Below are positions 1-64,000 of a DNA stretch of 64,000 nucleotides, one piece after another. Position 1 is the first letter of the stretch; each line of letters starts with the position of its first letter. The stretch lies in contig JAFTXI010000046.1 of NCBI GenBank assembly GCA_017461665.1, positions 67,419 through 131,418 of the forward strand. The letters run 5' to 3'. Under the pieces are notes generated by a model. The model was not told the origin of the DNA. It was given only the letters and a program-made list of their open reading frames with translations, and searched no databases. This DNA comes from Bacteroidales bacterium. GTDB lineage: Bacteria > Bacteroidota > Bacteroidia > Bacteroidales > F082. The position numbers were made by a program, and so were the translations under genes.

Positions 1-364
1 TATTATCCTTATCAATACTATTCCATATATTATCAGATTCTTCAACTGCAACCTTGCTTTTTAAGTTTGATATATTATTTCTAGCTTGGTCTCTATATTT
101 ACCATCGGGATAGTTTCTGAGATAATTCAAATATCCATCTTCTGTGTTAATTTGTTTTGCCTCATTCCAATCATCTTCTTCAGAATTAGCAAATTTTGTC
201 GCAACTTGGTCTCTAATGCTTTTGCTTACACTGATACCACTTTCTCTTATTGCACTTTTAAATTCATCAATACTATTTATACCAAGCTGTTTAAGATTTC
301 TTACCAAATCATCAATATTGTCAGCATACTGATCAATATTATCAAGTATATCATCTAAGTTCAT
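1..364 (-). CDS. Repeat-containing hypothetical protein (partial, runs off left edge)
   Basis: An open frame starts with ATG at 364 and stays open to base 1, so only the first 121 residues are visible. The N-terminus is acidic and helical, rich in D, N and I. From about residue 68 it has a W-x-x-A-K-x-x-N-T-x-x-x-Y-x-x-Y-L-x-x-Y-P-x-G-K-Y pattern. That is the TPR-like 'Y..YL..YP.GKY...A' repeat found in many Bacteroidetes proteins. A second repeat appears to begin at the edge ('ESDNIWNSI'). It lies 18 bp downstream of the membrane-protein gene on the same strand, so it is probably the distal gene of the srfB-srfC-subtilase cluster. Function unknown; a scaffold or interaction role is inference. 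Confidence 0.8.
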   Translation of the reverse strand, partial: MNLDDILDNIDQYADNIDDLVRNLKQLGINSIDEFKSAIRESGISVSKSIRDQVATKFANSEEDDWNEAKQINTEDGYLNYLRNYPDGKYRDQARNNISNLKSKVAVEESDNIWNSIDKDN

Positions 365-382
365 ATCGTTTGTTTTTAATTT

Positions 383-1381
383 TTACATTGTAAATGATCC
401 ATAATCACCGCCATCAGACGACATATTATCTTCATTATCTTCGATAATAATGTCGTCTGATTTTTCTGTATTTTTATTATTCTTTCTACGTTTATTGAAA
501 GAAAAACCTCCTTCAGAAAATATTAATCTATAAGTACTTTTGGTATTTCTACGTTGAATAACGTATGGAAAAAGAAGTAATAGATAAAAGAAAATTCCAA
601 GTATTATTGCAATCGTTGTTGGTTTACCTCTTAAAGTAAAAGAAGTTCTTAGATTATTCAAATTATCTTTTGCAGCAATGACGCTTGGATCAGATGCCGA
701 AAATGCTTCAACTTCCTTTGATTCATCTGCCATAATCTTGCTTGAAAATTCATTCAAGACATTATTCCATTTATCAATAGCATTTATAGTTTTATCTATA
801 TTTCCTATAACGAAAACATTCCATACTGTTACACCTGTTACCTCGTCAATCCAATCAAATGCAGATTCCTTTAACGAATGGTAATTCATATCAATCAGTT
901 GAAGTTTTAATGCTTCAATTTTATTGTTTTTAGAAACTTCATCGGTTTTTGCTCTTGCAAGTTTCTTTGTATATTCTTTTATTCGCTCATTAGCATATAC
1001 TTCATAAGAATCGAACATGTTTTTTGTCGTTTTTACAGATTCTGTGAATGTAGTTTCTATCTGCTGACGGTTTTTAAATACAGTCCAAAAATGAGAATAT
1101 GAACTCATCATAAAATAGAATACAACCGGTGAAAGAAAAACAAGTATACGTTCAAACCATATTCTCTTCTTAAATTTCTTTTCTGTACCTTTTAACAATT
1201 GTGGTACTATAAAAAACAATACCAAAACCATGTCGATTATTACAACACCCAAACCTGCTTTAAGGAAATTGCCTTCTTCCAAATAAGCTATTCCCATAAA
1301 AGACAAGTAGCTAATCAATATCAAAGCTACAAACGCGATGATATGTCCCCATGAAAATTTTAATGTTTCGTTAATTGCCAT
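383..1381 (-). CDS. Multi-pass membrane protein with coiled-coil loop
   Basis: I do not recognise a named family for this 332-residue protein. It has two N-terminal membrane segments (about residues 14-33 and 42-62), a third near 77-93, a long charged helical stretch (about 100-250) likely to form a coiled coil, and a last membrane segment near 257-277. The C-terminal tail is cytoplasmic-looking, basic then strongly acidic (KRRKNNKN, then EDNED). It follows the subtilase gene by 9 bp and precedes the repeat protein by 18 bp, so co-transcription is likely. The ATG at 1381 is the natural start. It could be a membrane anchor or sensor for the SrfB/SrfC pair; this is inference from context. Confidence 0.85.
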   Translation of the reverse strand: MAINETLKFSWGHIIAFVALILISYLSFMGIAYLEEGNFLKAGLGVVIIDMVLVLFFIVPQLLKGTEKKFKKRIWFERILVFLSPVVFYFMMSSYSHFWTVFKNRQQIETTFTESVKTTKNMFDSYEVYANERIKEYTKKLARAKTDEVSKNNKIEALKLQLIDMNYHSLKESAFDWIDEVTGVTVWNVFVIGNIDKTINAIDKWNNVLNEFSSKIMADESKEVEAFSASDPSVIAAKDNLNNLRTSFTLRGKPTTIAIILGIFFYLLLLFPYVIQRRNTKSTYRLIFSEGGFSFNKRRKNNKNTEKSDDIIIEDNEDNMSSDGGDYGSFTM

Positions 1382-1390
1382 ATACTTTTC

Positions 1391-4300
1391 TTATTTATTC
1401 TCAGGTAAAAGTTTTTCCAATTCAATAATTTTCTGTTTATATGCTTCAATGAGTCTTCGTATTGCATCGTAGTCTGTTCCGTCTTTATCGTCTGGGATAT
1501 CGTTATTGCCGTCTCCTGGATTTTGTCCCGAATTGCCGTCTGAAGGATTGGTAACACCATCAGAACCTTCGTTTGGATTTCCGTCAGCAGGAATAGTTCC
1601 TGCCCCAGCACCTGGATTGTTTCCAATATTAGTTTCACCATCTGACGAAGAATTGTTTCCATCATTTGGATTTTTAGGCGATGAGACATTATCACCACTT
1701 GAAGGACTTACTGAATCGTCACCATTGTTATTGTCACCATCATTTGAAGGCATTTCTGGAAAAATTCCTGTTGTAAGTGCAATTAAAGCATCATCAACCT
1801 GAATCATTGGAGGTACATAATCAGAAACACGTTCTCCTGTTGCTTGTAAAATATGTAAAACCTCAGATATTGAAATTTCAGGATTACAGCTCTTCATCAA
1901 TGCAATAGTTCCAGACACAATTGGAGCGGCCATACTTGTACCATCATAAGCTGCAAATTCATTGTTGGGTACAGAACTTAAAATATCTTTACCCGGAGCT
2001 GAAATGTTTGAACCGATACCATAATTAGTAAAATCGGTGCCTTGAATTTGCATATCGACAGCAGCAACATTCAATGTTTTATCAGTTCTGTTTTCGGGAG
2101 GAATGTTTGCCAAAATATTGTCATTTCCTGCTGCAAAAACAATAATGGCGTTATGTTCATTAGCAACGTTTATAATACGTTTCCAAACAATTTCTTCATT
2201 CTTAAATTGTGTTCTTGCAATATATTCCTGGTCTTGAATAGGCAATATATCCAATCCATTAAAATTAGGACCTATTGAAACATTTATCACATGTGCTCCA
2301 TTATGGATAGCATACATAATACCATTTGTAATAGACGAAAATGTACATAGCCCATTGTCAAAAACTTGTACTGGCATCAATTTACATTTTGGAGCTATAC
2401 CAGAAACGCCCGTGTCATACATTTTGTCCGAGCCAACGGCAAGTCCAGCGACATGAGTTCCATGACCTTCTCCAGTACTGAGTCTGTTGTCTTGTGTGAA
2501 TACATTATAAGGATTTATGATTCTTCCTTTAAGGATGTCGTGATTTGCATCAATTCCATCATCAACGACAGCGACCACAATCTCAGGATTTCCCTTTGTT
2601 ATTTCCCATCCTTCCTTGAGGTCTATCGCATCAAGATGCCACCCTTGATTTGCCATATTTTCACGGCCATTACCCTTAAGAGAAAATATAGATTCATCAA
2701 TAATAAAAAAATCATAATTGGGCAGCTGCTTGTTTAGATTTTCTCTAATAACATCTCGCATATTCTCTGGTATAAGAATCTGCATCATTGGCACATTTCT
2801 ATCCAAGCCAATAACTTGACATTGATCTTCTGAATATATCTGAGACAAGTCCGCTATAAATTGTTCAAGATTTACATCTGCATTTTCAAAATAGATATTT
2901 AATCTATTTGCTACAATATCAGGTGCACCCGGATTTGAAATTATAGGAGGATTTTGGCCATCTTCACCAACAATAGGAGCGACGACATTATTATCCGGCA
3001 GACTACCATCATCACCAACAATTCCTTTTATCGGTCCATTGTTATCTATTGTTCTTCCATCTGGAGTTTCTATCACAGGTGTAGGAACAACCGTATCACT
3101 TCCATGAGATGAGCCACATCCTCTAAATAAAAATGATAACAACCATATAAACAGAATTATCAATAAGATCCACAAGAGCCATTTTAAACAACCCTTACCT
3201 GTTAACGCTGTCCATATTCCAGTAAGCCATCTCCAGAAACGTTTGTACCATGGTATCTTTTTCTCATACTGAGCGATAAAAGTTGTATCAGCATTAAGAA
3301 CGAAGCCATTTGGAGATTTGTTCCATCCTACAAATTTGTATCCTTTTTTAGGGTTTGTTTTTGGAACATCATTTTCGTCAAGAGTTGTTCCATAAGGAAA
3401 TACGAATGTATCTTGTCCTTCAATATCACCGAACTCTCCAGAAACAAATCTGCAATTCACATTTATTCTTTCAAAAGCAGCCGTGAATACAGTATTATCA
3501 TCTATTTTTTTATTAGTCGAATCGTTCCATCCAACGAAAGTAAATCCATCGTTCGCAATTACAGACGGAATATTTGTTTCGTCAATATATGAGCCTTTAT
3601 TGATAATATGTTCCGTCGTACCGATTAAACAACCTTCTCCGCCACAAAGGAATGTGACACGAACTGTTTCTGGTTCGTTTGTGGCTTCTTCAATAGGAGT
3701 TTCTTTTTCTTCAATAAATGATTCTTCAACAACAACTTCTACATATTTAGCGACAAACGTCAATGGTTTGTCAACTTTCATTCCTATTGGATTTGGCTCC
3801 CAACATTTAAAAGTAAAACCACTTTTAGGTGTAACATTAGGCAAATCATTAATACCCAATATAGTACCATCAACTCTTTTAACATTTCCTACCAATTTGT
3901 TAATCAGAGTTCCATTATCACCAACTATAAATGATATTTTATGATATGCTTGTATCTTTAAATCATGTATTATTGCACCTTTAACAATATGCTTGTTTGA
4001 CTCAGGAGACATTCCCCATGCCACGACTACCACTTTGTTGTCATAGCAGAACATAAATTCCTCATCAATGTGTTTGATTGCACCTGACAGAATTTGTCTA
4101 TCTTCCCCTTGTAATTTCTTGCACACATCTTCATATACAGCCACTGTTTTTTCTTTGATAGCGGTGTATTTAGTTTTCTCTGTTCCAGATAAATCTTTAA
4201 ATGCAACAGGTTGATTTGTCCATTCACATACATACCATAAAATCTGGTCTTCATCAGAATATATAGGATGTGCCAGAAAGTCTCTATATTGAGATTCAAT

Positions 4301-4435
4301 ATTCTTCTCAATTACGGAATATACACTATCATATCTTTTATATAGTGGATCTCTACCTATTCCTTGAAAATCAGTAAAGTCTGTAACCTCAGTATAACAG
4401 AGTTTTCTTTTTCCATATAAAGTATGTTCTGCCAT
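1391..4435 (-). CDS. Membrane-anchored subtilisin-like serine protease with InlB-type repeats
   Basis: This is a 1014-residue peptidase S8 with all catalytic residues: Asp about 625 in AVVDDGI, His about 658 in GHGTHVAG, oxyanion Asn about 771 in FAAGND and Ser about 834 in GTSMAAP. The N-terminal half has no signal peptide. It carries three beta-grasp repeats of the InlB_B/Flg_new type (pattern GF.F.GW..., about residues 170-395), followed by one membrane helix near 420-440 (WLLWILLIILFIWLL). Basic residues precede this helix, so the protease domain should face the periplasm. After the catalytic domain comes a low-complexity N/G/D/S/P tail and a short C-terminal helix. The ATG at 4435 is chosen over an upstream TTG. 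It sits 8 bp after the srfC-like gene. The substrate is unknown, and repeats on the cytoplasmic side would be unusual. Confidence 0.93.
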   Translation of the reverse strand: MAEHTLYGKRKLCYTEVTDFTDFQGIGRDPLYKRYDSVYSVIEKNIESQYRDFLAHPIYSDEDQILWYVCEWTNQPVAFKDLSGTEKTKYTAIKEKTVAVYEDVCKKLQGEDRQILSGAIKHIDEEFMFCYDNKVVVVAWGMSPESNKHIVKGAIIHDLKIQAYHKISFIVGDNGTLINKLVGNVKRVDGTILGINDLPNVTPKSGFTFKCWEPNPIGMKVDKPLTFVAKYVEVVVEESFIEEKETPIEEATNEPETVRVTFLCGGEGCLIGTTEHIINKGSYIDETNIPSVIANDGFTFVGWNDSTNKKIDDNTVFTAAFERINVNCRFVSGEFGDIEGQDTFVFPYGTTLDENDVPKTNPKKGYKFVGWNKSPNGFVLNADTTFIAQYEKKIPWYKRFWRWLTGIWTALTGKGCLKWLLWILLIILFIWLLSFLFRGCGSSHGSDTVVPTPVIETPDGRTIDNNGPIKGIVGDDGSLPDNNVVAPIVGEDGQNPPIISNPGAPDIVANRLNIYFENADVNLEQFIADLSQIYSEDQCQVIGLDRNVPMMQILIPENMRDVIRENLNKQLPNYDFFIIDESIFSLKGNGRENMANQGWHLDAIDLKEGWEITKGNPEIVVAVVDDGIDANHDILKGRIINPYNVFTQDNRLSTGEGHGTHVAGLAVGSDKMYDTGVSGIAPKCKLMPVQVFDNGLCTFSSITNGIMYAIHNGAHVINVSIGPNFNGLDILPIQDQEYIARTQFKNEEIVWKRIINVANEHNAIIVFAAGNDNILANIPPENRTDKTLNVAAVDMQIQGTDFTNYGIGSNISAPGKDILSSVPNNEFAAYDGTSMAAPIVSGTIALMKSCNPEISISEVLHILQATGERVSDYVPPMIQVDDALIALTTGIFPEMPSNDGDNNNGDDSVSPSSGDNVSSPKNPNDGNNSSSDGETNIGNNPGAGAGTIPADGNPNEGSDGVTNPSDGNSGQNPGDGNNDIPDDKDGTDYDAIRRLIEAYKQKIIELEKLLPENK

Positions 4436-4443
4436 AGACTTAA

Positions 4444-7254
4444 TCAATTATATAATTTTCTATTTGTATCTATTATTTCTTTTATACTTGCATTCGCAAC
4501 AGGGTCGACATGAGAGATGTCACTGGCATATAATAAGCCTATAGTTATAAAATTCTCCCATCTTTGATAACTATCCCAAAATGGCAGTTTCTTCAAAGTT
4601 GTCAAATCTATGCGAGAATTATTCATCTCATCTCTCGATTGATCCAATGCTGATAGGACTTCCAATAAAGGTTGAGGTTTTATGTTATGACTTGATGCTG
4701 CTGGAGACAAATCAATCTCAAGTTGACATTTTTTTGCTTTTTGAGAAACATTCATCATATCTTCATCAGATATATATTCTCTACCTACCGTACTAACAAA
4801 ATTATTAAGTGCCAATGAAGCGTAGTCTGCAATTGCATTAGGAAGAGCATTCATATCAAAAACAGTATAATACTTGTTGATTTTATCTGAAATATGTTTT
4901 TTGACACCCAACTTATTCAACAACGTCAACATCATGAATATCTCATCAGCATGAGGCAGAACATCACTCATTTTTTTAACCTGTTCATTGATATGGTTGT
5001 TCCAATATTCAACAATATGTTTTGCAATAACATCAGGCACTGTGGCGAGCAATTCACTTTCATCTGAAATAATATCCTCTAATGTGATACCCATTTCGGT
5101 AAAGAAAGCTTTAAGTTCCGATTCTTCTTTATTATATCTTTTACACAGTTTATGTATATTTAACGCTCTATCGTCATTTATATCAATTTCACAAAAAGCA
5201 CGAATCATTTTTATTGATGATACAGTCTGAGGTTCATCAATATGACGAACGATAATATCATAAGCAATAGTTCTAAGTTCGGATGATGACACCATCAAAT
5301 TATCTATGATATTACCGAACAGTTCAGGTTTTTCCCCAAAAGCAAATTCTGTTTGGAGTTTTATATCACCTGTTATTTTACGGATTCTTATGTTATTTTC
5401 TTCTTTATCGTCAGATTCGTGATAAACACTTAATCTACTTGTTATTTCATCTCTAATTTCAACGAGTTGCTGGAAATATCTTTCGTGTCTTGCATTATCA
5501 AGAACTTCTGCAATAGCATCTAAATTTCTTATAATAGCCTTAGAACCATCATTGTTGATTGACGCGACATCGTCCCATGCCTGCTGAGGTTTTGCAAAGT
5601 GTTTTTTGACGAATTGGTTTGTAAGAAAACTTTCTCGAAGATCATTAAAATAATTTGGATAGTCTTCAAATGCATGTACATTACTTTCAACAGTTCCTGT
5701 TTTTTCGTTATATCCATCGAACACCTGATTTTTAGAAGACCAATAAAAGTCTCTGAGTAGATATACATTCTGGAAATACGGAGATTTAAATACACAGCCC
5801 AATGACACCCATTCATCCATCCATTTTTCTGATCCGATTATTTCAGGAAGTATCTTATTAAATCTAACCCAATGATTATCTAGCTTAGATATGTATTCAG
5901 GTGTATCATTCTTGGTTTTCTCTAAATCAACATTAAATTTTGTGCATATCAAAAACAATGGAGCAATACCATTTGTTTTTGATAGCACACCTGCTCTTAT
6001 CTCAGCTGTTTTACCAATATTATTTTCAATCCAACTATAAATTGACGAGCCTATTGTTGGCTCTGTCTTTTGTTGATGATGATGACAGAAAAGAACAGAA
6101 CTAATTTTTAATGAACGAGAATATTTATTAAATAAATAAGCGACTTTACCTCTTCGTAATATTGTTGGCAACATTTCTCCAACTTGTTCCTCTTTTATTT
6201 TTTCACGAGACCTTGCACCTGGAAAGTCCAACAAATCAATCTTCTTTAAAAATTTTCTTTCAGCAGCTATTTCCTCTGATAACACAAATGTTAATTCACC
6301 TATCAAAGCCGACAAATATGCTTTGCTGAAATCTTTCGCAATTATATTACCATTACAGTCAAACACATCCGTATATAACACATCATCACTTGTTTCTTTA
6401 TATATACCACAAACAGAGTCAAGCCAATCAATTTTAAGCAATGTTCCTTTATCACGCAGTACAGCATCAAATGGTACATATATTTCGGTTATGAACCCCA
6501 ATTTCTTATATTCATTAATGAGTGTACTGAATAGTCTGTTAAGCTCAGCATTATTATTCCAGATCAGTCCAAATATATTTACCCAGTTATCATAAGGAAC
6601 ACGATCTATAACAGGAGCTACAATTTTACAGAAATTGGATTTATATATAAATGCGGCATTATGACCTATAATATCATTAAGATAATCGCAAATATCACGA
6701 ACATCATCTTCTGTAATGATATTGTGAACTGGAGACTTTGCGTTCCATAAATCTGTCATCTGAGAAAGGGCATTATCGATATCTGTATTCAATAAACAAC
6801 TATCAGTATTGATATTTACATCGTTGTAATATGAATCAGCCAATAACATTATAATGTCAACGACAGATAGATTTGTAATTTTCACATAATCTGCCATTTT
6901 ACTATTACATTGCCTAATTGTAAAACGCGTTATTACTCCTGTAGATTCTTGTTGAGTTGTATTACCTCCACTTGGATTTATCTTATCAATAAAACTATAT
7001 CGTTTTCCGTTATTTTCAATAACGAATGGAGTTTCCGGAGTAGATAAAAGACTACTCATAAGATAGGATTTACCAACTTGGCTCTCTCCATAGGCTGCCG
7101 CAGAACAGTTTTCTGAAAGTGCGTCTGCAATTCTTTTTAATCTTCTACGATAATTTTTTAAGACTTCCCTTGGAAAAGAATCTTTGCCATATTTGTCAGC
7201 CCATGCTATCGATTGCTTAATAACATCAATGTTTGTGATTATGTCTTTTGTCAT
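4444..7254 (-). CDS. SrfC-like P-loop GTPase (putative virulence factor family)
   Basis: A 936-residue protein with a P-loop GESQVGKS at residues 56-63, a G3-like motif D-F-P-G near 343-346 (in DLLDFPGARSR) and a possible G4 motif ICTKFNVD. The rest is a long, mainly helical region. Size, P-loop context and position directly after an SrfB homologue match the SrfC family, named after the Salmonella srfABC locus. The fold is that of dynamin-like or septin-like GTPases. The ATG at 7254 is preferred over a TTG 15 bp upstream. It is separated from srfB by 24 bp and from the protease gene by 8 bp. A mechanoenzyme or switch role at the membrane is inferred; the family has no settled biochemical function that I know of. 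Confidence 0.85.
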   Translation of the reverse strand: MTKDIITNIDVIKQSIAWADKYGKDSFPREVLKNYRRRLKRIADALSENCSAAAYGESQVGKSYLMSSLLSTPETPFVIENNGKRYSFIDKINPSGGNTTQQESTGVITRFTIRQCNSKMADYVKITNLSVVDIIMLLADSYYNDVNINTDSCLLNTDIDNALSQMTDLWNAKSPVHNIITEDDVRDICDYLNDIIGHNAAFIYKSNFCKIVAPVIDRVPYDNWVNIFGLIWNNNAELNRLFSTLINEYKKLGFITEIYVPFDAVLRDKGTLLKIDWLDSVCGIYKETSDDVLYTDVFDCNGNIIAKDFSKAYLSALIGELTFVLSEEIAAERKFLKKIDLLDFPGARSREKIKEEQVGEMLPTILRRGKVAYLFNKYSRSLKISSVLFCHHHQQKTEPTIGSSIYSWIENNIGKTAEIRAGVLSKTNGIAPLFLICTKFNVDLEKTKNDTPEYISKLDNHWVRFNKILPEIIGSEKWMDEWVSLGCVFKSPYFQNVYLLRDFYWSSKNQVFDGYNEKTGTVESNVHAFEDYPNYFNDLRESFLTNQFVKKHFAKPQQAWDDVASINNDGSKAIIRNLDAIAEVLDNARHERYFQQLVEIRDEITSRLSVYHESDDKEENNIRIRKITGDIKLQTEFAFGEKPELFGNIIDNLMVSSSELRTIAYDIIVRHIDEPQTVSSIKMIRAFCEIDINDDRALNIHKLCKRYNKEESELKAFFTEMGITLEDIISDESELLATVPDVIAKHIVEYWNNHINEQVKKMSDVLPHADEIFMMLTLLNKLGVKKHISDKINKYYTVFDMNALPNAIADYASLALNNFVSTVGREYISDEDMMNVSQKAKKCQLEIDLSPAASSHNIKPQPLLEVLSALDQSRDEMNNSRIDLTTLKKLPFWDSYQRWENFITIGLLYASDISHVDPVANASIKEIIDTNRKLYN

Positions 7255-7278
7255 ACACTTCAATTTCAAAAAATTACA

Positions 7279-10200
7279 TTAAAATTCAAAAACACCTGAA
7301 TCTAACCAATATTGATCGTCAACGCCTAAACTCTGGATATGTATTTCTATACTGCTATCAGACATTTCCACTCCATTTCTATCTACGATAGAGGTTATTG
7401 CAAGACATTCTTTATCGTCAGGATCACGATCAATCGTAATTTTAAACGGCATACGTTTTTTAAAGTTTTCCACCTCCTCATTAGCCATAGACTGTACGGC
7501 TGCGTCAGAAGGATATTTACCATTGCTTGATGCTTTGTTACGAATTTTATTTACCAAATTCATATAATTGAAATCAATAGAATATAGTGCTCGTGACGGG
7601 TAGGTCGCTAAGCCAAACTGACGAACATTTAATATGTCAGGTATTTTACTTACCGTAATTTCACCTTGCAATTTATCTGGAGTTATTAGATATTCGATTG
7701 CATGTCCATCACGAGATGCCTCAATATAATTTACAGTTGATTTAAGATTATTCTTCAATTTTTCCAAGTTTATAAAGAACTTATCCAAATTGGAATACTC
7801 TGAAGCATAATGACCAATAACGCCACCCATCGCAACAATTGTCTTAGGATTAGTGATATATCCTGTATTTTGACAGAATGGATACCAATCGCCCACATAA
7901 TAATTATTCAATGTTATAAGTCTATTCGGAGAAATAGGATAATATTTCAAGAAAATATTTCTAATGACTGGTAATGACGACGGTCTTCCTGATAAAAGTA
8001 TTACATCACAAGAATATGCGAAAAACATTGCCGCAATTTTCTTTAAGAGCGGTTCAAATTCTTTAGATATTATATCCGCAACAAATTCTTTGTCATATTC
8101 CCAAGTAAGAGTAGTTATGTCTATTCCCATTCGTATCTTAAAATCTTCAATAACACGACGACTTGGTTGATTAACTTTAAACACATCATCGTATTTTACG
8201 ACACAACTACAACTTTCATTTGATGCCAAGTTTAAGAAATATGTCATCAGAGGAACTGAATATTGTATATTAAAATCTCGTCTTGCAATACGATCTGCGA
8301 AAGTCAGACCATTGTAATCGGGTCCAAAGAAATTCTTGATTTTTTGTCTGTATTGTATAGGATCGAGATTACGTAAAGCTTTACGGAATGCGCTATATTT
8401 TTCATCAAGTAACATAACGTTCTTTACCAAAGCTTTAAGCATATCATCTCCGGCGAAATAAAAGCTGTCATAAAACTTAGGATCTGGTGTTATTGTAGTG
8501 AGGTCACCTTTTGTGTAAGAATATTCACTAATCATTAAGTCCGAAGTTCCTGCACCTATATCCAATGAACCGACAGTTAGTGTAGGCTGTTGGCTTCCAT
8601 TTGTAGATTTGCCATACAAATTAAAGAACTCACTACAAATACCTTTATACTTATGTCCGGCTTCCCCATATATATAAACAAGCTGAGCACATGTAGCCTC
8701 ATCATAATACCAAGAACTTTCATTATCTTTCATAGAACGCACAGAAGGTATAATTTCAATACTTGGAATATTATCCCCGTATGTAAACCTGCCATATAAA
8801 GTTACGGCGTCTTTAGCACATTTTACCAAAGCCTCTCTTTCTATTTTAGACATAGCTGTCGGACATGTGACAATTATACGCTTAATTTTACGAGGAAGTG
8901 TTTTCCAACCGACATTATTTCTGTATGACTCACTATTAATCTGAGTGTATGCTTGTGTTAGCATTTCGAGAAATGCAAATGTCATCAAACTTCTTCTCGA
9001 ATAATGTGATGATCGTCCACCATCTGCACCTGTCACGTCAATTCTTCCATCGCTCATCAAATGAGAACTAACTCCTTTAACGTTCAATATATGACTTGAT
9101 TCTTCACCATGCAGAACAAGAAACTCCCATTCTTTCTTACTTGGTTTGTTATCCCATAAATATCTTTTAGGACTTGAATACGTTGACAAGGTTTCTTCTT
9201 CCAACGAAGAACCACAAGCTCTATGTATCAGAGTATTAGCCTCTTGTCCTAATCTAATAAAACTTGGATAAACAAATTGACGACTATCATTGATACCAAA
9301 ATTACCGAAATCTACGCGTCTAAATGCCAACCTCATATCGAAAGGTTCATTGTATGAACGAATACAAGCCCTATCTTCTTTTTCAATTAGTAAATCTGTA
9401 TAATCTATTAGACTTAAAGGCCTGACTTGATTAAAATTAGAGTTGTCTTCAATTAACAATGCCGTTGTTTTAGAATTACCAATATCAACGACCATATCAA
9501 CATACCGCACCTCTACATCTTGGTCTTTATACAACTTGACTGTTGGAAACAACTTATTTTGAGCCAAATAGTTAATTAGAAAAATGTAAGAGGCTATATA
9601 AGACATTTTGTGAACATTAGCACCTCTGATTTGGGACACACTTCCTAGATTAGGGTGTACAAGCTTAAATATATATTCGTCTATATAACTCCATTTCTTC
9701 TGAGGCGAGCAAAAATCCATCAGATAAAATTCGTTATCGCATAACGAGAAGTTCATTTCCGAACAATATTGGTCTGGGAATACAGGATGTTCATCATAAT
9801 CATTTGAAGTGTATCCGGCTCTTGTATCAAATGCAAGAACTACATCATACTCTATTTCCATTTTTCCACATACTCGTGGTATAAACTTAACGCGAGCCCA
9901 ATTTTTAGGGCTGAATTTAAATCGTTTTTCAGTCCTTTTGAAAAAATAAGGAAGAGGTAACCATTTGTTCTCAAAGCATTTTATGGCATTATGCTTGTCA
10001 GAAAATGTAAGTTTATATAAATCTCCTCTTATGCCAGAGCATACTTCGCCATCTATCATAAGAGGATTGATCCCATCATTTTGTAGTTCAGATGGATCAT
10101 ATTCAATCGTTGGATCATTAAGATAACCACCTTCAAACAATTCATATTTGTCATAAAACAAAACATTATCCTCCGTTGCGACTTCATGAGCAAGATCCAA

Positions 10201-10326
10201 TCGCCAGTGTCCGTTACTTGTGTCGTACCATTCATGAAACCACATTTTGAATTTATCTTGTGTATTTAACTTTAATATGAATGTTATAAGTTGAATACCA
10301 GAATTAGCTATAAGAGTATGATTCAT
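7279..10326 (-). CDS. SrfB-like actin/Hsp70-fold ATPase (virulence factor SrfB family)
   Basis: About 1015 residues. The actin/Hsp70/sugar-kinase signatures are visible: a phosphate-1 motif VDIGNSKTTALL near residue 280, a phosphate-2 motif LDIGAGTSDLMI in the second half, and an adenosine-type motif ILLSGRPSSLP. This is the layout of virulence factor SrfB. An N-terminal domain of about 270 residues precedes the ATPase core. The start at 10326 is supported by the upstream sequence AGAGAGGAAAAAT; the longer frame to 10383 runs into a structured RNA element. It is the first gene of the cluster, followed by the SrfC-like GTPase. An ATP-driven partner for the GTPase is a reasonable inference from the constant pairing of SrfB with SrfC. 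Confidence 0.88.
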   Translation of the reverse strand: MNHTLIANSGIQLITFILKLNTQDKFKMWFHEWYDTSNGHWRLDLAHEVATEDNVLFYDKYELFEGGYLNDPTIEYDPSELQNDGINPLMIDGEVCSGIRGDLYKLTFSDKHNAIKCFENKWLPLPYFFKRTEKRFKFSPKNWARVKFIPRVCGKMEIEYDVVLAFDTRAGYTSNDYDEHPVFPDQYCSEMNFSLCDNEFYLMDFCSPQKKWSYIDEYIFKLVHPNLGSVSQIRGANVHKMSYIASYIFLINYLAQNKLFPTVKLYKDQDVEVRYVDMVVDIGNSKTTALLIEDNSNFNQVRPLSLIDYTDLLIEKEDRACIRSYNEPFDMRLAFRRVDFGNFGINDSRQFVYPSFIRLGQEANTLIHRACGSSLEEETLSTYSSPKRYLWDNKPSKKEWEFLVLHGEESSHILNVKGVSSHLMSDGRIDVTGADGGRSSHYSRRSLMTFAFLEMLTQAYTQINSESYRNNVGWKTLPRKIKRIIVTCPTAMSKIEREALVKCAKDAVTLYGRFTYGDNIPSIEIIPSVRSMKDNESSWYYDEATCAQLVYIYGEAGHKYKGICSEFFNLYGKSTNGSQQPTLTVGSLDIGAGTSDLMISEYSYTKGDLTTITPDPKFYDSFYFAGDDMLKALVKNVMLLDEKYSAFRKALRNLDPIQYRQKIKNFFGPDYNGLTFADRIARRDFNIQYSVPLMTYFLNLASNESCSCVVKYDDVFKVNQPSRRVIEDFKIRMGIDITTLTWEYDKEFVADIISKEFEPLLKKIAAMFFAYSCDVILLSGRPSSLPVIRNIFLKYYPISPNRLITLNNYYVGDWYPFCQNTGYITNPKTIVAMGGVIGHYASEYSNLDKFFINLEKLKNNLKSTVNYIEASRDGHAIEYLITPDKLQGEITVSKIPDILNVRQFGLATYPSRALYSIDFNYMNLVNKIRNKASSNGKYPSDAAVQSMANEEVENFKKRMPFKITIDRDPDDKECLAITSIVDRNGVEMSDSSIEIHIQSLGVDDQYWLDSGVFEF

Positions 10327-10349
10327 ATTTTTCCTCTCTACCACAAAAT

Positions 10350-10396
10350 AAAAAAGCGTGGAAACTATACCTTGCTCGAACACCGGGTTTCCACGC
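10350..10396 (-). terminator. Intrinsic terminator hairpin between leader RNA and srfB
   Basis: GCGTGGAAAC (10396-10387) pairs perfectly with GTTTCCACGC (10365-10356), ten base pairs, followed at once by six T residues on the minus strand. It is 24 bases upstream of the srfB start codon. Its 5' arm overlaps the 3' arm of the leader's closing stem, so the two structures exclude each other. Confidence 0.75.
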
Positions 10397-10506
10397 CCAC
10401 CAATCTAAACAAGTTATTCCACGCCGTAACGGATACGGCATTTGGTAACTCGGCCTTGATTGGTTTGTCCTCCAAAGAGGACGTTGTGGAAAATTGGTGT
10501 TCAAGG
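10356..10506 (-). ncRNA. Structured leader or small RNA upstream of srfB (candidate)
   Basis: On the minus strand this stretch of about 150 nt folds well. The 5' segment CCTTGAACACC (10506-10496) and the following TTTTCCAC (10493-10486) pair with GTGGAAA (10394-10388) and GGTGTTCGAGCAAGG (10384-10370), making a long closing stem. Inside are two perfect hairpins, GTCCTC/GAGGAC (10482-10467) and GCCGTA/TACGGC (10439-10423), plus an outer pairing CCAATC/GATTGG. The same GTGGAAA strand can instead pair with GTTTCCACGC (10365-10356), forming a terminator. The element ends 30 nt before the srfB ATG. It could be an attenuating leader or an independent small RNA. Confidence in structure is good, in class low. 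Confidence 0.55.
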
Positions 10507-10721
10507 ACAGCTACAAATGCTATCTATTTAATATAATATGTCGGTATAATTCCTATTTTCTGTTTCGTGATTTTTGTTTTAGTTATTACTTACTTTTCAA
10601 TGGTGCAATATTAGGGAAAAAAAGAATAACATTAAAAAAAATATTAAAAATATTTCAACAAAGGGAGAGAATGAAAAAATTTCAGCATAATACACTGAGT
10701 ATCTTATCGTAACACTTCATA

Positions 10722-11825
10722 TCATCTCTGCTTCTTATACGTCATAGCGGCTATAAGATTAAATATCACGGCGAAGAATCCTAAGGCGGCGAAGTTGTAC
10801 CATAAGTCGATAAAGGTAGCGCCTTTGAGATAGACAGCTCGCATGATGTCGATGTAATAGCGTGGCGGTAATATCATGGTGAAGTATTGCGCCCACATCG
10901 GCATCGATGAAATAGGGGTCAACAAACCGCTGAGTAACATAAATATGACGACAAAGAAAAACATCACGAACATAGTCTGCTGTATGTTGTCGGATTTGTT
11001 GGCGACGGCAACACCAAAGCCTGAGAATCCTAAGACAAACAAAATAGAGGCGAGATAGATGTTTCCTAAAGAGCCTCGCGGCGTCATGTCGTAAACCAAC
11101 CACGCCACTATCATCGCTATCGTGATAACAAAAATCCCTATAATCCAATACGGTATCAACTTCGAAAGCGTGAAAGTGAGTTTGCTGACCGGCGTGACAT
11201 TGATTTGTTCTATCGTGCCGTTCTCTTTCTCGACTACGATATTTATCGCCGATAAAAATCCGCATATCAAAATTATCAGCATAATCATTATCGCGGGAAT
11301 CATGAGGTTACGGTATTCCATCGTCTCGTTGTATCTGTTTTGAACAACGACAAGATCTGATGCCGCTTCTACCCCACTCTCTTCCATCTGTTTGGTGATA
11401 CACAGTGCCACAATCTGCATCAGATATTGACTTCCCATCGAGCCTTTGGTTGCGTTGACGGAGTTGGCGGAAATATCAATCTTTCTCGGCATAACAGATT
11501 GTAAGTCACGCTCAAAGTTTTCCGGAATCGTAAGTACAATGTCGGTCTCACAGGTCTCTATCATCAAAATCGCTTCTTCGTAGGAGTGTCTCTCTCCAAC
11601 CAAAACAAAATAGTCCGATGCTGAAATATCTCCAACGATTCTTCGTGACAACGACGACTTATCTTCATCTACCACAACGACTTTCACGTTTCTCACATCC
11701 ATAGTCGTGACAAGCGGCATGACGAGCATTATCATGATTGGAAAAATTATCATGAGTTTCGGCAAGAAGGGATTCCGCCTTATCTGAATAAATTCTTTTT
11801 GTAATAATATCAACAACTGACGCAT
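10722..11825 (-). CDS. ABC-2 type permease, efflux pump subunit (YbhR-like)
   Basis: A 367-residue ABC-2 membrane protein. One N-terminal membrane helix (about 22-42) is followed by a large extracytoplasmic domain (about 45-170). Five further helices lie in the C-terminal half, beginning with MIPAIMIMLIILICGFLSAI. The phrase VVEKENGTIEQINVTPVSK is the cytoplasmic coupling segment of DrrB/YbhR-type permeases. It is the last gene of a six-gene operon and starts 2 bp after the paralogous permease; the two likely form a heterodimeric channel. Substrates of the E. coli YbhGFSR counterpart include drugs and cations, but the cargo here cannot be read from sequence. Confidence 0.92.
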   Translation of the reverse strand: MRQLLILLQKEFIQIRRNPFLPKLMIIFPIMIMLVMPLVTTMDVRNVKVVVVDEDKSSLSRRIVGDISASDYFVLVGERHSYEEAILMIETCETDIVLTIPENFERDLQSVMPRKIDISANSVNATKGSMGSQYLMQIVALCITKQMEESGVEAASDLVVVQNRYNETMEYRNLMIPAIMIMLIILICGFLSAINIVVEKENGTIEQINVTPVSKLTFTLSKLIPYWIIGIFVITIAMIVAWLVYDMTPRGSLGNIYLASILFVLGFSGFGVAVANKSDNIQQTMFVMFFFVVIFMLLSGLLTPISSMPMWAQYFTMILPPRYYIDIMRAVYLKGATFIDLWYNFAALGFFAVIFNLIAAMTYKKQR

Positions 11826-11827
11826 AT

Positions 11828-12925
11828 CTATTCCAATTTATCCTTAAACAATTTTATTGAAACGAGTAACAGTATCAATGTCATGACAATCAATATTATA
11901 AATTCTTTGATGACAGCCATAAAGGGTGTTCCCATAATCATGAGTTTTCTTATCGCCTCGATGTACCAGCGCGCGGGTACGATGTAAGTCAGCGGTTTTA
12001 TTGCCAAAGGCAGATTTTCTAAAGGGAAAACCATTCCGGAGAGCATCATCATCGGGAGCAACATGACCATCGCCGAGATGAGCAGCGCCATGACCTGCGA
12101 GGTGGAAATTGATGAGACGAAGAGTCCCAACGCAAGCGAGAGAAACAGATATGTCACTGATAAGACTATGATATTTAACAAATTGCCCGACATTGGAACA
12201 TCGAGAATGAAATGTGATATTAAGAGAATCGTTGCAAGATTGATGCAGGATATCACAAAATAAGGTATCATCTTCGCAAACACAATCTTCATCGGGCTGA
12301 CCGGAGAGACAAGGAGCACTTCCATCGTTCCTATTTCTTTCTCTCTTACGATAGAAACAGATGTCATCATTGCGCATATCAGAATGAAAATCAAGCCCAT
12401 AATTCCAGGAACGAAGTTATACGCCGACTTCATCTGCGGATTGTAAAGGAGCCGCATCTCAAACAAAGACTGCTGCGAAATATCATTCATCATAACGCTC
12501 TGAAGATAAACGGTTCCTGCCGACGCCACATTTGTGTTAGAAGCGTCGAAGATAAATTGCATGGCTGGTTTCGTCTCAATACCAAGTTGATGTTCCATCA
12601 TTATCTTATCGAAGTCGTGTTCAAAGACAACGACAGCATCGACTTCAGAACTCCTTAATTTTGAGTCGATTTCATCTTGACTTATATATCCTTTGAATGT
12701 AAAATATGAATTGTTGACAAGTCGCTCCACCGATTTTCTGACGGTTTCCGTTCTATCAGGCGCGACGACAGCGACATTCAAATTATTAACTTCCGTCGAT
12801 ATTGCGAAGCCGAATAATATCATCAAGATGACAGGTATCAGCAAGACAATCATCATCGTGCGGACATCGCGTAAGATGTGCAGCGTCTCTTTCTTGACAA
12901 ATGCTCCAAAGTTACTGTTTCTCAT
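11828..12925 (-). CDS. ABC-2 type permease, efflux pump subunit (YbhS-like)
   Basis: A 365-residue paralogue of the downstream permease with the same layout: an N-terminal helix, a large periplasmic domain, then five or six helices. The cytoplasmic coupling motif IVREKEIGTMEVLLVSPVSPMKIV is clear. The chosen ATG at 12925 (MRNSNFGAF) lies 1 bp after the ATPase stop codon. A longer in-frame extension to 13039 overlaps the ATPase gene out of frame and is discarded. It works with the two ATPases, the HlyD adaptor and the TolC channel of the same operon. Confidence 0.92.
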   Translation of the reverse strand: MRNSNFGAFVKKETLHILRDVRTMMIVLLIPVILMILFGFAISTEVNNLNVAVVAPDRTETVRKSVERLVNNSYFTFKGYISQDEIDSKLRSSEVDAVVVFEHDFDKIMMEHQLGIETKPAMQFIFDASNTNVASAGTVYLQSVMMNDISQQSLFEMRLLYNPQMKSAYNFVPGIMGLIFILICAMMTSVSIVREKEIGTMEVLLVSPVSPMKIVFAKMIPYFVISCINLATILLISHFILDVPMSGNLLNIIVLSVTYLFLSLALGLFVSSISTSQVMALLISAMVMLLPMMMLSGMVFPLENLPLAIKPLTYIVPARWYIEAIRKLMIMGTPFMAVIKEFIILIVMTLILLLVSIKLFKDKLE

Positions 12926-12926
12926 A

Positions 12927-13667
12927 TCATTCTGTTCTTTTTGCGTTACGAGCCAACTTACGAAATACCTCGTCCATCGTCTCGGCAGAAAACTGTTTCT
13001 TAAGGTTTGAAGGCGAATCCAAGGCGCAGATCTTGCCATCGACCATTATAGAAAGACGGTTGCAATATTCAGCCTCGTCCATGTAATGCGTCGTGACAAA
13101 AATCGTGGTTCCTTTTGATGACTCTTCATAAATCATCTCCCAAAACTGACGTCGCGTTATAGGATCGACACCACCTGTAGGCTCATCTAAAAACACTATC
13201 TCCGGACGATGAATCGTGGCTATCACGAAAGAAAGTTTCTGCTTCCAACCGAGAGGCAGGTCTTTGACGAGTGTATCTCTTTTCGACATAAAATCCAATC
13301 GTTCAAGAAGTTGCTCCGACCTAAGTTTAGTGTCATCTTTTGTCATGCCGTAGATTCCTGCGAAGAAACGCATATTTTCCCAGACGGTCAAGTCGTTGTA
13401 AAGCGAGAAACGCTGACTCATATAACCGATGTGACGTTTTATCATCTCGCCTTCCGTCCTTACATCAAAACCCGCAACCGTTCCAGATCCAGATGTAGGA
13501 AAACTCAATCCGCACAACATACGCATCGCCGTGGTCTTTCCCGCACCATTGGCTCCGAGAAAACCAAAAATCTCGCCACTCTCGACATCGAAAGTGATAT
13601 TATCGACAGCGGTGAAATCACCGAACTTCTTGGTTAACTTATTGACACTTATTATGAAATCATTCAT
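12927..13667 (-). CDS. ABC transporter ATP-binding protein
   Basis: 246 residues with Walker A GANGAGKTT (about 39-47), Q-loop in YMSQRFSLYNDLT, a degenerate signature LPLGWKQKLSF in place of LSGGQ, Walker B IVFLDEPTGGVD and the switch histidine in VTTHYMDEA. The altered signature (PLGWKQ) is common in the second ATPase of YbhF-type pairs. It overlaps the upstream ATPase gene by 8 bp. In E. coli YbhF both ATPases are fused; here they are two proteins, presumably a heterodimer energising the two permeases. Confidence 0.93.
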   Translation of the reverse strand: MNDFIISVNKLTKKFGDFTAVDNITFDVESGEIFGFLGANGAGKTTAMRMLCGLSFPTSGSGTVAGFDVRTEGEMIKRHIGYMSQRFSLYNDLTVWENMRFFAGIYGMTKDDTKLRSEQLLERLDFMSKRDTLVKDLPLGWKQKLSFVIATIHRPEIVFLDEPTGGVDPITRRQFWEMIYEESSKGTTIFVTTHYMDEAEYCNRLSIMVDGKICALDSPSNLKKQFSAETMDEVFRKLARNAKRTE

Positions 13668-14568
13668 GTTTCATCAAATTAATAAACACATCTTCAATGG
13701 AAGGTTTTATCTTCTCAATGTTAAAATTCTTTAAGTTTAACAGCATCATTTTCTCTTTAAATATGTCTTCAGAAAAATTTTCATCCACAATAATATGATG
13801 CGAGCTTCCGAAAGGATAACAATACAAAATGTTTGATTGTAATCTCGTTTCTTTCAACAAGTTATATTTATCATCGGCAGAAACTGCGTATATCGTTTTG
13901 TCGAATTTCTCCGTTATATTATTCGGCGAATCTATTGTCAAGATTTCGCCTTCATTGCACAAAGCTACTCTATCGCAACGTGAAGCCTCGTCCATGTAAG
14001 GCGTTGAAACCAAAATCGTTATGTTTTTCTTTTTGAGGTCGTACAACATATCCCAGAACTCGCTTCTCGACACAGCATCGACGCCTGTTGTTGGTTCGTC
14101 GAGAAGAAGAACGTGAGGATGATGAATGAGAGCGCAACACAAAGCGAGTTTCTGCTTCATACCGCCCGACAACTTACCCGCAGCGCGTTTCTTAAAAGGC
14201 GCTATCTGCTTGTAAATAGGCTCGATAAGTTCATAACCATCTTCCAAATCCATGTTAAACAAAGCAGCATAAAACTTCAGGTTTTCCTCAATACTTAAAT
14301 CCTGATAGAGAGAAAAACGTCCAGGCATATAACCCAAAATCTTCCTAATCTCGTGATAATCATGCATCACGTCATGACCTTCGATTTTAATGCTGCCCTC
14401 ATCGGGATTTAGCAAAGTCGCCATCAAGCGAAACAATGTCGTTTTTCCGGCGCCATCGGGTCCAATCAAGCCAAAAATCTCGCCTTTTTCCACGCTGAAA
14501 GTGACGTCGTTGAGAGCGAGAATCTCGCCATATTTTTTCTTAACATTATAAACCTCAACAGATTTCAT
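13660..14568 (-). CDS. ABC transporter ATP-binding protein
   Basis: 302 residues with Walker A GPDGAGKTT, canonical signature LSGGMKQKLALC, Walker B VLLLDEPTTGVD and an extra C-terminal domain of about 80 residues. The switch position reads VSTPYMDEA, with Pro where His is usual. This half may therefore be the structural, less active ATPase, with the neighbouring protein supplying the histidine. That inference fits a split YbhF-like pair. It overlaps both neighbours by a few bases, which indicates translational coupling within the operon. Confidence 0.93.
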   Translation of the reverse strand: MKSVEVYNVKKKYGEILALNDVTFSVEKGEIFGLIGPDGAGKTTLFRLMATLLNPDEGSIKIEGHDVMHDYHEIRKILGYMPGRFSLYQDLSIEENLKFYAALFNMDLEDGYELIEPIYKQIAPFKKRAAGKLSGGMKQKLALCCALIHHPHVLLLDEPTTGVDAVSRSEFWDMLYDLKKKNITILVSTPYMDEASRCDRVALCNEGEILTIDSPNNITEKFDKTIYAVSADDKYNLLKETRLQSNILYCYPFGSSHHIIVDENFSEDIFKEKMMLLNLKNFNIEKIKPSIEDVFINLMKHE

Positions 14569-15461
14569 TTTAAGACAATCTTTCCAAACATTCCAATTTT
14601 CAATCTGCCATCGTTTTTCACTGCTACTTTGGCTGCATAAACCAAGTTAGCTCTTGAGTCGTTGGTTTGAATTGTCTTTGGTGTAAACTCACTCTGCGAC
14701 GAAATCCATGTAACAACGCCCTCATATTCATATTGTTTGTCTGCACCATAATCTGCTATCACAATGACTTTATCGCCCAAACTGATGTCGGCAATTTGTT
14801 CCGAAGTGAAGTAAGTGCGTAAATAAATATTGTTCAGGTCAGCCATTTTGAGAAGCGGTTTTGCCATTGAAGCGAGCTCGCCTTTTTCTGAATATTTCAT
14901 TAAGACAGTTCCGTTGGCAGGTGACAAAATTTTGCATTTAGCGATGCGGTCTGTCAAGGCTTCTATCTGAGCCTCAAGAGCTGCCACATTGCTGTTTATT
15001 GTCGCAGTATTGCTGTCGAGTGTCGATAATGTCGCTTCAAGCTGACTCTCCAAGATTCTAATCTGCGACTCAATGTCGTCCAATTGCTTTGCAGTTGCTG
15101 CGCCGTCTTTCAACATATTCTCGACGCGTTTAAGTTCGGTCTTCTGTTTTGAAATTTGTTCTCTCAAAGACGACACTTGTTTCTGAATATCAGGACGACT
15201 GCTGAGTAAGGCGTTCTGCTGCGCGACAAGTTGCTTACGTTGCAGATGAAGCTGCACGCTATCGATGATACAAATGACGTCACCTTCTTTAATATCGGCG
15301 CCTTCGTTAATGTTGAAAGAAAGAATTTTCCCCGATGCTTCCGACGAAACCGTAATCTCAGTAGCCTCAAAAGTTCCAGTAGCGTCAAAATTATTTTTTT
15401 CATTACAGGCTGTAAGGACAAATGCAGCCAATAGACAAACGATAATTCTATTCATTTTCAT
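14565..15461 (-). CDS. HlyD-family periplasmic adaptor lipoprotein
   Basis: 298 residues. The signal peptide ends in a lipobox (VLTAC, Cys at about 19). A biotinyl-lipoyl-like half motif, a long coiled-coil hairpin (about 75-175, rich in Q, L, E and K), the second lipoyl half (CKILSPANGTVLMKYSEKGELA) and a beta-barrel domain follow. This is the membrane fusion protein of the tripartite pump, bridging the permeases and the TolC-like channel. It overlaps the following ATPase gene by 4 bp and starts 3 bp after the TolC-like gene. Confidence 0.94.
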   Translation of the reverse strand: MKMNRIIVCLLAAFVLTACNEKNNFDATGTFEATEITVSSEASGKILSFNINEGADIKEGDVICIIDSVQLHLQRKQLVAQQNALLSSRPDIQKQVSSLREQISKQKTELKRVENMLKDGAATAKQLDDIESQIRILESQLEATLSTLDSNTATINSNVAALEAQIEALTDRIAKCKILSPANGTVLMKYSEKGELASMAKPLLKMADLNNIYLRTYFTSEQIADISLGDKVIVIADYGADKQYEYEGVVTWISSQSEFTPKTIQTNDSRANLVYAAKVAVKNDGRLKIGMFGKIVLK

Positions 15462-15464
15462 AAC

Positions 15465-16742
15465 TTACTGATTCAATGTGTGTTTTAATCTATAAATTAC
15501 TTGTAATAATTCTATTTCATGTAAAGTCTGATTACGTACCGAAGTCGCTTCTTCAGTAATTTTCTGCAACAAATCTGTCGTGTTGATAATGCCGTTTTCC
15601 AACAAAGATTCCGAAGCCTCTCTGACAGAACGACGTAACTCAACGATACGTTTGTCATTCTCAAGAGCTTTCGTAAGACGAGCTATTTCACCGTCGTCTT
15701 GACTGATTTGCATTTCTGTGTTAAAATTGAAAATATCGCGTTGAACATCAATCTGCTGACGTATTATCTCCAAATTCTGAATGTTATTTTTCTTCGTGTA
15801 AAAAGCACTTATGTTCCACGACATTTTTAATCCAACTATAGCATTGATTGTCAAGTCGGTTGATGTCATACTTTTAAACATATCAAATCCAGGATAACCG
15901 TAATAAGCCTGAGCGAAGGCATTGAAACGCGGATAAACAGAAGTGTTAATCATTTTCATCTGCGCATTTATCTTATTAATTTTTGAATCGAAGAGAGAAA
16001 GTTCCGGACGTTTAGAAACGCGTTCTGAGATTTGAGGTACGGAAGGACGCTGCAATGTGTCAGAAGTAAGTTCTTGTCCGATAAAGATTTCCAACATCTT
16101 ACGATAAGTCGCCTTAGACGCTAATATCTGTTCCAGACTCTGATTCAACGTAAGTATCTCAGCTTCTACAGCGTCCAAGTCTGCCTGCATTGCAATTCCA
16201 TTATTGTAATATGAACGTACTTTTTCTAAATTACCTTCCAAAAGACGCATCGTCTCAATGGTTTGTTTCTCGCGTTCTTCAAGTAATAGAATGCCAAAGT
16301 ACAGATTATCAATCCTCGACTGAAGATTGTAGATATCAACATCTATGGAAAGACGCTGCTCTTCTGCCTCAGAAGCGATAATTTCCTTGTTGGCTTTCGT
16401 CTGACCTCCGTCCCAAATATTCTGATTTACATCCAAGGCAATTTTATACTGATCTTTTTTAATTCCAACATTATCAATACCATTTGAAGTTAACATATTG
16501 GCAAGAACATCTGGATATGTAATAGTCTCCGACTGATAGGTAAATTGCGCCGAGAAAGCCACCTGAGGAATCCATGAGCGCACAGCATTCGACAAGTTAA
16601 ATTGTTCCGTCTTGGAAATCAAGTCGTATTGTTTAATTTCAGGGTAGTTCCTTTTCGCCAACTCACGACATTCTTCGAGCGACTGAGCTTGAACTATCGT
16701 ATTAAACGTCAATAAAATAAGTAATAAAAACGAATATCTCAT
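15465..16742 (-). CDS. TolC-family outer membrane efflux channel
   Basis: 425 residues with a Sec signal peptide (MRYSFLLLILLTFNTIVQA) and two outer-membrane-efflux repeats typical of TolC/OprM proteins: long helices with Q/N-rich register, and the conserved VALDVNQNIWDGGQTK strand near residue 100. It is the first gene of the efflux operon and starts at ATG 16742. No dedicated TetR or MarR regulator gene is seen next to it, only a short coding-like remnant at 16745-16837. Confidence 0.93.
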   Translation of the reverse strand: MRYSFLLLILLTFNTIVQAQSLEECRELAKRNYPEIKQYDLISKTEQFNLSNAVRSWIPQVAFSAQFTYQSETITYPDVLANMLTSNGIDNVGIKKDQYKIALDVNQNIWDGGQTKANKEIIASEAEEQRLSIDVDIYNLQSRIDNLYFGILLLEEREKQTIETMRLLEGNLEKVRSYYNNGIAMQADLDAVEAEILTLNQSLEQILASKATYRKMLEIFIGQELTSDTLQRPSVPQISERVSKRPELSLFDSKINKINAQMKMINTSVYPRFNAFAQAYYGYPGFDMFKSMTSTDLTINAIVGLKMSWNISAFYTKKNNIQNLEIIRQQIDVQRDIFNFNTEMQISQDDGEIARLTKALENDKRIVELRRSVREASESLLENGIINTTDLLQKITEEATSVRNQTLHEIELLQVIYRLKHTLNQ

Positions 16743-16830
16743 AACTAAATCTTTTTAATTCTTCGCATGATAGTTTCAATATTTTCTTTTTTACGAGCCT
16801 CTACATATTTTTCATAATCGGATTCCTCAT

Positions 16831-17493
16831 TCAGAAGTTAAGGATTTTCCAGACAGCGAGCATGTGAAAGACGTCGCCGAGAACGACAAAAACATGGAAG
16901 ACTGAATGTATGAATTTTACATTTTTAAAACTATATAAAACAGCTCCTAATATGTAGCTAACACCTTCTGCAACAATGAGTAAAACCACCTTAAGACCGA
17001 CGCTGTCATATAAAGGTTTGAAAGCGACAAGAATTGATAAACCCATTAACACATAACAAGCTGTCTTTAAATAACTATGAGATTTCATCTTTCTGAATGT
17101 TAATGCTGTACCGAGAATTGCAGATAACCATATAAAGATGAAAATACCGATAGCCCATATTTCAAAACCGGAATTATACATGGCTATCAATGTGATAGGA
17201 GAATAACTTCCGGCGATATGCCAATAAATCGCGGCATGATCGAACTTTCTTAATAATAATTTAGATTTCTCCTTTTTAAAAGGACATGCGTGATACAAAG
17301 TAGAAGCTAAATAAGAACTTAGCACACCAAAGAAATAGAGACACAGACTGAATATCGACAATGGCGAAGAGTCGCTTGCTTTTATGAGAAAGAAAGTACA
17401 AACAACGACGGCAAGTAAGGTTCCAATAAGATGTGATGTTGCATTTGCAACTTCCTCAGAATGAGTGTATCTGTTAGAATTATTCTCTTCCAT
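16831..17493 (-). CDS. trhA: Hemolysin III family (PAQR/YqfA-like) membrane protein
   Basis: 220 residues with seven predicted membrane helices and the PAQR/HlyIII hallmarks: E-x-x-N-x-x-x-H near the N-terminus (EEVANATSHLIG), S-x-x-Y-H (ASTLYHAC), the H/D cluster (KFDHAAIYWHIAGSYSP) and a final H-x-x-x-H (HSVFHVFVVLGDVFH), likely metal ligands. E. coli TrhA (YqfA) affects membrane energetics; the exact role here is unknown. It stands alone, with no overlap with the efflux operon. Confidence 0.94.
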   Translation of the reverse strand: MEENNSNRYTHSEEVANATSHLIGTLLAVVVCTFFLIKASDSSPLSIFSLCLYFFGVLSSYLASTLYHACPFKKEKSKLLLRKFDHAAIYWHIAGSYSPITLIAMYNSGFEIWAIGIFIFIWLSAILGTALTFRKMKSHSYLKTACYVLMGLSILVAFKPLYDSVGLKVVLLIVAEGVSYILGAVLYSFKNVKFIHSVFHVFVVLGDVFHMLAVWKILNF

Positions 17494-17590
17494 TTGAAAT
17501 GAATTATTGTTATCACAAAGATAGGAAAAATAAGTAGGACAACAATTGGGGATAAAAAAAAGAAGCGACTTAATCAGTCACTTCAGTTCG

Positions 17591-17675
17591 CGGAGAAAGA
17601 GGGATTCGAACCCCCGGTACATTGCTGTACAACGGTTTTCAAGACCGCCGCGATCGACCACTCTGCCATTTCTCC
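17591..17675 (-). tRNA. tRNA-Ser (anticodon UGA)
   Basis: An 85-nt cloverleaf on the minus strand. The acceptor stem is GGAGAAA/TTTCTCC, the anticodon loop CTTGAAA gives UGA, there is a long variable arm (TTGTACAGCAATGTAC) and a T-arm GGGGGTTCGAATCCC. The long variable arm identifies a serine tRNA. CCA is not encoded. It sits between trhA and the TPR-protein gene. Confidence 0.96.
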
Positions 17676-17757
17676 GCTGCAAAGATACAACTTTTTTGTT
17701 TCAAACAAGACTTTTAAAAAAAATATTTTTTTTCTCTTTTACACCAAATAAAAACAG

Positions 17758-17765
17758 TATTTTTG
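17758..17765 (+). promoter_or_regulatory. Bacteroidetes -7 promoter element (TATTTTTG)
   Basis: A perfect TAnnTTTG element whose last base lies 9 bp before the ATG at 17775. Transcription would start only a few bases before that codon, giving a nearly leaderless mRNA. This argues for the start at 17775 over the ATG at 17769 and the TTG at 17763. No convincing -33 element is seen. Confidence 0.55.
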
Positions 17766-17774
17766 CAAATGAAA

Positions 17775-19376
17775 ATGAAGAAGTTATTTTTAAATATCAC
17801 ACTCTTATTACTGACAATCATTACATTGAATTTATGTTCTTGTAGCGATGTCTCCAAATCGTATTGTAATGAAATATTAAACGATTCGTTTTTGGGGAAC
17901 GATTCACTATCTGAAAATGAGACTGTAATAGTAAACAAATGCTCAGAAAAATATCACAAAAAACCAATTTTTCTTCAAAAAGCTGCACAGATTTACTACA
18001 TAGATGCAATTAATGATTATTCAGATGGACACTATCTGCAATCTGCAAGTAAATTGTTTCAATCTCTGCAAAATATCAATCTGTACTTCTCAAAAATTGA
18101 TGAAATAAAACCATACGACTATAAATTCAGAGGTGAAATATATGAAAGATTAGGCGACGTCTATAAGGACATCAATTCTCTTAAACCTGCAATAGAACTC
18201 TACGACAAGGCTCTATCCGATTATGAAGAATCAGACAATAACGAAAAAGTCTTGAATATGCTTCTGAAAATGGGTAAGCTATATCAATATAATCAGATTC
18301 CAAATATAGCCTTAATCTATTTTGAAATGGCTGAGGAAAAAGATGAAATTCCTAACAATATATATCGAAAGATTATCGACAATAAGATTGTAACCTTATA
18401 TGAATTAAATGATTACAAAAACGCAGATTCTATTTTCAAGAATCACTTCAATGTCAAAATTCAAGATTACGATTTCCACTCCGCAATGGGCACAATTTAC
18501 TTTTATGACAGAAATTACGAAAAAGCCCTTCCTCACCTACTATATTGTTTCGAGAATGGAAACCAACAAGAAAAACTTGTTTTGTCGGAAAAACTCGCTG
18601 AAGCTTATTTCAATCTCAACGATCATGAGAATGAAATGATTTATATTCAACATCAAGCTAAGAACAACTCCTTTGAAATTAGAATGACACCTTTGAAATT
18701 AGAATTGGAAAAGTTGTTCGACACCAATCGTAATATTATTTCTTCTGATTTAAAAGAGGAAAACAATAACAACACATACTTAACAATAATCCTAATCGTT
18801 CTAACTTGCGCTATTATTTTTATTATATTATTCAATATCAGGAATAAAAAGAGTTTCCAAGAAAAAATACGCAATGCGGAAGAAACCATTAATGTAAATA
18901 ATGAGACTATTCAGTCTAAAGATGAAATCATTGACAATATCTCAAAGAAATTAGTCGATTTAGAATCTAAAAAGGTGAATGAAAGTTTTGAAGACGCTTA
19001 TAATCGTTTTTACGAATCACGCATATATACAAAGATTAAGTCATTGTTTGAAGGTGTTACCGTTCTTACCAAAAATGTTCAGGATTACTCTAAACTTGCT
19101 CTATCGAATAAAGACATTACATTATTAATAAAGACTTTCAATAATTGTTTCCCAAACGCGATTTCATCTATAAAAAAATGTTATGAAGCTATAACTCCAA
19201 GCGATATTAAGTTCATAATTCTATATTTTATGAATATGAACGATGCAGAAATTGCAGTTCTATTGGAATTAACTTACGGAGCAGCTAATAAAAGAAGTAA
19301 TAAAATCAAAAATATTTTTAACACAAAAGACGATTTAAACACTTTCTTAACGAAGCATATTAAGTCGAATTTCTAA
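17775..19376 (+). CDS. TPR transmembrane regulator-like protein
   Basis: About 533 residues. An N-terminal signal or lipobox-like segment (LNLCSCSD) is followed by tetratricopeptide-type helices (about 60-300), a membrane helix near 337-357 (YLTIILIVLTCAIIFIILF), a coiled coil (about 360-400) and a C-terminal helical domain. The C-terminus (SDIKFIILYFMNMNDAEIAV.., then AANKRSNKIKNIF) resembles the LuxR-like HTH of Bacteroidetes TPR regulators: 'D...I..L...G....IA.lL......V...R..I..K'. The TPR half should be periplasmic and the HTH-like end cytoplasmic, suggesting a one-protein signal transducer. The target is unknown. Confidence 0.88.
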   Translation: MKKLFLNITLLLLTIITLNLCSCSDVSKSYCNEILNDSFLGNDSLSENETVIVNKCSEKYHKKPIFLQKAAQIYYIDAINDYSDGHYLQSASKLFQSLQNINLYFSKIDEIKPYDYKFRGEIYERLGDVYKDINSLKPAIELYDKALSDYEESDNNEKVLNMLLKMGKLYQYNQIPNIALIYFEMAEEKDEIPNNIYRKIIDNKIVTLYELNDYKNADSIFKNHFNVKIQDYDFHSAMGTIYFYDRNYEKALPHLLYCFENGNQQEKLVLSEKLAEAYFNLNDHENEMIYIQHQAKNNSFEIRMTPLKLELEKLFDTNRNIISSDLKEENNNNTYLTIILIVLTCAIIFIILFNIRNKKSFQEKIRNAEETINVNNETIQSKDEIIDNISKKLVDLESKKVNESFEDAYNRFYESRIYTKIKSLFEGVTVLTKNVQDYSKLALSNKDITLLIKTFNNCFPNAISSIKKCYEAITPSDIKFIILYFMNMNDAEIAVLLELTYGAANKRSNKIKNIFNTKDDLNTFLTKHIKSNF

Positions 19377-19461
19377 GGAAACGATTTTCGTATCTTATTT
19401 ATCATCTACACCTTACAAAGATTTCGTCGATACATTTCCATAAATATTAAGTTAAAATTTA

Positions 19462-19491
19462 TTGACATAATTCAGACAATGCCTATCTTTG
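19462..19491 (+). promoter_or_regulatory. Bacteroidetes promoter for the GWxTD gene
   Basis: TTG at 19462-19464 and TATCTTTG at 19484-19491 are separated by 19 bp, close to the consensus -33/-7 arrangement. The predicted transcript start is about 20 bp before the ATG at 19517. Confidence 0.7.
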
Positions 19492-19516
19492 CAAACGTAA
19501 ATAAATTTTAACAACG

Positions 19517-21001
19517 ATGAAAAAAATATTAACATTCTTCTTAATGTGTTTCATGGCAACACAGATCAATGCAGAAGATAAAAATATCGATGCATTTATT
19601 TCATACGGTACCTTTAACATTATTGGCAAAAACAGTTCTCCTTACATTGAGACCTACATCACATTCGATTGCAGCAGTTTGGTTTACGTTAAGAACCAAA
19701 ATGAATACGAAGCCTCTTTGAACTTAACCGTAATCTTTAAACAAGGTGAGTCTATTAAAAACTATGATAAATATTCGATAACAAGTCCAAAGATAGCCGA
19801 CACCACTAATGTTAATGGTTTCTTCATGGACTTCCAACGCTACTCACTTCAAAATGGCGAATACCAGATGGAAATAACAATCGAAGACGCCAACAATAAC
19901 AAGAGACCTCTCAAAGTCACAGAAACCGTGATTATTGATTATCCTGAAAACATCTGTTTCTCAAGTATAATAGCCCTCGAAGATTATAAGCCAACAGTAA
20001 CAGCTTCGGCAAATTCAAAAAACGGATACGATCTTGTTCCTATGATAATGCCTTATTATCCTGAATCAATGAACCGTTTGACATTCTACGCAGAGATTTA
20101 CAATACTAAGAAAACACTTGGCGAAAATGAAAAATATCTCCTCAATACATATATCAAGACTTTTGAAAGCAACACAATTGTCAACAATCTCTTCTTTACC
20201 AAGAAAATGAATGTTAAAGATACAGAGGTGATTATCAATACTATGGATATTAGTAACCTTCCTTCTGGAAACTATTATTTAGTTCTCGAAGCTCGCGACA
20301 GAACAAACGAGGTTATTGGATATAATCAATTTTTCTTCCAAAGAAGTAATTCAAACTATGAAATAGATAATTCTGTCTTGGCTTCAATCGATCCTGAAAA
20401 AGTATTTAGCGGAAATATCAACAACATCGATACTATCAGAGAGTATATCAAAACTTTAGAAGCTATTTCTTCACAAATTGAAAAAGAATACGCAAACAAT
20501 CTTGTTAAAACTGACGACATCAATACGATGCAACAATACTTCTATAGTTTCTGGGCAAGTCGTAACGTATTGTCGCCACAGTTGGAATGGGAAAACTACT
20601 ATGCTCAAGTTAAACGCGTAAATGCTTCTTTCACAGCTCAAAGACTCAAAGGTTATCAAACAGACAGAGGTATTGTATTCTTGAAATATGGAGCACCAGA
20701 CAGAATAGTTCAAAACCATAATGAGCCAGGTGCCTATCCTTACGAAATATGGCATTATTACACCCTCGGAAATCAAAGAAACAAAAAGTTCGTCTTTATG
20801 ACAAAAGACATCGTAACAAACGACTTCCAACTTATTCACTCTGACGCTGTCGGTGAACTTAACAACAACCGCTGGACTAATGAAATCTATTCAAGAACAT
20901 ATAGTTCCTATTACGATTATTACTACAAAAACGGTGATGGAAGCGTCAGTCCAAACACTTACGGCGACGAAGCTGAGGACTACTACGACAACCCAAGATA
21001 A
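19517..21001 (+). CDS. GWxTD domain-containing exported protein
   Basis: 494 residues with a signal peptide (MKKILTFFLMCFMATQINA). The C-terminal third has the GWxTD-family core: a long helix with YYAQVKRVNASF, then DRGIVFLKYGAPDRI and PYEIWHYYTLG, ending in a strand with FVFM. The N-terminal two thirds are beta-rich. The family is widespread in Bacteroidetes but has no assigned function. It has its own promoter, is followed by a terminator at 21048-21080, and so looks monocistronic. Confidence 0.92.
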   Translation: MKKILTFFLMCFMATQINAEDKNIDAFISYGTFNIIGKNSSPYIETYITFDCSSLVYVKNQNEYEASLNLTVIFKQGESIKNYDKYSITSPKIADTTNVNGFFMDFQRYSLQNGEYQMEITIEDANNNKRPLKVTETVIIDYPENICFSSIIALEDYKPTVTASANSKNGYDLVPMIMPYYPESMNRLTFYAEIYNTKKTLGENEKYLLNTYIKTFESNTIVNNLFFTKKMNVKDTEVIINTMDISNLPSGNYYLVLEARDRTNEVIGYNQFFFQRSNSNYEIDNSVLASIDPEKVFSGNINNIDTIREYIKTLEAISSQIEKEYANNLVKTDDINTMQQYFYSFWASRNVLSPQLEWENYYAQVKRVNASFTAQRLKGYQTDRGIVFLKYGAPDRIVQNHNEPGAYPYEIWHYYTLGNQRNKKFVFMTKDIVTNDFQLIHSDAVGELNNNRWTNEIYSRTYSSYYDYYYKNGDGSVSPNTYGDEAEDYYDNPR

Positions 21002-21047
21002 ACATTGAAGTAACTTTTCTTAATACCACATATTTTATCTTTACTTT

Positions 21048-21080
21048 GAGACTCTCAGCAATGGGAGTCTCTTTTTTTTA
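21048..21080 (+). terminator. Intrinsic terminator after the GWxTD gene
   Basis: GAGACTC (21048-21054) pairs with GAGTCTC (21065-21071) around a short loop, followed by a long T tract. Confidence 0.85.
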
Positions 21081-21127
21081 TACTAAAAAAACTGTTATCT
21101 GTTGTCCGTTGTCTGTTGTCTTTTTAT

Positions 21128-21135
21128 TATCTTTG
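21128..21135 (+). promoter_or_regulatory. -7 element TATCTTTG directly before a start codon
   Basis: A perfect TAnnTTTG element ends 5 bp before the ATG of the glycosyltransferase gene, so the transcript is expected to begin at or next to the start codon. Upstream is a run of GTTGTCxGTTGTC-like repeats. Confidence 0.6.
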
Positions 21136-21140
21136 CGCCT

Positions 21141-22160
21141 ATGAAAAAAGTGGCGGTTGTCATATTGAATTACAATGGAAAAGACTTCTTGGAAAAGTTT
21201 CTACCTAATGTAATAGAAAACAGTTCCAACGTTGCTGAGATTATCGTTGCCGACAACAAATCTACCGATGACTCCGTCGATTTTATGAGACAAAATTATC
21301 CAGACATAAGGTTGATTCTTAACGATTTCAACGGAGGATTTGCAACAGGCTACAATGTCGCACTTCGTCAAGTTGATGCCGATTATTATGTCTTGCTCAA
21401 CTCCGATATTGAAGTCACGCCAAACTGGATTGAACCTGTCATTCAACTGATGGAATCTGATGAGAAAATAGCAGCTTGTCAGCCAAAGATTCTGTCATAT
21501 CACGACAAGACAAAATTTGAATATGCTGGAGCAGCCGGAGGTTTTATAGACAAATACGGCTATCCTTTCTGTCGTGGAAGACTCTTTCAGGATTTAGAAA
21601 CCGATAACGGACAATTTGATGATGTTAAAGAAATTTTTTGGGCAACAGGAGCTTGCATGTTTGTAAGAGCCTCTTTATATCATCAACACGGTGGTTTGGA
21701 CGACACTTTCTTCGCCCACATGGAAGAGATAGATTTCTGTTGGAGATTGAAAAATTTAGATTATAAGATAATGTATTGTCCCGATTCGAAAATATTTCAT
21801 ATCGGTGGCGGAACATTACCAAAATCGTCAGCGAGAAAGACTTATCTTAATTTTAGGAATAATCTCTCACTATTGATGAAGAACCTTCCTGATGGGAAAG
21901 TCTTTTGGACAATATTTTACAGATTCTTTTTAGATTGGATTGCCGGATTAAAATTCTTGTGCGATGGTAGCTTTGCCGATTTATTCGCAGTGACAAGAGC
22001 GCATCTGAGTTTCTTACGACATCTCCCCTATTTAAGGAAAGAAAGAAGAAAATACACACACAAGAAAGTCACTCAAGTTTATCAGAAGAATATCGTTTTC
22101 AAATACTTCTTAGAGAAAAAGAAAACATTTAATTCATTAAACGTTAAAGACTTTTCTTAA
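21141..22160 (+). CDS. Family 2 glycosyltransferase
   Basis: 339 residues starting MKKVAVVILNYNGKDFLEKF. It has the GT-A fold signatures: the N-terminal VVILNYNG strand, the DNKSTDDS nucleotide-sugar contact, the DXD-like region YYVLLNSDIEVT, and the acceptor-side motif HMEEIDFCWRLKN. This is the pattern of the rhamnosyl-/dTDP-sugar transferase subfamily (WcaA/WbbL-like). Likely role: surface polysaccharide or glycan assembly at the inner membrane face. It stands alone rather than in a polysaccharide locus. The longer frame to 21102 is rejected because the promoter lies inside it. Confidence 0.93.
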   Translation: MKKVAVVILNYNGKDFLEKFLPNVIENSSNVAEIIVADNKSTDDSVDFMRQNYPDIRLILNDFNGGFATGYNVALRQVDADYYVLLNSDIEVTPNWIEPVIQLMESDEKIAACQPKILSYHDKTKFEYAGAAGGFIDKYGYPFCRGRLFQDLETDNGQFDDVKEIFWATGACMFVRASLYHQHGGLDDTFFAHMEEIDFCWRLKNLDYKIMYCPDSKIFHIGGGTLPKSSARKTYLNFRNNLSLLMKNLPDGKVFWTIFYRFFLDWIAGLKFLCDGSFADLFAVTRAHLSFLRHLPYLRKERRKYTHKKVTQVYQKNIVFKYFLEKKKTFNSLNVKDFS

Positions 22161-22224
22161 AACCTCAGAAGTTTAGAAATTAAAAATCTAAAAAAAATGA
22201 GACGCATCAATAGAAAATTATAAA

Positions 22225-22361
22225 TCAATTTTCTTCAAAATCAGGTAATATAACTTTCGCCCACTCTGGCAATTCGTCTACGTATATTTTGGCTATAACA
22301 CCATCCACTAAACGAAATTGTATCTTGGTCCAGCTATAATTATTAGTTCTGGTTTATACAT
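22225..22361 (-). pseudogene. Zeta-toxin-family kinase remnant with large internal deletion
   Basis: An ATG at 22361, 4 bp after the antitoxin stop codon, opens MYKPELIIIAG-P, which matches the beta-1/P-loop start of zeta toxins ('...IIAGPNGAGKS'). The frame then ends after a few codons. In another frame the sequence continues as FRLVDGVIAKIY and DELPEWAKVIL, ending at a TGA at 22225; this resembles the C-terminus of the same family. About 150 codons, including the P-loop lysine, are missing, and the join is out of frame. The toxin cannot be active. Confidence 0.65.
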
Positions 22362-22365
22362 TACA

Positions 22366-22575
22366 CTATCCATTGATAATGCTGCTTATACGTTCTTCCC
22401 ATTTAGATCTATTCATCGCTATACTTCTAAGCATCTGCTCGAAGTGTGCTTGTGCAGCTATCCTGCTACTCTCACGGGCTTCTTGAGCAACTTCTTTCAT
22501 CACCTGTGAAAGCATCTCATCGGTCAGCTCCACCCCTGTACCAAATCTATATGAATTCATTTCCTTTTCAGACAT
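22366..22575 (-). CDS. Putative antitoxin of a zeta-type toxin-antitoxin pair
   Basis: 69 residues, mostly helical: MSEKEMNSYRFGTGVELTDE at the start, then a long helix with EVAQEARESSRIAAQAHFEQ and MLRSIAMNRSKWEERI. It directly precedes the deleted zeta-toxin remnant, in the usual antitoxin-toxin order. The reading frame is intact. It may be a leftover, or it may still neutralise related toxins encoded elsewhere. The assignment depends on the neighbour and on remembered similarity, not on a search. Confidence 0.7.
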   Translation of the reverse strand: MSEKEMNSYRFGTGVELTDEMLSQVMKEVAQEARESSRIAAQAHFEQMLRSIAMNRSKWEERISSIING

Positions 22576-22712
22576 AGACTTTTACTTATATATGTATTTG
22601 CAAAAATAACAATTTATTCCTGTTTCTGTCATATCAAGATTTATTTTTCAACAAAAAAACGTATCAATTACTTCTTATAACATTTAGGTGTAATTGGTAC
22701 ATCTCTACCGAA

Positions 22713-22731
22713 GGACACATTCAATGTGTCC
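22713..22731. repeat. REP-like intergenic palindrome
   Basis: GGACACAT-TCA-ATGTGTCC is a perfect palindrome flanked by 'atctctaccg' and 'ctacaattg'. Related 'tag(a/g)gacac' palindromic sequence occurs near 50951-50995, and a degraded one near 44109-44140. It overlaps the 3' end of aroQ and supplies its stop codon. Confidence 0.65.
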
Positions 22732-23167
22732 CTACAATTGTAAATTGTACATTGTTAATTAAAAACCCCACCGCTTCATCATATCCTATCAGTCCTTTGC
22801 CAACGATGCTTTTAACCGATGCCTCTGCTGTATAGGAATGACGACGATATTCTTCTCGAGAATATATGTCGCTGATATGTACTTCAACGACAGGTGTCTC
22901 TATCGATCGTATGGCATCAGCCAATGCGATGGAGGTGTGACAATAAGCTCCAGGATTAAAAACAACACCATCGTAATTATCCCACGCCTCATGTAGTTTA
23001 TCAATCAAAACGCCTTCGTGGTTAGACTGGAAATAATCCAACTGATGTTCTGGAAATCTCTCTTTCATCTCCTTAATATAATCGACGAGCGATACTGTTC
23101 CGTAAATATGTGGTTCTCTTCTACCTATGAGGTTTAGATTTGGTCCATTTAAAATTAATATCTTCAT
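22721..23167 (-). CDS. aroQ: 3-dehydroquinate dehydratase, type II
   Basis: 148 residues. It converts 3-dehydroquinate to 3-dehydroshikimate in the shikimate pathway. Family motifs are clear: NGPNLNLIGRREPHIYG (catalytic Tyr22, Arg17), FNPGAYCHTSIALADAI (Asn and His of the active site) and VEVHISDIYSREEYRRHS. Length matches the dodecameric type II enzymes. The last residues (VQFTIVGTH) and the stop come from a REP-like palindrome, so the native C-terminus may have been altered by repeat insertion without harming the core. Confidence 0.96.
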   Translation of the reverse strand: MKILILNGPNLNLIGRREPHIYGTVSLVDYIKEMKERFPEHQLDYFQSNHEGVLIDKLHEAWDNYDGVVFNPGAYCHTSIALADAIRSIETPVVEVHISDIYSREEYRRHSYTAEASVKSIVGKGLIGYDEAVGFLINNVQFTIVGTH

Positions 23168-23220
23168 AATAAAATTATTTTTGCAAACTTATTAAAAAAA
23201 ACAATATCTTTGTGGCACTT

Positions 23221-23341
23221 TCAATAGGGGTGCCTTTTTTACTTGACGTAAAATGAAAACGGCTGAGATCACACCCTCTGAACCGGATACGGATAATGCC
23301 GAGACCGGGAAATGAGATACATCAAAAATTTCCTCCTATTG
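23221..23341 (+). promoter_or_regulatory. TPP (thiamine pyrophosphate) riboswitch
   Basis: The THI-box core is present: GGGGTGCC (about 23227-23234), GGCTGAGATCACACCCTCTG (23261-23280), AACCGGATACGGATAATGCC (23281-23300) and the closing GAGACCGGGAAATGA. It lies directly upstream of a TonB-dependent receptor gene on the same strand, which marks the receptor as thiamine-related. TCAATAGG at 23221 can pair with CCTATTGA at 23334-23341, enclosing the aptamer. A 12-bp hairpin (ATTGATTTAATT/AATTAAATCAAT) shares ATTGA with this pairing and ends just before the ATG, so it is a plausible expression platform. Confidence 0.93.
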
Positions 23342-23378
23342 ATTTAATTAAATTTATTAACAATTAAATCAATTAATT

Positions 23379-25799
23379 ATGTTCAAAAAAATCACAACAA
23401 TCATCATTTTGGCAGTCCTGATGCCAGTACAGCTATTAGCGCAATTTAACGTCAGCGGAACTGTAATTGACAAGGAAAATCACGAAGACTTGATAGGCGC
23501 TCATATCTCCTTAAAAGAAACTAATCAGATTGTCGTCACCGACGAAAACGGTTATTTCGAATTTAAAAACATCTCAAAAGGTAACTATACTTTAGAAGCG
23601 ACTTTCATCGGATTTAAAAATTATGAAACTGATATTAAAGTCGTTAAGGATTTATCTGTAAAAATTATGATGAATACCGATCACAAGATGGAAGACGAAA
23701 TCATTGTGACCGCATCGCGTGTAGGAGATAAAACGCCTCTCACCTACTCCGAGATAAATTCTGAAGAACTGAAAATCAGCAACCAAGGATCCGACCTTCC
23801 TTATCTTTTGCAAAGCACACCTTCTTTAATAGTGACTTCCGACGCTGGCTCAGGTGTTGGTTATACGGGAATGAGAATCAGAGGCAGCGACCTCACGAGA
23901 ATCAACGTCACCTTGAATGGAATCCCTGTCAACGATGCAGAATCTAATCTCGTTTATTTCGTAGATCTCCCCGACTTGGCTTCTTCAGTAGATAACATAC
24001 AGATACAGAGAGGAGTAGGTAATTCAAGCAATGGAGCGGCAGCTTTCGGAGCTTCGATAAACATCAAGACTGACGAACAGACATCAGAGCCTTTTGCAAG
24101 ACTGAGTTCTTCTGTCGGTTCTTTCAACACCTTGAAAAACACGATTAATTTTTCTACTGGAAGAAACAAAAAAGGCTTTAACTTCAACGGAAGAATCAGC
24201 AAGATTAACTCGGACGGCTACATTGAGAGAGCTTACTCTGATTTATTTTCTTATCAACTTTCCGCTTCTTGGTCTGACGAGAACGACTTTCTTAAATTCA
24301 TGATTATGAATGGAAAGGAAGAGACTTATCAAGCATGGAACGGAGCACCGAAAGATAGCCTCGCAACAAACCCGACTTACAATCCTTCGGGAATTATGTA
24401 CGATAAAGATGGAAATGTTAAAGGTTATTATGAAAATGAAATCGACAAATACGATCAAAGTTATTATCAACTGCATTACGCACATAGTTTTTCTTCAAAT
24501 CTGACTTTAACGGCATCGGCATTTCTCACCACAGGAAAAGGTTATTACGAAAACTATAAGAACGACAGGAAGTTATCTAATTACGGTTTAGAGCCTCTGA
24601 TTATTGGCGACACCATCATCGAGCGACTTAACTTGATACAGCAGAAATGGTTAGATAATAAATATTACGGTTTCAACATTGCATTGAATCAGAAAATCGG
24701 AAAGTTCGACATCAATTATGGAGGTTCTTGGAACAAATACGACGGTGACCATTTTGGAATTGTAAATTGGGCTGAATATAATATTCCTTTGAATCACAGA
24801 TGGTATGAGAACACGGGTAACAAAGAATATTATAATGTTTATGTATCAGCGAATTACGAAATGAATGCGCATTTGAATTTCTTTGCTGAGATGCAATATC
24901 GACATATTCGTTACGACATCGAAGGAATACACGATGACTTAAACGACATTACTCAGAATCATATATTTAACTTCTGGAATCCTAAAGGAGGAGTTTTTTA
25001 TACGATAAATGAAAGAAACAACGCGTATTTTTCTGTCGCTTATTCTAACAGAGAACCCAACCGCGACATTTACACAGATGCCGATGAGTTTCAGAGAGAA
25101 AACGTGACACACGAAAAACTCATTGATTATGAATTAGGTTATTCACATAGAAATAACAAAATGACTTTCAACACCAACATCTTCTACATGGATTATAACG
25201 ACCAGCTTGTTATGACAGGAGAAATTAATAATGTCGGAAATACTATCATGATGAATGTTAATAAAAGTTATAGATTAGGTTTAGAAGGAAGCGCATTGCT
25301 TAAATTCAACAGATATTTTGCTTTGGATTTCAATTTCGCCCTAAGTCAGAACAAGATTATTGATTTCATAGATTATGTCGATAATTACGATTCCGATTGG
25401 AATTACTTAGGACAAATTGAAAATCATCTAAATACGACAGATATTTCTTTTTCACCTAACATTATCGCCGGTTTGAATTTTAAAGTAAGTCCTGTGAAAT
25501 ATTTGGATATTGTCTTTCAAGAAAAATATGTCGGGCGACAATATATCGACAACACTTCTACCCTTTCACGCAGTTTAGATCCTTATTTCTTAAGTAATAT
25601 TAATATTAATTATGAATGGAAGCAGTCGCTTTTCAAAGACTTGAATTTCAATTTATCGGTCAATAATATTTTCAACAAGAAATATTGCAGCAATGCTTGG
25701 GTTTATAAGGCTTTGGTTGGAGGAGAGGAATATATAGAAGACGGATATTTTCCGCAAGCCGGAATCAATTTTATGTTTGGAGTTATTGTTGGAATATGA
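23379..25799 (+). CDS. TonB-dependent outer membrane receptor, probably for thiamine
   Basis: 806 residues: signal peptide (to about residue 21, LLAQ), a carboxypeptidase-regulatory-like beta domain (about 23-105, SGTVIDKENHEDLIGAHISL), a plug domain (TGMRIRGSDLTRINVTLNG; VDNIQIQRGVGNSSNGAAAFG) and a beta-barrel ending FMFGVIVGI. The TPP riboswitch upstream argues for uptake of thiamine or a precursor across the outer membrane. No thiamine biosynthesis or inner-membrane transporter gene lies next to it, and a terminator follows at once. Substrate assignment is inference from the riboswitch. Confidence 0.93.
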   Translation: MFKKITTIIILAVLMPVQLLAQFNVSGTVIDKENHEDLIGAHISLKETNQIVVTDENGYFEFKNISKGNYTLEATFIGFKNYETDIKVVKDLSVKIMMNTDHKMEDEIIVTASRVGDKTPLTYSEINSEELKISNQGSDLPYLLQSTPSLIVTSDAGSGVGYTGMRIRGSDLTRINVTLNGIPVNDAESNLVYFVDLPDLASSVDNIQIQRGVGNSSNGAAAFGASINIKTDEQTSEPFARLSSSVGSFNTLKNTINFSTGRNKKGFNFNGRISKINSDGYIERAYSDLFSYQLSASWSDENDFLKFMIMNGKEETYQAWNGAPKDSLATNPTYNPSGIMYDKDGNVKGYYENEIDKYDQSYYQLHYAHSFSSNLTLTASAFLTTGKGYYENYKNDRKLSNYGLEPLIIGDTIIERLNLIQQKWLDNKYYGFNIALNQKIGKFDINYGGSWNKYDGDHFGIVNWAEYNIPLNHRWYENTGNKEYYNVYVSANYEMNAHLNFFAEMQYRHIRYDIEGIHDDLNDITQNHIFNFWNPKGGVFYTINERNNAYFSVAYSNREPNRDIYTDADEFQRENVTHEKLIDYELGYSHRNNKMTFNTNIFYMDYNDQLVMTGEINNVGNTIMMNVNKSYRLGLEGSALLKFNRYFALDFNFALSQNKIIDFIDYVDNYDSDWNYLGQIENHLNTTDISFSPNIIAGLNFKVSPVKYLDIVFQEKYVGRQYIDNTSTLSRSLDPYFLSNININYEWKQSLFKDLNFNLSVNNIFNKKYCSNAWVYKALVGGEEYIEDGYFPQAGINFMFGVIVGI

Positions 25800-25810
25800 A
25801 TTAATAAAAA

Positions 25811-25840
25811 AGAGACGTCACTCCTGTGGCGTCTCTTTTA
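25811..25840. terminator. Bidirectional intrinsic terminator
   Basis: AGAGACG-TCA-CTCCTG-TGG-CGTCTCT hairpin with T-rich flanks, placed between the convergent TonB-receptor and calcium-ATPase genes. Confidence 0.85.
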
Positions 25841-25861
25841 TGGACGTATGCGATACGTCCA
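25841..25861. repeat. Short perfect palindrome
   Basis: TGGACGTAT-GCG-ATACGTCCA, 9-bp arms, immediately after the terminator and 2 bp before the ATPase stop codon. Probably a REP-like sequence or part of the terminator region. Confidence 0.6.
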
Positions 25862-25863
25862 TA

Positions 25864-28614
25864 CTATTTCACCAATTTCTTTATTGCTCTCATTGCTTCA
25901 CCGATGAACAAAACAGGGAATGTACCGCCGATGATATAAAGCCAATCTGTCATTGTTAAAGGAGCGACGTTGAACATTTCACCGCCAAAGCTGACGATAA
26001 GATATTGTCCGCCAACAATCACCAACAATGCCAAACCAAATCCTGCAATGACATCTTTATTGAACAAGCCTTTCAGTGCTGAGCCGTCGCTGTGGAAAGC
26101 CTTAGCATTGAACAAATTCCAGAACTGCAAGAAAACAAATATCGAGAAAATGAATGTCTGTTCTATTGTTGAAATTCCGTGAGATACAACATCAAAGTTG
26201 AAATAATTACTAAAGTATTCAGCAAGTGAGAAGTCTGCCATTGATGTCACATCAGCATGTTTGAAATATTGAACGAGACCAAACATAAAGAGAACGAACA
26301 AAATACCCACACCGAATATCTGCCACGACATAGGCTTTGTAATAATATTAGCATTTCTGTCGCGTGGTTTCTCTTTCATCACCAATTCTGAAGGTGGCAA
26401 TGATGCGAGAGCCAAAGCTGCAAATGTATCCATAATGAGGTTAACCCAAAGCATTTGAGTAACAGTGAGAACCATTTCCGTTCCGAGTAATGCGCCGAGC
26501 ATAACGATGAGACATGCAGCTACATTGATTGTCATTTGGAACACCACGAAACGTTGAATATTGATATACAATGATCTTCCCCACATCACAGCGCGTGCGA
26601 TACTATTGAATGAGTTATCTAAGATTGTGATGTCGGAAGCCTCTTTAGCAACTGTTGTTCCGTCGCCCATTGAAAGACCGACTTGAGCGGCTTTAAGAGC
26701 AGGAGCGTCGTTTGTTCCGTCGCCGGTGACAGCAACGACTTCGCCTTCACTTTGTAACAGTCTCACAAGACGTTCTTTATCCATAGGACGTGCCCTCGAC
26801 ATAATCTTGATGTTATGAATTACAGAAAGAGCTTCTTCATCAGAGAGTGCTTCCCAATCTTTACCAGTGATATGGTTAACTTCTTTAGAATCAGTGCCGA
26901 GCCACAATCCAAGTTGACGTCCAATTTCTATAGCAGTACCAGGAGTATCGCCAGTAACAATCTTAACATCGATGCCTGCCGACATACAATTCTTGACAGC
27001 GTCAGCCACATCGTGACGTATCGGATCGGCGATGGCAACAATACCTAATAGTATAAAGTTTTCTGCTACAAGTTCATCGGTCTTTGGATCGAAGGATTGT
27101 TCGTTAGGGTCGCCGACTTTATAAGCAAAAGCGAGTGTACGCATAGCCTTACCTTGATATTCAAGAAGTTGTTTTTCAACATCTAATCTGTAAGGTGTAA
27201 TATCGACATTACCTTCTTGAGTAGCTATCTTATTACAATGTTTTAAAATCATTTCAGGAGCGCCTTTAACGTAGAATATTGGTTTTCCCATTGCCGGCGA
27301 CTCAACTATGGAAGCCATGAATTTATATTTTGTAGAGAAAGGAACCTGTTGATACATCTTGACACCTTCTCTAATCTTCATGTAATCAACGCCTTGTTTA
27401 TTAAGCCATAACAACAAAGCACCTTCTGTAGGATTTCCGATAGCTTTGATTTTCTTCTCATCGCTGAAATCGAGGAATGCTGTTGTGTTAAGAGCAAGAC
27501 TTTCTTTTATGAGATTGCTAATTTCATTATCAGAGAGTTGTTTCTCAGGGAAGGCTGGGAAACTCATATCATTGACGCTCATTTGATTTTGTGTCAGCGT
27601 TCCTGTTTTGTCGGTACAAATCACAGTGGCAGCGCCCATTGTCTCGCAAGCATGCATTTTTCTAACTAAGTTATTTGCTGTGAGCATACGTTTCATGCTG
27701 AGTGCAAGGCTGAGGGTGACGCTCATAGGAAGACCTTCCGGAACAGAGACGACTATGATTGTCACAGCCATCATCAAGGTATTGAGGAGATATTGAGCGA
27801 AAGCGAGCCATTCGAATGGAGCATCGTTATTTGAAGTAAAGAACATCACAAGACGCATCACTAAGATAATACCAGCGATGATATAACTTGCGATAGTTAT
27901 TATATGACCGAGATGATCCAACTGATTATCAAGAGGCGTCTTGATATTATTATCTATTTGTGAGCCTTTATATACCTTTCCCCATTCAGTAGCGTCGCCT
28001 ACTCTTTCAACGCGCATCACGCCATGACCGTCGATTATCTTACTTCCGCGTAAAACCCAGTTGGAAGGATATGTAGCATCGGGGTTGAAATCTTTAGGAT
28101 CAGTAGTTTTATTTGCCATTGGCTCTCCGGTAAGGTCAGCCTCATTGACTTGAAGCGAAAATGCATCGATAAGTTCACCGTCGGCAGGTACTTCATCACC
28201 GGTCTCAATAATAACAATGTCACCAACAACAATATCTTTACGACCTATTACAGTGATATTTCCATTACGTACGACTTTAACTTCTTCGTCGTCACTTACT
28301 TTATTGAGGACCTCAAATTTTTTGTTTGCACTGACTTCAAAAGCAAAGCCTATGCAAGTAGCGAGCATGATTGCTACAAAAATTCCTATAGGCTCAAATA
28401 AGACTGCGAGACCTTCATCTGTTGTAAAATACTGATAGAGTGAGACTCCTACGGATAGAGCCAATGCTATCAACAAAATTCTAATAATAGGGTCTTTAAA
28501 TTTTTGTAAAAATTGATGCCATAGCGATTCTTTCTTAGGAGGCGTCAAAACATTAGAGCCATGTTTTTTACGACTTTCTTCTACCTGTTCGTTAGTTAAA
28601 CCTTTGTGTATCAT
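25864..28614 (-). CDS. Calcium-translocating P-type ATPase (PMCA/SERCA-like)
   Basis: 916 residues. P-type ATPase signatures in order: actuator TGEP (DLTGEPMAN), transmembrane PEGLP motif (VSVPEGLPMSVTLSLA), phosphorylation site CTDKTGTLTQNQ, nucleotide-binding KGAPE, hinge TGD (VTGDTPGTA) and VTGDGTNDAPALKAAQVGLS. PEGLP and the cation-ATPase C domain place it in the Ca2+ type 2 group rather than the heavy-metal type. It exports calcium from the cytoplasm. Its N-terminus (MIHKGLTNEQVEESRKKHG) is the usual cation-ATPase N domain. It is monocistronic. Confidence 0.93.
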   Translation of the reverse strand: MIHKGLTNEQVEESRKKHGSNVLTPPKKESLWHQFLQKFKDPIIRILLIALALSVGVSLYQYFTTDEGLAVLFEPIGIFVAIMLATCIGFAFEVSANKKFEVLNKVSDDEEVKVVRNGNITVIGRKDIVVGDIVIIETGDEVPADGELIDAFSLQVNEADLTGEPMANKTTDPKDFNPDATYPSNWVLRGSKIIDGHGVMRVERVGDATEWGKVYKGSQIDNNIKTPLDNQLDHLGHIITIASYIIAGIILVMRLVMFFTSNNDAPFEWLAFAQYLLNTLMMAVTIIVVSVPEGLPMSVTLSLALSMKRMLTANNLVRKMHACETMGAATVICTDKTGTLTQNQMSVNDMSFPAFPEKQLSDNEISNLIKESLALNTTAFLDFSDEKKIKAIGNPTEGALLLWLNKQGVDYMKIREGVKMYQQVPFSTKYKFMASIVESPAMGKPIFYVKGAPEMILKHCNKIATQEGNVDITPYRLDVEKQLLEYQGKAMRTLAFAYKVGDPNEQSFDPKTDELVAENFILLGIVAIADPIRHDVADAVKNCMSAGIDVKIVTGDTPGTAIEIGRQLGLWLGTDSKEVNHITGKDWEALSDEEALSVIHNIKIMSRARPMDKERLVRLLQSEGEVVAVTGDGTNDAPALKAAQVGLSMGDGTTVAKEASDITILDNSFNSIARAVMWGRSLYINIQRFVVFQMTINVAACLIVMLGALLGTEMVLTVTQMLWVNLIMDTFAALALASLPPSELVMKEKPRDRNANIITKPMSWQIFGVGILFVLFMFGLVQYFKHADVTSMADFSLAEYFSNYFNFDVVSHGISTIEQTFIFSIFVFLQFWNLFNAKAFHSDGSALKGLFNKDVIAGFGLALLVIVGGQYLIVSFGGEMFNVAPLTMTDWLYIIGGTFPVLFIGEAMRAIKKLVK

Positions 28615-28642
28615 AAAAAAATTATAATTGGTTAGATATTAT

Positions 28643-29125
28643 TTATTTTTCTTTTACTAATAATCTTTTAAACTTCTGTTTTTCCTCACTATTACCCACA
28701 CAAAACATATCACTAATATTGTCAATGCTTATTTCTTTTGTCACAAATGTAACATACATATTGTCAATAAGTTTTGTTTCGGACTGACAAATTGTTTTAA
28801 TTCCGGTAAAATATTTATAGGTTGACACTAATGTCGTGTCTATATATATTTCGGAATAAGAGTTGTCCTCAGAAACCATTCTTTCAGCAACGCGAGTTAC
28901 TGCCGAGTTAACCATTTTTGCCAACTCACTTTCGGCGCTTATATTCGCCATCTTACGTGATTCATTGATAGCTTTTGAATGATTGTCATATACTACAACT
29001 TGACATCCAGACGCAGTATATCTAAAAAACATATCATCGGACTTATAATCCGAGCAATCATTATTTTGAGCCATCATCATTTTCACAAAAAACAAAAACA
29101 TGATACAAAAATACACATTTTTCAT
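28643..29125 (-). CDS. Small exported protein, LPP20-like operon
   Basis: 160 residues with a signal peptide (ends MMMAQ). After a short Cys-containing segment it has a helix with ANISAESELAKMVNSAVTRV, a pattern close to the A-x-x-A-R-x-x-L-A helix of the 182-aa lipoprotein upstream, followed by strands. This suggests the same small alpha/beta (LPP20-like) fold. Last gene of the seven-gene operon; its start overlaps the preceding stop codon. Function unknown. Confidence 0.82.
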   Translation of the reverse strand: MKNVYFCIMFLFFVKMMMAQNNDCSDYKSDDMFFRYTASGCQVVVYDNHSKAINESRKMANISAESELAKMVNSAVTRVAERMVSEDNSYSEIYIDTTLVSTYKYFTGIKTICQSETKLIDNMYVTFVTKEISIDNISDMFCVGNSEEKQKFKRLLVKEK

Positions 29126-30039
29126 CTTTCAATTATCTCCCAATTAGCATATAAACAATTATTTTTCAATGAAAGATTTGAGACTCGACATGACAAATTT
29201 GTTTTCATCACCAAACGTGCAATATTTTGAGACTTATCTCCGTATGAAGTATCATTTTCATTAATAATTTGTCGTGTTGTGTTCTCGATAATAACATTTT
29301 TCGATTCAAACATCGTCAATGCCTGAAAGTATGTATCGATAAAACTATTCCATAATCCGAATTCACATTTCGAGAATACCATCTCTTCTGATATTTCTCC
29401 AAAATCATTGTAGGAGTTCATCGTTTTTTTCAGGTCGAGATAAGCATCGTCGATATATGATCTTTTCAGATATTTATTATTGTCGATAGTTGAATTCCAA
29501 ACCATTTTTCTGATAGTATCATTAGATTCAACAATCATCATTTGTTTTTCACCATAGTCTGTTGCATCATCGTAACTATCATAATGATACATAAAAGAAC
29601 CATTCGTTGCGATTGTAACATCTGCAATTTCGGCAATAGTAACGTCGAGAAGTACTATAGTTTCCTTATATTTTGTACGATATGTTTTTTCAACTTTATA
29701 CGATAAGGTTTTTGGCGTTGTTTCAAATTCGGCAATCCAGTGTGATTTTTGGTTATTGTAATCATTATCTTTGCGAGTGGTATTGAGATAATAATACTCA
29801 TATACCGATGCAAATTTTGTGTCATTAACGAAAGTATAGGAAGCCAAAGCTCTTTGTACGGCTTGTTGATATGCGATTGTAGTGTCGCTGATCGGATCAG
29901 AGATTCCTATGCAACCTCCTTCAAAAAACCAATTGGGCAATTCCTCTCCACAAGTTACGGGGGAATAATTTTGTTCCCCCGTATTTTTTGCTTGCAATAT
30001 TCCTGCACTAAGCAGTAATACAATAATTAAAGTTCTCAA
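29122..30039 (-). CDS. Exported LPP20-like protein
   Basis: 305 residues. The only sensible start is a TTG at 30039, giving the signal peptide MRTLIIVLLLSAGILQA. The mature N-terminus has LPNWFFEGGCIGISDP followed by AYQQAVQRALASY. This P-x-W ... G-I-S ... A-x-x-x-A-x-x-x-A pattern is the hallmark of LPP20/FlgT-N-like domains. The rest is beta-rich and unassigned. It sits 11 bp after the 182-aa lipoprotein gene and overlaps the 160-aa gene. Confidence 0.82.
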   Translation of the reverse strand: MRTLIIVLLLSAGILQAKNTGEQNYSPVTCGEELPNWFFEGGCIGISDPISDTTIAYQQAVQRALASYTFVNDTKFASVYEYYYLNTTRKDNDYNNQKSHWIAEFETTPKTLSYKVEKTYRTKYKETIVLLDVTIAEIADVTIATNGSFMYHYDSYDDATDYGEKQMMIVESNDTIRKMVWNSTIDNNKYLKRSYIDDAYLDLKKTMNSYNDFGEISEEMVFSKCEFGLWNSFIDTYFQALTMFESKNVIIENTTRQIINENDTSYGDKSQNIARLVMKTNLSCRVSNLSLKNNCLYANWEIIER

Positions 30040-30050
30040 TTTAGTGTGGA

Positions 30051-30599
30051 TTATTGTAATTTATTCATTTCTTCTTCAAGAACTTTTTTGAATTTTTCAT
30101 ATTCAAAATCTGTTCTGAGTTTTTCATCGTTTGACACTTGGCTTGCAATACCGTCTAAAACTGATTTACCTGTAAGTTCAACACAAGCAAAGCAGATAGT
30201 AGCTCCTTGAATTGAAGTACTTGGCATTGTACCTTCGCATGTTACTGGTGTACCAACTAACAATTGATTAACTACTGTACGTGAAATATTTTGAAGGCGT
30301 TGTCTGAAATCGCTTTCTGCGCCGGTGACATATTCACTAGTGTAGTTATCTACAACACTTTTAACTGTTACTTCAACCATTGATGCCAATTGTACACGTG
30401 CAGCATTAGCAGCTTGTGAACGTGCTTGTTGCATTTGTCTGTCGCTACTTGCAACATGTTGTCCTAAATATCTAAAAACATCTGTAGTAGATTTACAATC
30501 TGGGCAAGGATAGGTTGAAGCAACTTGTTTTCCAGAACCACATGATGCCATAAATAATGCCATAAGGGCAACTCCTAAAAATAAAGAAACTCTTTTCAT
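30051..30599 (-). CDS. LPP20-like outer membrane lipoprotein
   Basis: 182 residues with a lipobox at MASC (Cys about 20). The mature part has a CPDC motif, then QMQQARSQAANAARVQLASM and VEVTVKSVVDNYTSE, matching the LPP20 helix and following strand. Lys-rich C-terminal helix. Middle gene of the operon. Family members are surface or periplasmic lipoproteins in other bacteria; the role here is unknown. Confidence 0.86.
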   Translation of the reverse strand: MKRVSLFLGVALMALFMASCGSGKQVASTYPCPDCKSTTDVFRYLGQHVASSDRQMQQARSQAANAARVQLASMVEVTVKSVVDNYTSEYVTGAESDFRQRLQNISRTVVNQLLVGTPVTCEGTMPSTSIQGATICFACVELTGKSVLDGIASQVSNDEKLRTDFEYEKFKKVLEEEMNKLQ

Positions 30600-30664
30600 T
30601 TTTTTAATTTTTTTTGTTTGTGCCTACTCTTTGCTTTTCGGCTTCCGCATATTATTAAACTAAA

Positions 30665-31222
30665 TTATTTCCAATCTATCGGTATATCTCTCATTTCTAT
30701 AGTGCAATCTCCAAGCATAAATGAAATTGCCGTCAATTTCTTATTTTTTGAAGGCAACATTTGTCCTATCTTCCATGAAGCTTTCTGTGGAACATCTGTC
30801 AATGTTTTATAATATCCCATGCTATATCCAGAAAACTCCTCACCTTCTTCATTAAAAGCTACATAATTTCTCAGATACATAGACTCATTAATCTTATGAT
30901 TTGTAAATCTTATTGTTATCGTCACTTCTTGAGAAGACTTATTACCGACCAAAGAAATCAACTCAACTGTTAATTTATCAGGACATGAATTGTTAATCTT
31001 AACGTTTGATTGTGGTTTCGGCTGTACATTATTAGCGACAGGATTGTTTTCCTCGACTTTATCTTGATTCTTCTTTTTCTTGCTTATAACTTCTTCTGCT
31101 TCGCTGTTCCATTCCCCATGAACTTTCTTATTCTGATTTAACGGATCTTCAATCTGTGCAAAACAATCATTACAACTTAAAATTGCAATAACAAACACTA
31201 TAATCATTATTGTATTCTTCAT
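30665..31222 (-). CDS. Exported beta-sandwich-like protein of the LPP20 operon
   Basis: 185 residues starting MKNTIMIIVFVIAILSCNDC. The signal sequence contains ILSC, so it may be a lipoprotein, or be cleaved later at CFAQ. A charged K/E/N linker (about 40-75) precedes a compact beta domain (about 80-185, EVTITIRFTNHKINESMYLR) that looks like an immunoglobulin-type sandwich. The ATG at 31222 is chosen because the longer frame overlaps the upstream gene. Function unknown. Confidence 0.82.
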   Translation of the reverse strand: MKNTIMIIVFVIAILSCNDCFAQIEDPLNQNKKVHGEWNSEAEEVISKKKKNQDKVEENNPVANNVQPKPQSNVKINNSCPDKLTVELISLVGNKSSQEVTITIRFTNHKINESMYLRNYVAFNEEGEEFSGYSMGYYKTLTDVPQKASWKIGQMLPSKNKKLTAISFMLGDCTIEMRDIPIDWK

Positions 31223-31226
31223 AACA

Positions 31227-32153
31227 CTATAGTTTAATGTTAACTTTCTCAATTATTTTTTTCTTACCAAATGTAAAACGAATTTCAACATAATTGTCAT
31301 CTTGTTCATAACAGTCGAAAGTGTTGAATGTCAATTCTATCTTATCTCCGTTATGTTTTTTGCTAAAGTCTCTTGCACATTCACTTCTTAGTTGAGGCAA
31401 GGATTTTGTCTTCATAACCTTCTCATCATGTTTCAATTGAATTACAAGTTTACCATTCTCATTTTCAAGAACCTCAATATAAATATTTGAAATATTTTTT
31501 TCATACTGAGATATTGCATTTTTAAGTTTTCCGTATTTTGAATCGGCTTCATCAAATTCCTTCAACAATGTTTTCATGTCATTGATATCACTGAGGAGTT
31601 TATCTATATCATTTACCTCTGGTAAAGAATTTCTATACGCGTCTATCTTATCGTTGTAAGCCTTTTCTTGCGCATTGTATTCATCGATAAGTTCTTGTAA
31701 TTCAAATTGAGAGAACGGATATAGTATGTAATAATCGTAATACGATTCTTTAGTCTTTTTATTCATGTAACGTTCCCAATATACTTCTGCTTTTGAAAGG
31801 CTGATTCCTTGAAGTGCCGGCATTTTTGCAACTTTGAGAGTTGTACTTGCTTTAACACTTTCCATATATGAATCCCTATCATTAACGACAGTCCAATCAG
31901 TTTCCTTTGTTGTTTCACTGCTCACAACAACAGCAACCGACGACGCTATTTTATCCAATAATGACGATAACACCATATCTTGAGCTTCCTCTATAGAGGC
32001 AACTTTATTAGCCTGAATCATGTATGTATCAAATTGATTGGAATAGATCCAATTAGGTTTTTCTTTAGCACTTTGTTCAACAAGCTTAAAATCTTTCTGA
32101 CTAATGCCAACAAAAGGCAATATCAATAATAATACAATAATACTCTTCTTCAT
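31227..32153 (-). CDS. Exported LPP20-like protein with coiled coil
   Basis: 308 residues with a signal peptide (to about 18, VGISQ). The N-terminal domain has KPNWIYSNQFDTYMIQANKV and EEAQDMVLSSLLDKIASSVAV, again the P-x-W...A-x-x-x-L-x-x-x-I pattern of LPP20-type domains. A coiled coil (about 170-220) and a basic beta-rich end follow. Placed between the 226-aa and 185-aa genes with gaps of 6 and 4 bp. Confidence 0.84.
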   Translation of the reverse strand: MKKSIIVLLLILPFVGISQKDFKLVEQSAKEKPNWIYSNQFDTYMIQANKVASIEEAQDMVLSSLLDKIASSVAVVVSSETTKETDWTVVNDRDSYMESVKASTTLKVAKMPALQGISLSKAEVYWERYMNKKTKESYYDYYILYPFSQFELQELIDEYNAQEKAYNDKIDAYRNSLPEVNDIDKLLSDINDMKTLLKEFDEADSKYGKLKNAISQYEKNISNIYIEVLENENGKLVIQLKHDEKVMKTKSLPQLRSECARDFSKKHNGDKIELTFNTFDCYEQDDNYVEIRFTFGKKKIIEKVNIKL

Positions 32154-32159
32154 ATCTAA

Positions 32160-32840
32160 TTAATTATTTACCCACGACACGTCAGGATTAGAGTTCTTTA
32201 TTGAATTTTGCGATGCTGTTTGTTGTTCTTGCGAAATCTTATTTAAGATATTCAATGTGTTATCATAACATCCTGTCAATTCATCTATTTGTGGAATTGC
32301 ATTCAATTCGTTAAGAGCTTCATCATACATCTCCATATCCAAATAAGCATTGATAGTTTTTATTACATTATCACATTCAGTATTGTAATATTCGATTATT
32401 TTATCTTTCGCGACTGTGATTATTTTCTTAAGTTTTGGATCGCGTGCCTTAAGCGATTTCACAGCTTCCATTACGGCTTTGGTTTCATTTTCAGCGACAC
32501 TTTTTTTTACGAGAGTTCCTTGCGAGAACAAGAGTTTTTTATCATTATCGACTATATAAATTGTTATTTCCAACTCTGCGACATAATTTATTGGTGTGGT
32601 CGTTGTTGTCTCAATAGATGTGACTATTACAGAAGGTATCATCAAGAACTTATTAGAATTATCTGTTGAACCTATTCCATTTAATGACACTGCTTGATTT
32701 AACCTATTGTACAAGGTTGTTGCCGCGTCGTCACTTAAATTTGATGTTGAAGGAGGTAACACTCTTATATTTTGAGCTTCTACGAAATTATATGTAGAAA
32801 GCATAAACAAAATCAATAATAAAGATTTAGTTTTTCTCAT
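32160..32840 (-). CDS. Exported protein, CsgG/lipoprotein-operon partner
   Basis: 226 residues, signal peptide MRKTKSLLLILFMLSTYNFVEA. The mature N-terminus (IRVLPPS, then LYNRLNQAVSLNGIGS, then KFLMIPSVIV) resembles the start of CsgG-like or TolB-N-like alpha/beta domains. A long C-terminal helix pair follows (about 130-205). It starts 1 bp after the upstream gene stops. No enzyme motif seen; function unknown. Confidence 0.82.
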   Translation of the reverse strand: MRKTKSLLLILFMLSTYNFVEAQNIRVLPPSTSNLSDDAATTLYNRLNQAVSLNGIGSTDNSNKFLMIPSVIVTSIETTTTTPINYVAELEITIYIVDNDKKLLFSQGTLVKKSVAENETKAVMEAVKSLKARDPKLKKIITVAKDKIIEYYNTECDNVIKTINAYLDMEMYDEALNELNAIPQIDELTGCYDNTLNILNKISQEQQTASQNSIKNSNPDVSWVNN

Positions 32841-32841
32841 A

Positions 32842-33819
32842 TCATTTTTCTCCTATAATAATCCAGACCTCACCAAGTCCCCGTTCGTAAATTTTACTTT
32901 CTATCAGGAATGGTTCTTTTTTAAGGTAGCTTCTCAATCCATTAGCAAATCCGCGAGCATCCAATGCTGACAATCTACCGTTATGTTCTTTGTAAAGAGG
33001 TATTCTAACTTGTTCAAAGACTAAATAATTCTCGGTAGCATTTGTACGTGTTGGAGCATGATTCAAAGTATTGTCTTCCATCCAATAAGAGATAATATCT
33101 ACCAATTCAAGATAATCATCTTCGAAATCAAATTCCGATTCAAAGTTAACTTCTGCATTGTCCCACACTCTGAATTTCATTACTATTTCGCGACCATTTC
33201 TCGACATATCTTCAAAATGAGCCATCAACTGGGCACAAAAAGAATCCATATAATTGAGGACTGCTTCTTCCAAAAGTAAGTTTATAGGAGCTGTTGTTGA
33301 AGGCGAGCCGACTCCTGAATTAGCAGCAATAACCTTATTGGTATAAGAGTCTAATGCTCTCATATTGTATGATATATAACGCTGAGGTCCTTTCTGCATC
33401 ACAGTATAGTCGAGGTCTAAGATAATATCGGCTTTTGCTGTTCTCTTAACTTTATCGAGCATTGACTCCGTGATATAAGCGCCTGATGTTGAACTTTCCA
33501 ACAAACTCATCTCTACAGATTCTTGTTGAATGGATTTTAATGTTTGTTCGAGATCTTTCAGTGGAAAACCGCGCTCCGCCATAATCGACGACAATTCAGA
33601 AATCACAAGTCGTAAATCTTCAATATCATCCTGTTTGAAGATATTTGTCAAATCAGAAACTACATTTTTATTTCCGTTTTCATCGACCCATTCGGTAGTA
33701 TATCCATTTCTTGAACAATACGTATCGGCAGGCATAACCATGATAGTTGGTTTCTTTGCTTGGGCCATTGACACAACAGCTAACGTAACAAGCAAAAACA
33801 TTGTAAACAATTTTCTCAT
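32842..33819 (-). CDS. DUF6175-like exported protein, first gene of LPP20-like operon
   Basis: 325 residues with signal peptide MRKLFTMFLLVTLAVVSMAQ. KKPTIMVMPADTYCSRNGY at the mature N-terminus, then an LRLVISELSSIMAERGFPL helix and KADIILDLDYTV strand, give a CsgG/TolB-N-like pattern (protein 'MVxP... ...AERGF.....'). The overall match to the Bacteroidetes DUF6175 family is from memory. ATG at 33819 preferred over a TTG 6 bp upstream. A strong promoter lies at 33860-33889. Heads the seven-gene operon down to 28643. Confidence 0.84.
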   Translation of the reverse strand: MRKLFTMFLLVTLAVVSMAQAKKPTIMVMPADTYCSRNGYTTEWVDENGNKNVVSDLTNIFKQDDIEDLRLVISELSSIMAERGFPLKDLEQTLKSIQQESVEMSLLESSTSGAYITESMLDKVKRTAKADIILDLDYTVMQKGPQRYISYNMRALDSYTNKVIAANSGVGSPSTTAPINLLLEEAVLNYMDSFCAQLMAHFEDMSRNGREIVMKFRVWDNAEVNFESEFDFEDDYLELVDIISYWMEDNTLNHAPTRTNATENYLVFEQVRIPLYKEHNGRLSALDARGFANGLRSYLKKEPFLIESKIYERGLGEVWIIIGEK

Positions 33820-33859
33820 AAGCAAATATGTTATAAGTTAAACACTGAGAATAACAATG

Positions 33860-33889
33860 CAAATTTAATCTTTTTTTATAAAAAGCAAA
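33860..33889 (-). promoter_or_regulatory. Bacteroidetes promoter of the LPP20-like operon
   Basis: Reading on the minus strand, TTTG (33889-33886) and TAAATTTG (33867-33860) are 18 bp apart, a near-perfect -33/-7 pair. The expected mRNA start lies about 30 bp before the first ATG. Confidence 0.75.
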
Positions 33890-33911
33890 TTATTTTCATA
33901 AAAATAAACAA

Positions 33912-33942
33912 AAAAAAGATGCCTACGATAGACATCTTTTAA
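33912..33942 (-). terminator. Intrinsic terminator after the DUF4251 gene
   Basis: AAAAGATG...CATCTTTT stem with an inner TCTATCGTAGG loop and T-runs on both sides. It follows the DUF4251 gene and separates it from the LPP20 operon promoter. Confidence 0.8.
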
Positions 33943-33968
33943 AACGAGTATTTTTCAGTTGTTTACAG

Positions 33969-34619
33969 TTATGGCAGCGGGTAAATAGTTGAAGCATTAT
34001 CAGGTGAGACGATGTCACCGGTAAAAGTGACTTGGCCTCCATCGTTGGAATAGAAGTTTATTCTTCCTGTTCCATTCGCTTGAACGTAAATTTTAAAATT
34101 AACAGGAATAACTCCGGTCCATGTCCTAAATGAACCAGTGATAACGAAAGGACCGTCAGGGTCGGACAGATCGATATCGTATGATATCAACGATGCCGGA
34201 GTGTTTGGAGTATCCCAAGACTGCCAATTCCAGCCTGGCCAACCAGGACTCGTATAACCCGGTCCAACGCCTGGTATTCCAGGTCCATACCAAGCCAAAG
34301 GCGCTGCAGCCGAAGTAGAGACAGGATTATCAAAAGCAATGTTGATAGCAACTTTGTCGCCTATTATTGCAAAATAGTTTTGGAATGAAGAAACAGGTGA
34401 TTCTTGTCCAAAAGGACCAATGAATGTGTTGGCTTCCAGGACGAAAGTTGTATCTTTCACCAACTGAATCATTTCTGCTTTTGATTGTGCTAATTCTATA
34501 GCCTGACGTTGTTTGCGTGCTTCGCGACGTTGAAGCCTGTTAGCCTTGGCGGCACTCTGTGCGAAGAGACTGCCGCCTATGACTAACAATAATGCTAATG
34601 TTAATAATTTAGGTTTCAT
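33969..34619 (-). CDS. DUF4251-family exported protein
   Basis: 216 residues with a signal peptide (MKPKLLTLALLLVIGGSLFAQ). A basic helix (RLQRREARKQRQ) leads into KDTTFVLEANTF, the start of a DUF4251 beta domain. The family's glycine-rich middle is replaced by a long G/P/W-rich loop (YGPGIPGVGPGYTSPGWPGW, continuing). Family function is unknown. ATG at 34619 is preferred; an upstream in-frame ATG at 34640 would add seven non-hydrophobic residues before the signal peptide. Confidence 0.82.
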   Translation of the reverse strand: MKPKLLTLALLLVIGGSLFAQSAAKANRLQRREARKQRQAIELAQSKAEMIQLVKDTTFVLEANTFIGPFGQESPVSSFQNYFAIIGDKVAINIAFDNPVSTSAAAPLAWYGPGIPGVGPGYTSPGWPGWNWQSWDTPNTPASLISYDIDLSDPDGPFVITGSFRTWTGVIPVNFKIYVQANGTGRINFYSNDGGQVTFTGDIVSPDNASTIYPLP

Positions 34620-34681
34620 AATATTTGATGTTTTTTCCATTAAACACCAAACATTACATTTTGTTTTGAAGAAAGCTAAAT

Positions 34682-35446
34682 TTATCCAATGACGTATTGT
34701 GTCACGTCAGTATTCGGTTCTAATTCAAGAGGCTCTGTTCCATATTTGAACACCATCATTTTTTTACCGCCTTTCAATGCAATCTTGTTACCTGTAACCC
34801 ATAAAGCTGATGCTTCTCGAAGTCCAACGACTTTCATATTTTGATTTACAGCGAGATATTCGTTGATACGGTCTTGACGTGTCTCTCCTCCGTGTTTTAT
34901 CATCTTGTCGATTTCCGGATGTGGGTCAAGATAATGTGGATTGATTTGGAAAGGAACCAAGTTTAATGTGTTGAATGAAGCTGGCTGTACGATAGGCATA
35001 TCGTTGGTTGTGCATAATGTAGGACATGCGATATTAGAACCTGCGCTCCAACCTATATAAGGTGTACCTTCCTTCGCTACCTTTGAGATTGCATCCATCA
35101 AACCATATTTGTGAAGCTCTGCAACGAGATGGAAAGTGTTACCACCGCCAACAACAATACATGCTGCTTCTTCAACGAGCTTAATCTTATCCTCAACTTC
35201 ATGAACAGAAACAAAATTACAAAGTCCCAACTTATCTTCAAAGACCTTCTTCACTCTTGCAGTGTAGGCATCATAGCTTTGTGGATATGGATTACCATTA
35301 ATGAATACGCCTGCAAAAGGAACGAAAACGATTCTGCTGTCAGAACTAAGTTTGTTTTTTTCACAAAACGACTCCAATTGACTCATTGCCCAAGCCAAAT
35401 AAGTCTCACCAAAATTGGTTGAATTACTTATCAATAATAAATTCAT
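34682..35446 (-). CDS. pepE: Dipeptidase E (alpha-aspartyl dipeptidase, S51)
   Basis: 254 residues. It hydrolyses dipeptides with N-terminal aspartate. The S51 signature is plain: VVGGGNTFHLVAELHKYGL, then GTPYIGWSAGSNIACPTL with the nucleophile Ser in GWSAGSN, and NPHYLDPHPE supplying the catalytic His. Cytosolic; monocistronic, divergent from the GH97 gene. Confidence 0.93.
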   Translation of the reverse strand: MNLLLISNSTNFGETYLAWAMSQLESFCEKNKLSSDSRIVFVPFAGVFINGNPYPQSYDAYTARVKKVFEDKLGLCNFVSVHEVEDKIKLVEEAACIVVGGGNTFHLVAELHKYGLMDAISKVAKEGTPYIGWSAGSNIACPTLCTTNDMPIVQPASFNTLNLVPFQINPHYLDPHPEIDKMIKHGGETRQDRINEYLAVNQNMKVVGLREASALWVTGNKIALKGGKKMMVFKYGTEPLELEPNTDVTQYVIG

Positions 35447-35509
35447 AATTTCTATTTTTTAATTTTGACAAAGTTAAACATTTTTCCAATAACATTCGCT
35501 ATTTTTGTT

Positions 35510-35517
35510 TATCTTTG
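35510..35517 (+). promoter_or_regulatory. -7 promoter element for the GH97 gene
   Basis: TATCTTTG, a perfect TAnnTTTG, 38 bp before the ATG at 35556. A clear -33 element is not seen. Confidence 0.55.
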
Positions 35518-35555
35518 AGACAATTATTTTTGAACTAATTATAATTTTTAATACT

Positions 35556-37550
35556 ATGAAAATTAAATCTTTAATAATCTGCATCGTCATATTGATTAAC
35601 AGCAGTTTTGTACTCGCACAGAAAAAATATTCATTACAATCTCCCGACAAGAAAATCAATGTTGTAGTAACCATCGACAATGATTATTTAAAATATTCCG
35701 TAACTCACGATAGTACCGTCGTAATCAACGATTCTCCTATCACAATGGAACTCAGCGATGGGAAAATTTTAGGACAAAATCCTGTTGTAAGAAATTACAA
35801 AACAGAGACCGTCGATAAACTTATCAAAGCAAACTTTTACAAGAAAGAATATGTTGAAGATTATTATAACGAGCTGACAATTACATTTAAAGGAAGTTAC
35901 AACGTTCAGTTCAGAGCTTACAACGACGGTGTAGCTTATCGTTTCTGCACAAGATTTCCTAAGCCAATAACCATTATCAGAGAAGGCATTTTTTATAACT
36001 TCAACGAAAATCATACTGCATATATTCCATACGTCAACGCGAGAAGAAGCGAATTAGACTTTATAACGAAACAATTTTTCAACTCTTTTGAAAACCAATA
36101 TACTGTAACGTCAATCAACGATATGATTAGCGATAAGTTGTCATTTATGCCTATATTGGTAGAATTAGAAGACGGCAAGAAAGTAGTTATTACCGAAGCT
36201 GACTTGGAAAATTATCCTGGAACATATTTAATTAGGAACAGTGAAGAGAATAGCATCAAAGGTGTTCATGCGACATATCCTAAGGCCGAAGAACAAGGCG
36301 GTCATAATATGTTGCAATATATCGTTACAGAAAGAGAAGAATTTATTGCGAGAGTTCAAGGCACACGTGACTTTCCATGGCGCTGCATGGTCATCTCTAC
36401 GGAAGACAGAGAGTTGACTAACAGCGATATGGTCTATAAATTAGCGTCGCCATCACGTGTTGATGACGTCAGCTGGATTGTTCCAGGGAAAGTCGCTTGG
36501 GAATGGTGGAACGCGTGGAATATCAAAGACGTTGACTTTGAATCGGGAATAAACAATGAGACATACAAACACTATATCGATTTCGCCTCAGAATATGGAA
36601 TCGAATACGTCATCTTAGACGAAGGTTGGGCTGTCAACAAGAAAGCCGACTTGTTCGACGTGATACCGGAAATAGATATTATCGAGTTAGTTGAATACGC
36701 CGACAGCAAAGGTGTTGGCATAGTGTTATGGGCAGGTTATCTCGCCATCGACCGTGACATGGAAGAGGTTTGTAAATATTATTCCGAGATAGGCGTCAAA
36801 GGTTTTAAAGTCGATTTCATGGACAGAGATGATCAAAAGACCGTCGATTTCTATTACAGGATGGCGTCGATTGCAGCAAAATATCATCTCATAGTTGATT
36901 TCCACGGAGCTTATAAACCGACAGGATTGAATCGCACCTACCCCAACGTCTTGAACTTTGAAGGCGTCTTCGGATTGGAACAAGTCAAATGGGCTCAAGA
37001 CATCGACTTGGTGACATACGAAACTACAATACCTTATATAAGAATGCTCGCTGGTCCGATGGATTATACACAAGGTGCGATGCGTAACGCCAACAGAGAC
37101 AACTACAGAGCCATTTATACCGAGCCGATGAGTCAGGGAACACGCTGCCGTCAACTCGCTGAATATGTCATCTTCGAATCGCCGTTCAACATGCTTTGCG
37201 ACAGTCCAAGCAACTATAGAGACGAAGACGAATGCACAAGATACATAGCAGAGATTCCGACAGTGTGGGATGAGACAATAGCCTTAGATGGAAAAGTAGG
37301 CGAATATACAGTAATAGCACGTCGTTCAGGCGACAGATGGTACGTGGGCGGAATAACAAACTGGGACGAACGCGAAATAGAGATAGACTTGTCTGAATTA
37401 GACTTAAAAACTAATCATGCGACAGAATTTCGCGACGGCATAAACGCAAATAAAATCGCTGAAGACTACGTCAAAAACGGTATCACGATAGAAAACAATA
37501 TCTATAAAGCAAAGATGCGTAAGGGCGGCGGTTTCGTGCTTATTTTCTAA
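35556..37550 (+). CDS. Glycoside hydrolase family 97
   Basis: 664 residues with a signal peptide (MKIKSLIICIVILINSSFVLA). The N-terminal beta-super-sandwich (about 22-280), a TIM barrel (VAWEWWNAWNIKD; YVILDEGWAV; GFKVDFMDRDDQ; LIVDFHGAYKPTG) and a C-terminal beta domain match GH97. Asp in KVDFMDRDDQ sits where the retaining, alpha-galactosidase-like branch has its nucleophile; in SusB-type inverting alpha-glucosidases this residue differs. So alpha-galactosidase activity is more likely than starch hydrolysis, by recollection of the family. Periplasmic; no SusCD pair nearby. Confidence 0.92.
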   Translation: MKIKSLIICIVILINSSFVLAQKKYSLQSPDKKINVVVTIDNDYLKYSVTHDSTVVINDSPITMELSDGKILGQNPVVRNYKTETVDKLIKANFYKKEYVEDYYNELTITFKGSYNVQFRAYNDGVAYRFCTRFPKPITIIREGIFYNFNENHTAYIPYVNARRSELDFITKQFFNSFENQYTVTSINDMISDKLSFMPILVELEDGKKVVITEADLENYPGTYLIRNSEENSIKGVHATYPKAEEQGGHNMLQYIVTEREEFIARVQGTRDFPWRCMVISTEDRELTNSDMVYKLASPSRVDDVSWIVPGKVAWEWWNAWNIKDVDFESGINNETYKHYIDFASEYGIEYVILDEGWAVNKKADLFDVIPEIDIIELVEYADSKGVGIVLWAGYLAIDRDMEEVCKYYSEIGVKGFKVDFMDRDDQKTVDFYYRMASIAAKYHLIVDFHGAYKPTGLNRTYPNVLNFEGVFGLEQVKWAQDIDLVTYETTIPYIRMLAGPMDYTQGAMRNANRDNYRAIYTEPMSQGTRCRQLAEYVIFESPFNMLCDSPSNYRDEDECTRYIAEIPTVWDETIALDGKVGEYTVIARRSGDRWYVGGITNWDEREIEIDLSELDLKTNHATEFRDGINANKIAEDYVKNGITIENNIYKAKMRKGGGFVLIF

Positions 37551-37655
37551 ATCGTTGTAATTTAACATTTTGACAAGAAAAATTATTTCGACAAATTCGG
37601 TTCTTAATTGAGGATTTTTTTGCAATTTTGCACCTCAAAAAAAGGATATATTAAT

Positions 37656-38999
37656 ATGAGTGAACCGAAGGGAGCTTTACTTTTAGGAACAGAAAGTGTT
37701 GGTAAATTATTGAAGAAATATGCCACGCCGGCTATCATCGCGATGACTGCATCGTCGTTGTACAATATGGTTGACAGCATCTTCATTGGACACGGCGTAG
37801 GTCCATTGGCTATCTCAGGCTTAGCCATCACATTCCCTTTCATGAACTTAGGAGCAGCAATAGGTGCTATGGTAGGTGTTGGTGCATCCACAGTGACAGC
37901 CATGGAATTAGGAAAGAAAAACTACGAGAAGAGTTGTCGCGCCTTGGCAAACACCATCATGCTCAATATCTTCTTCGGAATAATATTTACCGTGGTTTGT
38001 CTCATATTCCTAAAACCAATCCTATTCTTCTTCGGAGCAAGCGAAAATACATTACCTTATGCATACGAATACATGCAGGTTATCTTGCTCGGTAACATAA
38101 TCACTCATTTATATCACGGATTAAACTCCGTTTTAAGAGCTTCCGGTCACCCAAACGAAGCGATGATAGCAACTATCATTACCGTCTTAGCTAACGTCGT
38201 CTTAGACTGGCTCTTCATCTTCCCACTCGGCATGGGCATCAGAGGCGCCGCCATCGCGACAGTATTGGCTCAGACATTACCGCTCATCTATCTTTTCAAG
38301 ATATTCTTAAACCAAAAAGAACTCGTCCATTTAGACAGAAAAGATTTCGTCTTCGACATTAAAATCATAAAGGACATACTCGCTATCGGATTGTCGCCAT
38401 TGTTGTTAAACTCGGCATTATGCGTCATCGTCATCTTAATCAACAACGGACTTAAGAAATTCGGCGGCGACTTGTCGGTCGGAGCATACGGTATCGTCAA
38501 CAGAGTGACGTTCTTCTTCACCATGATAGTGATGGGAATAACTCAAGGCATGCAGCCTATAGTAAGTTACAACTACGGAGCGCGACAATATGAGCGGGTC
38601 AATGAAGCATTGAAAAAAGCCATCTTATTGGCTATAGCAACATTAAGTTCTGGATGTATCATCGGTGAGACAATACCGAGATTTGTTTGTTCTCTCTTCA
38701 CCAACGACGAAGAACTTTTGAATTATTCAATCGACGGCATGAGAATTGTCATGGCTACTTTCCCTATCATCGCCTTCCCTATCGTGATTGGTAACTTCTT
38801 CCAAAGCATAGGAAAAGCAAGGAAATCGATAGTATTATCTTTATCAAGACAGGTTTTATTCCTCATACCTTTGTTATTAATACTACCCAACTTCATGGGA
38901 ATACAAGGAGTCTGGTGGAGCATCCCAATCTCCGACATCATCGCAACAATATTATCAATAGTGATGATTGTGAGATACTTTAAATATGACTCTAAGTAA
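37656..38999 (+). CDS. MATE family efflux transporter
   Basis: 447 residues with twelve predicted membrane helices in two MatE halves. The family start LLKKYATPAIIAMTASSLYN and MVDSIFIGHGVGPLAISGL are clear. It exports drugs or cationic compounds in exchange for Na+ or H+. The ATG at 37656 follows AAAAAAGGATAT; the longer frame from 37608 is rejected. Monocistronic. Confidence 0.93.
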   Translation: MSEPKGALLLGTESVGKLLKKYATPAIIAMTASSLYNMVDSIFIGHGVGPLAISGLAITFPFMNLGAAIGAMVGVGASTVTAMELGKKNYEKSCRALANTIMLNIFFGIIFTVVCLIFLKPILFFFGASENTLPYAYEYMQVILLGNIITHLYHGLNSVLRASGHPNEAMIATIITVLANVVLDWLFIFPLGMGIRGAAIATVLAQTLPLIYLFKIFLNQKELVHLDRKDFVFDIKIIKDILAIGLSPLLLNSALCVIVILINNGLKKFGGDLSVGAYGIVNRVTFFFTMIVMGITQGMQPIVSYNYGARQYERVNEALKKAILLAIATLSSGCIIGETIPRFVCSLFTNDEELLNYSIDGMRIVMATFPIIAFPIVIGNFFQSIGKARKSIVLSLSRQVLFLIPLLLILPNFMGIQGVWWSIPISDIIATILSIVMIVRYFKYDSK

Positions 39000-39000
39000 A

Positions 39001-39040
39001 ACCTCAGAACTTCAGAACCTCAGAACCTCAAAATTTGAAA
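39001..39040. repeat. Degenerate tandem 'cctcagaac/ttcagaac' repeat
   Basis: Four imperfect copies of a unit of about 9 bp (aacctcag, aacttcag, aacctcag, aacctcaa). Similar repeats recur at 22162, 39470-39500, 45300-45365, 51165-51195 and 61188-61230, always intergenic or at a gene's 3' edge. Confidence 0.6.
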
Positions 39041-39066
39041 ATATAAATTAATAAAACACAAAATTT

Positions 39067-39455
39067 ATGAATAAAGCAACTTATAACTATTATAAAGTAA
39101 AAATCGAAGATTTAACTTACGATTTTGCTAAGAAAATAGTATATCTTCGTAAAGAATTAACGACTTCTACGGATAACCGAGAATACGTTATTTCGAGGCA
39201 AATCTTAAGATCTGGAACAAGTATTGGTACTAATATTGCAGAAGCTGTACCTCCTCAATCAAAGGCTGATTATTTGAATAAAATAAGTATCGCTCTTAAA
39301 GAAGCTAATGAAACAAAATTATGGCTGAGATTATTAAAAGACTGCAATTATATCACACAAACTCATTATGAAACATTGATAAGCGCGATTGTCATACTAT
39401 TATAAAGATTTTGGTAAGTATCGTTAATAAAGTTAGTCTCAGTTTAAAGAAATAA
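39067..39455 (+). pseudogene. Four-helix-bundle protein (23S IVP-like), frameshifted near the C-terminus
   Basis: The frame from 39067 gives 112 residues ending SAIVILL at the stop 39403-39405. The body matches the S23/IVP-like four-helix family: ILRSGTSIGTNIAEAVPPQS, then SIALKEANETKLWLRLL. The next frame then reads IIKILVSIVNKVSLSLKK from 39399 to a stop at 39455. That is the expected last helix of this family ('..I.KIL.SIV......K'). A single-base indel around 39388-39399 therefore removed the last helix. The truncated protein may still fold. Flanked by the 9-bp repeats. Confidence 0.75.
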
Positions 39456-39503
39456 TCAAGTCTTCTTAACTTCTGAAGTTTTGAATTTCTGAAGTTCTGA
39501 GAT

Positions 39504-40235
39504 TTAATATTCCACTTTTTCCAAAAATAGAGCGTGTGCTGGCATGGATGTTCCGGCGGAGCAGCGGTCTTTGTTCTCTATGACAGCTCTGAATTGTTCT
39601 AAGCTGAGTTTGCCTCGTCCTACTTCTAAGAGCGTCCCGACGACAGCCCTAACCATATTCCTTAAAAATCTATCAGCCTTAATTTCAAAGACGAGCAAGT
39701 CGTTTTCTTCAAAGAAACGTGCCTCCATAATCTTGCAGTTGTTGGTCTTGACTTGCGTGTGAAGTTTAGAGAAACTCGTGAAATCGGTATATTCAGACAA
39801 GATTTCGGCGGCTTTTTGCATCATTTCGACATCTAATTTTCCATAATAATAGAAAGCGTCGTGTGTATGAAAAGGATTTTTGTTTTGTGTGATATAGTAA
39901 TGATAAGTCCTTGACTTGGCGTCGAAACGAGCGTGAAGGTCGGAAGCCACTTCCCAGCATTTGTAAATGACGATGTCGTCGGGTAAAAAGATATTCAGTC
40001 TATAGACGAAATCGTCGCAGTTCTTAATCTCTTTCTCTATGTCGAAATGAGCGTAGAAGTTACGAGCGTGGACGCCTGTGTCTGTTCTTCCGCAGCCAGT
40101 GAGGCTCACCTTCTCCCCTAACTTCAAGCTGAGACATTTCTCCAACTCTTCCTGCACAGAGGTCGCATCGGGTTGAATCTGCCAACCATGATAACGCGTC
40201 CCATTATAAGCCAAATGCAAAAAATATCTTTTCAT
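39504..40235 (-). CDS. truA: tRNA pseudouridine(38-40) synthase
   Basis: 243 residues. Catalytic Asp in GCGRTDTGVHA, substrate-binding RTYHYYI and RFLRNMVRAVVGTLLEVGRGK are diagnostic for TruA. It isomerises uridines 38-40 in the tRNA anticodon arm. Monocistronic, divergent from aat. Confidence 0.96.
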   Translation of the reverse strand: MKRYFLHLAYNGTRYHGWQIQPDATSVQEELEKCLSLKLGEKVSLTGCGRTDTGVHARNFYAHFDIEKEIKNCDDFVYRLNIFLPDDIVIYKCWEVASDLHARFDAKSRTYHYYITQNKNPFHTHDAFYYYGKLDVEMMQKAAEILSEYTDFTSFSKLHTQVKTNNCKIMEARFFEENDLLVFEIKADRFLRNMVRAVVGTLLEVGRGKLSLEQFRAVIENKDRCSAGTSMPAHALFLEKVEY

Positions 40236-40318
40236 AATTCATAATTCTCAATGCATAATTCATAATTTTATCATGAATTAGACATTTTTTATTTTGACAC
40301 AAAAATAACAATAATATG

Positions 40319-40350
40319 TTTTGTTTTTTTAAAAATATAATTTAACTTTG
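40319..40350 (+). promoter_or_regulatory. Bacteroidetes promoter of aat
   Basis: TTTTG at 40319-40323 and TAACTTTG at 40343-40350, 19 bp apart; ATG 38 bp downstream. Confidence 0.7.
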
Positions 40351-40388
40351 TCACGATAAAACCTCATTTATTAACTAAACTTAATGCT

Positions 40389-41105
40389 ATGTCGATATAC
40401 CTTTTAGCAGATGACGTTTATGATTTTCCATCTGCGAACCTTGCCACCAAAGACGGACTTCTTGCTATAGGAGGCGACTTGTCGCCGGAGAGACTTATCA
40501 TAGCCTATTCATCGGGAATTTTTCCATGGTACTCTGAAGGCGAACCAATATTATGGTGGTCGCTCGACCCTCGCATGGTGATGAAACCTACCGAGATGAA
40601 AATCACCAAGTCGTTGCAGAAGACCATCGATTCAAACAGATATTCATGTTCTTTCGATACCGATTTCGACAGAGTCATTGAGATGTGTGCGAGTGTAGAG
40701 AGAAAAGATCAAGAAGGCACATGGATCAGCGAAGATATGATAGCGGCATATAAGGAACTGCATAAATTAGGCTTCGCTCATTCTGTCGAGACCTACTTAG
40801 ATAACGAGTTGGTTGGAGGATTGTATGGTGTCTCTATTGGCAGCGTCTTCTGTGGCGAGTCGATGTTTCATACAAAGACCGATGCCTCAAAGGTAGCGTT
40901 ATACAATCTCTGTGACTTCCTGATAAGAAACAACTTCGATATTATCGACGTACAGCAAGACACTCCACATTTCAGGAGAATGGGAGCGTACACTATTCCG
41001 AGGCGAGACTTTCTTAAGCTATTGAAGAGTTACGTCAAACACCCGTCCTTAGTAGGTAACTGGGGTGACGGCACTGCTTCATGGAAAGAAGTTGTTATCA
41101 GCTGA
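40389..41105 (+). CDS. aat: Leucyl/phenylalanyl-tRNA-protein transferase
   Basis: 238 residues. It transfers Leu or Phe from tRNA to N-terminal Arg/Lys of proteins in the N-degron pathway. Family motifs: GGDLSPERLIIAYSSGIFPWY, WWSLDPRMV, GTWISEDMIAAYKELHKLG, GGLYGVSIGSVFCGESMFH. Full length. Confidence 0.96.
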   Translation: MSIYLLADDVYDFPSANLATKDGLLAIGGDLSPERLIIAYSSGIFPWYSEGEPILWWSLDPRMVMKPTEMKITKSLQKTIDSNRYSCSFDTDFDRVIEMCASVERKDQEGTWISEDMIAAYKELHKLGFAHSVETYLDNELVGGLYGVSIGSVFCGESMFHTKTDASKVALYNLCDFLIRNNFDIIDVQQDTPHFRRMGAYTIPRRDFLKLLKSYVKHPSLVGNWGDGTASWKEVVIS

Positions 41106-41128
41106 TACTGCATTACTTATATTGTCAA

Positions 41129-41725
41129 TCAAAACAGTTTCAATTGAATAGTCATATTGAACGTCATTCTGTGAAGCGGTGTCGTTCCATATTCTGCCAC
41201 GGCGTTTTTATGTTCCAATGTCGGATAGCCTTTATTCTTCTTCCAGTTATACATTGGATATTGTAAATCATATTCTTCCATCATCGCGTCTCTCGTTGTC
41301 TTTGCCAAGATTGAAGCTGCAGCTATAGACTGATATTTGGCATCGCCGCCAACAACACATTGATGTTTAATGTCTTTGTATGGATTAAAACGATTTCCGT
41401 CTATGAGCAAGAACTCAGGTTTTATCGCGAGTTGTTCTATGGCTCGATGCATTGCGAGAAATGAGGCATTCAAGATATTAATCTCATCTATTTCATTATT
41501 ATCTACGATTCCAATGCCGTAGGCAAGCGCGTCATTGATAATGACTTCCCTTAATTTCTTACGTTGTTTTTCTGTAAGTTTCTTGGAATCGTCCAACATC
41601 GGATAGTCTTTGTTTCTGTCTAAAATAACAGCTGCTGCCACCACTGGTCCAGCTAAACAACCGCGACCTGCTTCATCGCAGCCAGCTTCAATAAAAGTGT
41701 CGGTATAATGTGCAATGAGATTCAT
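41129..41725 (-). CDS. rnhB: Ribonuclease HII
   Basis: 198 residues. Acidic catalytic set visible in [28 protein letters not shown] and the later [19 protein letters not shown]. Removes ribonucleotides and RNA primers from DNA. Overlaps the upstream membrane-protein gene by 4 bp. Confidence 0.96.
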
Positions 41726-42711
41726 AATGCTATGCCGTATAAAGGTAAATATTGTTTAGCAAGAACATAAAGTAACATCAACATCACTATGACATTCGCC
41801 AAACGTAACTTCTTAATGTCTGACAATGTGATAGCGTAGAAGAATGCGTACATCATGAAAAGTAAGGTGTTACTCATCAATGGCTTATGTGTAATAAAAA
41901 TAAAAATGGAAAGAAGAGTCAATACAATTGCGACTCCCACCCTTTTCCTGATGTTACTTCCTTTGTCGGAACTTCTGTTGCTTAAAATTCTTAATAATGA
42001 GATGACAAATAAAACACTGCTGACAATAAAAAATATCTTATCGCTATAATTCAAATCGAAGGAAATCTTAATATCTTTAAAGAATAAAGAATATGATTCT
42101 AAAATATTATTAACATCTCCAAAGATGAATGCTAATCCAATTACTATAGCATAAACGATTAAAAATCCCGTAAGAGGAATGAGCGAATATCTTATCTCCC
42201 TGAATCCCAATATTAAGAATGAAATAAAAACCCATATCATCAGAAATACAGACGGATAATAGAACATTGATGCGATTGCTATAAAATAACCAATGTTCAT
42301 CATGTAATTCTCCGGATTATCAGTCTGATAGATAAGAAACATGATGTGCATCGCCATCAAGATGAATGGGCACGCAAAGATGAATGGGAAACTGGTATAC
42401 AAATCGGAGCAAGATGTCATCATCAGAAGGAAGACCAAGGCTCCGATTGAACTATATTTGCTGACCAAGCGGTTCGCTGACAGCATGGAATTGAAAAGAA
42501 ACATACTGACGACGTTGACTGCAAAGACGATGATTTTGACTATAATCGGAGAGAAACTGAAAATATAAATCAACAGATTATATAAAGGTATGTTGTTTTC
42601 TCCCGTACTCAACTCCGGTTTCATGATGAAAACTGGCAACCATAAAACCATCGCCATTACGACAACGACGATCTGCTGTGCGAGATAATTATGTTTAAAA
42701 AATTTTAACAT
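41722..42711 (-). CDS. Multi-pass membrane protein (DUF6427-like)
   Basis: 329 residues with about ten hydrophobic helices and no enzymatic motif. It lies between purD and rnhB with a 4-bp overlap and a 4-bp gap, indicating an operon purD - membrane protein - rnhB. The Bacteroidetes family usually labelled DUF6427 has this size and topology. Function unknown. Confidence 0.82.
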
Positions 42712-42715
42712 AATT

Positions 42716-43999
42716 TTATAAGTTCATCAAATCTAAACCAATATCATGACGATAGTTGACACCTTCAAATTTGATTTTCTCAACGTTTTTATAAGCCTTG
42801 CTTCTTGCCTCTTCAATATCTTTTCCGTGAGCTGTCACTGCAATGACGCGACCACCAGAGGTGACGACTTCGCCATTGTCACTGAGTTTCGTTCCGGCAT
42901 GAGCTATTATACATTCTGAATCCAACTCATCGAAGCCTGTCATCAGCATTCCTTTCTTATAATCTTCAGGATAACCGCCTGATACGAGCATCACTGTGAC
43001 AGATGTGTTTTTTGATGTTTGATAATCAACCTCATTGAGTCTGCCTTGAGCGCAAGCTTCTAATAATGCTACCAAGTCGGAGTCGATACGTGTCATAACG
43101 CCTTCTGTCTCAGGGTCGCCCATTCTCACGTTATATTCAATGACGTAAGGATCGCCATCTACGTTCATCAAGCCGATGAAGATGAATCCTTTGTAGTCGA
43201 TATTTTCTTCTTTAAGTCCTTGTATCGTTGGTTTTATGATTCTATTTTCAACTTTATCGATAAAGTCTTTTGTCACGAAAGGAACAGGCGATACAGCACC
43301 CATGCCGCCAGTGTTAAGACCAGTGTCTCCGTCACCGATACGTTTATAATCTTTAGCCTCTGGAAGAACGACATAATGCTCGCCATCGGTGAGTACGAAC
43401 ATCGAAACTTCAATGCCTTTCAAGAATGTCTCGATGACGACTTTTGCCGATGCTGAACCGAATTTACCAGAGAGCATGTCTCTCAACTCGTTCTGGGCTT
43501 CTTCCAAAGAGTCGATGATGAGAACGCCTTTACCAGCAGCGAGTCCGTCGGCTTTCAAGACGTATGGCGACTTTTGTGTAGTGAGATAATTCAAGCCATC
43601 TTCAAGATTAGCAGAAGTCACCGTGAAACAAGAAGCAGTAGGTACGTTATATTTCTCCATGAAAGCTTTTGCAAATGCCTTGCTGCCTTCAAGTTGAGCA
43701 CCTTTCTTGTCAGGACCAATGATTTTAACATTTTTTAAGATTTCGTCATTCTTGAAGAAATCTACGATGCCATCAACCAAAGGCTGCTCAGGACCAACGA
43801 CGACCATATCAATGCAGCGACTTATGACAGTTTCTTTAACAATGTTAAAATCAGCGATATTGATATTAATGTTTTCACCTAAGGAATTTGTGCCGACATT
43901 ACCCGGAGCAATATATAATTTGTCAACTAACTGACTTTGTTTGATCTTCCATGCCAAAGCATATTCACGACCACCAGAACCTAATACTAAAATATTCAT
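42716..43999 (-). CDS. purD: Phosphoribosylamine-glycine ligase
   Basis: 427 residues of an ATP-grasp enzyme making glycinamide ribonucleotide in purine synthesis. Seen: MNILVLGSGGREYALAW, VVGPEQPLVDG, LKADGLAAGKGV (ATP-grasp loop), TGGMGAVSP and YNVRMGDPETE (metal-binding). Full length; first gene of a three-gene operon with the DUF6427-like protein and rnhB. Confidence 0.96.
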   Translation of the reverse strand: MNILVLGSGGREYALAWKIKQSQLVDKLYIAPGNVGTNSLGENININIADFNIVKETVISRCIDMVVVGPEQPLVDGIVDFFKNDEILKNVKIIGPDKKGAQLEGSKAFAKAFMEKYNVPTASCFTVTSANLEDGLNYLTTQKSPYVLKADGLAAGKGVLIIDSLEEAQNELRDMLSGKFGSASAKVVIETFLKGIEVSMFVLTDGEHYVVLPEAKDYKRIGDGDTGLNTGGMGAVSPVPFVTKDFIDKVENRIIKPTIQGLKEENIDYKGFIFIGLMNVDGDPYVIEYNVRMGDPETEGVMTRIDSDLVALLEACAQGRLNEVDYQTSKNTSVTVMLVSGGYPEDYKKGMLMTGFDELDSECIIAHAGTKLSDNGEVVTSGGRVIAVTAHGKDIEEARSKAYKNVEKIKFEGVNYRHDIGLDLMNL

Positions 44000-44129
44000 A
44001 TTTCTTTATTTTAATGTCAACGGACAACAGTCAACAATCTTTGTCCACGTTATTATTTTAATTTATTTTCAATCTTAAGACGCAGCAATTACATATTGTT
44101 AATTTTTTGCAGGTGTAATTGATACGTCT

Positions 44130-45254
44130 CTACATAATTGTCAATTTCTCAATAGATTTCCACCAACATTCTGCGGCTTTATCCCACGAGAAATCTTCTC
44201 TTCTCTTTCGTCCTTTCTCTATCAACGACTTACGCACGTCATCGTCTAAGATTTTTTCCATAGCATCCGCAATAGATTCTTCCTTAAATGGATCAACAAG
44301 AAGTGCCGCATCAGCAGCTACTTCAGGCATCGATGTCACGTTGGAAGTGATGACAGGTGTATCACATTTGAAAGCTTCCACGATAGGAATTCCAAATCCT
44401 TCAAAATAAGAAACATATACCGAAGCGAGCGCTGACGCCGTGACGAGATGTAAATCTTCTGCCGACAACCTTCCAGCAAAGATGACGTCGTCTTTATGTT
44501 TCATCGCGTCGTATGCGTTTTTTATTGGCTCAGTCCACCATTTCTTATTGCCCACGATTACCAACTTGATATCGTTGTCGTTCTTTTTCTTAAAAATATC
44601 GAATGCAGTGAAGAGTCGAGCCAGGTTTTTACGAGGATGCAGAGAACCCACGAACATAAAATAAGGATGTCCTTCGGAATATTTGTTTCTTGTTTCTATC
44701 TGAACTTCCTCATTTACAGGTTTAAAAATCTCGTTGGCTCCGTTATAAGCGACATCAATCTTATCGGGACTTATTCCATAACATTCGCAGATGTCTTTCT
44801 TTGAAAACTCTGATACAGTGATGATTCGACTTGCCTTCTTAGCATATCTCGGGAAAAATTTCTTGTAATGCCAAAGATGTATTTTAGGAAAGTCCTGAGG
44901 GAAATGTTCGAAGTTTAAATCGTGAAATACAGCTATTTGCTTAGTTTTACTTCTTAAACTGAGATAAGCATCTGTCGATAGATACAAGTCAGGTTTCAAT
45001 TTGCGAAGGTATCTCGCCACTGAGAATTCGAAGAACGCTATATATAGAAAAGGATGACGTGCTTGTGGAAAGAGCACTACCGGCTTGACGTTGTCGGCGA
45101 AGATGAATCGAGGGTCAGGTTCTCTGTCGAAGATGAAGTAAAACTCGACATCAGGATGCGACTTCACGATACGACGCATACACTCAAAAGCCACCCAGCC
45201 AATGCCTTCCAACTTATCCTTTAGTAACAATCGTGTGTTGACAGCTATTTTCAA
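44130..45254 (-). CDS. Family 4 glycosyltransferase
   Basis: 374 residues, GT-B fold. The C-terminal donor-binding domain shows FVGSLHPRKNLARLFTAF and YVSYFEGFGIPIVEAFKCDT with the E-x7-E motif, then ITSNVTSMPEVAADAALLVD. Mannosyl- or rhamnosyltransferase-like; cytosolic face of the membrane. Isolated from other polysaccharide genes. Confidence 0.93.
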   Translation of the reverse strand: MKIAVNTRLLLKDKLEGIGWVAFECMRRIVKSHPDVEFYFIFDREPDPRFIFADNVKPVVLFPQARHPFLYIAFFEFSVARYLRKLKPDLYLSTDAYLSLRSKTKQIAVFHDLNFEHFPQDFPKIHLWHYKKFFPRYAKKASRIITVSEFSKKDICECYGISPDKIDVAYNGANEIFKPVNEEVQIETRNKYSEGHPYFMFVGSLHPRKNLARLFTAFDIFKKKNDNDIKLVIVGNKKWWTEPIKNAYDAMKHKDDVIFAGRLSAEDLHLVTASALASVYVSYFEGFGIPIVEAFKCDTPVITSNVTSMPEVAADAALLVDPFKEESIADAMEKILDDDVRKSLIEKGRKRREDFSWDKAAECWWKSIEKLTIM

Positions 45255-45322
45255 AATCTTAATTTTTTACAAAAATAACAATTAATTTAAAACCTCAATT
45301 CCAAAATTCCAAAATTCTGAGG

Positions 45323-45365
45323 TTCTAAAGTTCTAAAGTTCTAAAGTTCTAAAGTTCTAAAGTTC
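45323..45365. repeat. 9-bp tandem repeat (ttctaaagt)n at the 3' end of the PNGase gene
   Basis: Five consecutive copies of 'ttctaaagt', the last imperfect, preceded by degraded versions. The stop codon and last codons of the neighbouring PNGase-like gene (LGTLEL, then TAG) lie inside the array. Confidence 0.85.
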
Positions 45366-47061
45366 CTAAAAGTATTCCCGATACCATCCAGTGGTTGAAA
45401 CTGTTACCTTCGTCGTCGCCTTGAGGAATGGCAATCGTGATTGTATGTCTTCCTGGTTTTAAGAAACTTAAGTCGAAATAGACAGGCTGCGTTGCTGTTC
45501 CAGGACACCAACCTGAACGCGACAAATCCGAAGACGACTCTCCGTTCCAGAAGTTGCCTGATACAGGATTAAGTTCTCTGTAAGTCGCACAGTCGCAACG
45601 CCATGGTGTGTGAGTAAACACTTTTTCTCCATCGATGATGATTGTATTTTCCTTAGGGTTGAACTCGTCGCCTCTGCCCCAGCCTCCGTGACCGGTGCTG
45701 ATATATCTGAGACGAAGATCGCCGACATTTTCTGGCACTTCAAACTCAACGGTGAGGCTGTCGGTCTTAAACATACGACAATAATGTTGACCTGCCATTT
45801 CCATCACATTACATGTGTTGAAGAGAGGTAGCGTCCAGTCGTCGTTTTGAGTTGTGTCCCAAGAATAATCGCCGGGATATGCGAGAATATCCATGCTCAA
45901 CTTATGACCGCCGCCATCATAATTACTGATGAAAGCACCTATCAAGACATCGCCGCGAAGATGCTTGCTGACCTCAGTCACTTCTTGTTTGTAATAAGCC
46001 ACGTCAGACCATTCCAAACCATCAATCTTAACTCTATCGTTAAAATGTTTTACACCAAAAGGAGTGAAAAATCTCATCAGTTCAACAACAGGAAGGAAGT
46101 CGTCTTCCAACTTTATCGCTCTGTAAGTAATGTCTCTTCTATCGGTGTAAGAATGAAGGACTTGGATACTATCAATCAAAGCATCTTTCAAGCTAAGTTC
46201 TCTGTCGGTTGGAATTACGAAGATAGAACCAGAGCGATCGTATGCGTCGCCATTAGATTGTTCTCTAACGTCGATGAAATAAGTATAATGTTCTGGAAGA
46301 TTTTGTAAGTTAACTCTTTTTAAGATTAAGGTTCCGTAGGCAAAATGAATTACTGAGTCGAAAGGAATCTCGCCCTGATACTTCTCTATCTCAGCAAAAT
46401 GAATCTGATCTTCATCGAACACAGGCACTTTGACGATAAGTTTATCTTTACTAATCTTGTCGATATCTCTTGCAGCGACACGTGTTCCAAGTTCTGAAGG
46501 GATGGTTTCGTTTTTCAGTTTTCTATCTTTCTTAATATTTTTTAACTCTAATATTCTGCTGCCGTTGATAACTTGTTTTATCATCACGCCTTTGAGGACG
46601 CCGCGACTTATGCTTGGAGTAGCATCATAACCAAGAGATTCTGTCATCCATACTTCTATCGTATTGGAGTTTATACTTGTACGATATTTCTTACAATTAT
46701 AGCCGTTCATCAACTCCTCGCCTTCTTCAGTGAATTTAACGCTGCTATTTTTCAACGACATAGAAGCGTAGAAAGAATCGCCATCGGCAAACGACATTTG
46801 GTAATACGCGCTGTCGGTATTGTAGTCGATATAAGTTAGGTCGCGAGATATTCCCGGAATCATCTGAGAAATTTCTTCATCTGTCAATACGGGGAGGTTT
46901 TGGATTTTCAGTTGGTTGTTAGCGAAACGCTGCACCTCGGTGAAGGTCGTGTCGCCGCTATCGGATCCGAGATGATACATTTGATAAGTGAGACGTTGCT
47001 GAGCCTTGACATTCAGCATTAAGGCAAAAGTTAAAATTGCGAGTAACGATAATCTTTTCAT
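45349..47061 (-). CDS. PNGase F-like peptide-N-glycosidase
   Basis: 570 residues with a signal peptide (MKRLSLLAILTFALMLNVKA). The C-terminal 270 residues carry the two-domain PNGase F core: EWSDVAYYKQEVTEVSKHL, RLRYISTGHGGWGRGDEFNP, PWRCDCATYRELNPVSGNFW and RSGWCPGT. Acidic residues at positions expected for the PNGase F active site (the D of the first region, the E of GDEF) are present. It would remove N-linked glycans from glycoproteins in the periplasm or outside. The N-terminal 300 residues are an extra domain resembling GLPGLI-type sequences. The enzyme suggests a host- or mucosa-associated life. No glycan-utilisation genes adjoin it. Confidence 0.9.
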   Translation of the reverse strand: MKRLSLLAILTFALMLNVKAQQRLTYQMYHLGSDSGDTTFTEVQRFANNQLKIQNLPVLTDEEISQMIPGISRDLTYIDYNTDSAYYQMSFADGDSFYASMSLKNSSVKFTEEGEELMNGYNCKKYRTSINSNTIEVWMTESLGYDATPSISRGVLKGVMIKQVINGSRILELKNIKKDRKLKNETIPSELGTRVAARDIDKISKDKLIVKVPVFDEDQIHFAEIEKYQGEIPFDSVIHFAYGTLILKRVNLQNLPEHYTYFIDVREQSNGDAYDRSGSIFVIPTDRELSLKDALIDSIQVLHSYTDRRDITYRAIKLEDDFLPVVELMRFFTPFGVKHFNDRVKIDGLEWSDVAYYKQEVTEVSKHLRGDVLIGAFISNYDGGGHKLSMDILAYPGDYSWDTTQNDDWTLPLFNTCNVMEMAGQHYCRMFKTDSLTVEFEVPENVGDLRLRYISTGHGGWGRGDEFNPKENTIIIDGEKVFTHTPWRCDCATYRELNPVSGNFWNGESSSDLSRSGWCPGTATQPVYFDLSFLKPGRHTITIAIPQGDDEGNSFNHWMVSGILLGTLEL

Positions 47062-47175
47062 ATAAAATAATTTTTTCGCAAATTTAAGAAAAAAAGGACA
47101 TTTGTCAACAGACTTTGTCCCAAGGGGTTTAAGGGTGAAAGGTATTTAGTGACGGAGACAATTCTATAAGTGAAA

Positions 47176-47252
47176 GTGAAATATATTGCACAAATACTTG
47201 CATATTTTCTAAATAATTATTACTTTTGCACCCAAAGTGAAATATATTACAC
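47176..47252 (+). promoter_or_regulatory. HipB-type operators flanking the promoter
   Basis: Two copies of a 16-bp near-palindrome, GTGAAATATATTGCAC (47176-47191) and GTGAAATATATTACAC (47237-47252), consensus GTGnAATATATTnCAC, lie 61 bp apart. Between them are TTG (47198-47200) and TACTTTTG (47221-47228), a good promoter. The second operator ends 1 bp before the ATG. Binding of the HTH antitoxin to both sites would repress the operon. Confidence 0.8.
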
Positions 47253-47253
47253 T

Positions 47254-47457
47254 ATGAAATATGGTAATTTAATAAAAGAACGTCGATCGGTATTAGGATT
47301 GACTCAGCAGGATCTGGCAGATTACACCGGACTCAGTGTTCGTATCATTAAAAGCGTTGAGTCGGAGAAAGGCAATCCGTCATTGAGCACACTTGAAAAA
47401 ATTGCGGATATTTTAGGATTGGAAATTGTTATAAAAGTAAAAATAGTTAGTGAATGA
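47254..47457 (+). CDS. hipB: HipB-like HTH antitoxin/repressor
   Basis: 67 residues, a single XRE-type helix-turn-helix: LIKERRSVLGLTQQDLADYT and GLSVRIIKSVESEKGNPSLS. The chosen ATG at 47254 follows the promoter; a longer frame to 47170 would include the operators. First gene of a three-gene operon with ATGA overlaps. Expected to bind the palindromes and take part in toxin neutralisation. Confidence 0.9.
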   Translation: MKYGNLIKERRSVLGLTQQDLADYTGLSVRIIKSVESEKGNPSLSTLEKIADILGLEIVIKVKIVSE

Positions 47458-47774
47458 GGAGAGCATTGGTTTTATCGAATAAGATTGTCGCCGGTATTTT
47501 GACCGAGACCGATGATATGCAATACATTTTCAAGTATGAAGATAATTATCTCATCAATCATAGTTTTCGTGCCATATCGCTTGCATTTCCAAAGAGAAAA
47601 GAAGAGTATATTTCCGACGAGCTTTTCCCATTCTTCTTCAATATGCTTTCGGAAGGAGCAAACAAAACAATTCAATGCATGACTCTGAAAATAGATGAAA
47701 ACGATTCGTTTGGGCTGTTGTTGGCGACAGCAAGACACGACACAATTGGTGCAATAACAATAGAAGAAATATGA
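47454..47774 (+). CDS. hipS: HipS-like protein (separate HipA N-subdomain 1)
   Basis: 106 residues matching the HipA N-terminal subdomain ('Couple_hipA'): beta-rich start, then RAISLAFPKRKEEYISDELF and PFFFNMLSEGANK. In classical HipA this part is fused to the kinase. Here it is a separate gene between hipB and the kinase, as in the HipBST system, where HipS is the antitoxin. Start overlaps the hipB stop (ATGA). Confidence 0.87.
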   Translation: MRRALVLSNKIVAGILTETDDMQYIFKYEDNYLINHSFRAISLAFPKRKEEYISDELFPFFFNMLSEGANKTIQCMTLKIDENDSFGLLLATARHDTIGAITIEEI

Positions 47775-48787
47775 AAAAGATAGAAGTTTGTCCGGGAACA
47801 CTCGCAACAGGATTCGACACATATAGTCCACAATGTCTGCGGAGATTATTTGATGGTAAGAAAGTCTGTCATATTATGGACTTTTCTCTTGACGATGTAA
47901 CTGCCGACATCATTGCATCATTGAATAGAATATCTATCTCTGGTGTGCAAGAGAAGTTGTCGGCTGTTGTAAATAAAGGCAAAATAATCCTCACTCCAGA
48001 AGGCAAATCGGGACGTTATATCATCAAGCCTATCCCTGATTACAAACATCTGCGTTATATTGACAATATTCCTGCCAATGAACACCTTACCATGCAAATT
48101 GCGAATCAAGTATATAAGATAAACACCGCTACTAATGCACTGGCGTTTTTTGCAGACGGTCGTCCTGCATATATAACCAAAAGGTTCGATTATCGAGATG
48201 ACGGTTCCAAAATCAAGCAAGACGATTTCGCATCAATAGCAGGAAAGACAGAAAAGAATAACGGTAAAGACTTCAAATATTCAGGAAGTTACGAAGATAT
48301 AGCGAAACTGCTTAGGCAAAATGTTTCCGCATGGCAGGTCGAGATGACGAAATTTTTCACATTAGTTGTGTTCAACTACTTATTTAGCAATGGCGATGCA
48401 CATCTGAAAAACTTCTCACTCCAGGAAACCATAGACGGCGACTACACCTTAACGCCAGCATACGATTTAATGAACACATCCATTCATATCGACGACAGTG
48501 ACTTTGCTCTACAAAAAGGACTGATTCCCAAGGAAGAATATTCCGAGATATACAACAACACATCACATCCATGCAAAGAAGACTTCATCACTTTTGGTAA
48601 TAGGATTGGCGTCATTCCCAAAAAGGTCGATACCATAATAGAGATGTTCTCCAAGGAAAATACATTTGTCTATGAACTTATCGAGCGTTCCTTCTTAGAT
48701 GCCAGATGCAAGCGAATGTACCTCCGCTCCTATCAAGAACGTCTTCAGAGATTTAACAGAGGATCTTTCTTCTCTAACTTCAACTGA
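47771..48787 (+). CDS. hipT: HipT-like serine kinase toxin
   Basis: 338 residues of the HipA kinase family lacking subdomain 1. Seen: the SIS autophosphorylation-type motif at residues 55-57 followed by the GVQEKLS loop, ATP-binding Lys86 (YIIKPIP), catalytic loop SNGDAHLKNF with Asp209 and Asn214, and metal-binding Asp232 in PAYDLMN. These positions agree with the described HipT toxin, which phosphorylates tryptophanyl-tRNA synthetase. The frame is intact and all catalytic residues are kept, so the toxin is probably active. Overlaps hipS by 4 bp. Confidence 0.9.
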   Translation: MKKIEVCPGTLATGFDTYSPQCLRRLFDGKKVCHIMDFSLDDVTADIIASLNRISISGVQEKLSAVVNKGKIILTPEGKSGRYIIKPIPDYKHLRYIDNIPANEHLTMQIANQVYKINTATNALAFFADGRPAYITKRFDYRDDGSKIKQDDFASIAGKTEKNNGKDFKYSGSYEDIAKLLRQNVSAWQVEMTKFFTLVVFNYLFSNGDAHLKNFSLQETIDGDYTLTPAYDLMNTSIHIDDSDFALQKGLIPKEEYSEIYNNTSHPCKEDFITFGNRIGVIPKKVDTIIEMFSKENTFVYELIERSFLDARCKRMYLRSYQERLQRFNRGSFFSNFN

Positions 48788-48818
48788 ACTTTAAGTCTTA
48801 ATCGGCCATCTTTTTTGT

Positions 48819-48971
48819 TTAAGTGCAAGTGTCATCTACGATGGAAATCAAAGCTGCATCACTACCATAAACGCCTGCTGGTTTTACTTGTTTTGAAGTA
48901 ATTGTCTCTTCTTTTCCTCCACATGAGACCATGAATAATGCTACTAACATTTTAGTAAGTTTACTTTTCAT
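48819..48971 (-). CDS. Very small lipoprotein or truncated lipoprotein remnant
   Basis: 50 residues (ATG at 48971, TAA at 48819). The start MKSKLTKMLVALFMVSCGGK has a lipobox. The rest, EETITSKQVKPAGVYGSDAA and LISIVDDTCT, looks like the first part of a larger lipoprotein that ends early. No matching continuation is found downstream in other frames. Could be a true small lipoprotein. Confidence 0.5.
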   Translation of the reverse strand: MKSKLTKMLVALFMVSCGGKEETITSKQVKPAGVYGSDAALISIVDDTCT

Positions 48972-49230
48972 AATAATGTGTTTTTAAATTAATGAATTAT
49001 AATAATTTTTGGCAAAAGTATGTAAAAACATCTACAGCACAATTTGTCTTTTGTTGTCTTTTAGAGGGAGTTAAGAGATGTTGGGAACATTCTCCTCATA
49101 TTGGGAATAATATTCAAAAAAGTAGGGTAAAATCTATAGTAAACATAAAAACCGACAAAAAAAAACGGAGATAAAAATGTTGTATTACTTTCTGATGACT
49201 GTATAGTCTACTTTTATAAGCTGGTACTAA
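48972..49230. other. Intergenic region, no gene seen
   Basis: AT-rich spacer between the small lipoprotein and the 23-bp repeats. It contains a 20-bp piece (aattgtcttttgttgtcttt-like, 49043-49065) also present in the two large dispersed repeats at 51003 and 61028, probably a degraded third copy. Confidence 0.5.
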
Positions 49231-49290
49231 AAGGAAAATAAAACACCACAAAAAAGGAAAATAAAACACCACAAAAAAGGAAAACAATTG
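49231..49290 (+). repeat. 23-bp tandem repeat just upstream of a promoter
   Basis: Exact period of 23 bp, units beginning 'aaggaaaataaaacaccac' at 49231 and 49254 and a partial unit at 49277. It ends at the -33-like TTG (49288-49290); the -7 TATTTTTG is at 49312-49319. Position suggests a multi-site operator for the downstream ATPase gene. Confidence 0.75.
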
Positions 49291-49340
49291 TATAATTTTA
49301 ATAATTATTTGTATTTTTGCACTATAAAAAACTACTAATT

Positions 49341-50633
49341 ATGGATTATCTTAAAAGAGTATCTGACAATGTTCTTGCCGAAAGGCTTGAAGCTTTTGGT
49401 GCTGTGCTTATTGAAGGTCCTAAGTGGTGTGGCAAGACTACCACAGCAGAGCAACATGCTAAAAGTGTAATAAAAATGCAGGATCCCGATATGAGCAATG
49501 AGTATCTTGCAACAGCAGAGTCCAAACCATCGCTCCTTTTATTGGGTGAAACTCCTCGATTGATTGATGAGTGGCAGGATGCTCCTGTATTATGGGATGC
49601 TGTAAGAACAATGGTGGACAAGAGACAATCTGTCGGTCAATTTATTCTCACAGGGTCTAATGCTGTCCGGAAAGATAAAATCAGGCACTCCGGAACAGGC
49701 CGTATCAGTCGTATGAAAATGATTCCTATGAGTTTGTACGAATCAAAGGAGTCTAATGGAAAGATTTCATTGTCGGAATTATTTAATAACCCAAATCTTG
49801 ATATTGACGGCATCACTTCTGACATGAAAATAGAGGATTTGATTTTTTCGGCGTGCCGTGGAGGTTGGCCTGCAAGTGTAAACATAAAGTCTCGTAAGGC
49901 ACAATTGCTGATAGCACAGAACTATGTTGATACAGTTTGCAAGGAAGATATATCGAGAATAGATGGTGTGAAACGTGATGAATTACTGACAAAACAAATT
50001 CTAAAATCGTATTCTCGAAATATATCAACTTTAGCAAAAAAATCATCAATATTGGAAGATGTTATTGCATCGGGAGAAGTCAGTTGCACAAAACCGACTT
50101 TTGAAGACTATATAGATGCATTAACGCGTCTATTCGTCATTGATAATATTCCAGCATGGTGTCCTGCTATACGAAGTAAAACCGCAATCAGAAGCGGATT
50201 TAAACGTTCTTTTGTTGACCCATCAATTGCTGTCGCCACACTCGGATTATCTCCTGACTCATTGATGACCCAATTGAAAACTTTCGGATTTATTTTTGAG
50301 CAAATGTGTATTCGTGACCTGAGGGCTTATACTCCTGATTTCAATAGTCATATTTCTTATTATCATGACAGATACGGACTTGAAGCTGACTTGGTTCTTC
50401 ATTTGTCTGATGGTCGGTATGCACTGATAGAATGTAAATTAGGTAGCAGAGAGATTGAAGACGGAGCAGAACATCTGAAAGAACTAAAGCGATTAATACA
50501 AAAATATAACGAAACGGAAAAACAAGTTCCATTACGAGAACCTGATTTATTGATAATACTCACCGGAGGGCAGATGGCTTATACTCGTCCTGATGGCGTA
50601 AAAATTATACCATTAGCTTGTTTAAAAGACTGA
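49341..50633 (+). CDS. AAA_14/DUF4143 ATPase
   Basis: 430 residues. Walker A GPKWCGKTT near residue 31, Walker B-like PRLIDEWQDAP, sensor ILTGSNAV, and a C-terminal DUF4143 nuclease-like fold with EADLVLHLSDGRYALIECKLG (D...E-x-K pattern). This family is common in Bacteroidetes and archaea, and its function is unsettled. Start at ATG 49341, 21 bp after the -7 element. A second, diverged family member is at 51297. Confidence 0.93.
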   Translation: MDYLKRVSDNVLAERLEAFGAVLIEGPKWCGKTTTAEQHAKSVIKMQDPDMSNEYLATAESKPSLLLLGETPRLIDEWQDAPVLWDAVRTMVDKRQSVGQFILTGSNAVRKDKIRHSGTGRISRMKMIPMSLYESKESNGKISLSELFNNPNLDIDGITSDMKIEDLIFSACRGGWPASVNIKSRKAQLLIAQNYVDTVCKEDISRIDGVKRDELLTKQILKSYSRNISTLAKKSSILEDVIASGEVSCTKPTFEDYIDALTRLFVIDNIPAWCPAIRSKTAIRSGFKRSFVDPSIAVATLGLSPDSLMTQLKTFGFIFEQMCIRDLRAYTPDFNSHISYYHDRYGLEADLVLHLSDGRYALIECKLGSREIEDGAEHLKELKRLIQKYNETEKQVPLREPDLLIILTGGQMAYTRPDGVKIIPLACLKD

Positions 50634-50693
50634 TGATTCATTCAAATCCTCATTGTCCTTATCGAACCAACACTTATCAATGAATGGAATATT

Positions 50694-50867
50694 CTACCAG
50701 CTGTTATAAGATTGAATATTTCTTATGAGTTTCTCACCGTTCACTTTTAATGCAGCCTTAACCAGAGATGAACGATAACGGTGTTTTACTTCTGCAATCC
50801 AATTTGAATAATCTGCATCACTATGAATATCATGCGACTTTACAACGCGTGCTTTTTCTTGTGTCAT
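50694..50867 (-). pseudogene. N-terminal remnant of a DUF1016 (YhcG-like) PD-(D/E)XK protein
   Basis: 57 residues: MTQEKARVVKSHDIHSDADY, then SNWIAEVKHRYRSSLVKAAL and KVNGEKLIRNIQSYNSW before a stop. The W-I-x-x-V-K-x-R-Y-R-S-S-x-x-K-A-A-x-K-V-N pattern is the conserved opening of DUF1016_N proteins, normally about 350 residues long. The rest, including the nuclease domain, is missing. Confidence 0.65.
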
Positions 50868-50925
50868 AAATTTTGTTTTATTGTTTCTCGAAGCAAAGGT
50901 AACAAATTTATGACAAAAAAGAATG

Positions 50926-50997
50926 TCAAGGCAAATAAATATGCCTTTTGTTATTAGGCATCAAGACACACGTCCGTGTGTCTCTACGAGAGATTCG
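50926..50997. repeat. Terminator-like hairpin plus REP-type palindrome
   Basis: AAGGCA...TGCCTTTT (about 50929-50949) followed by AGACACACG-TC-CGTGTGTCT (about 50963-50982) and 'ctacgagagattcggct'. The second palindrome resembles the one at 22713. Confidence 0.6.
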
Positions 50998-51002
50998 GCT
51001 GC

Positions 51003-51240
51003 TGCACGGCAAATGTAAGTAAACATTAGAATGGGAGAATTGTCTTTTGTTGTCTTTTAGATCGGTCACTGAGCTTGTCGAAGTGACGTTTCCGAGTTTG
51101 CCTTCGACAGGCTCAGGCAACAGAGACAACAGACTTTGTTCAGCGAAGTAGATTATGAGACGTAGTTTTGGAGTTTTGGAGTTATGAAGTTTTGGAGACA
51201 CCAAAGAAAATTTTCAACTTTCCGTTTTCCGTTTTCAATT
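51003..51240. repeat. Dispersed repeat, copy A (about 240 bp)
   Basis: Nearly identical to 61028-61274 in the same orientation, from 'tgcacggcaaatgtaagtaa' to 'gaaaattttcaactttc'. It contains an inverted repeat CTGAGCTTGTCGAAG (51069-51083) / CTTCGACAGGCTCAG (51102-51116) and a stretch of 'tttggagttatgaag' repeats. No ORF of interest. Confidence 0.9.
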
Positions 51241-51245
51241 TTTTA

Positions 51246-51288
51246 TATATTTGCACTGAGTAAAAATACTCAATACACTGAGCAAAAT
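51246..51288 (+). promoter_or_regulatory. Promoter and palindromic operator before the second AAA_14 gene
   Basis: -7 TATATTTG at 51246-51253. In the leader, TGAGTA-AAAA-TACTCA (51257-51272) is a perfect palindrome, and CACTGAG recurs with a 22-bp period (51254, 51276). The sites lie at the start of transcription, fitting repressor binding or an RNA hairpin. Confidence 0.6.
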
Positions 51289-51296
51289 GTATCAAT

Positions 51297-52484
51297 ATGT
51301 ACAAAAGAGCTGAATATAAGATAATTACAAATAGACTATTAGAAGAACGAAAGTTTATTCAGGTAGTAATGGGACCTCGTCAGGTTGGAAAATCAACGGT
51401 TGTAAAACAAGTTTTGAAAGATATAAACATCCCATATCAATTTTATTCTGCAGATAATGTTCCTGCAACGAATAGCGCCTGGATTTCCGATTGTTGGGCT
51501 GCTATACGTAGCTTGAAAAAAAACAAGAATTGGGATGATGTAATTTTGATAATAGATGAGATTCAAAAGATTGCAAACTGGAGTGAGGTCGTAAAAAAAG
51601 AATGGGACAACGATACATTCCACGATTGCAACATCAAAGTCTTATTGTTAGGAAGTAGCCGTGTTTTATTAGAGAAAGGACTATCAGAGTCATTAGCAGG
51701 TCGTTTTGAAGAGATTCGCATGAGCCATTGGAGTTATCAGGAGATGAGAGATTGTTTCGGTTTCACTTTAGACCAATACATATTTTTTGGTGGATATCCT
51801 GGTGCAGCTTCCTTAATCAATGACGAAGAACGTTTCAACCAATATATTCAATCTGCAATAATAGAAGCGACAATCAACAAGGATATATTGATGGATACAC
51901 CTATAAGCAAGCCTGCTCTGTTGCGCCAAACTTTTGAGTTAGGTGCAGCCTATTCCGGTGAATTATTGTCGCTAAACAAAATGCTTGGTTCTCTTCAAGA
52001 TGCAGGTAATACAGTGACATTAACGGGTTATATCAATCTGCTAAAAGAAAGCGGTTTATTATGTGGATTACAAAAATTCAGCATCGACAATGCAAGAAGA
52101 AAAGCCAGCATTCCCAAGTTACAGGTTTATAATAACGCTTTGAAAACCGTTTATAGTCCGATAAATTTTGAACGAGCCATTACAGACAGAAAATCCTGGG
52201 GTCGCATCTATGAATCCAATATAGGAGCTTATCTTGTAAGTCAGTCGTTTATACATCATTTTGAAGTCTTCTATTGGAGAGAACGCGACTTTGAAGTTGA
52301 TTATATTCTGCGTAAAAATGGCGTTCTGATTGCCATTGAGGTTAAAAGCAATGCCGAGAAAAGAACTGAAGGATTGGAGAAATTCCGTCAGTTATTCAAT
52401 CCAAAATCAGCATTTATCATTGGAGACGGAGGCATCAACACAGAAGACTTTTTTACAATGGATATTAGGAAATTGTTTTTTTGA
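51297..52484 (+). CDS. AAA_14/DUF4143 ATPase
   Basis: 395 residues with Walker A MGPRQVGKSTV near residue 30, Walker B DVILIIDEIQKI, LLLGSSRVLLEKGLSESLAG (sensor and RFEEI-type motif follow) and a C-terminal VDYILRKNGVLIAIEVKSN, the D...E-x-K core of a PD-(D/E)XK-like fold. Intact. Same broad family as 49341 but with a different promoter region, so not a recent duplicate. Confidence 0.93.
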   Translation: MYKRAEYKIITNRLLEERKFIQVVMGPRQVGKSTVVKQVLKDINIPYQFYSADNVPATNSAWISDCWAAIRSLKKNKNWDDVILIIDEIQKIANWSEVVKKEWDNDTFHDCNIKVLLLGSSRVLLEKGLSESLAGRFEEIRMSHWSYQEMRDCFGFTLDQYIFFGGYPGAASLINDEERFNQYIQSAIIEATINKDILMDTPISKPALLRQTFELGAAYSGELLSLNKMLGSLQDAGNTVTLTGYINLLKESGLLCGLQKFSIDNARRKASIPKLQVYNNALKTVYSPINFERAITDRKSWGRIYESNIGAYLVSQSFIHHFEVFYWRERDFEVDYILRKNGVLIAIEVKSNAEKRTEGLEKFRQLFNPKSAFIIGDGGINTEDFFTMDIRKLFF

Positions 52485-52517
52485 TGGGCACCATCCGTAA
52501 TTTTGTGTAAATGAAAA

Positions 52518-53090
52518 TCACAAAATGTTCATTGCTTTAAGTTTAGCGCAATACTCTGATACTTCTTTTTCATGTTTTAACAAAATATCATTTATAATAG
52601 TATTTGCCATCTGTGATGTTATTCGATGAGGTCCATCAATAATAAATTGCAAATTGAAATACTTTTTAAATTCAGTTACATATTTAAGTCCTAATAGTTC
52701 ATCACCGGATGAAAAAACACCCAAACACAAATGATATTCCTCAGAATCGCTATTATCTTTAAGACCTTGTAACATTTCACAATATGAATCAATATTTCCT
52801 GTATATCCGATTTTAGGCAGTTCAATTGCAGGATTCCAGCACGGATTTACAACAATTCTGGAAACTCCAAAAACATTCATAGTAAGGAAACCTCCCAAAG
52901 ATGCACCAATTATAAGTTCTATCTTATGTTCATCAACATATTTATTGATTATCTTTATAGCATCAATAGGTTTGTTCGGGTCATAATCAATTGTATGTAA
53001 TTCGTGTTTAGTTCCACACTGATTTTTTAAATTGTTGTATGATTCCCCGTAAGGATCACCGTTATATCCATGTACATACAATATCTTCAT
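52518..53090 (-). CDS. Small alpha/beta hydrolase (YqiA/UPF0227-like esterase)
   Basis: 190 residues starting MKILYVHGYNGDPYGESYNN. The nucleophile elbow is GASLGGF (in LIIGASLGGFLTM), with a likely Asp in SSGDELLG and His in DGPHRIT completing the triad. Lacks a signal peptide, so cytosolic. Begins 2 bp after the stop of the upstream gene, in a likely three-gene operon with 53093 and 53696. Substrate unknown. Confidence 0.87.
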   Translation of the reverse strand: MKILYVHGYNGDPYGESYNNLKNQCGTKHELHTIDYDPNKPIDAIKIINKYVDEHKIELIIGASLGGFLTMNVFGVSRIVVNPCWNPAIELPKIGYTGNIDSYCEMLQGLKDNSDSEEYHLCLGVFSSGDELLGLKYVTEFKKYFNLQFIIDGPHRITSQMANTIINDILLKHEKEVSEYCAKLKAMNIL

Positions 53091-53092
53091 TT

Positions 53093-53641
53093 TCAATTTT
53101 CAACTCGTCTTACCGCTCTTATCCCATACCCCACCAAACGGCTTGTCGGAATTACCCTTAAATCTTCTAATCGAAATGAGAGATAGATTCCTTCAAACGC
53201 AGACGATGTCCAATAATTGCAGTATGTTTTTTCTATCCGTTGTTTTTCAAAATACACACAGTTGTACGGAAGAAAAATGCTATTGCCATTAGTTCCTATG
53301 ACTTTAAGTCCTTGTTTTCCATTCAGCACTGCATCTTCTTCCAATTTACAAGCCGTTATCAATTCTAACATTTCGTCTTTTGTCGGCATTCTCCACTCCT
53401 CGCCCCAATTGGCTGTAGAAGCGTCATATTTAGGATTGCCAGAGATATTCCACAATCTATTCTTGCTTGTTGCTATATTCTTGTTATGCGTCAGACTGTT
53501 CTCTCCGGAATATTCGTCTTTTGGTTTTATCTCACCCCAAGCGAAGTAGTCGCCGCACTTTTCAGGAGAATTAGCTCCAATATTGCAAGTCGCCCAAAGC
53601 GAACCACTTGGTAATCCTAAATCTACAGATTCATGTTTCAT
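53093..53641 (-). CDS. FISUMP-like (Fibrobacter major paralogous) domain protein
   Basis: 182 residues. VDLGLPSGSLWATCNIGANS, DYFAWGEIKPKDEYSG, then EEWRMPTKDEMLELI and YWTSSAFEG..., ending GYGIRAVRRVEN, match the Bacteroidetes FISUMP-type domain, which is usually found on secreted or lipoproteins. Here it has no signal peptide from the ATG at 53641; a TTG at 53680 would add 13 residues without making one. Role unknown. Confidence 0.82.
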   Translation of the reverse strand: MKHESVDLGLPSGSLWATCNIGANSPEKCGDYFAWGEIKPKDEYSGENSLTHNKNIATSKNRLWNISGNPKYDASTANWGEEWRMPTKDEMLELITACKLEEDAVLNGKQGLKVIGTNGNSIFLPYNCVYFEKQRIEKTYCNYWTSSAFEGIYLSFRLEDLRVIPTSRLVGYGIRAVRRVEN

Positions 53642-53695
53642 AGAATTAATAGTGCCTTGTCCACAACTTTCCTTTTTCAATTTTCAGATTTCAAT

Positions 53696-54142
53696 TTATC
53701 TAATGTCCTTCAACAACTCCCATGCACAAGTGCCATTTTTAGGATATCTACAAAGGAACACCAGATCTCCGCGCCTGACTCTATCAAAAAATTTCTTCAT
53801 ATCAGAATCTTTGATAGGAAAATCCAATGTAAGCACATATTCTCCTAACGGGTTATTTTCCTTTGCTGTAAGACCAGACCATCCATTAATACCAACTCTT
53901 TCTAATTCCTTAGTCATCATCTCGTTGGTTTTCTCTACATTGTCCTTATACCAATACTCAGAAAAGAAATCAACATAGATTTTCATTATTTGAGCATAAA
54001 TATTTAGGTTATGTAAGTAATCTTCAATAGACAATCCTTCTCTATAAGGATTATCAGATACAGCTTCCATCCTTGTTAGAACATTATCACCATAGTTCAA
54101 TTGGTCATCAACAGGTGATAGAACAGATATTAATGTTATCAT
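53696..54142 (-). CDS. Hypothetical protein, 148 aa
   Basis: I do not recognise it. A helical N-terminal half (SIEDYLHNLNIYAQIMKIYV) is followed by a mixed region ending DLVFLCRYPKNGTCAWELLK, which has a PUA/ASCH-like look (a strand, 'F', 'NG', terminal helix) but no firm match. No signal peptide or membrane helix. First of a probable operon with the FISUMP-like and hydrolase genes (55-bp gap). Confidence 0.75.
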   Translation of the reverse strand: MITLISVLSPVDDQLNYGDNVLTRMEAVSDNPYREGLSIEDYLHNLNIYAQIMKIYVDFFSEYWYKDNVEKTNEMMTKELERVGINGWSGLTAKENNPLGEYVLTLDFPIKDSDMKKFFDRVRRGDLVFLCRYPKNGTCAWELLKDIR

Positions 54143-54276
54143 ATAAAATGTTTTTAATTATTATTTTAAGCTTTCTTATACATATCAAAAACAGGTAAAA
54201 AATTCAGTGTAAATATAAACTATTTTTTCATAAACTAACTTTACGTTTTCAATTCTCAATTTTCAATTTAAAAAAC

Positions 54277-54323
54277 AACGCGTTAACGTTCCAACAAATG
54301 CAAGAATCATTAACGCGTTTTTT
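54277..54323 (-). terminator. Intrinsic terminator after the SPFH cluster
   Basis: AACGCGTTAA (54277-54286) pairs with TTAACGCGTT (54310-54319). A-rich sequence on one side and seven T on the other make it bidirectional. On the minus strand it follows the 115-aa membrane protein. Confidence 0.8.
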
Positions 54324-54344
54324 TACATCAGACTTCTATTGATT

Positions 54345-54692
54345 TTATTCTTTGCACTTCAACATGCTATTCGCAATTAAAGCGTAAATCAGCAAAACCA
54401 CGCCATTAAGAATGATGAATAATGGTTTGCTGAAGTTTAGAAAAGCAAATATCAAATTCATTGCACAGAAAACAATGAAGAATATTGATGACATTGTTGT
54501 AAACATAACTGATGTTCGTTCTGCTTTTGGTTTGACTCCAAGTGTAAACACGAAAGTTATTATCATTACCACACCAGAAACAATTGTGAGTAACCATCTT
54601 AATTCATCAACTTTGCATATAGAGTAAAATCCGTATGCGATTAGACAACTGATTGCAACTGCAATGATTGTTTTAACAAAATCTATTTTCAT
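54345..54692 (-). CDS. Small four-helix membrane protein
   Basis: 115 residues with four evenly spaced hydrophobic helices and short charged loops (KVDELR; KPKAERTS). No known family recognised. Last gene of the cluster, 35 bp after the SPFH gene. Might be the membrane partner of the SPFH protein; inference only. Confidence 0.8.
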   Translation of the reverse strand: MKIDFVKTIIAVAISCLIAYGFYSICKVDELRWLLTIVSGVVMIITFVFTLGVKPKAERTSVMFTTMSSIFFIVFCAMNLIFAFLNFSKPLFIILNGVVLLIYALIANSMLKCKE

Positions 54693-54727
54693 AATTTATT
54701 TAATCATAATTTTATCAATTAAACACT

Positions 54728-56014
54728 TTATGGCATTGGCGGTGGAGGTGCCATCGTGCCTACTCCGAAAAGACTTGCCAATTCTACTACATTACCAGCA
54801 AATTCCCAATTTGCCATGCCTTGTTTCCATACGTACGTCTGATTATTCATCTGACCATTTTGTACCAATTGTTGTAATTGTTGCATATTATATGGACCAT
54901 ATTGCTGACCATTTATTGAAATCATATAAGTGACATTGGCACCTGGAATCGGAGGCGGAGCCATTTGTTGCTGTTGTGGTTGCTGAGCTTGCATTGGTTG
55001 GTTCATCATATTACCCATCATGTTTGCCATCTGACCACCCATTGCACCTCCAATTGCCATACCCATCATCATACCAGCTGGATTCATGCCGTCTCCACCA
55101 CCGAGGTTTATTCCACCCATCTGTCCCATACTTTGGGCAGATGTTTTAAGTACATCAGCTTGTTGGTCGATGGCGTGAGCCTGAATAAACTGAGACTCGG
55201 CTGAAAGTTTAGACACGCGTTCATATTGTTCTGTACCAATCTCAGCACGACGCAACTGCTGTTCTTTAGTAAGGCGAGTAAATTCATAATAATTCTCGCT
55301 TTCTTTATCAATCTCAATTGCAGAAATGTCGAAGCGTTTGAGGTTAACACCAAAGTCATTCTCGAAAATACTATCAAGACGTGACTTAATCAAATCACTT
55401 ATTTCAACAATCTTTCGCTCAAGTTGAATTACAGGAATGTTGTTGTCTTGCGGACAGTTTGCCACAAAGTTCTTTGTAAACTTGATAACGACGTCTTTAA
55501 TTTGCCTTGAGAAACTCTCAAGATTAAAATCAATAAGGCGATTAAGTTTTATGAACTGCTTATAATCAGTAAGATTAAAAGTGATATCACCCCTTACTGC
55601 AACAGGCACTGCAAAATCAGGGAAGCGAGGGTCTGCCACATCGAAATAAGGAATACCAAACTTTATCTGGTTATTGCCCTGTAGGTTGATGAAGTATATC
55701 TCTGCCTGGAAAGGAGAATTACCTCCCCAAAGAGAACCTACAATACTTGTAAGCACAGGAAAGTTGGCAGTTTCTATTTTCTGGTCATGATGACCGACGA
55801 TATAGTCCATCAATGTACCATCATTCTGTTGATAATAGAAAACTGCGACTTCGCCATCTTTTACGCGCAAGGAGCTACCCCATCTAATTGAGTTTTCTTT
55901 CTTCGTTGAGTTCGCCTCCCCTGAAGGACGCCATTTCCAAACAAGATATTCTTGTTCGTCACAGCGGATTACATCCATCAATCCGCCTTCTTTTTTTCTG
56001 TCAAATAGTCCCAT
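54728..56014 (-). CDS. SPFH-domain protein with C-terminal GYF_2 (DUF4339) domain
   Basis: 428 residues. The SPFH/band-7 domain (about 30-240) belongs to the 'virion core protein' YdjI-like group: start MGLFDRKKEGGLMDVIRCDE, with VAVFYYQQNDGTLMD and FGVNLKRFDISAIEIDKES. A helical stretch with AEIGTEQYERVSKLSAES follows, then a Gly/Met/Gln-rich linker (GGDGMNPAGMMMGMAIGGAM and QAQQPQQQQ) and a GYF_2 domain (YMISINGQQYGPYNMQQLQQ; WKQGMANWEFA). Such proteins form membrane-associated oligomers; GYF_2 domains bind peptides. No membrane helix. Confidence 0.9.
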   Translation of the reverse strand: MGLFDRKKEGGLMDVIRCDEQEYLVWKWRPSGEANSTKKENSIRWGSSLRVKDGEVAVFYYQQNDGTLMDYIVGHHDQKIETANFPVLTSIVGSLWGGNSPFQAEIYFINLQGNNQIKFGIPYFDVADPRFPDFAVPVAVRGDITFNLTDYKQFIKLNRLIDFNLESFSRQIKDVVIKFTKNFVANCPQDNNIPVIQLERKIVEISDLIKSRLDSIFENDFGVNLKRFDISAIEIDKESENYYEFTRLTKEQQLRRAEIGTEQYERVSKLSAESQFIQAHAIDQQADVLKTSAQSMGQMGGINLGGGDGMNPAGMMMGMAIGGAMGGQMANMMGNMMNQPMQAQQPQQQQMAPPPIPGANVTYMISINGQQYGPYNMQQLQQLVQNGQMNNQTYVWKQGMANWEFAGNVVELASLFGVGTMAPPPPMP

Positions 56015-56016
56015 GG

Positions 56017-56307
56017 TTATTTTAAGCTATTTTTTATAATTTCCTCATTTAACTCCAAAGCTTTCTCTAAAGGCATTTTGCTCAATGTAAACAATATATC
56101 CCCAATAGCATTATCACTGAGCTGAATACTACTAAATGTCTGATTTGCTATACAAATTGGAGATATATTCCATCTATGAAATTTCAACTGATCATTTTGA
56201 TACCCATCTTGCACAACTTCAATAGAACCATCAAAAGAAAACTTTTTGTATAAATAATTATTATATAAATGGATTATCTGATTGATATCTTCTTTACTAT
56301 ATTTCAT
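56017..56307 (-). CDS. Hypothetical small protein, 96 aa
   Basis: No recognised family. Helix-strand-helix pattern: KEDINQIIHLYNNYLYKKF, a beta part with SIEVVQDGYQNDQLKFHRW, then SKMPLEKALELNEEIIKN. It lies 2 bp before the SPFH gene and 10 bp after the zinc-ribbon gene, so it is very likely co-translated with them. Confidence 0.8.
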   Translation of the reverse strand: MKYSKEDINQIIHLYNNYLYKKFSFDGSIEVVQDGYQNDQLKFHRWNISPICIANQTFSSIQLSDNAIGDILFTLSKMPLEKALELNEEIIKNSLK

Positions 56308-56317
56308 ATATGTAATA

Positions 56318-57595
56318 TTAATAGTTGTTTATAATATTAAGCAACTTTGTTTTTGATTTCTGAGAATTATAGTTTTCATATGATTCACAACTCTTGGAAA
56401 TAACATCAACATTGTCGCTAAACCACTGAATATATCTGTTAACAAACTTACGCGCTTCCTGTTTCTTATTGTTTTCACATAGGTAGTTTACAACCTCTGC
56501 CATAAATCTATAATAATGACCTGCATGCATAAAATCATTTGGATCGTAGAACGGATGTTTCTTTTCGGAATAATACCAAGCCATATCATAATCGCCAAGT
56601 TTGATTAATTCTTTTCTTATCAAATTTGTAGCTTCTGGTTCATATTGCTTATTTGAGCCATGTCGTAGGTGAGAATATTCTATATCAAACATTGAACAAT
56701 GCTTTGGGGTTAGTTTCTCGTAAACATCAATTGCATTATTTACATCTCCGTTAGAAATATAAAGTTTTATAAGATCTAATGCTTCATCATAAAAGTATAT
56801 ACCCATTTCTTTCAAAACAGACTTTGCACACTCTGCGTCACCGTCGGAAATATGCATAGCAAATGTTTGCTTCTGCCTCTCCAATTGTGCTGCTGCTATG
56901 TTCTCCTTAATTGAAGATATTGTCGCAGCCATGCCAATAGCTACTAGGACTAAAACGATGGCGACTAATTTCCATCTCTTTTTTAGGGAATAACTAATCT
57001 TTTTTCTTTTAATTTCCTTTCTAACTATGTTGAAATCATCAATAAATGGTTGAAGTTGTTTATCTCCTAAAAAAGAAACCTTTGCTTTTTCGATACATTC
57101 TGCATATTTCTTATAGTATGAGTCTGCAAACTCGCTATTTAGGTCTACAATTCTTGGCTTAAGGGCTGTTAAAAATTCCAACAAATCAGCCTTAGTGTTA
57201 GGGAGAGGGAAGGTTTCAATAATTTCTTTCTTTTTTTGAGAGGACATCTCCTTTGCCAAAGCATCATATAACTTCTTTGATGACAGGTTCGCGTCGACAT
57301 TAGAAAATTCGTATCCACATTCTGGGCAACTTCCTTTAAATGCACCAACAATAGCACTACAAGCAGGACACTTGCGAACACTTCCATACTTGTCAGATTT
57401 CGGAGCTGATTTTTCCGCTTTCTCTTTCTCGGCTTTTTGTAGCTCTACAAGTCGAGCATCAAGTACCATCTCAAATTCATCAAGGTCAATTCCTTGTTCT
57501 TGCGCTCTCTTGAAAAGAATCTGCTTTTCCTTTTCTGTAAGAACTCCGTCAGCTAATGCAGCATTAATTAATTGTTCTATTCTCTCGTCATACAT
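56318..57595 (-). CDS. Zinc-ribbon membrane protein with TerB/EF-like N-terminal domain
   Basis: 425 residues. N-terminal helical pair (about 1-45: IEQLINAALADGVLTEKEKQ, then KRAQEQGIDLDEFEMV) of the small TerB-like/SHOCT type often seen in stress modules. A zinc ribbon CPAC...CPEC (about 75-95) follows, then a helical region, one membrane helix near 210-230 (KLVAIVLVLVAIGMAATI) and a C-terminal TPR-like helical domain. Starts 13 bp after the nuclease gene. Likely a membrane-tethered scaffold; function unknown. Confidence 0.85.
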   Translation of the reverse strand: MYDERIEQLINAALADGVLTEKEKQILFKRAQEQGIDLDEFEMVLDARLVELQKAEKEKAEKSAPKSDKYGSVRKCPACSAIVGAFKGSCPECGYEFSNVDANLSSKKLYDALAKEMSSQKKKEIIETFPLPNTKADLLEFLTALKPRIVDLNSEFADSYYKKYAECIEKAKVSFLGDKQLQPFIDDFNIVRKEIKRKKISYSLKKRWKLVAIVLVLVAIGMAATISSIKENIAAAQLERQKQTFAMHISDGDAECAKSVLKEMGIYFYDEALDLIKLYISNGDVNNAIDVYEKLTPKHCSMFDIEYSHLRHGSNKQYEPEATNLIRKELIKLGDYDMAWYYSEKKHPFYDPNDFMHAGHYYRFMAEVVNYLCENNKKQEARKFVNRYIQWFSDNVDVISKSCESYENYNSQKSKTKLLNIINNY

Positions 57596-57608
57596 AATTA
57601 TATTATTT

Positions 57609-58586
57609 TTAAGATTGTTTATTTTCTGGTAATAGGTCTGAAATCTTTATCTTTGTTGCAATGCGTTCATGTATGCATTCTTTTTGGCTCCATTGGGTAT
57701 ATTTAAAAACACCAATAAATTTTATACATGATCTACCGTACATATCTTTCATTCTCATAAAAACAACTCTACAATGATTTTCAGAAAGATTTTCCCACCC
57801 TTGAGGGCCATTGTTAACCTCTCTAATTTTCTTTCCATCCTCGATGAGATAATTATTGTATTTAGGTTCTGCAGTTTTAACATCTTTATCTTGATCTTCA
57901 CCTTTTAACTGACCTTTATTATCAATTGTGAGAGTCGGCACCCATAAATAGTATCTGCTATTCAATTTGTGTCCGCACTTTTGAAGACTTTTTGCATCCT
58001 CTCCTGTTCTTCGGCAGCCGCCACATATATTATAAATCTCTGTTATACTGCTATATGTTATATCATCCGCAATATCGAATGTACCTTGACCATTTTTGAC
58101 TAAACCTAAGTTACGTTTCTTTTCTTCATTTGTCACCCAAGTTACACTCACCTGGGCATCAATCTTTTGTTTTATTATCTCAACGACACTGTCAATGTCA
58201 TTACATATTTCAGTATATGACCTTTTCTTTCCGGTTAACTTATCTACTATTGGAATACGATACACATCACACTCAATTGCCGTTTTTATATTTTCGTCTC
58301 GTTCTTTATCACCAATTTGATGCAGCTTAGACAAATGCTGTCCCTCGTCAATTTCAACACCAAATTTTATTTGTGGGAAATAGAGATCAAGAAGATAATA
58401 TTTTCTTGAATCATTTGGATTTCTTACATACTGTTGTGTTACCGGCATCAGATTAGGATTTCCCACCTTAGTATATATGGCATTCACTATGAAATTTTCG
58501 TATTTCTTACCTTTAGTACGAACATTGAACATATAAGCTATGTGGTCTAACTGCTCATTTAATTCATATTCTTTAATCTTTTCCAT
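57609..58586 (-). CDS. PD-(D/E)XK nuclease-like protein (Vsr/DUF559-like core)
   Basis: 325 residues. The core YYLLDLYFPQIKFGVEIDEG, QHLSKLHQIGDKERDENI and DVYRIPIV gives the D-x9-E-x-D motif, following H and D/R residues and the 'Y/V-R-I' strand of Vsr/DUF559-type endonucleases. The C-terminal half has a CGGCRRTGEDAKSLQKCG segment, a possible metal site, and a further beta domain. No methyltransferase is nearby, so it is not an ordinary restriction pair. First gene after a terminator, with 13 bp to the zinc-ribbon gene. Confidence 0.75.
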   Translation of the reverse strand: MEKIKEYELNEQLDHIAYMFNVRTKGKKYENFIVNAIYTKVGNPNLMPVTQQYVRNPNDSRKYYLLDLYFPQIKFGVEIDEGQHLSKLHQIGDKERDENIKTAIECDVYRIPIVDKLTGKKRSYTEICNDIDSVVEIIKQKIDAQVSVTWVTNEEKKRNLGLVKNGQGTFDIADDITYSSITEIYNICGGCRRTGEDAKSLQKCGHKLNSRYYLWVPTLTIDNKGQLKGEDQDKDVKTAEPKYNNYLIEDGKKIREVNNGPQGWENLSENHCRVVFMRMKDMYGRSCIKFIGVFKYTQWSQKECIHERIATKIKISDLLPENKQS

Positions 58587-58678
58587 AACTTTTTTATGTA
58601 TTATTTCAAATTATAAATTATTTAATATAATTATGGATTTCATATTTTAACTTTCCACAATATATAAGTTATATCACA

Positions 58679-58712
58679 AAAGAGACCGTCTATACTGTTA
58701 GACAGTCTCTTT
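58679..58712 (-). terminator. Intrinsic terminator after the TerB-like gene
   Basis: AAAGAGACTGTCTA and TAGACGGTCTCTTT pair (with one mismatch) around a short loop, followed by T residues on the minus strand. It ends the 591-aa gene's transcript and separates it from the nuclease-SPFH operon. Confidence 0.85.
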
Positions 58713-58729
58713 GCATTAAAACAAAACTA

Positions 58730-60505
58730 TTATTCTTCAATCTCAACTTCTCTACCGCCGTTTGCCTCTTGAATAGTATTAATGATATTTCTGATAACAC
58801 TGGCACAATAATCCCAATTCCATTCCCACAAATCAGCAATGCCACTGAGTAAGCTTAATTCATCCTGAGTGAGTTTAAAGTCTGATACAGCAACCATCAC
58901 CAACGCTTGGAATACGATTTCGCGATCAATGCCATCAATAGTTTTAACAATGGCTGAGTGTGATTCATATTCACGAATTCCATTTAATTCTTTTAACAAA
59001 GCTGTTCTTAACTCATCGATGTCAAACATATCTGAATTCTGTCTCACTATTCCCATGATCATTTCAATCTCTTCCTTTTCAACTTTGTCGTCCATACCTG
59101 CCATGACTGCTGCAAGAATTCCGAACTTCTCGCTTAATGACATTGGAGTTTCTTCTATTATTTTACCATCTTCGGTTATCTTACGCATACCTGCAATCAT
59201 ATAAGGAGCATCTTCTACAGAATCCTTTTCTGCAAAGGCTAAAGTCCTATCACTACCGTGAGGCTCTGGTTCTTTATCTTCACCATAATGGGAACACACC
59301 CAAGTATCTCCAATTCCATATTTATCAAACTCTTTGCATACATCCCTGATTACGCGTTTTTCACCAATCTGCACCTCTCCAGATTCGACTTCCGGTTTAG
59401 TCTTCAGCATTTTCCTAATCTCAGCCACAGTCTTAGAAGAATCTATAACCTCTTCCATCACGCCAGATTCAGACAGGAAGCGAAGATGCAAATGTGGGTA
59501 TTTAAGCGTAAACTTCACATAAATATCGTCAATTACTGTATCTGGAGTAATTTCAATGTATGCTTCATCTTCTTTATCCTTTTCATCATCGTAGTCCTCA
59601 TCTGTATATACTTCATCTTCTTCATCCTCCTCATCATAGTCCTCTTCATCTTCATTACGCCATATTGTTTGGAGAGGACCATCGCCCCATTCATAAGAAG
59701 ATGTATCAATTTTTTCACCATCATAAGAAAGAGAAAGTATATGACTTTCAACATTATAGCCTGCCGGTTCATAGCATACATCATTGCAATCGTAGTTGAT
59801 AGTCAGCTTGTTTATATCAAAATCAACAACGTCAAATTCCCACGTCAAAAAAGCCGTATTGCAGTAATAGCCTATCGAACCTACTTCCTCATCTTCCCAC
59901 TCCTGTTCCAAATCAAATTTCTTGTAATCAGAGTACTTATCTTCAATAACATCTTCTGGTTCATCATACCCAAAATCGTATTCTTCATCGTCAATATAGA
60001 GTTTCAATTCCTCGTATCCATCATCACCATTAAATGCGTATGTGTCACCTACCATTGATCCATCAGCATCAAATGCTGCATAGTCGTGCTCAGCAATTTG
60101 AATTTCCACTCTGATACGCTGTTTGCGTCCTGAGAGTTGTTCTTTCTCTGCCTCTTGTTCAGCCACTTCTTTTGATACTTCTTTATTATCAATTCTACCA
60201 GATGCCGTCAGACTCATGGAATTATCAACAAGATATTTATCGTCTGGAGAAGCAACTTGAACACCGATACCGAAAAGTTCTGCAACCTTTTTTTCAAAGT
60301 TGCCTACAAGCATATTGCCTCTAACTTCAAAGTCGCCACCTCTGTGACCAAATGCCCTGATTGATGCCAATGTAGCGTTGTCGTCAGCGAAAGGACCGTC
60401 ACAAGAAATGTTATTATATACCCTTAATGTTGAACCATAAGTTGCCTTAAATTGCGCCTTGAGAGTCTTTACCTTTAGGCGTCCGCTTAATGTGAATTCT
60501 GCCAT
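58730..60505 (-). CDS. TerB-like multi-domain acidic protein
   Basis: 591 residues. N-terminal domain (about 1-105: FTLSGRLKVKTLKAQFKATY, then IRAFGHRGGDFEVRGNMLVG and FGIGVQVASPDDKYLVDNSM) looks like a conserved DNA/RNA- or ligand-binding module seen in other Bacteroidetes proteins; I cannot name it. A beta-rich middle is followed by a very acidic linker (DEEDEEDEVYTDEDYDDEKD). A small ubiquitin-like beta domain (about 325-380, IYVKFTLKYPHLHLRFLSES) comes next. The C-terminal 140 residues (SEKFGILAAVMAGMDDKVEK ... DFKLTQDELSLLSGIADLW) fit a TerB-like acidic helical domain. Own terminator; structured RNA upstream. Confidence 0.85.
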   Translation of the reverse strand: MAEFTLSGRLKVKTLKAQFKATYGSTLRVYNNISCDGPFADDNATLASIRAFGHRGGDFEVRGNMLVGNFEKKVAELFGIGVQVASPDDKYLVDNSMSLTASGRIDNKEVSKEVAEQEAEKEQLSGRKQRIRVEIQIAEHDYAAFDADGSMVGDTYAFNGDDGYEELKLYIDDEEYDFGYDEPEDVIEDKYSDYKKFDLEQEWEDEEVGSIGYYCNTAFLTWEFDVVDFDINKLTINYDCNDVCYEPAGYNVESHILSLSYDGEKIDTSSYEWGDGPLQTIWRNEDEEDYDEEDEEDEVYTDEDYDDEKDKEDEAYIEITPDTVIDDIYVKFTLKYPHLHLRFLSESGVMEEVIDSSKTVAEIRKMLKTKPEVESGEVQIGEKRVIRDVCKEFDKYGIGDTWVCSHYGEDKEPEPHGSDRTLAFAEKDSVEDAPYMIAGMRKITEDGKIIEETPMSLSEKFGILAAVMAGMDDKVEKEEIEMIMGIVRQNSDMFDIDELRTALLKELNGIREYESHSAIVKTIDGIDREIVFQALVMVAVSDFKLTQDELSLLSGIADLWEWNWDYCASVIRNIINTIQEANGGREVEIEE

Positions 60506-60639
60506 AATTTTAATGTTTTTAAATGGTTATTAATTCCAACTATTTAGTATTACTCAACTATAAACTCTGTTATGATGCCACTTCACCTCATGACACCCTT
60601 AACATTTTCACCCTACATTTTTTATGGAAAACACCAAAT

Positions 60640-60799
60640 AAAAAACGTAGGCGCTAACTCTTTTTTCTGCTGATAGGTCCTAGGAAAACCGCGACAAGGA
60701 AAAAAGGCAACAGCCTACGCCAAATCAGTACACGCATAGACACGCGTACACGAATCGCGATAGGGTTCGTCTTCTCTTGTCGTTAATGAATTTCCTAGG
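60640..60799 (-). ncRNA. Structured leader or small RNA upstream of the TerB-like gene (candidate)
   Basis: On the minus strand CCTAGGAAA (60799-60791) pairs with TTTTCCTAGG (60688-60679), and CGACAAG (60782-60776) with CTTGTCG (60698-60692), making a two-part closing stem. Inside lie hairpins ACGAA/TTCGT (60770-60750) and GTACGCG/GCGTGTAC (60749-60728). CGTAGGC (60719-60713) can pair across the closing stem with GCCTACG (60652-60646), which is followed by six T. This last pairing is a terminator or a pseudoknot. No ORF fits the segment. The layout recalls the element at 10356-10506. Confidence 0.5.
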
Positions 60800-60841
60800 T
60801 TCACCAGCGAGAAAGACAAACACTAACGTGTTTATCGAATT

Positions 60842-60880
60842 ATGTTGCAGTATTAAAAATTATTTTAATACGTGCAACAT
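60842..60880. repeat. Long near-perfect inverted repeat
   Basis: ATGTTGCA-GTATTAAAA and TTTTAATAC-G-TGCAACAT pair over about 17 bp with one bulged base and a 4-nt loop. No T-run follows directly. It may be a terminator or processing site ahead of the structured RNA, or a miniature repeat. Confidence 0.65.
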
Positions 60881-61506
60881 GAAAACGATATTTTTTAATT
60901 ATTTTTTAATTAGGAATTAGGAGTGTGGAATTAGGAATTATTATTCTGTTACAAACATAAACCTTTCTCCCTTTTACCCTTTCTTCCTTTGTCATAGACT
61001 TTCGCCATTAGACTTTAACGCAGCTGTTGCACGGCAAATGTAAGTAAACATTATGAATGGGGAAATTGTCTTTTGTTGTCTTTTAGATCGGTCACTGAGC
61101 TTGTCGAAGTGACGTTTCCGAGTTTGCCTTCGACAAGCTCAGGCAACAGAGACAACGAGATTTTGTTCAGCGAAGTAGATTATGAGACGTAGTTTTGAAG
61201 TTTTGAAGTTATGAAGTTATGAAGTTTTGGAGCACCAAAGAAAATTTTCAACTTTCAGTTTTCAATTTTCAATTAAAAACACGTCTCTATTTGTTGAGCA
61301 ACCAGTCTATTGCAGGAATCACATTGATAGTAAAACCATCAACTTCAATCGTTTCGTGTTCTTCAAATGTTATGAGCTATTATAGATAGTAACTTTTGTG
61401 TATTCATGATTCGTTTTATTTAGTGCGACAATATTTCTATTTCCATAAAAATAGACCTTATTCTAAAAAACTCTAAGTTTACAGTGTAAGAATAATTTAC
61501 TGATAG
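60881..61506. other. Intergenic region with repeats, no gene seen
   Basis: It has a degenerate 'ggaattaggaatta' repeat near 60905-60940, then the dispersed repeat copy B, then about 230 bp of AT-rich sequence before the kinase stop codon without a convincing ORF. Confidence 0.55.
61028..61274. repeat. Dispersed repeat, copy B (about 247 bp)
   Basis: Direct-orientation copy of 51003-51240, with a few substitutions and an extra 'gaagttat' unit. It has the same internal inverted repeat, here CTGAGCTTGTCGAAG / CTTCGACAAGCTCAG, a better match than in copy A. Confidence 0.9.
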
Positions 61507-62613
61507 TCAAAAAATCGTCTTTCCTATCTCTTCAATCTCCTTAAAATATTCGTTATAAATCTTCGTGGTTTCTAACATCGCTCTTTGTACAACTTCTGGA
61601 TCGGGGTTGTTATAGACATTATCTTCTTGATATTGTGTCCATTTTTTTGCAAAATCCTGCATTATCTCAGAATATTTCGACAACTCTATATAACCATCGG
61701 CATCAACATTTGACTTAATTTCAATATAGAGTTCTTCTAGCATCATCTTGGCTCCTTCCTTAATCTGTTCAATCTTAGTCTCTCTCATCGCGATTTCTTT
61801 CTTTTCAGCATTTCCCTCCGAGAAGTAAAGATATGTCGGGAATGATGCAACAAATAGAATCAGTAACACAGCCAAGCTCTTCCAGACTTTATTCCTATTA
61901 TTCCACTTCTTTTGTAAATCATCGACATCCGAAAAACGCTGCCTGGGATTTTCCTTGCAACACCTATTAATAATATGTCTGTATCTTCCATCAAAAATCT
62001 CTTTCATAATGAGACCGATAGAATAGATGTCGCTGCGTACATCAATGTTTTCACTCTGATTTCTTAATTCCGGGGAAGCGTATTTCTGAGTGCATCCTAA
62101 GGTCTTCCATACATAAAAAGCGTCTTTGTCGGCAAGACCGAAATCTATGATTTTCAATGTGTCGTCGGCACGAGTGATAAGTATATTCTCGGGTTTCAAG
62201 TCGTTGTGAATGATTCCTCTCTTATGAAGATAATTTACAGCGGAAAGTAATTCAGTAAAAATTCTTTGTCGTTTGTTTAAAGAAGGTTTCTCCAAAAGGA
62301 ATTCGCTTAGAGTGCGGCCTTCAATATATTCCATCACAATTCCGTCGCCTTCATGTATGTCGTTTTCGTATGTAAAAACATGAACGATATTGGGATTGTC
62401 ACAGCAGATAGACAACTCATATTCTCTGCGAAGCATCTTTGTCTGAAATTCCGAATTGTCTTTTGTTGTCTTCACAAGAAAATATTTCCCGTCACGACTG
62501 ACTCTCCACAATCTCGAACTTGCAGTGGTTTTCAACAAGTTAAAATCGTGATAATAATTTTTATCTTCTTTTGCGACGATATTATCTTCAAACAATCCGC
62601 TTTCTTTATTCAT
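61507..62613 (-). CDS. Membrane-anchored Ser/Thr protein kinase
   Basis: 368 residues from ATG 62613. Kinase motifs: Lys48 (FLVKTT), Glu near 64, catalytic loop IIHNDLKPEN with Asp138, Lys140 and Asn143 (HND instead of HRD, so a non-RD kinase), DFG at 157-159, and an APE-like ASPELR. After the kinase domain a membrane helix (SLAVLLILFVASFPTYLYF, about 265-285) leads to a periplasmic helical domain of about 85 residues. The start is fixed by the -7 element at 62638-62631, which lies inside the longer frame. Divergent from the regulator-like gene. Confidence 0.9.
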   Translation of the reverse strand: MNKESGLFEDNIVAKEDKNYYHDFNLLKTTASSRLWRVSRDGKYFLVKTTKDNSEFQTKMLRREYELSICCDNPNIVHVFTYENDIHEGDGIVMEYIEGRTLSEFLLEKPSLNKRQRIFTELLSAVNYLHKRGIIHNDLKPENILITRADDTLKIIDFGLADKDAFYVWKTLGCTQKYASPELRNQSENIDVRSDIYSIGLIMKEIFDGRYRHIINRCCKENPRQRFSDVDDLQKKWNNRNKVWKSLAVLLILFVASFPTYLYFSEGNAEKKEIAMRETKIEQIKEGAKMMLEELYIEIKSNVDADGYIELSKYSEIMQDFAKKWTQYQEDNVYNNPDPEVVQRAMLETTKIYNEYFKEIEEIGKTIF

Positions 62614-62630
62614 GTCAATGTAATTTATGC

Positions 62631-62650
62631 CAAAAATAATCATATTTTTG
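62631..62650. promoter_or_regulatory. Overlapping divergent -7 promoter elements
   Basis: TATTTTTG on the minus strand (62638-62631) serves the kinase; TATTTTTG on the plus strand (62643-62650) serves the 194-aa gene. The two boxes are 4 bp apart, so the promoters probably exclude each other or share a regulator. Confidence 0.65.
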
Positions 62651-62668
62651 TAATGTAAAATGATAATT

Positions 62669-63253
62669 ATGACAATAAAAAGCGACATACCACAGATTTA
62701 CGCATTACGCGAACGCGTAGAAAAAAAATTGGGCAAGGCATTAAACATTCACGCCGACTTTGTTGAACTCGTCACATTGATAGAATTGGAACTACGACAA
62801 CATATCTCCGAAAGCACTTTGGAACGCGTGTGGAATTATTCAACGCGTGGCTACGACTGCGTCTCTCTAAGAACTCTTAACGTCTTGTCGCAATATGCTA
62901 TCGGCAGCGACTGGAAGTCGTTTTGTAGTTTATTGAAAATAGAAAACAAGATAGAATCGGAAGTTTTTAACTTAGAGACAATTTCTACAGATGACCTTAA
63001 CATAGATGATAGAATACGTTTCGGTTGGCTTCCCGACAGGATTTGTATTGCTCGTTATCTCGGTGATAACAGATTCATTGCTGAGCATTGCGAAAATTCA
63101 ACCATAAAAGACGGCGACACTTTTTCTTGTCACAATTTTATCTTGGGGAAAGAGATACAGATGAATAACTTTTGTCAACAGACTTCTGCTGGAAAAATCT
63201 ACATCGTTGGAAGAGAACACGGACTGACGACATTACAGATAATTGAAGATTAA
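62669..63253 (+). CDS. Regulator-like protein divergent from the kinase
   Basis: 194 residues from ATG 62669; an ATG at 62660 would leave almost no leader. The N-terminal half (IPQIYALRERVEKKLGKALN, then ISESTLERVWNYSTRGYDCV and IGSDWKSFCSL) is the helical HTH-like module common in Bacteroidetes ('IS..TL.R.W.Y.....TL..L..Y.G..W..FC'). The C-terminal part is a small beta-barrel (RIRFGWLPDRICIARYLGDN). Likely a DNA- or partner-binding regulator linked to the kinase; inference. Confidence 0.8.
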   Translation: MTIKSDIPQIYALRERVEKKLGKALNIHADFVELVTLIELELRQHISESTLERVWNYSTRGYDCVSLRTLNVLSQYAIGSDWKSFCSLLKIENKIESEVFNLETISTDDLNIDDRIRFGWLPDRICIARYLGDNRFIAEHCENSTIKDGDTFSCHNFILGKEIQMNNFCQQTSAGKIYIVGREHGLTTLQIIED

Positions 63254-63298
63254 AGATATAAAACGTTGGAAAAAAATATAAATTAAAATATATTTACT

Positions 63299-64000
63299 AT
63301 GAAAAAAAACATTATCATCATGGCATTGGTTGCTCTTTCGTTAGCATCTTGCGGAGAGAAGTCGGATAAGAAATCTGAAACGTATGCTCCGCCTCAAGCT
63401 CCAACATTATCTTCCGACATCATGACGCCGGAAGTTCTCTGGTCGATGAACCGCCTCGGCGAATACGCCATCTCCCCAGATGGCAAACAAGTGGTTTACA
63501 ACCTCACTTACTTTATCATTCCGGAAAACAAAAGCAAGACCGACATTTTTATCATCGACATCGATGGTAACAACAACAGATGTCTTACCCAGTCTGCATC
63601 AAGCGAATATAGCCCGTCGTGGAACAAAGACGGTTCTAAGATTCTCTTCATGAGCGCCGACAGCGGCGAGATGCAGGTATGGGAGATGAATCCCGATGGA
63701 AGTAACAGAAAACAAGTGTCGTTCGTAAAAGGCGGCGTCACAGGTTATAAATACTCACCTGATGAGTCGCAGCTTCTCTTCACTGCAGAGGTTAAACTGA
63801 AAGATAATGTCGCCGACATCTACCCTGACCTTCCTCTTTCTTCAGGAAGAGTCAACAACGACTTAATGTATCGTCATTGGGATCAATGGGTTGACACCTT
63901 CGGACATATCTTCGTCACTGCCGACAATGGCAATAACACATTGGATATTATGGAAGGTGAAATGTGGGAAGCTCCTGTCAGACCTTGGGGCGGCATGGAA
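63299..64000 (+). CDS. S9 family peptidase (DPP5-like) lipoprotein, partial
   Basis: The frame is open from ATG 63299 to the right edge (234 residues). A lipobox (LASC, Cys about 17) is followed by the TPEVLWSMNRLGEYAISPDG start of a beta-propeller with repeated 'YSPSWNKDGSKILFMS' blades, then NDLMYRHWDQWVD, typical of dipeptidyl-peptidase 5-like S9 enzymes. The catalytic alpha/beta-hydrolase domain lies beyond the window. An envelope peptidase for dipeptide release; common in asaccharolytic Bacteroidales. Confidence 0.9.
   Translation, partial: MKKNIIIMALVALSLASCGEKSDKKSETYAPPQAPTLSSDIMTPEVLWSMNRLGEYAISPDGKQVVYNLTYFIIPENKSKTDIFIIDIDGNNNRCLTQSASSEYSPSWNKDGSKILFMSADSGEMQVWEMNPDGSNRKQVSFVKGGVTGYKYSPDESQLLFTAEVKLKDNVADIYPDLPLSSGRVNNDLMYRHWDQWVDTFGHIFVTADNGNNTLDIMEGEMWEAPVRPWGGME

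Follow-up and report, generated by a model that had tools for sequence, protein, structure and literature searches.

A predicted leader RNA preceding srfB belongs to an apparently undescribed, Bacteroidota-wide family of structured RNAs with two mutually exclusive folds

What is the role of a highly structured stretch of about 180 nt that separates an ABC-2 permease gene (11825-10722) from srfB (10326-7279; PF07520 SrfB, E 4.4e-219) on the minus strand of the window, the 64,000-nucleotide stretch of Bacteroidales DNA that was analysed here? The element occupies 10523-10350 and is followed at 1391-10326 (minus strand) by a cluster of srfB, a Virul_Fac (SrfC-like) gene and a gene for a subtilase-domain protein. 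The original prediction took it for an attenuator or riboswitch controlling this cluster, in which a closing stem and a terminator compete for one strand, and mentioned a stand-alone small RNA and a 6S-like RNA as alternatives.

The predicted RNA folds into a rod (fold A). The minimum free energy of 10520-10340 is -69.7 kcal/mol, compared to -45.8 ± 4.2 kcal/mol for 200 dinucleotide shuffles (z -5.7), none of which folded as well. A 5' hairpin P0 (10523-10507, ATAGC/GCTGT) precedes a closing stem made of P1 (10 bp, 10505-10496 with 10384-10375), a CCC bulge and P2 (7 bp, TTTCCAC at 10492-10486 with GTGGAAA at 10394-10388), and this stem opens into a three-way junction that carries hairpin P3 (10482-10467, GTCCTC/GAGGAC) and the arm P4-P5, in which P4 joins 10463-10448 to 10414-10400 and hairpin P5 spans 10441-10421. 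The terminator 3' arm (GTTTCCACGC, 10365-10356) and a run of six U (10355-10350), both read from the window sequence, are left as a free 3' tail. P0, P3 and the 5' strands of P1 and P2 were placed by the predicted fold together with family alignments, P4 and P5 by the alignments, and the 3' strands of P1 and P2 by the window sequence and alignment. It had been predicted that GTGGAAA(C) at 10394-10387 pairs either with the upstream TTTCCAC, in a closing stem of about 18 bp, or with GTTTCCACGC directly before the six T; both partners are present, the closing stem measures 17 bp (10 + 7) with its bulge, and the two perfect internal hairpins (GTCCTC/GAGGAC and GCCGTA/TACGGC) are there as well. The second of these pairings gives a terminator, T2, with GCGTGGAAAC (10396-10387) as its 5' arm in the window sequence.

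Besides P0, that description lacked an alternative pairing, which was spotted because one other copy of the element (L037) has it as its minimum free energy structure. In this fold B, placed by the family alignments, 10520-10501 pair with 10459-10438, by which P0, P1 and part of P4 (10459-10448) are removed. The 3' strand of P5 continues into GCGTGGAA (10424-10417), and fold B frees it for pairing, as a 5' arm, with 10363-10356 of the terminator 3' arm; this terminator, T1, also contains an inner helix of CTTG (10413-10410, part of the P4 3' strand) and CAAG (10374-10371). A simple terminator scan of the window element called no terminator, most likely because it permits loops of 3-8 only. A further stem that would close the element from outside, by pairing its 5' flank to the U-run, was considered and rejected as too weak: its energy is -10.7, compared to -9.9 with an sd of 3.2 in a control of swapped copies (n = 140).

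Judged from its sequence, the element is one copy of a widespread structured-RNA family and not a local srf leader. With a 191-base BLAST query and a cut-off of E ≤ 0.1, 57 of 100 relatives had a match, a count that includes the own genome and of which the weakest matches are short and may be due to chance; at E ≤ 1e-5 matches were found in 45 of the 100 (43 among the 60 genomes of the window's genus and 2 among the 40 others). There were up to eight places per genome. Sixty copies were aligned (alignment A1, which omits L035, whose region is identical to that of L034, L032, truncated at its 3' end, and six matches weaker than E 1e-30). A covariance model built on 30 copies (R1) detected the RNA in 49 of 393 genomes and 33 of 206 genera of the order at E ≤ 0.001. 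With a second model (R2), built from 106 matches, it was detected at class level in 81 of 395 genomes, about a fifth, and 51 of 197 genera (E ≤ 1e-4), and in a phylum sample of 198 genomes 17 contained it; the own genome is counted in each of these searches, and the E-values are rough owing to a shortened calibration of the models.

At E ≤ 0.01 the own genome yields 14 matches, and the five lowest-ranking ones are weaker than E 3e-4. One tandem pair (L315 and L321, contig C24) lies upstream of a single lipoprotein-like gene with about 80 nt between the copies, and a second pair, on contig C26, is about 550 nt apart. The window contains a diverged second copy at 60839-60632 (minus strand), a weak match outside these 14 (R2 29.6 bits, E 0.0012 for the window) with terminator arms CGTAGGC/GCCTACG recognized by eye; it stands upstream of a 591-aa ORF (60505-58730) whose TerB match is below the Pfam cut-off. 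Moreover, scanning named genome contigs with a pattern yielded at least 116 stretches, and R2 detected the RNA in 53 of the 79 to which it was applied. All of these except one come from Bacteroidales, Bacteroidia or Bacteroidetes MAGs (52 of 53, with one Lentimicrobiaceae and one Paludibacteraceae), for which the named sources are mostly ruminants, deer and horses; the exception is labelled as a 'Bacilli' MAG and is likely a binning error. The 26 stretches without the RNA, which are the sole specificity control for R2, belong mostly to other phyla (Streptomyces, Halomonas), together with one Saprospirales and one Flavobacteriales MAG. A plasmid search with the window's element gave no match.

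The family is apparently undescribed. In Rfam 15, the window element matches no family up to E 5, 15 order-level loci gave no match at the gathering threshold, and a single match of the L262 copy (E 2.3) is at chance level. The 6S-like RNA proposed earlier, by likeness to a long rod with an internal loop, was rejected, as the 6S model gave no match up to E 5 either and as the element, unlike 6S RNA, occurs in many copies per genome and carries a terminator and a conserved second fold before a codirectional gene. At 20 class-level loci the matches were confined to DUF805, DUF805b and, below threshold, a rimP leader, all outside the element. The DUF805 and DUF805b motifs (RF03081 and RF02914) bear a cis-regulatory label in Rfam but are separate and short (35 and 68 nt), and the element matches neither model. 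At three loci such a motif stands right behind a family copy, above gathering in L286 and below it in L280 and L322, which suggests that two leader elements are used together. By eye, the next ORF is lipoprotein- or secreted-like in L286, L280 and at a DUF805b site in the window, and not in L322. This window site (30651-30621, minus strand) is a DUF805b RNA above gathering that occurs without the element, before a lipoprotein-like ORF at about 30599. The window further holds a TPP riboswitch (RF00059) at 23216-23327 on the plus strand.

With transcription-attenuating riboswitches and attenuator leaders the element shares its place as a 5' leader, alternative folds that share strands, a terminator before the gene and, in places, tandem copies; it differs from them in having no Rfam 15 family match, no common pathway among its downstream genes and no known ligand. 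A literature search, with supplements, most subscription papers and preprints outside its reach, turned up no account of this RNA. In the accessible part of a Flavobacterium psychrophilum transcriptome study, structured 5' elements without Rfam hits and the sRNA Rfp18 are reported (PMC9723704); these are likewise structured Bacteroidota RNAs, and they were compared by description only, that part of the text printing no sequence for them (PMC9723704). A human-microbiome RNA survey, as far as its accessible text goes, places its candidate lists in supplements (PMC8040213).

A covariance analysis of the homologues, one of the checks named with the original prediction, found the pairings conserved with compensatory changes. 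Two alignments were used, namely A4 (106 rows, of which 105 distinct and two short fragments; fitted to fold A and omitting L032, L035 and L064) and the sequence-only A2 (30 copies, taken from a P1 length class of 34). Fold A showed 961 two-sided compensatory cells on A4 compared to 223 ± 17 in shuffles, on the 105 distinct rows of an alignment that was fitted to this very fold, and 130 compared to 50 ± 6.3 on A2. For the 5' helix of fold B, 133 two-sided cells were counted on A4 (34 ± 16 in shuffles), and for T1, its outer arms and inner CTTG/CAAG helix taken together, 28 (7.3 ± 2.3 in shuffles); on A2, fold B with T1 had 22 covarying cells against 9.6 ± 2.3. The distant copy L246 illustrates the latter, having both T1 arms changed (CGAGGAACAA/TTGTTCCTCG). 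Other measures on A2 did not exceed the shuffles: covarying pairs of fold B with T1 numbered 6 compared to 5.0 (170 of 500 shuffles reach 6), and pair types were reached by 139 of 500 shuffles for fold A and by 466 of 500 for fold B. The shuffles keep the relatedness among the copies; slid controls were lower for A, B and T1, as they tend to be by construction. Two mutually exclusive folds, one of which includes a terminator, are thus conserved with compensatory changes, fold B more weakly so on A2. From the original layout this retains a leader RNA with mutually exclusive pairings and a terminator among them, whereas neither the link to srf nor an exchange between closing stem and T2 as the decisive step was supported, for reasons given below.

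Several signals indicate which strand is transcribed and where. The pairs of fold A contain 498 G-U compared to 63 A-C cells, and the modelled strand is therefore the transcribed RNA strand. A T-run was detected in 137 of 141 copies, with at least 5 T in 132. The exact motif TAnnTTTG, which we take to be the Bacteroidetes -7 box, occurs within 120 nt upstream of 83 out of 137 copies, compared to about 8.7 expected from mononucleotide shuffles (28/61 close, 26/39 order-level and 29/37 class-level copies); it is missing in 33 of the 61 close copies, and its distance to the element is variable. The best promoter candidate found by eye in the window is TAATATTG (10613-10606, minus strand), which has one mismatch to TAnnTTTG and lies in the gap that separates the ABC permease gene from the element.

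Energies and prefix folds were computed for 104 close and order-level copies, with the 37 class-level copies left out; the prefix folds represent equilibrium energies and not a kinetic simulation. Among the 63 close copies, P0 was present in 55 when the RNA had reached consensus position 30 and the fold B helix in all 63 at position 100, and by position 158 P1 had formed in 62 copies and P2 in 59. Of the 41 order-level copies, 18 contained the B helix in their minimum free energy structure at position 100. At full length the rod is more stable than the T1 fold, with a median difference of 13.8 kcal/mol among 62 close and 15.6 kcal/mol among 35 order-level copies; the T1 fold is the lower one in 3 close and 0 order-level copies.

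Genes around the copies were called mechanically as ORFs with ATG starts only, without a gene finder. The set comprised 141 copies with a length of 120 nt or more, and 135 of them had a downstream ORF in the sequence at hand; two 59-nt matches of L057 do not enter into the counts of neighbours, energies and prefixes. In 122 of the 135 the closest downstream ORF runs in the same direction as the element (56/62 close, 35/38 order-level, 31/35 class-level), and in 105 it starts within 150 nt, so that by its position the element is a 5' leader on the same strand as the downstream gene. Of the upstream ORFs, 85 out of 131 share the direction of the element, 14 out of 35 among class-level copies. 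For the longest ORF with a start within 300 nt, the ATG lies at most 40 nt past the U-run in 50 of 123 copies and at most 20 nt in 23; genes starting within 40 nt can therefore hardly own a promoter behind the terminator. These distances bear on the alternative, also raised earlier, of a stand-alone small RNA whose terminator always works, the rod being the mature, trans-acting RNA, while the downstream genes rely on other promoters or on background read-through. The great stability of the full-length rod, the promoter-like box, the RNA's own terminator and those downstream ORFs that begin more than 200 nt away would suit such an RNA. The prevailing codirectional orientation, the start codons too close to the U-run for a promoter, as with the 23 nt that separate the ATG of srfB from it in the window, and a conserved second fold (B/T1) that serves no evident purpose in a plain small RNA argue against it, and we consider this alternative unlikely.

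Downstream of the family, the genes are of many kinds. A Pfam tally of 105 of the 131 downstream ORFs, each with at most its first 450 residues, gave zinc ribbons (8), BspA-type LRR (6), Por secretion tails (6), HTH_26 (5) and TonB plugs (4), and no common pathway was seen among these 105 proteins in the best 25 of the 78 families, so that no ligand is suggested. The claimed tie to the srf cluster did not hold, since other copies precede many unrelated genes: SrfB is absent from the same best 25 of 78 families (the last of these 25 have 2 members), and a leader specific for the srf operon was rejected, the window's own protein being the SrfB among the 105. By a crude rule based on hydrophobicity, 58 of 122 downstream ORFs have a signal-peptide-like start, whereas among other ORFs the figure is 197 of 720 (Fisher p 1.6e-5, relatedness not corrected for), and in the own genome the ORF after 10 of the 13 non-window copies starts by eye like a secreted or membrane protein. 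Of the 122, 18 begin with the motif HIG..IK of the small HTH proteins, often with the ATG directly after the U-run. In L034, L039, L040 and L065, a shared AGTTGC(G/T)C was seen by eye between element and start codon, continuing as CCGACAC in two of them.

On the upstream side, copies in the window's genus sometimes come about 37-91 nt after the end of a toxin-antitoxin-like gene pair, either nucleotidyltransferase + HEPN or DUF4160 + DUF2442, as at 634-1463 in L011 and 874-1431 in L010 and similarly in L036, L037, L040-L043, L045, L047, L053, L060 and L082. In 66 neighbourhoods (63 of the window's genus and 3 from genomes G062 and G093), the nearest upstream gene was HEPN-type in 13 and DUF2442-type in 5, one of each type being confirmed by Pfam. 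An RNA associated with toxin-antitoxin systems was nevertheless rejected: upstream orientation is unbiased at class level (14/35 codirectional), and the adjacency is therefore taken as a habit of the genus.

The diversity of downstream genes is also what would be expected of a general antiterminator. The RNA might act on RNA polymerase or recruit a factor, comparable to put-like or NusG-paralogue type antitermination, the rod being the active form that lets polymerase pass this and later terminators without any switching by a ligand. A highly structured rod as predicted ground state and the predicted strand exchange during synthesis are in line with this; the compensatory changes in T1 and fold B rather suggest a regulated choice at this very terminator, which makes this explanation rather improbable.

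The exchange put forward originally, in which the closing stem P1/P2 competes with T2 and fold B plays no part, finds its strongest ground in the window and its near relatives. The T2 stem is a perfect 10-bp helix in the window and is more stable there than T1 (-65.0 compared to -55.8); RNAalifold on 60 close copies picked T2, at least 7 of its 8 pairs can form in 62 of the 63 close copies, and T1 is the lower in energy in only 7 of these 63. Beyond the close copies the picture is reversed. Only 14 of the 41 order-level copies can form 7 or more of the 8 T2 pairs, compared to 34 of 41 for T1 (63 of 63 among close copies), T1 is lower in energy than T2 in 21 of the 41, and on A4 T2 has 0 covarying cells (0.6 in shuffles), fewer than slid versions of itself. 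As the T1 pairs are kept and covary across distant copies, T1 is taken as the terminator of the family, with use of T2 by the window copy a possibility, and an attenuator of closing stem and T2 alone is accordingly given a low probability.

That the copies act as DNA, as a mobile repeat or recombination site with incidental structure, is very improbable: they are numerous, some in tandem, several near contig ends and, in the window's genus, some beside toxin-antitoxin-like pairs, but the G-U versus A-C asymmetry marks an RNA strand, a U-run and promoter box are present, orientation is tied to the downstream gene and two-sided changes preserve the pairs.

The element is thus probably the 5' leader of srfB and a member of a Bacteroidota-wide family of transcription-attenuation leaders, in which, according to sequence comparison and folding models, the rod would permit read-through and fold B with T1 would terminate. 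The analysis shows both sets of pairings, their conservation, the strand, the position and the distribution; promoter use, the order of folding, the rod as ON state and the existence of a trigger are what we infer. Transcription would start at a promoter in the gap behind the ABC-transporter gene, and in the nascent RNA P0 would form first, followed by fold B, which pairs the 5' strand with the middle of the element. The emerging 3' half would then allow fold B to rearrange into the rod (P1-P2-P3-P4-P5). If fold B is still present when the U-run is made, the 3' strand of P5 would join the terminator 3' arm in T1, and transcription would stop; conversely, if the rod has formed first, this strand is held and transcription would continue into the gene. 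Because the rod lies far below the T1 fold, termination would need kinetic trapping or a stabilising factor, and as it needs the persistence of fold B, the rod is most simply the read-through state. The balance could be set by some trigger, be it a metabolite, a protein or the speed of transcription.

Bacteroidota are major gut and environmental bacteria, and a leader RNA with two covarying folds in 81 of 395 class genomes, often in multiple copies, would amount to a large orphan regulon whose regulating signal can now be sought directly. Tentatively, the family may represent a new class of natural RNA switch that senses one signal, possibly the state of the envelope or of secretion, or a metabolite, by means of its three-way-junction rod and co-ordinates a scattered regulon by transcription attenuation. 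This regulon would comprise genes for secreted proteins, lipoproteins and small regulators, and the switch itself would be spread through the Bacteroidota, the one genome searched in full having upwards of a dozen copies. The leader RNA family as such links genes that otherwise have no common annotation.
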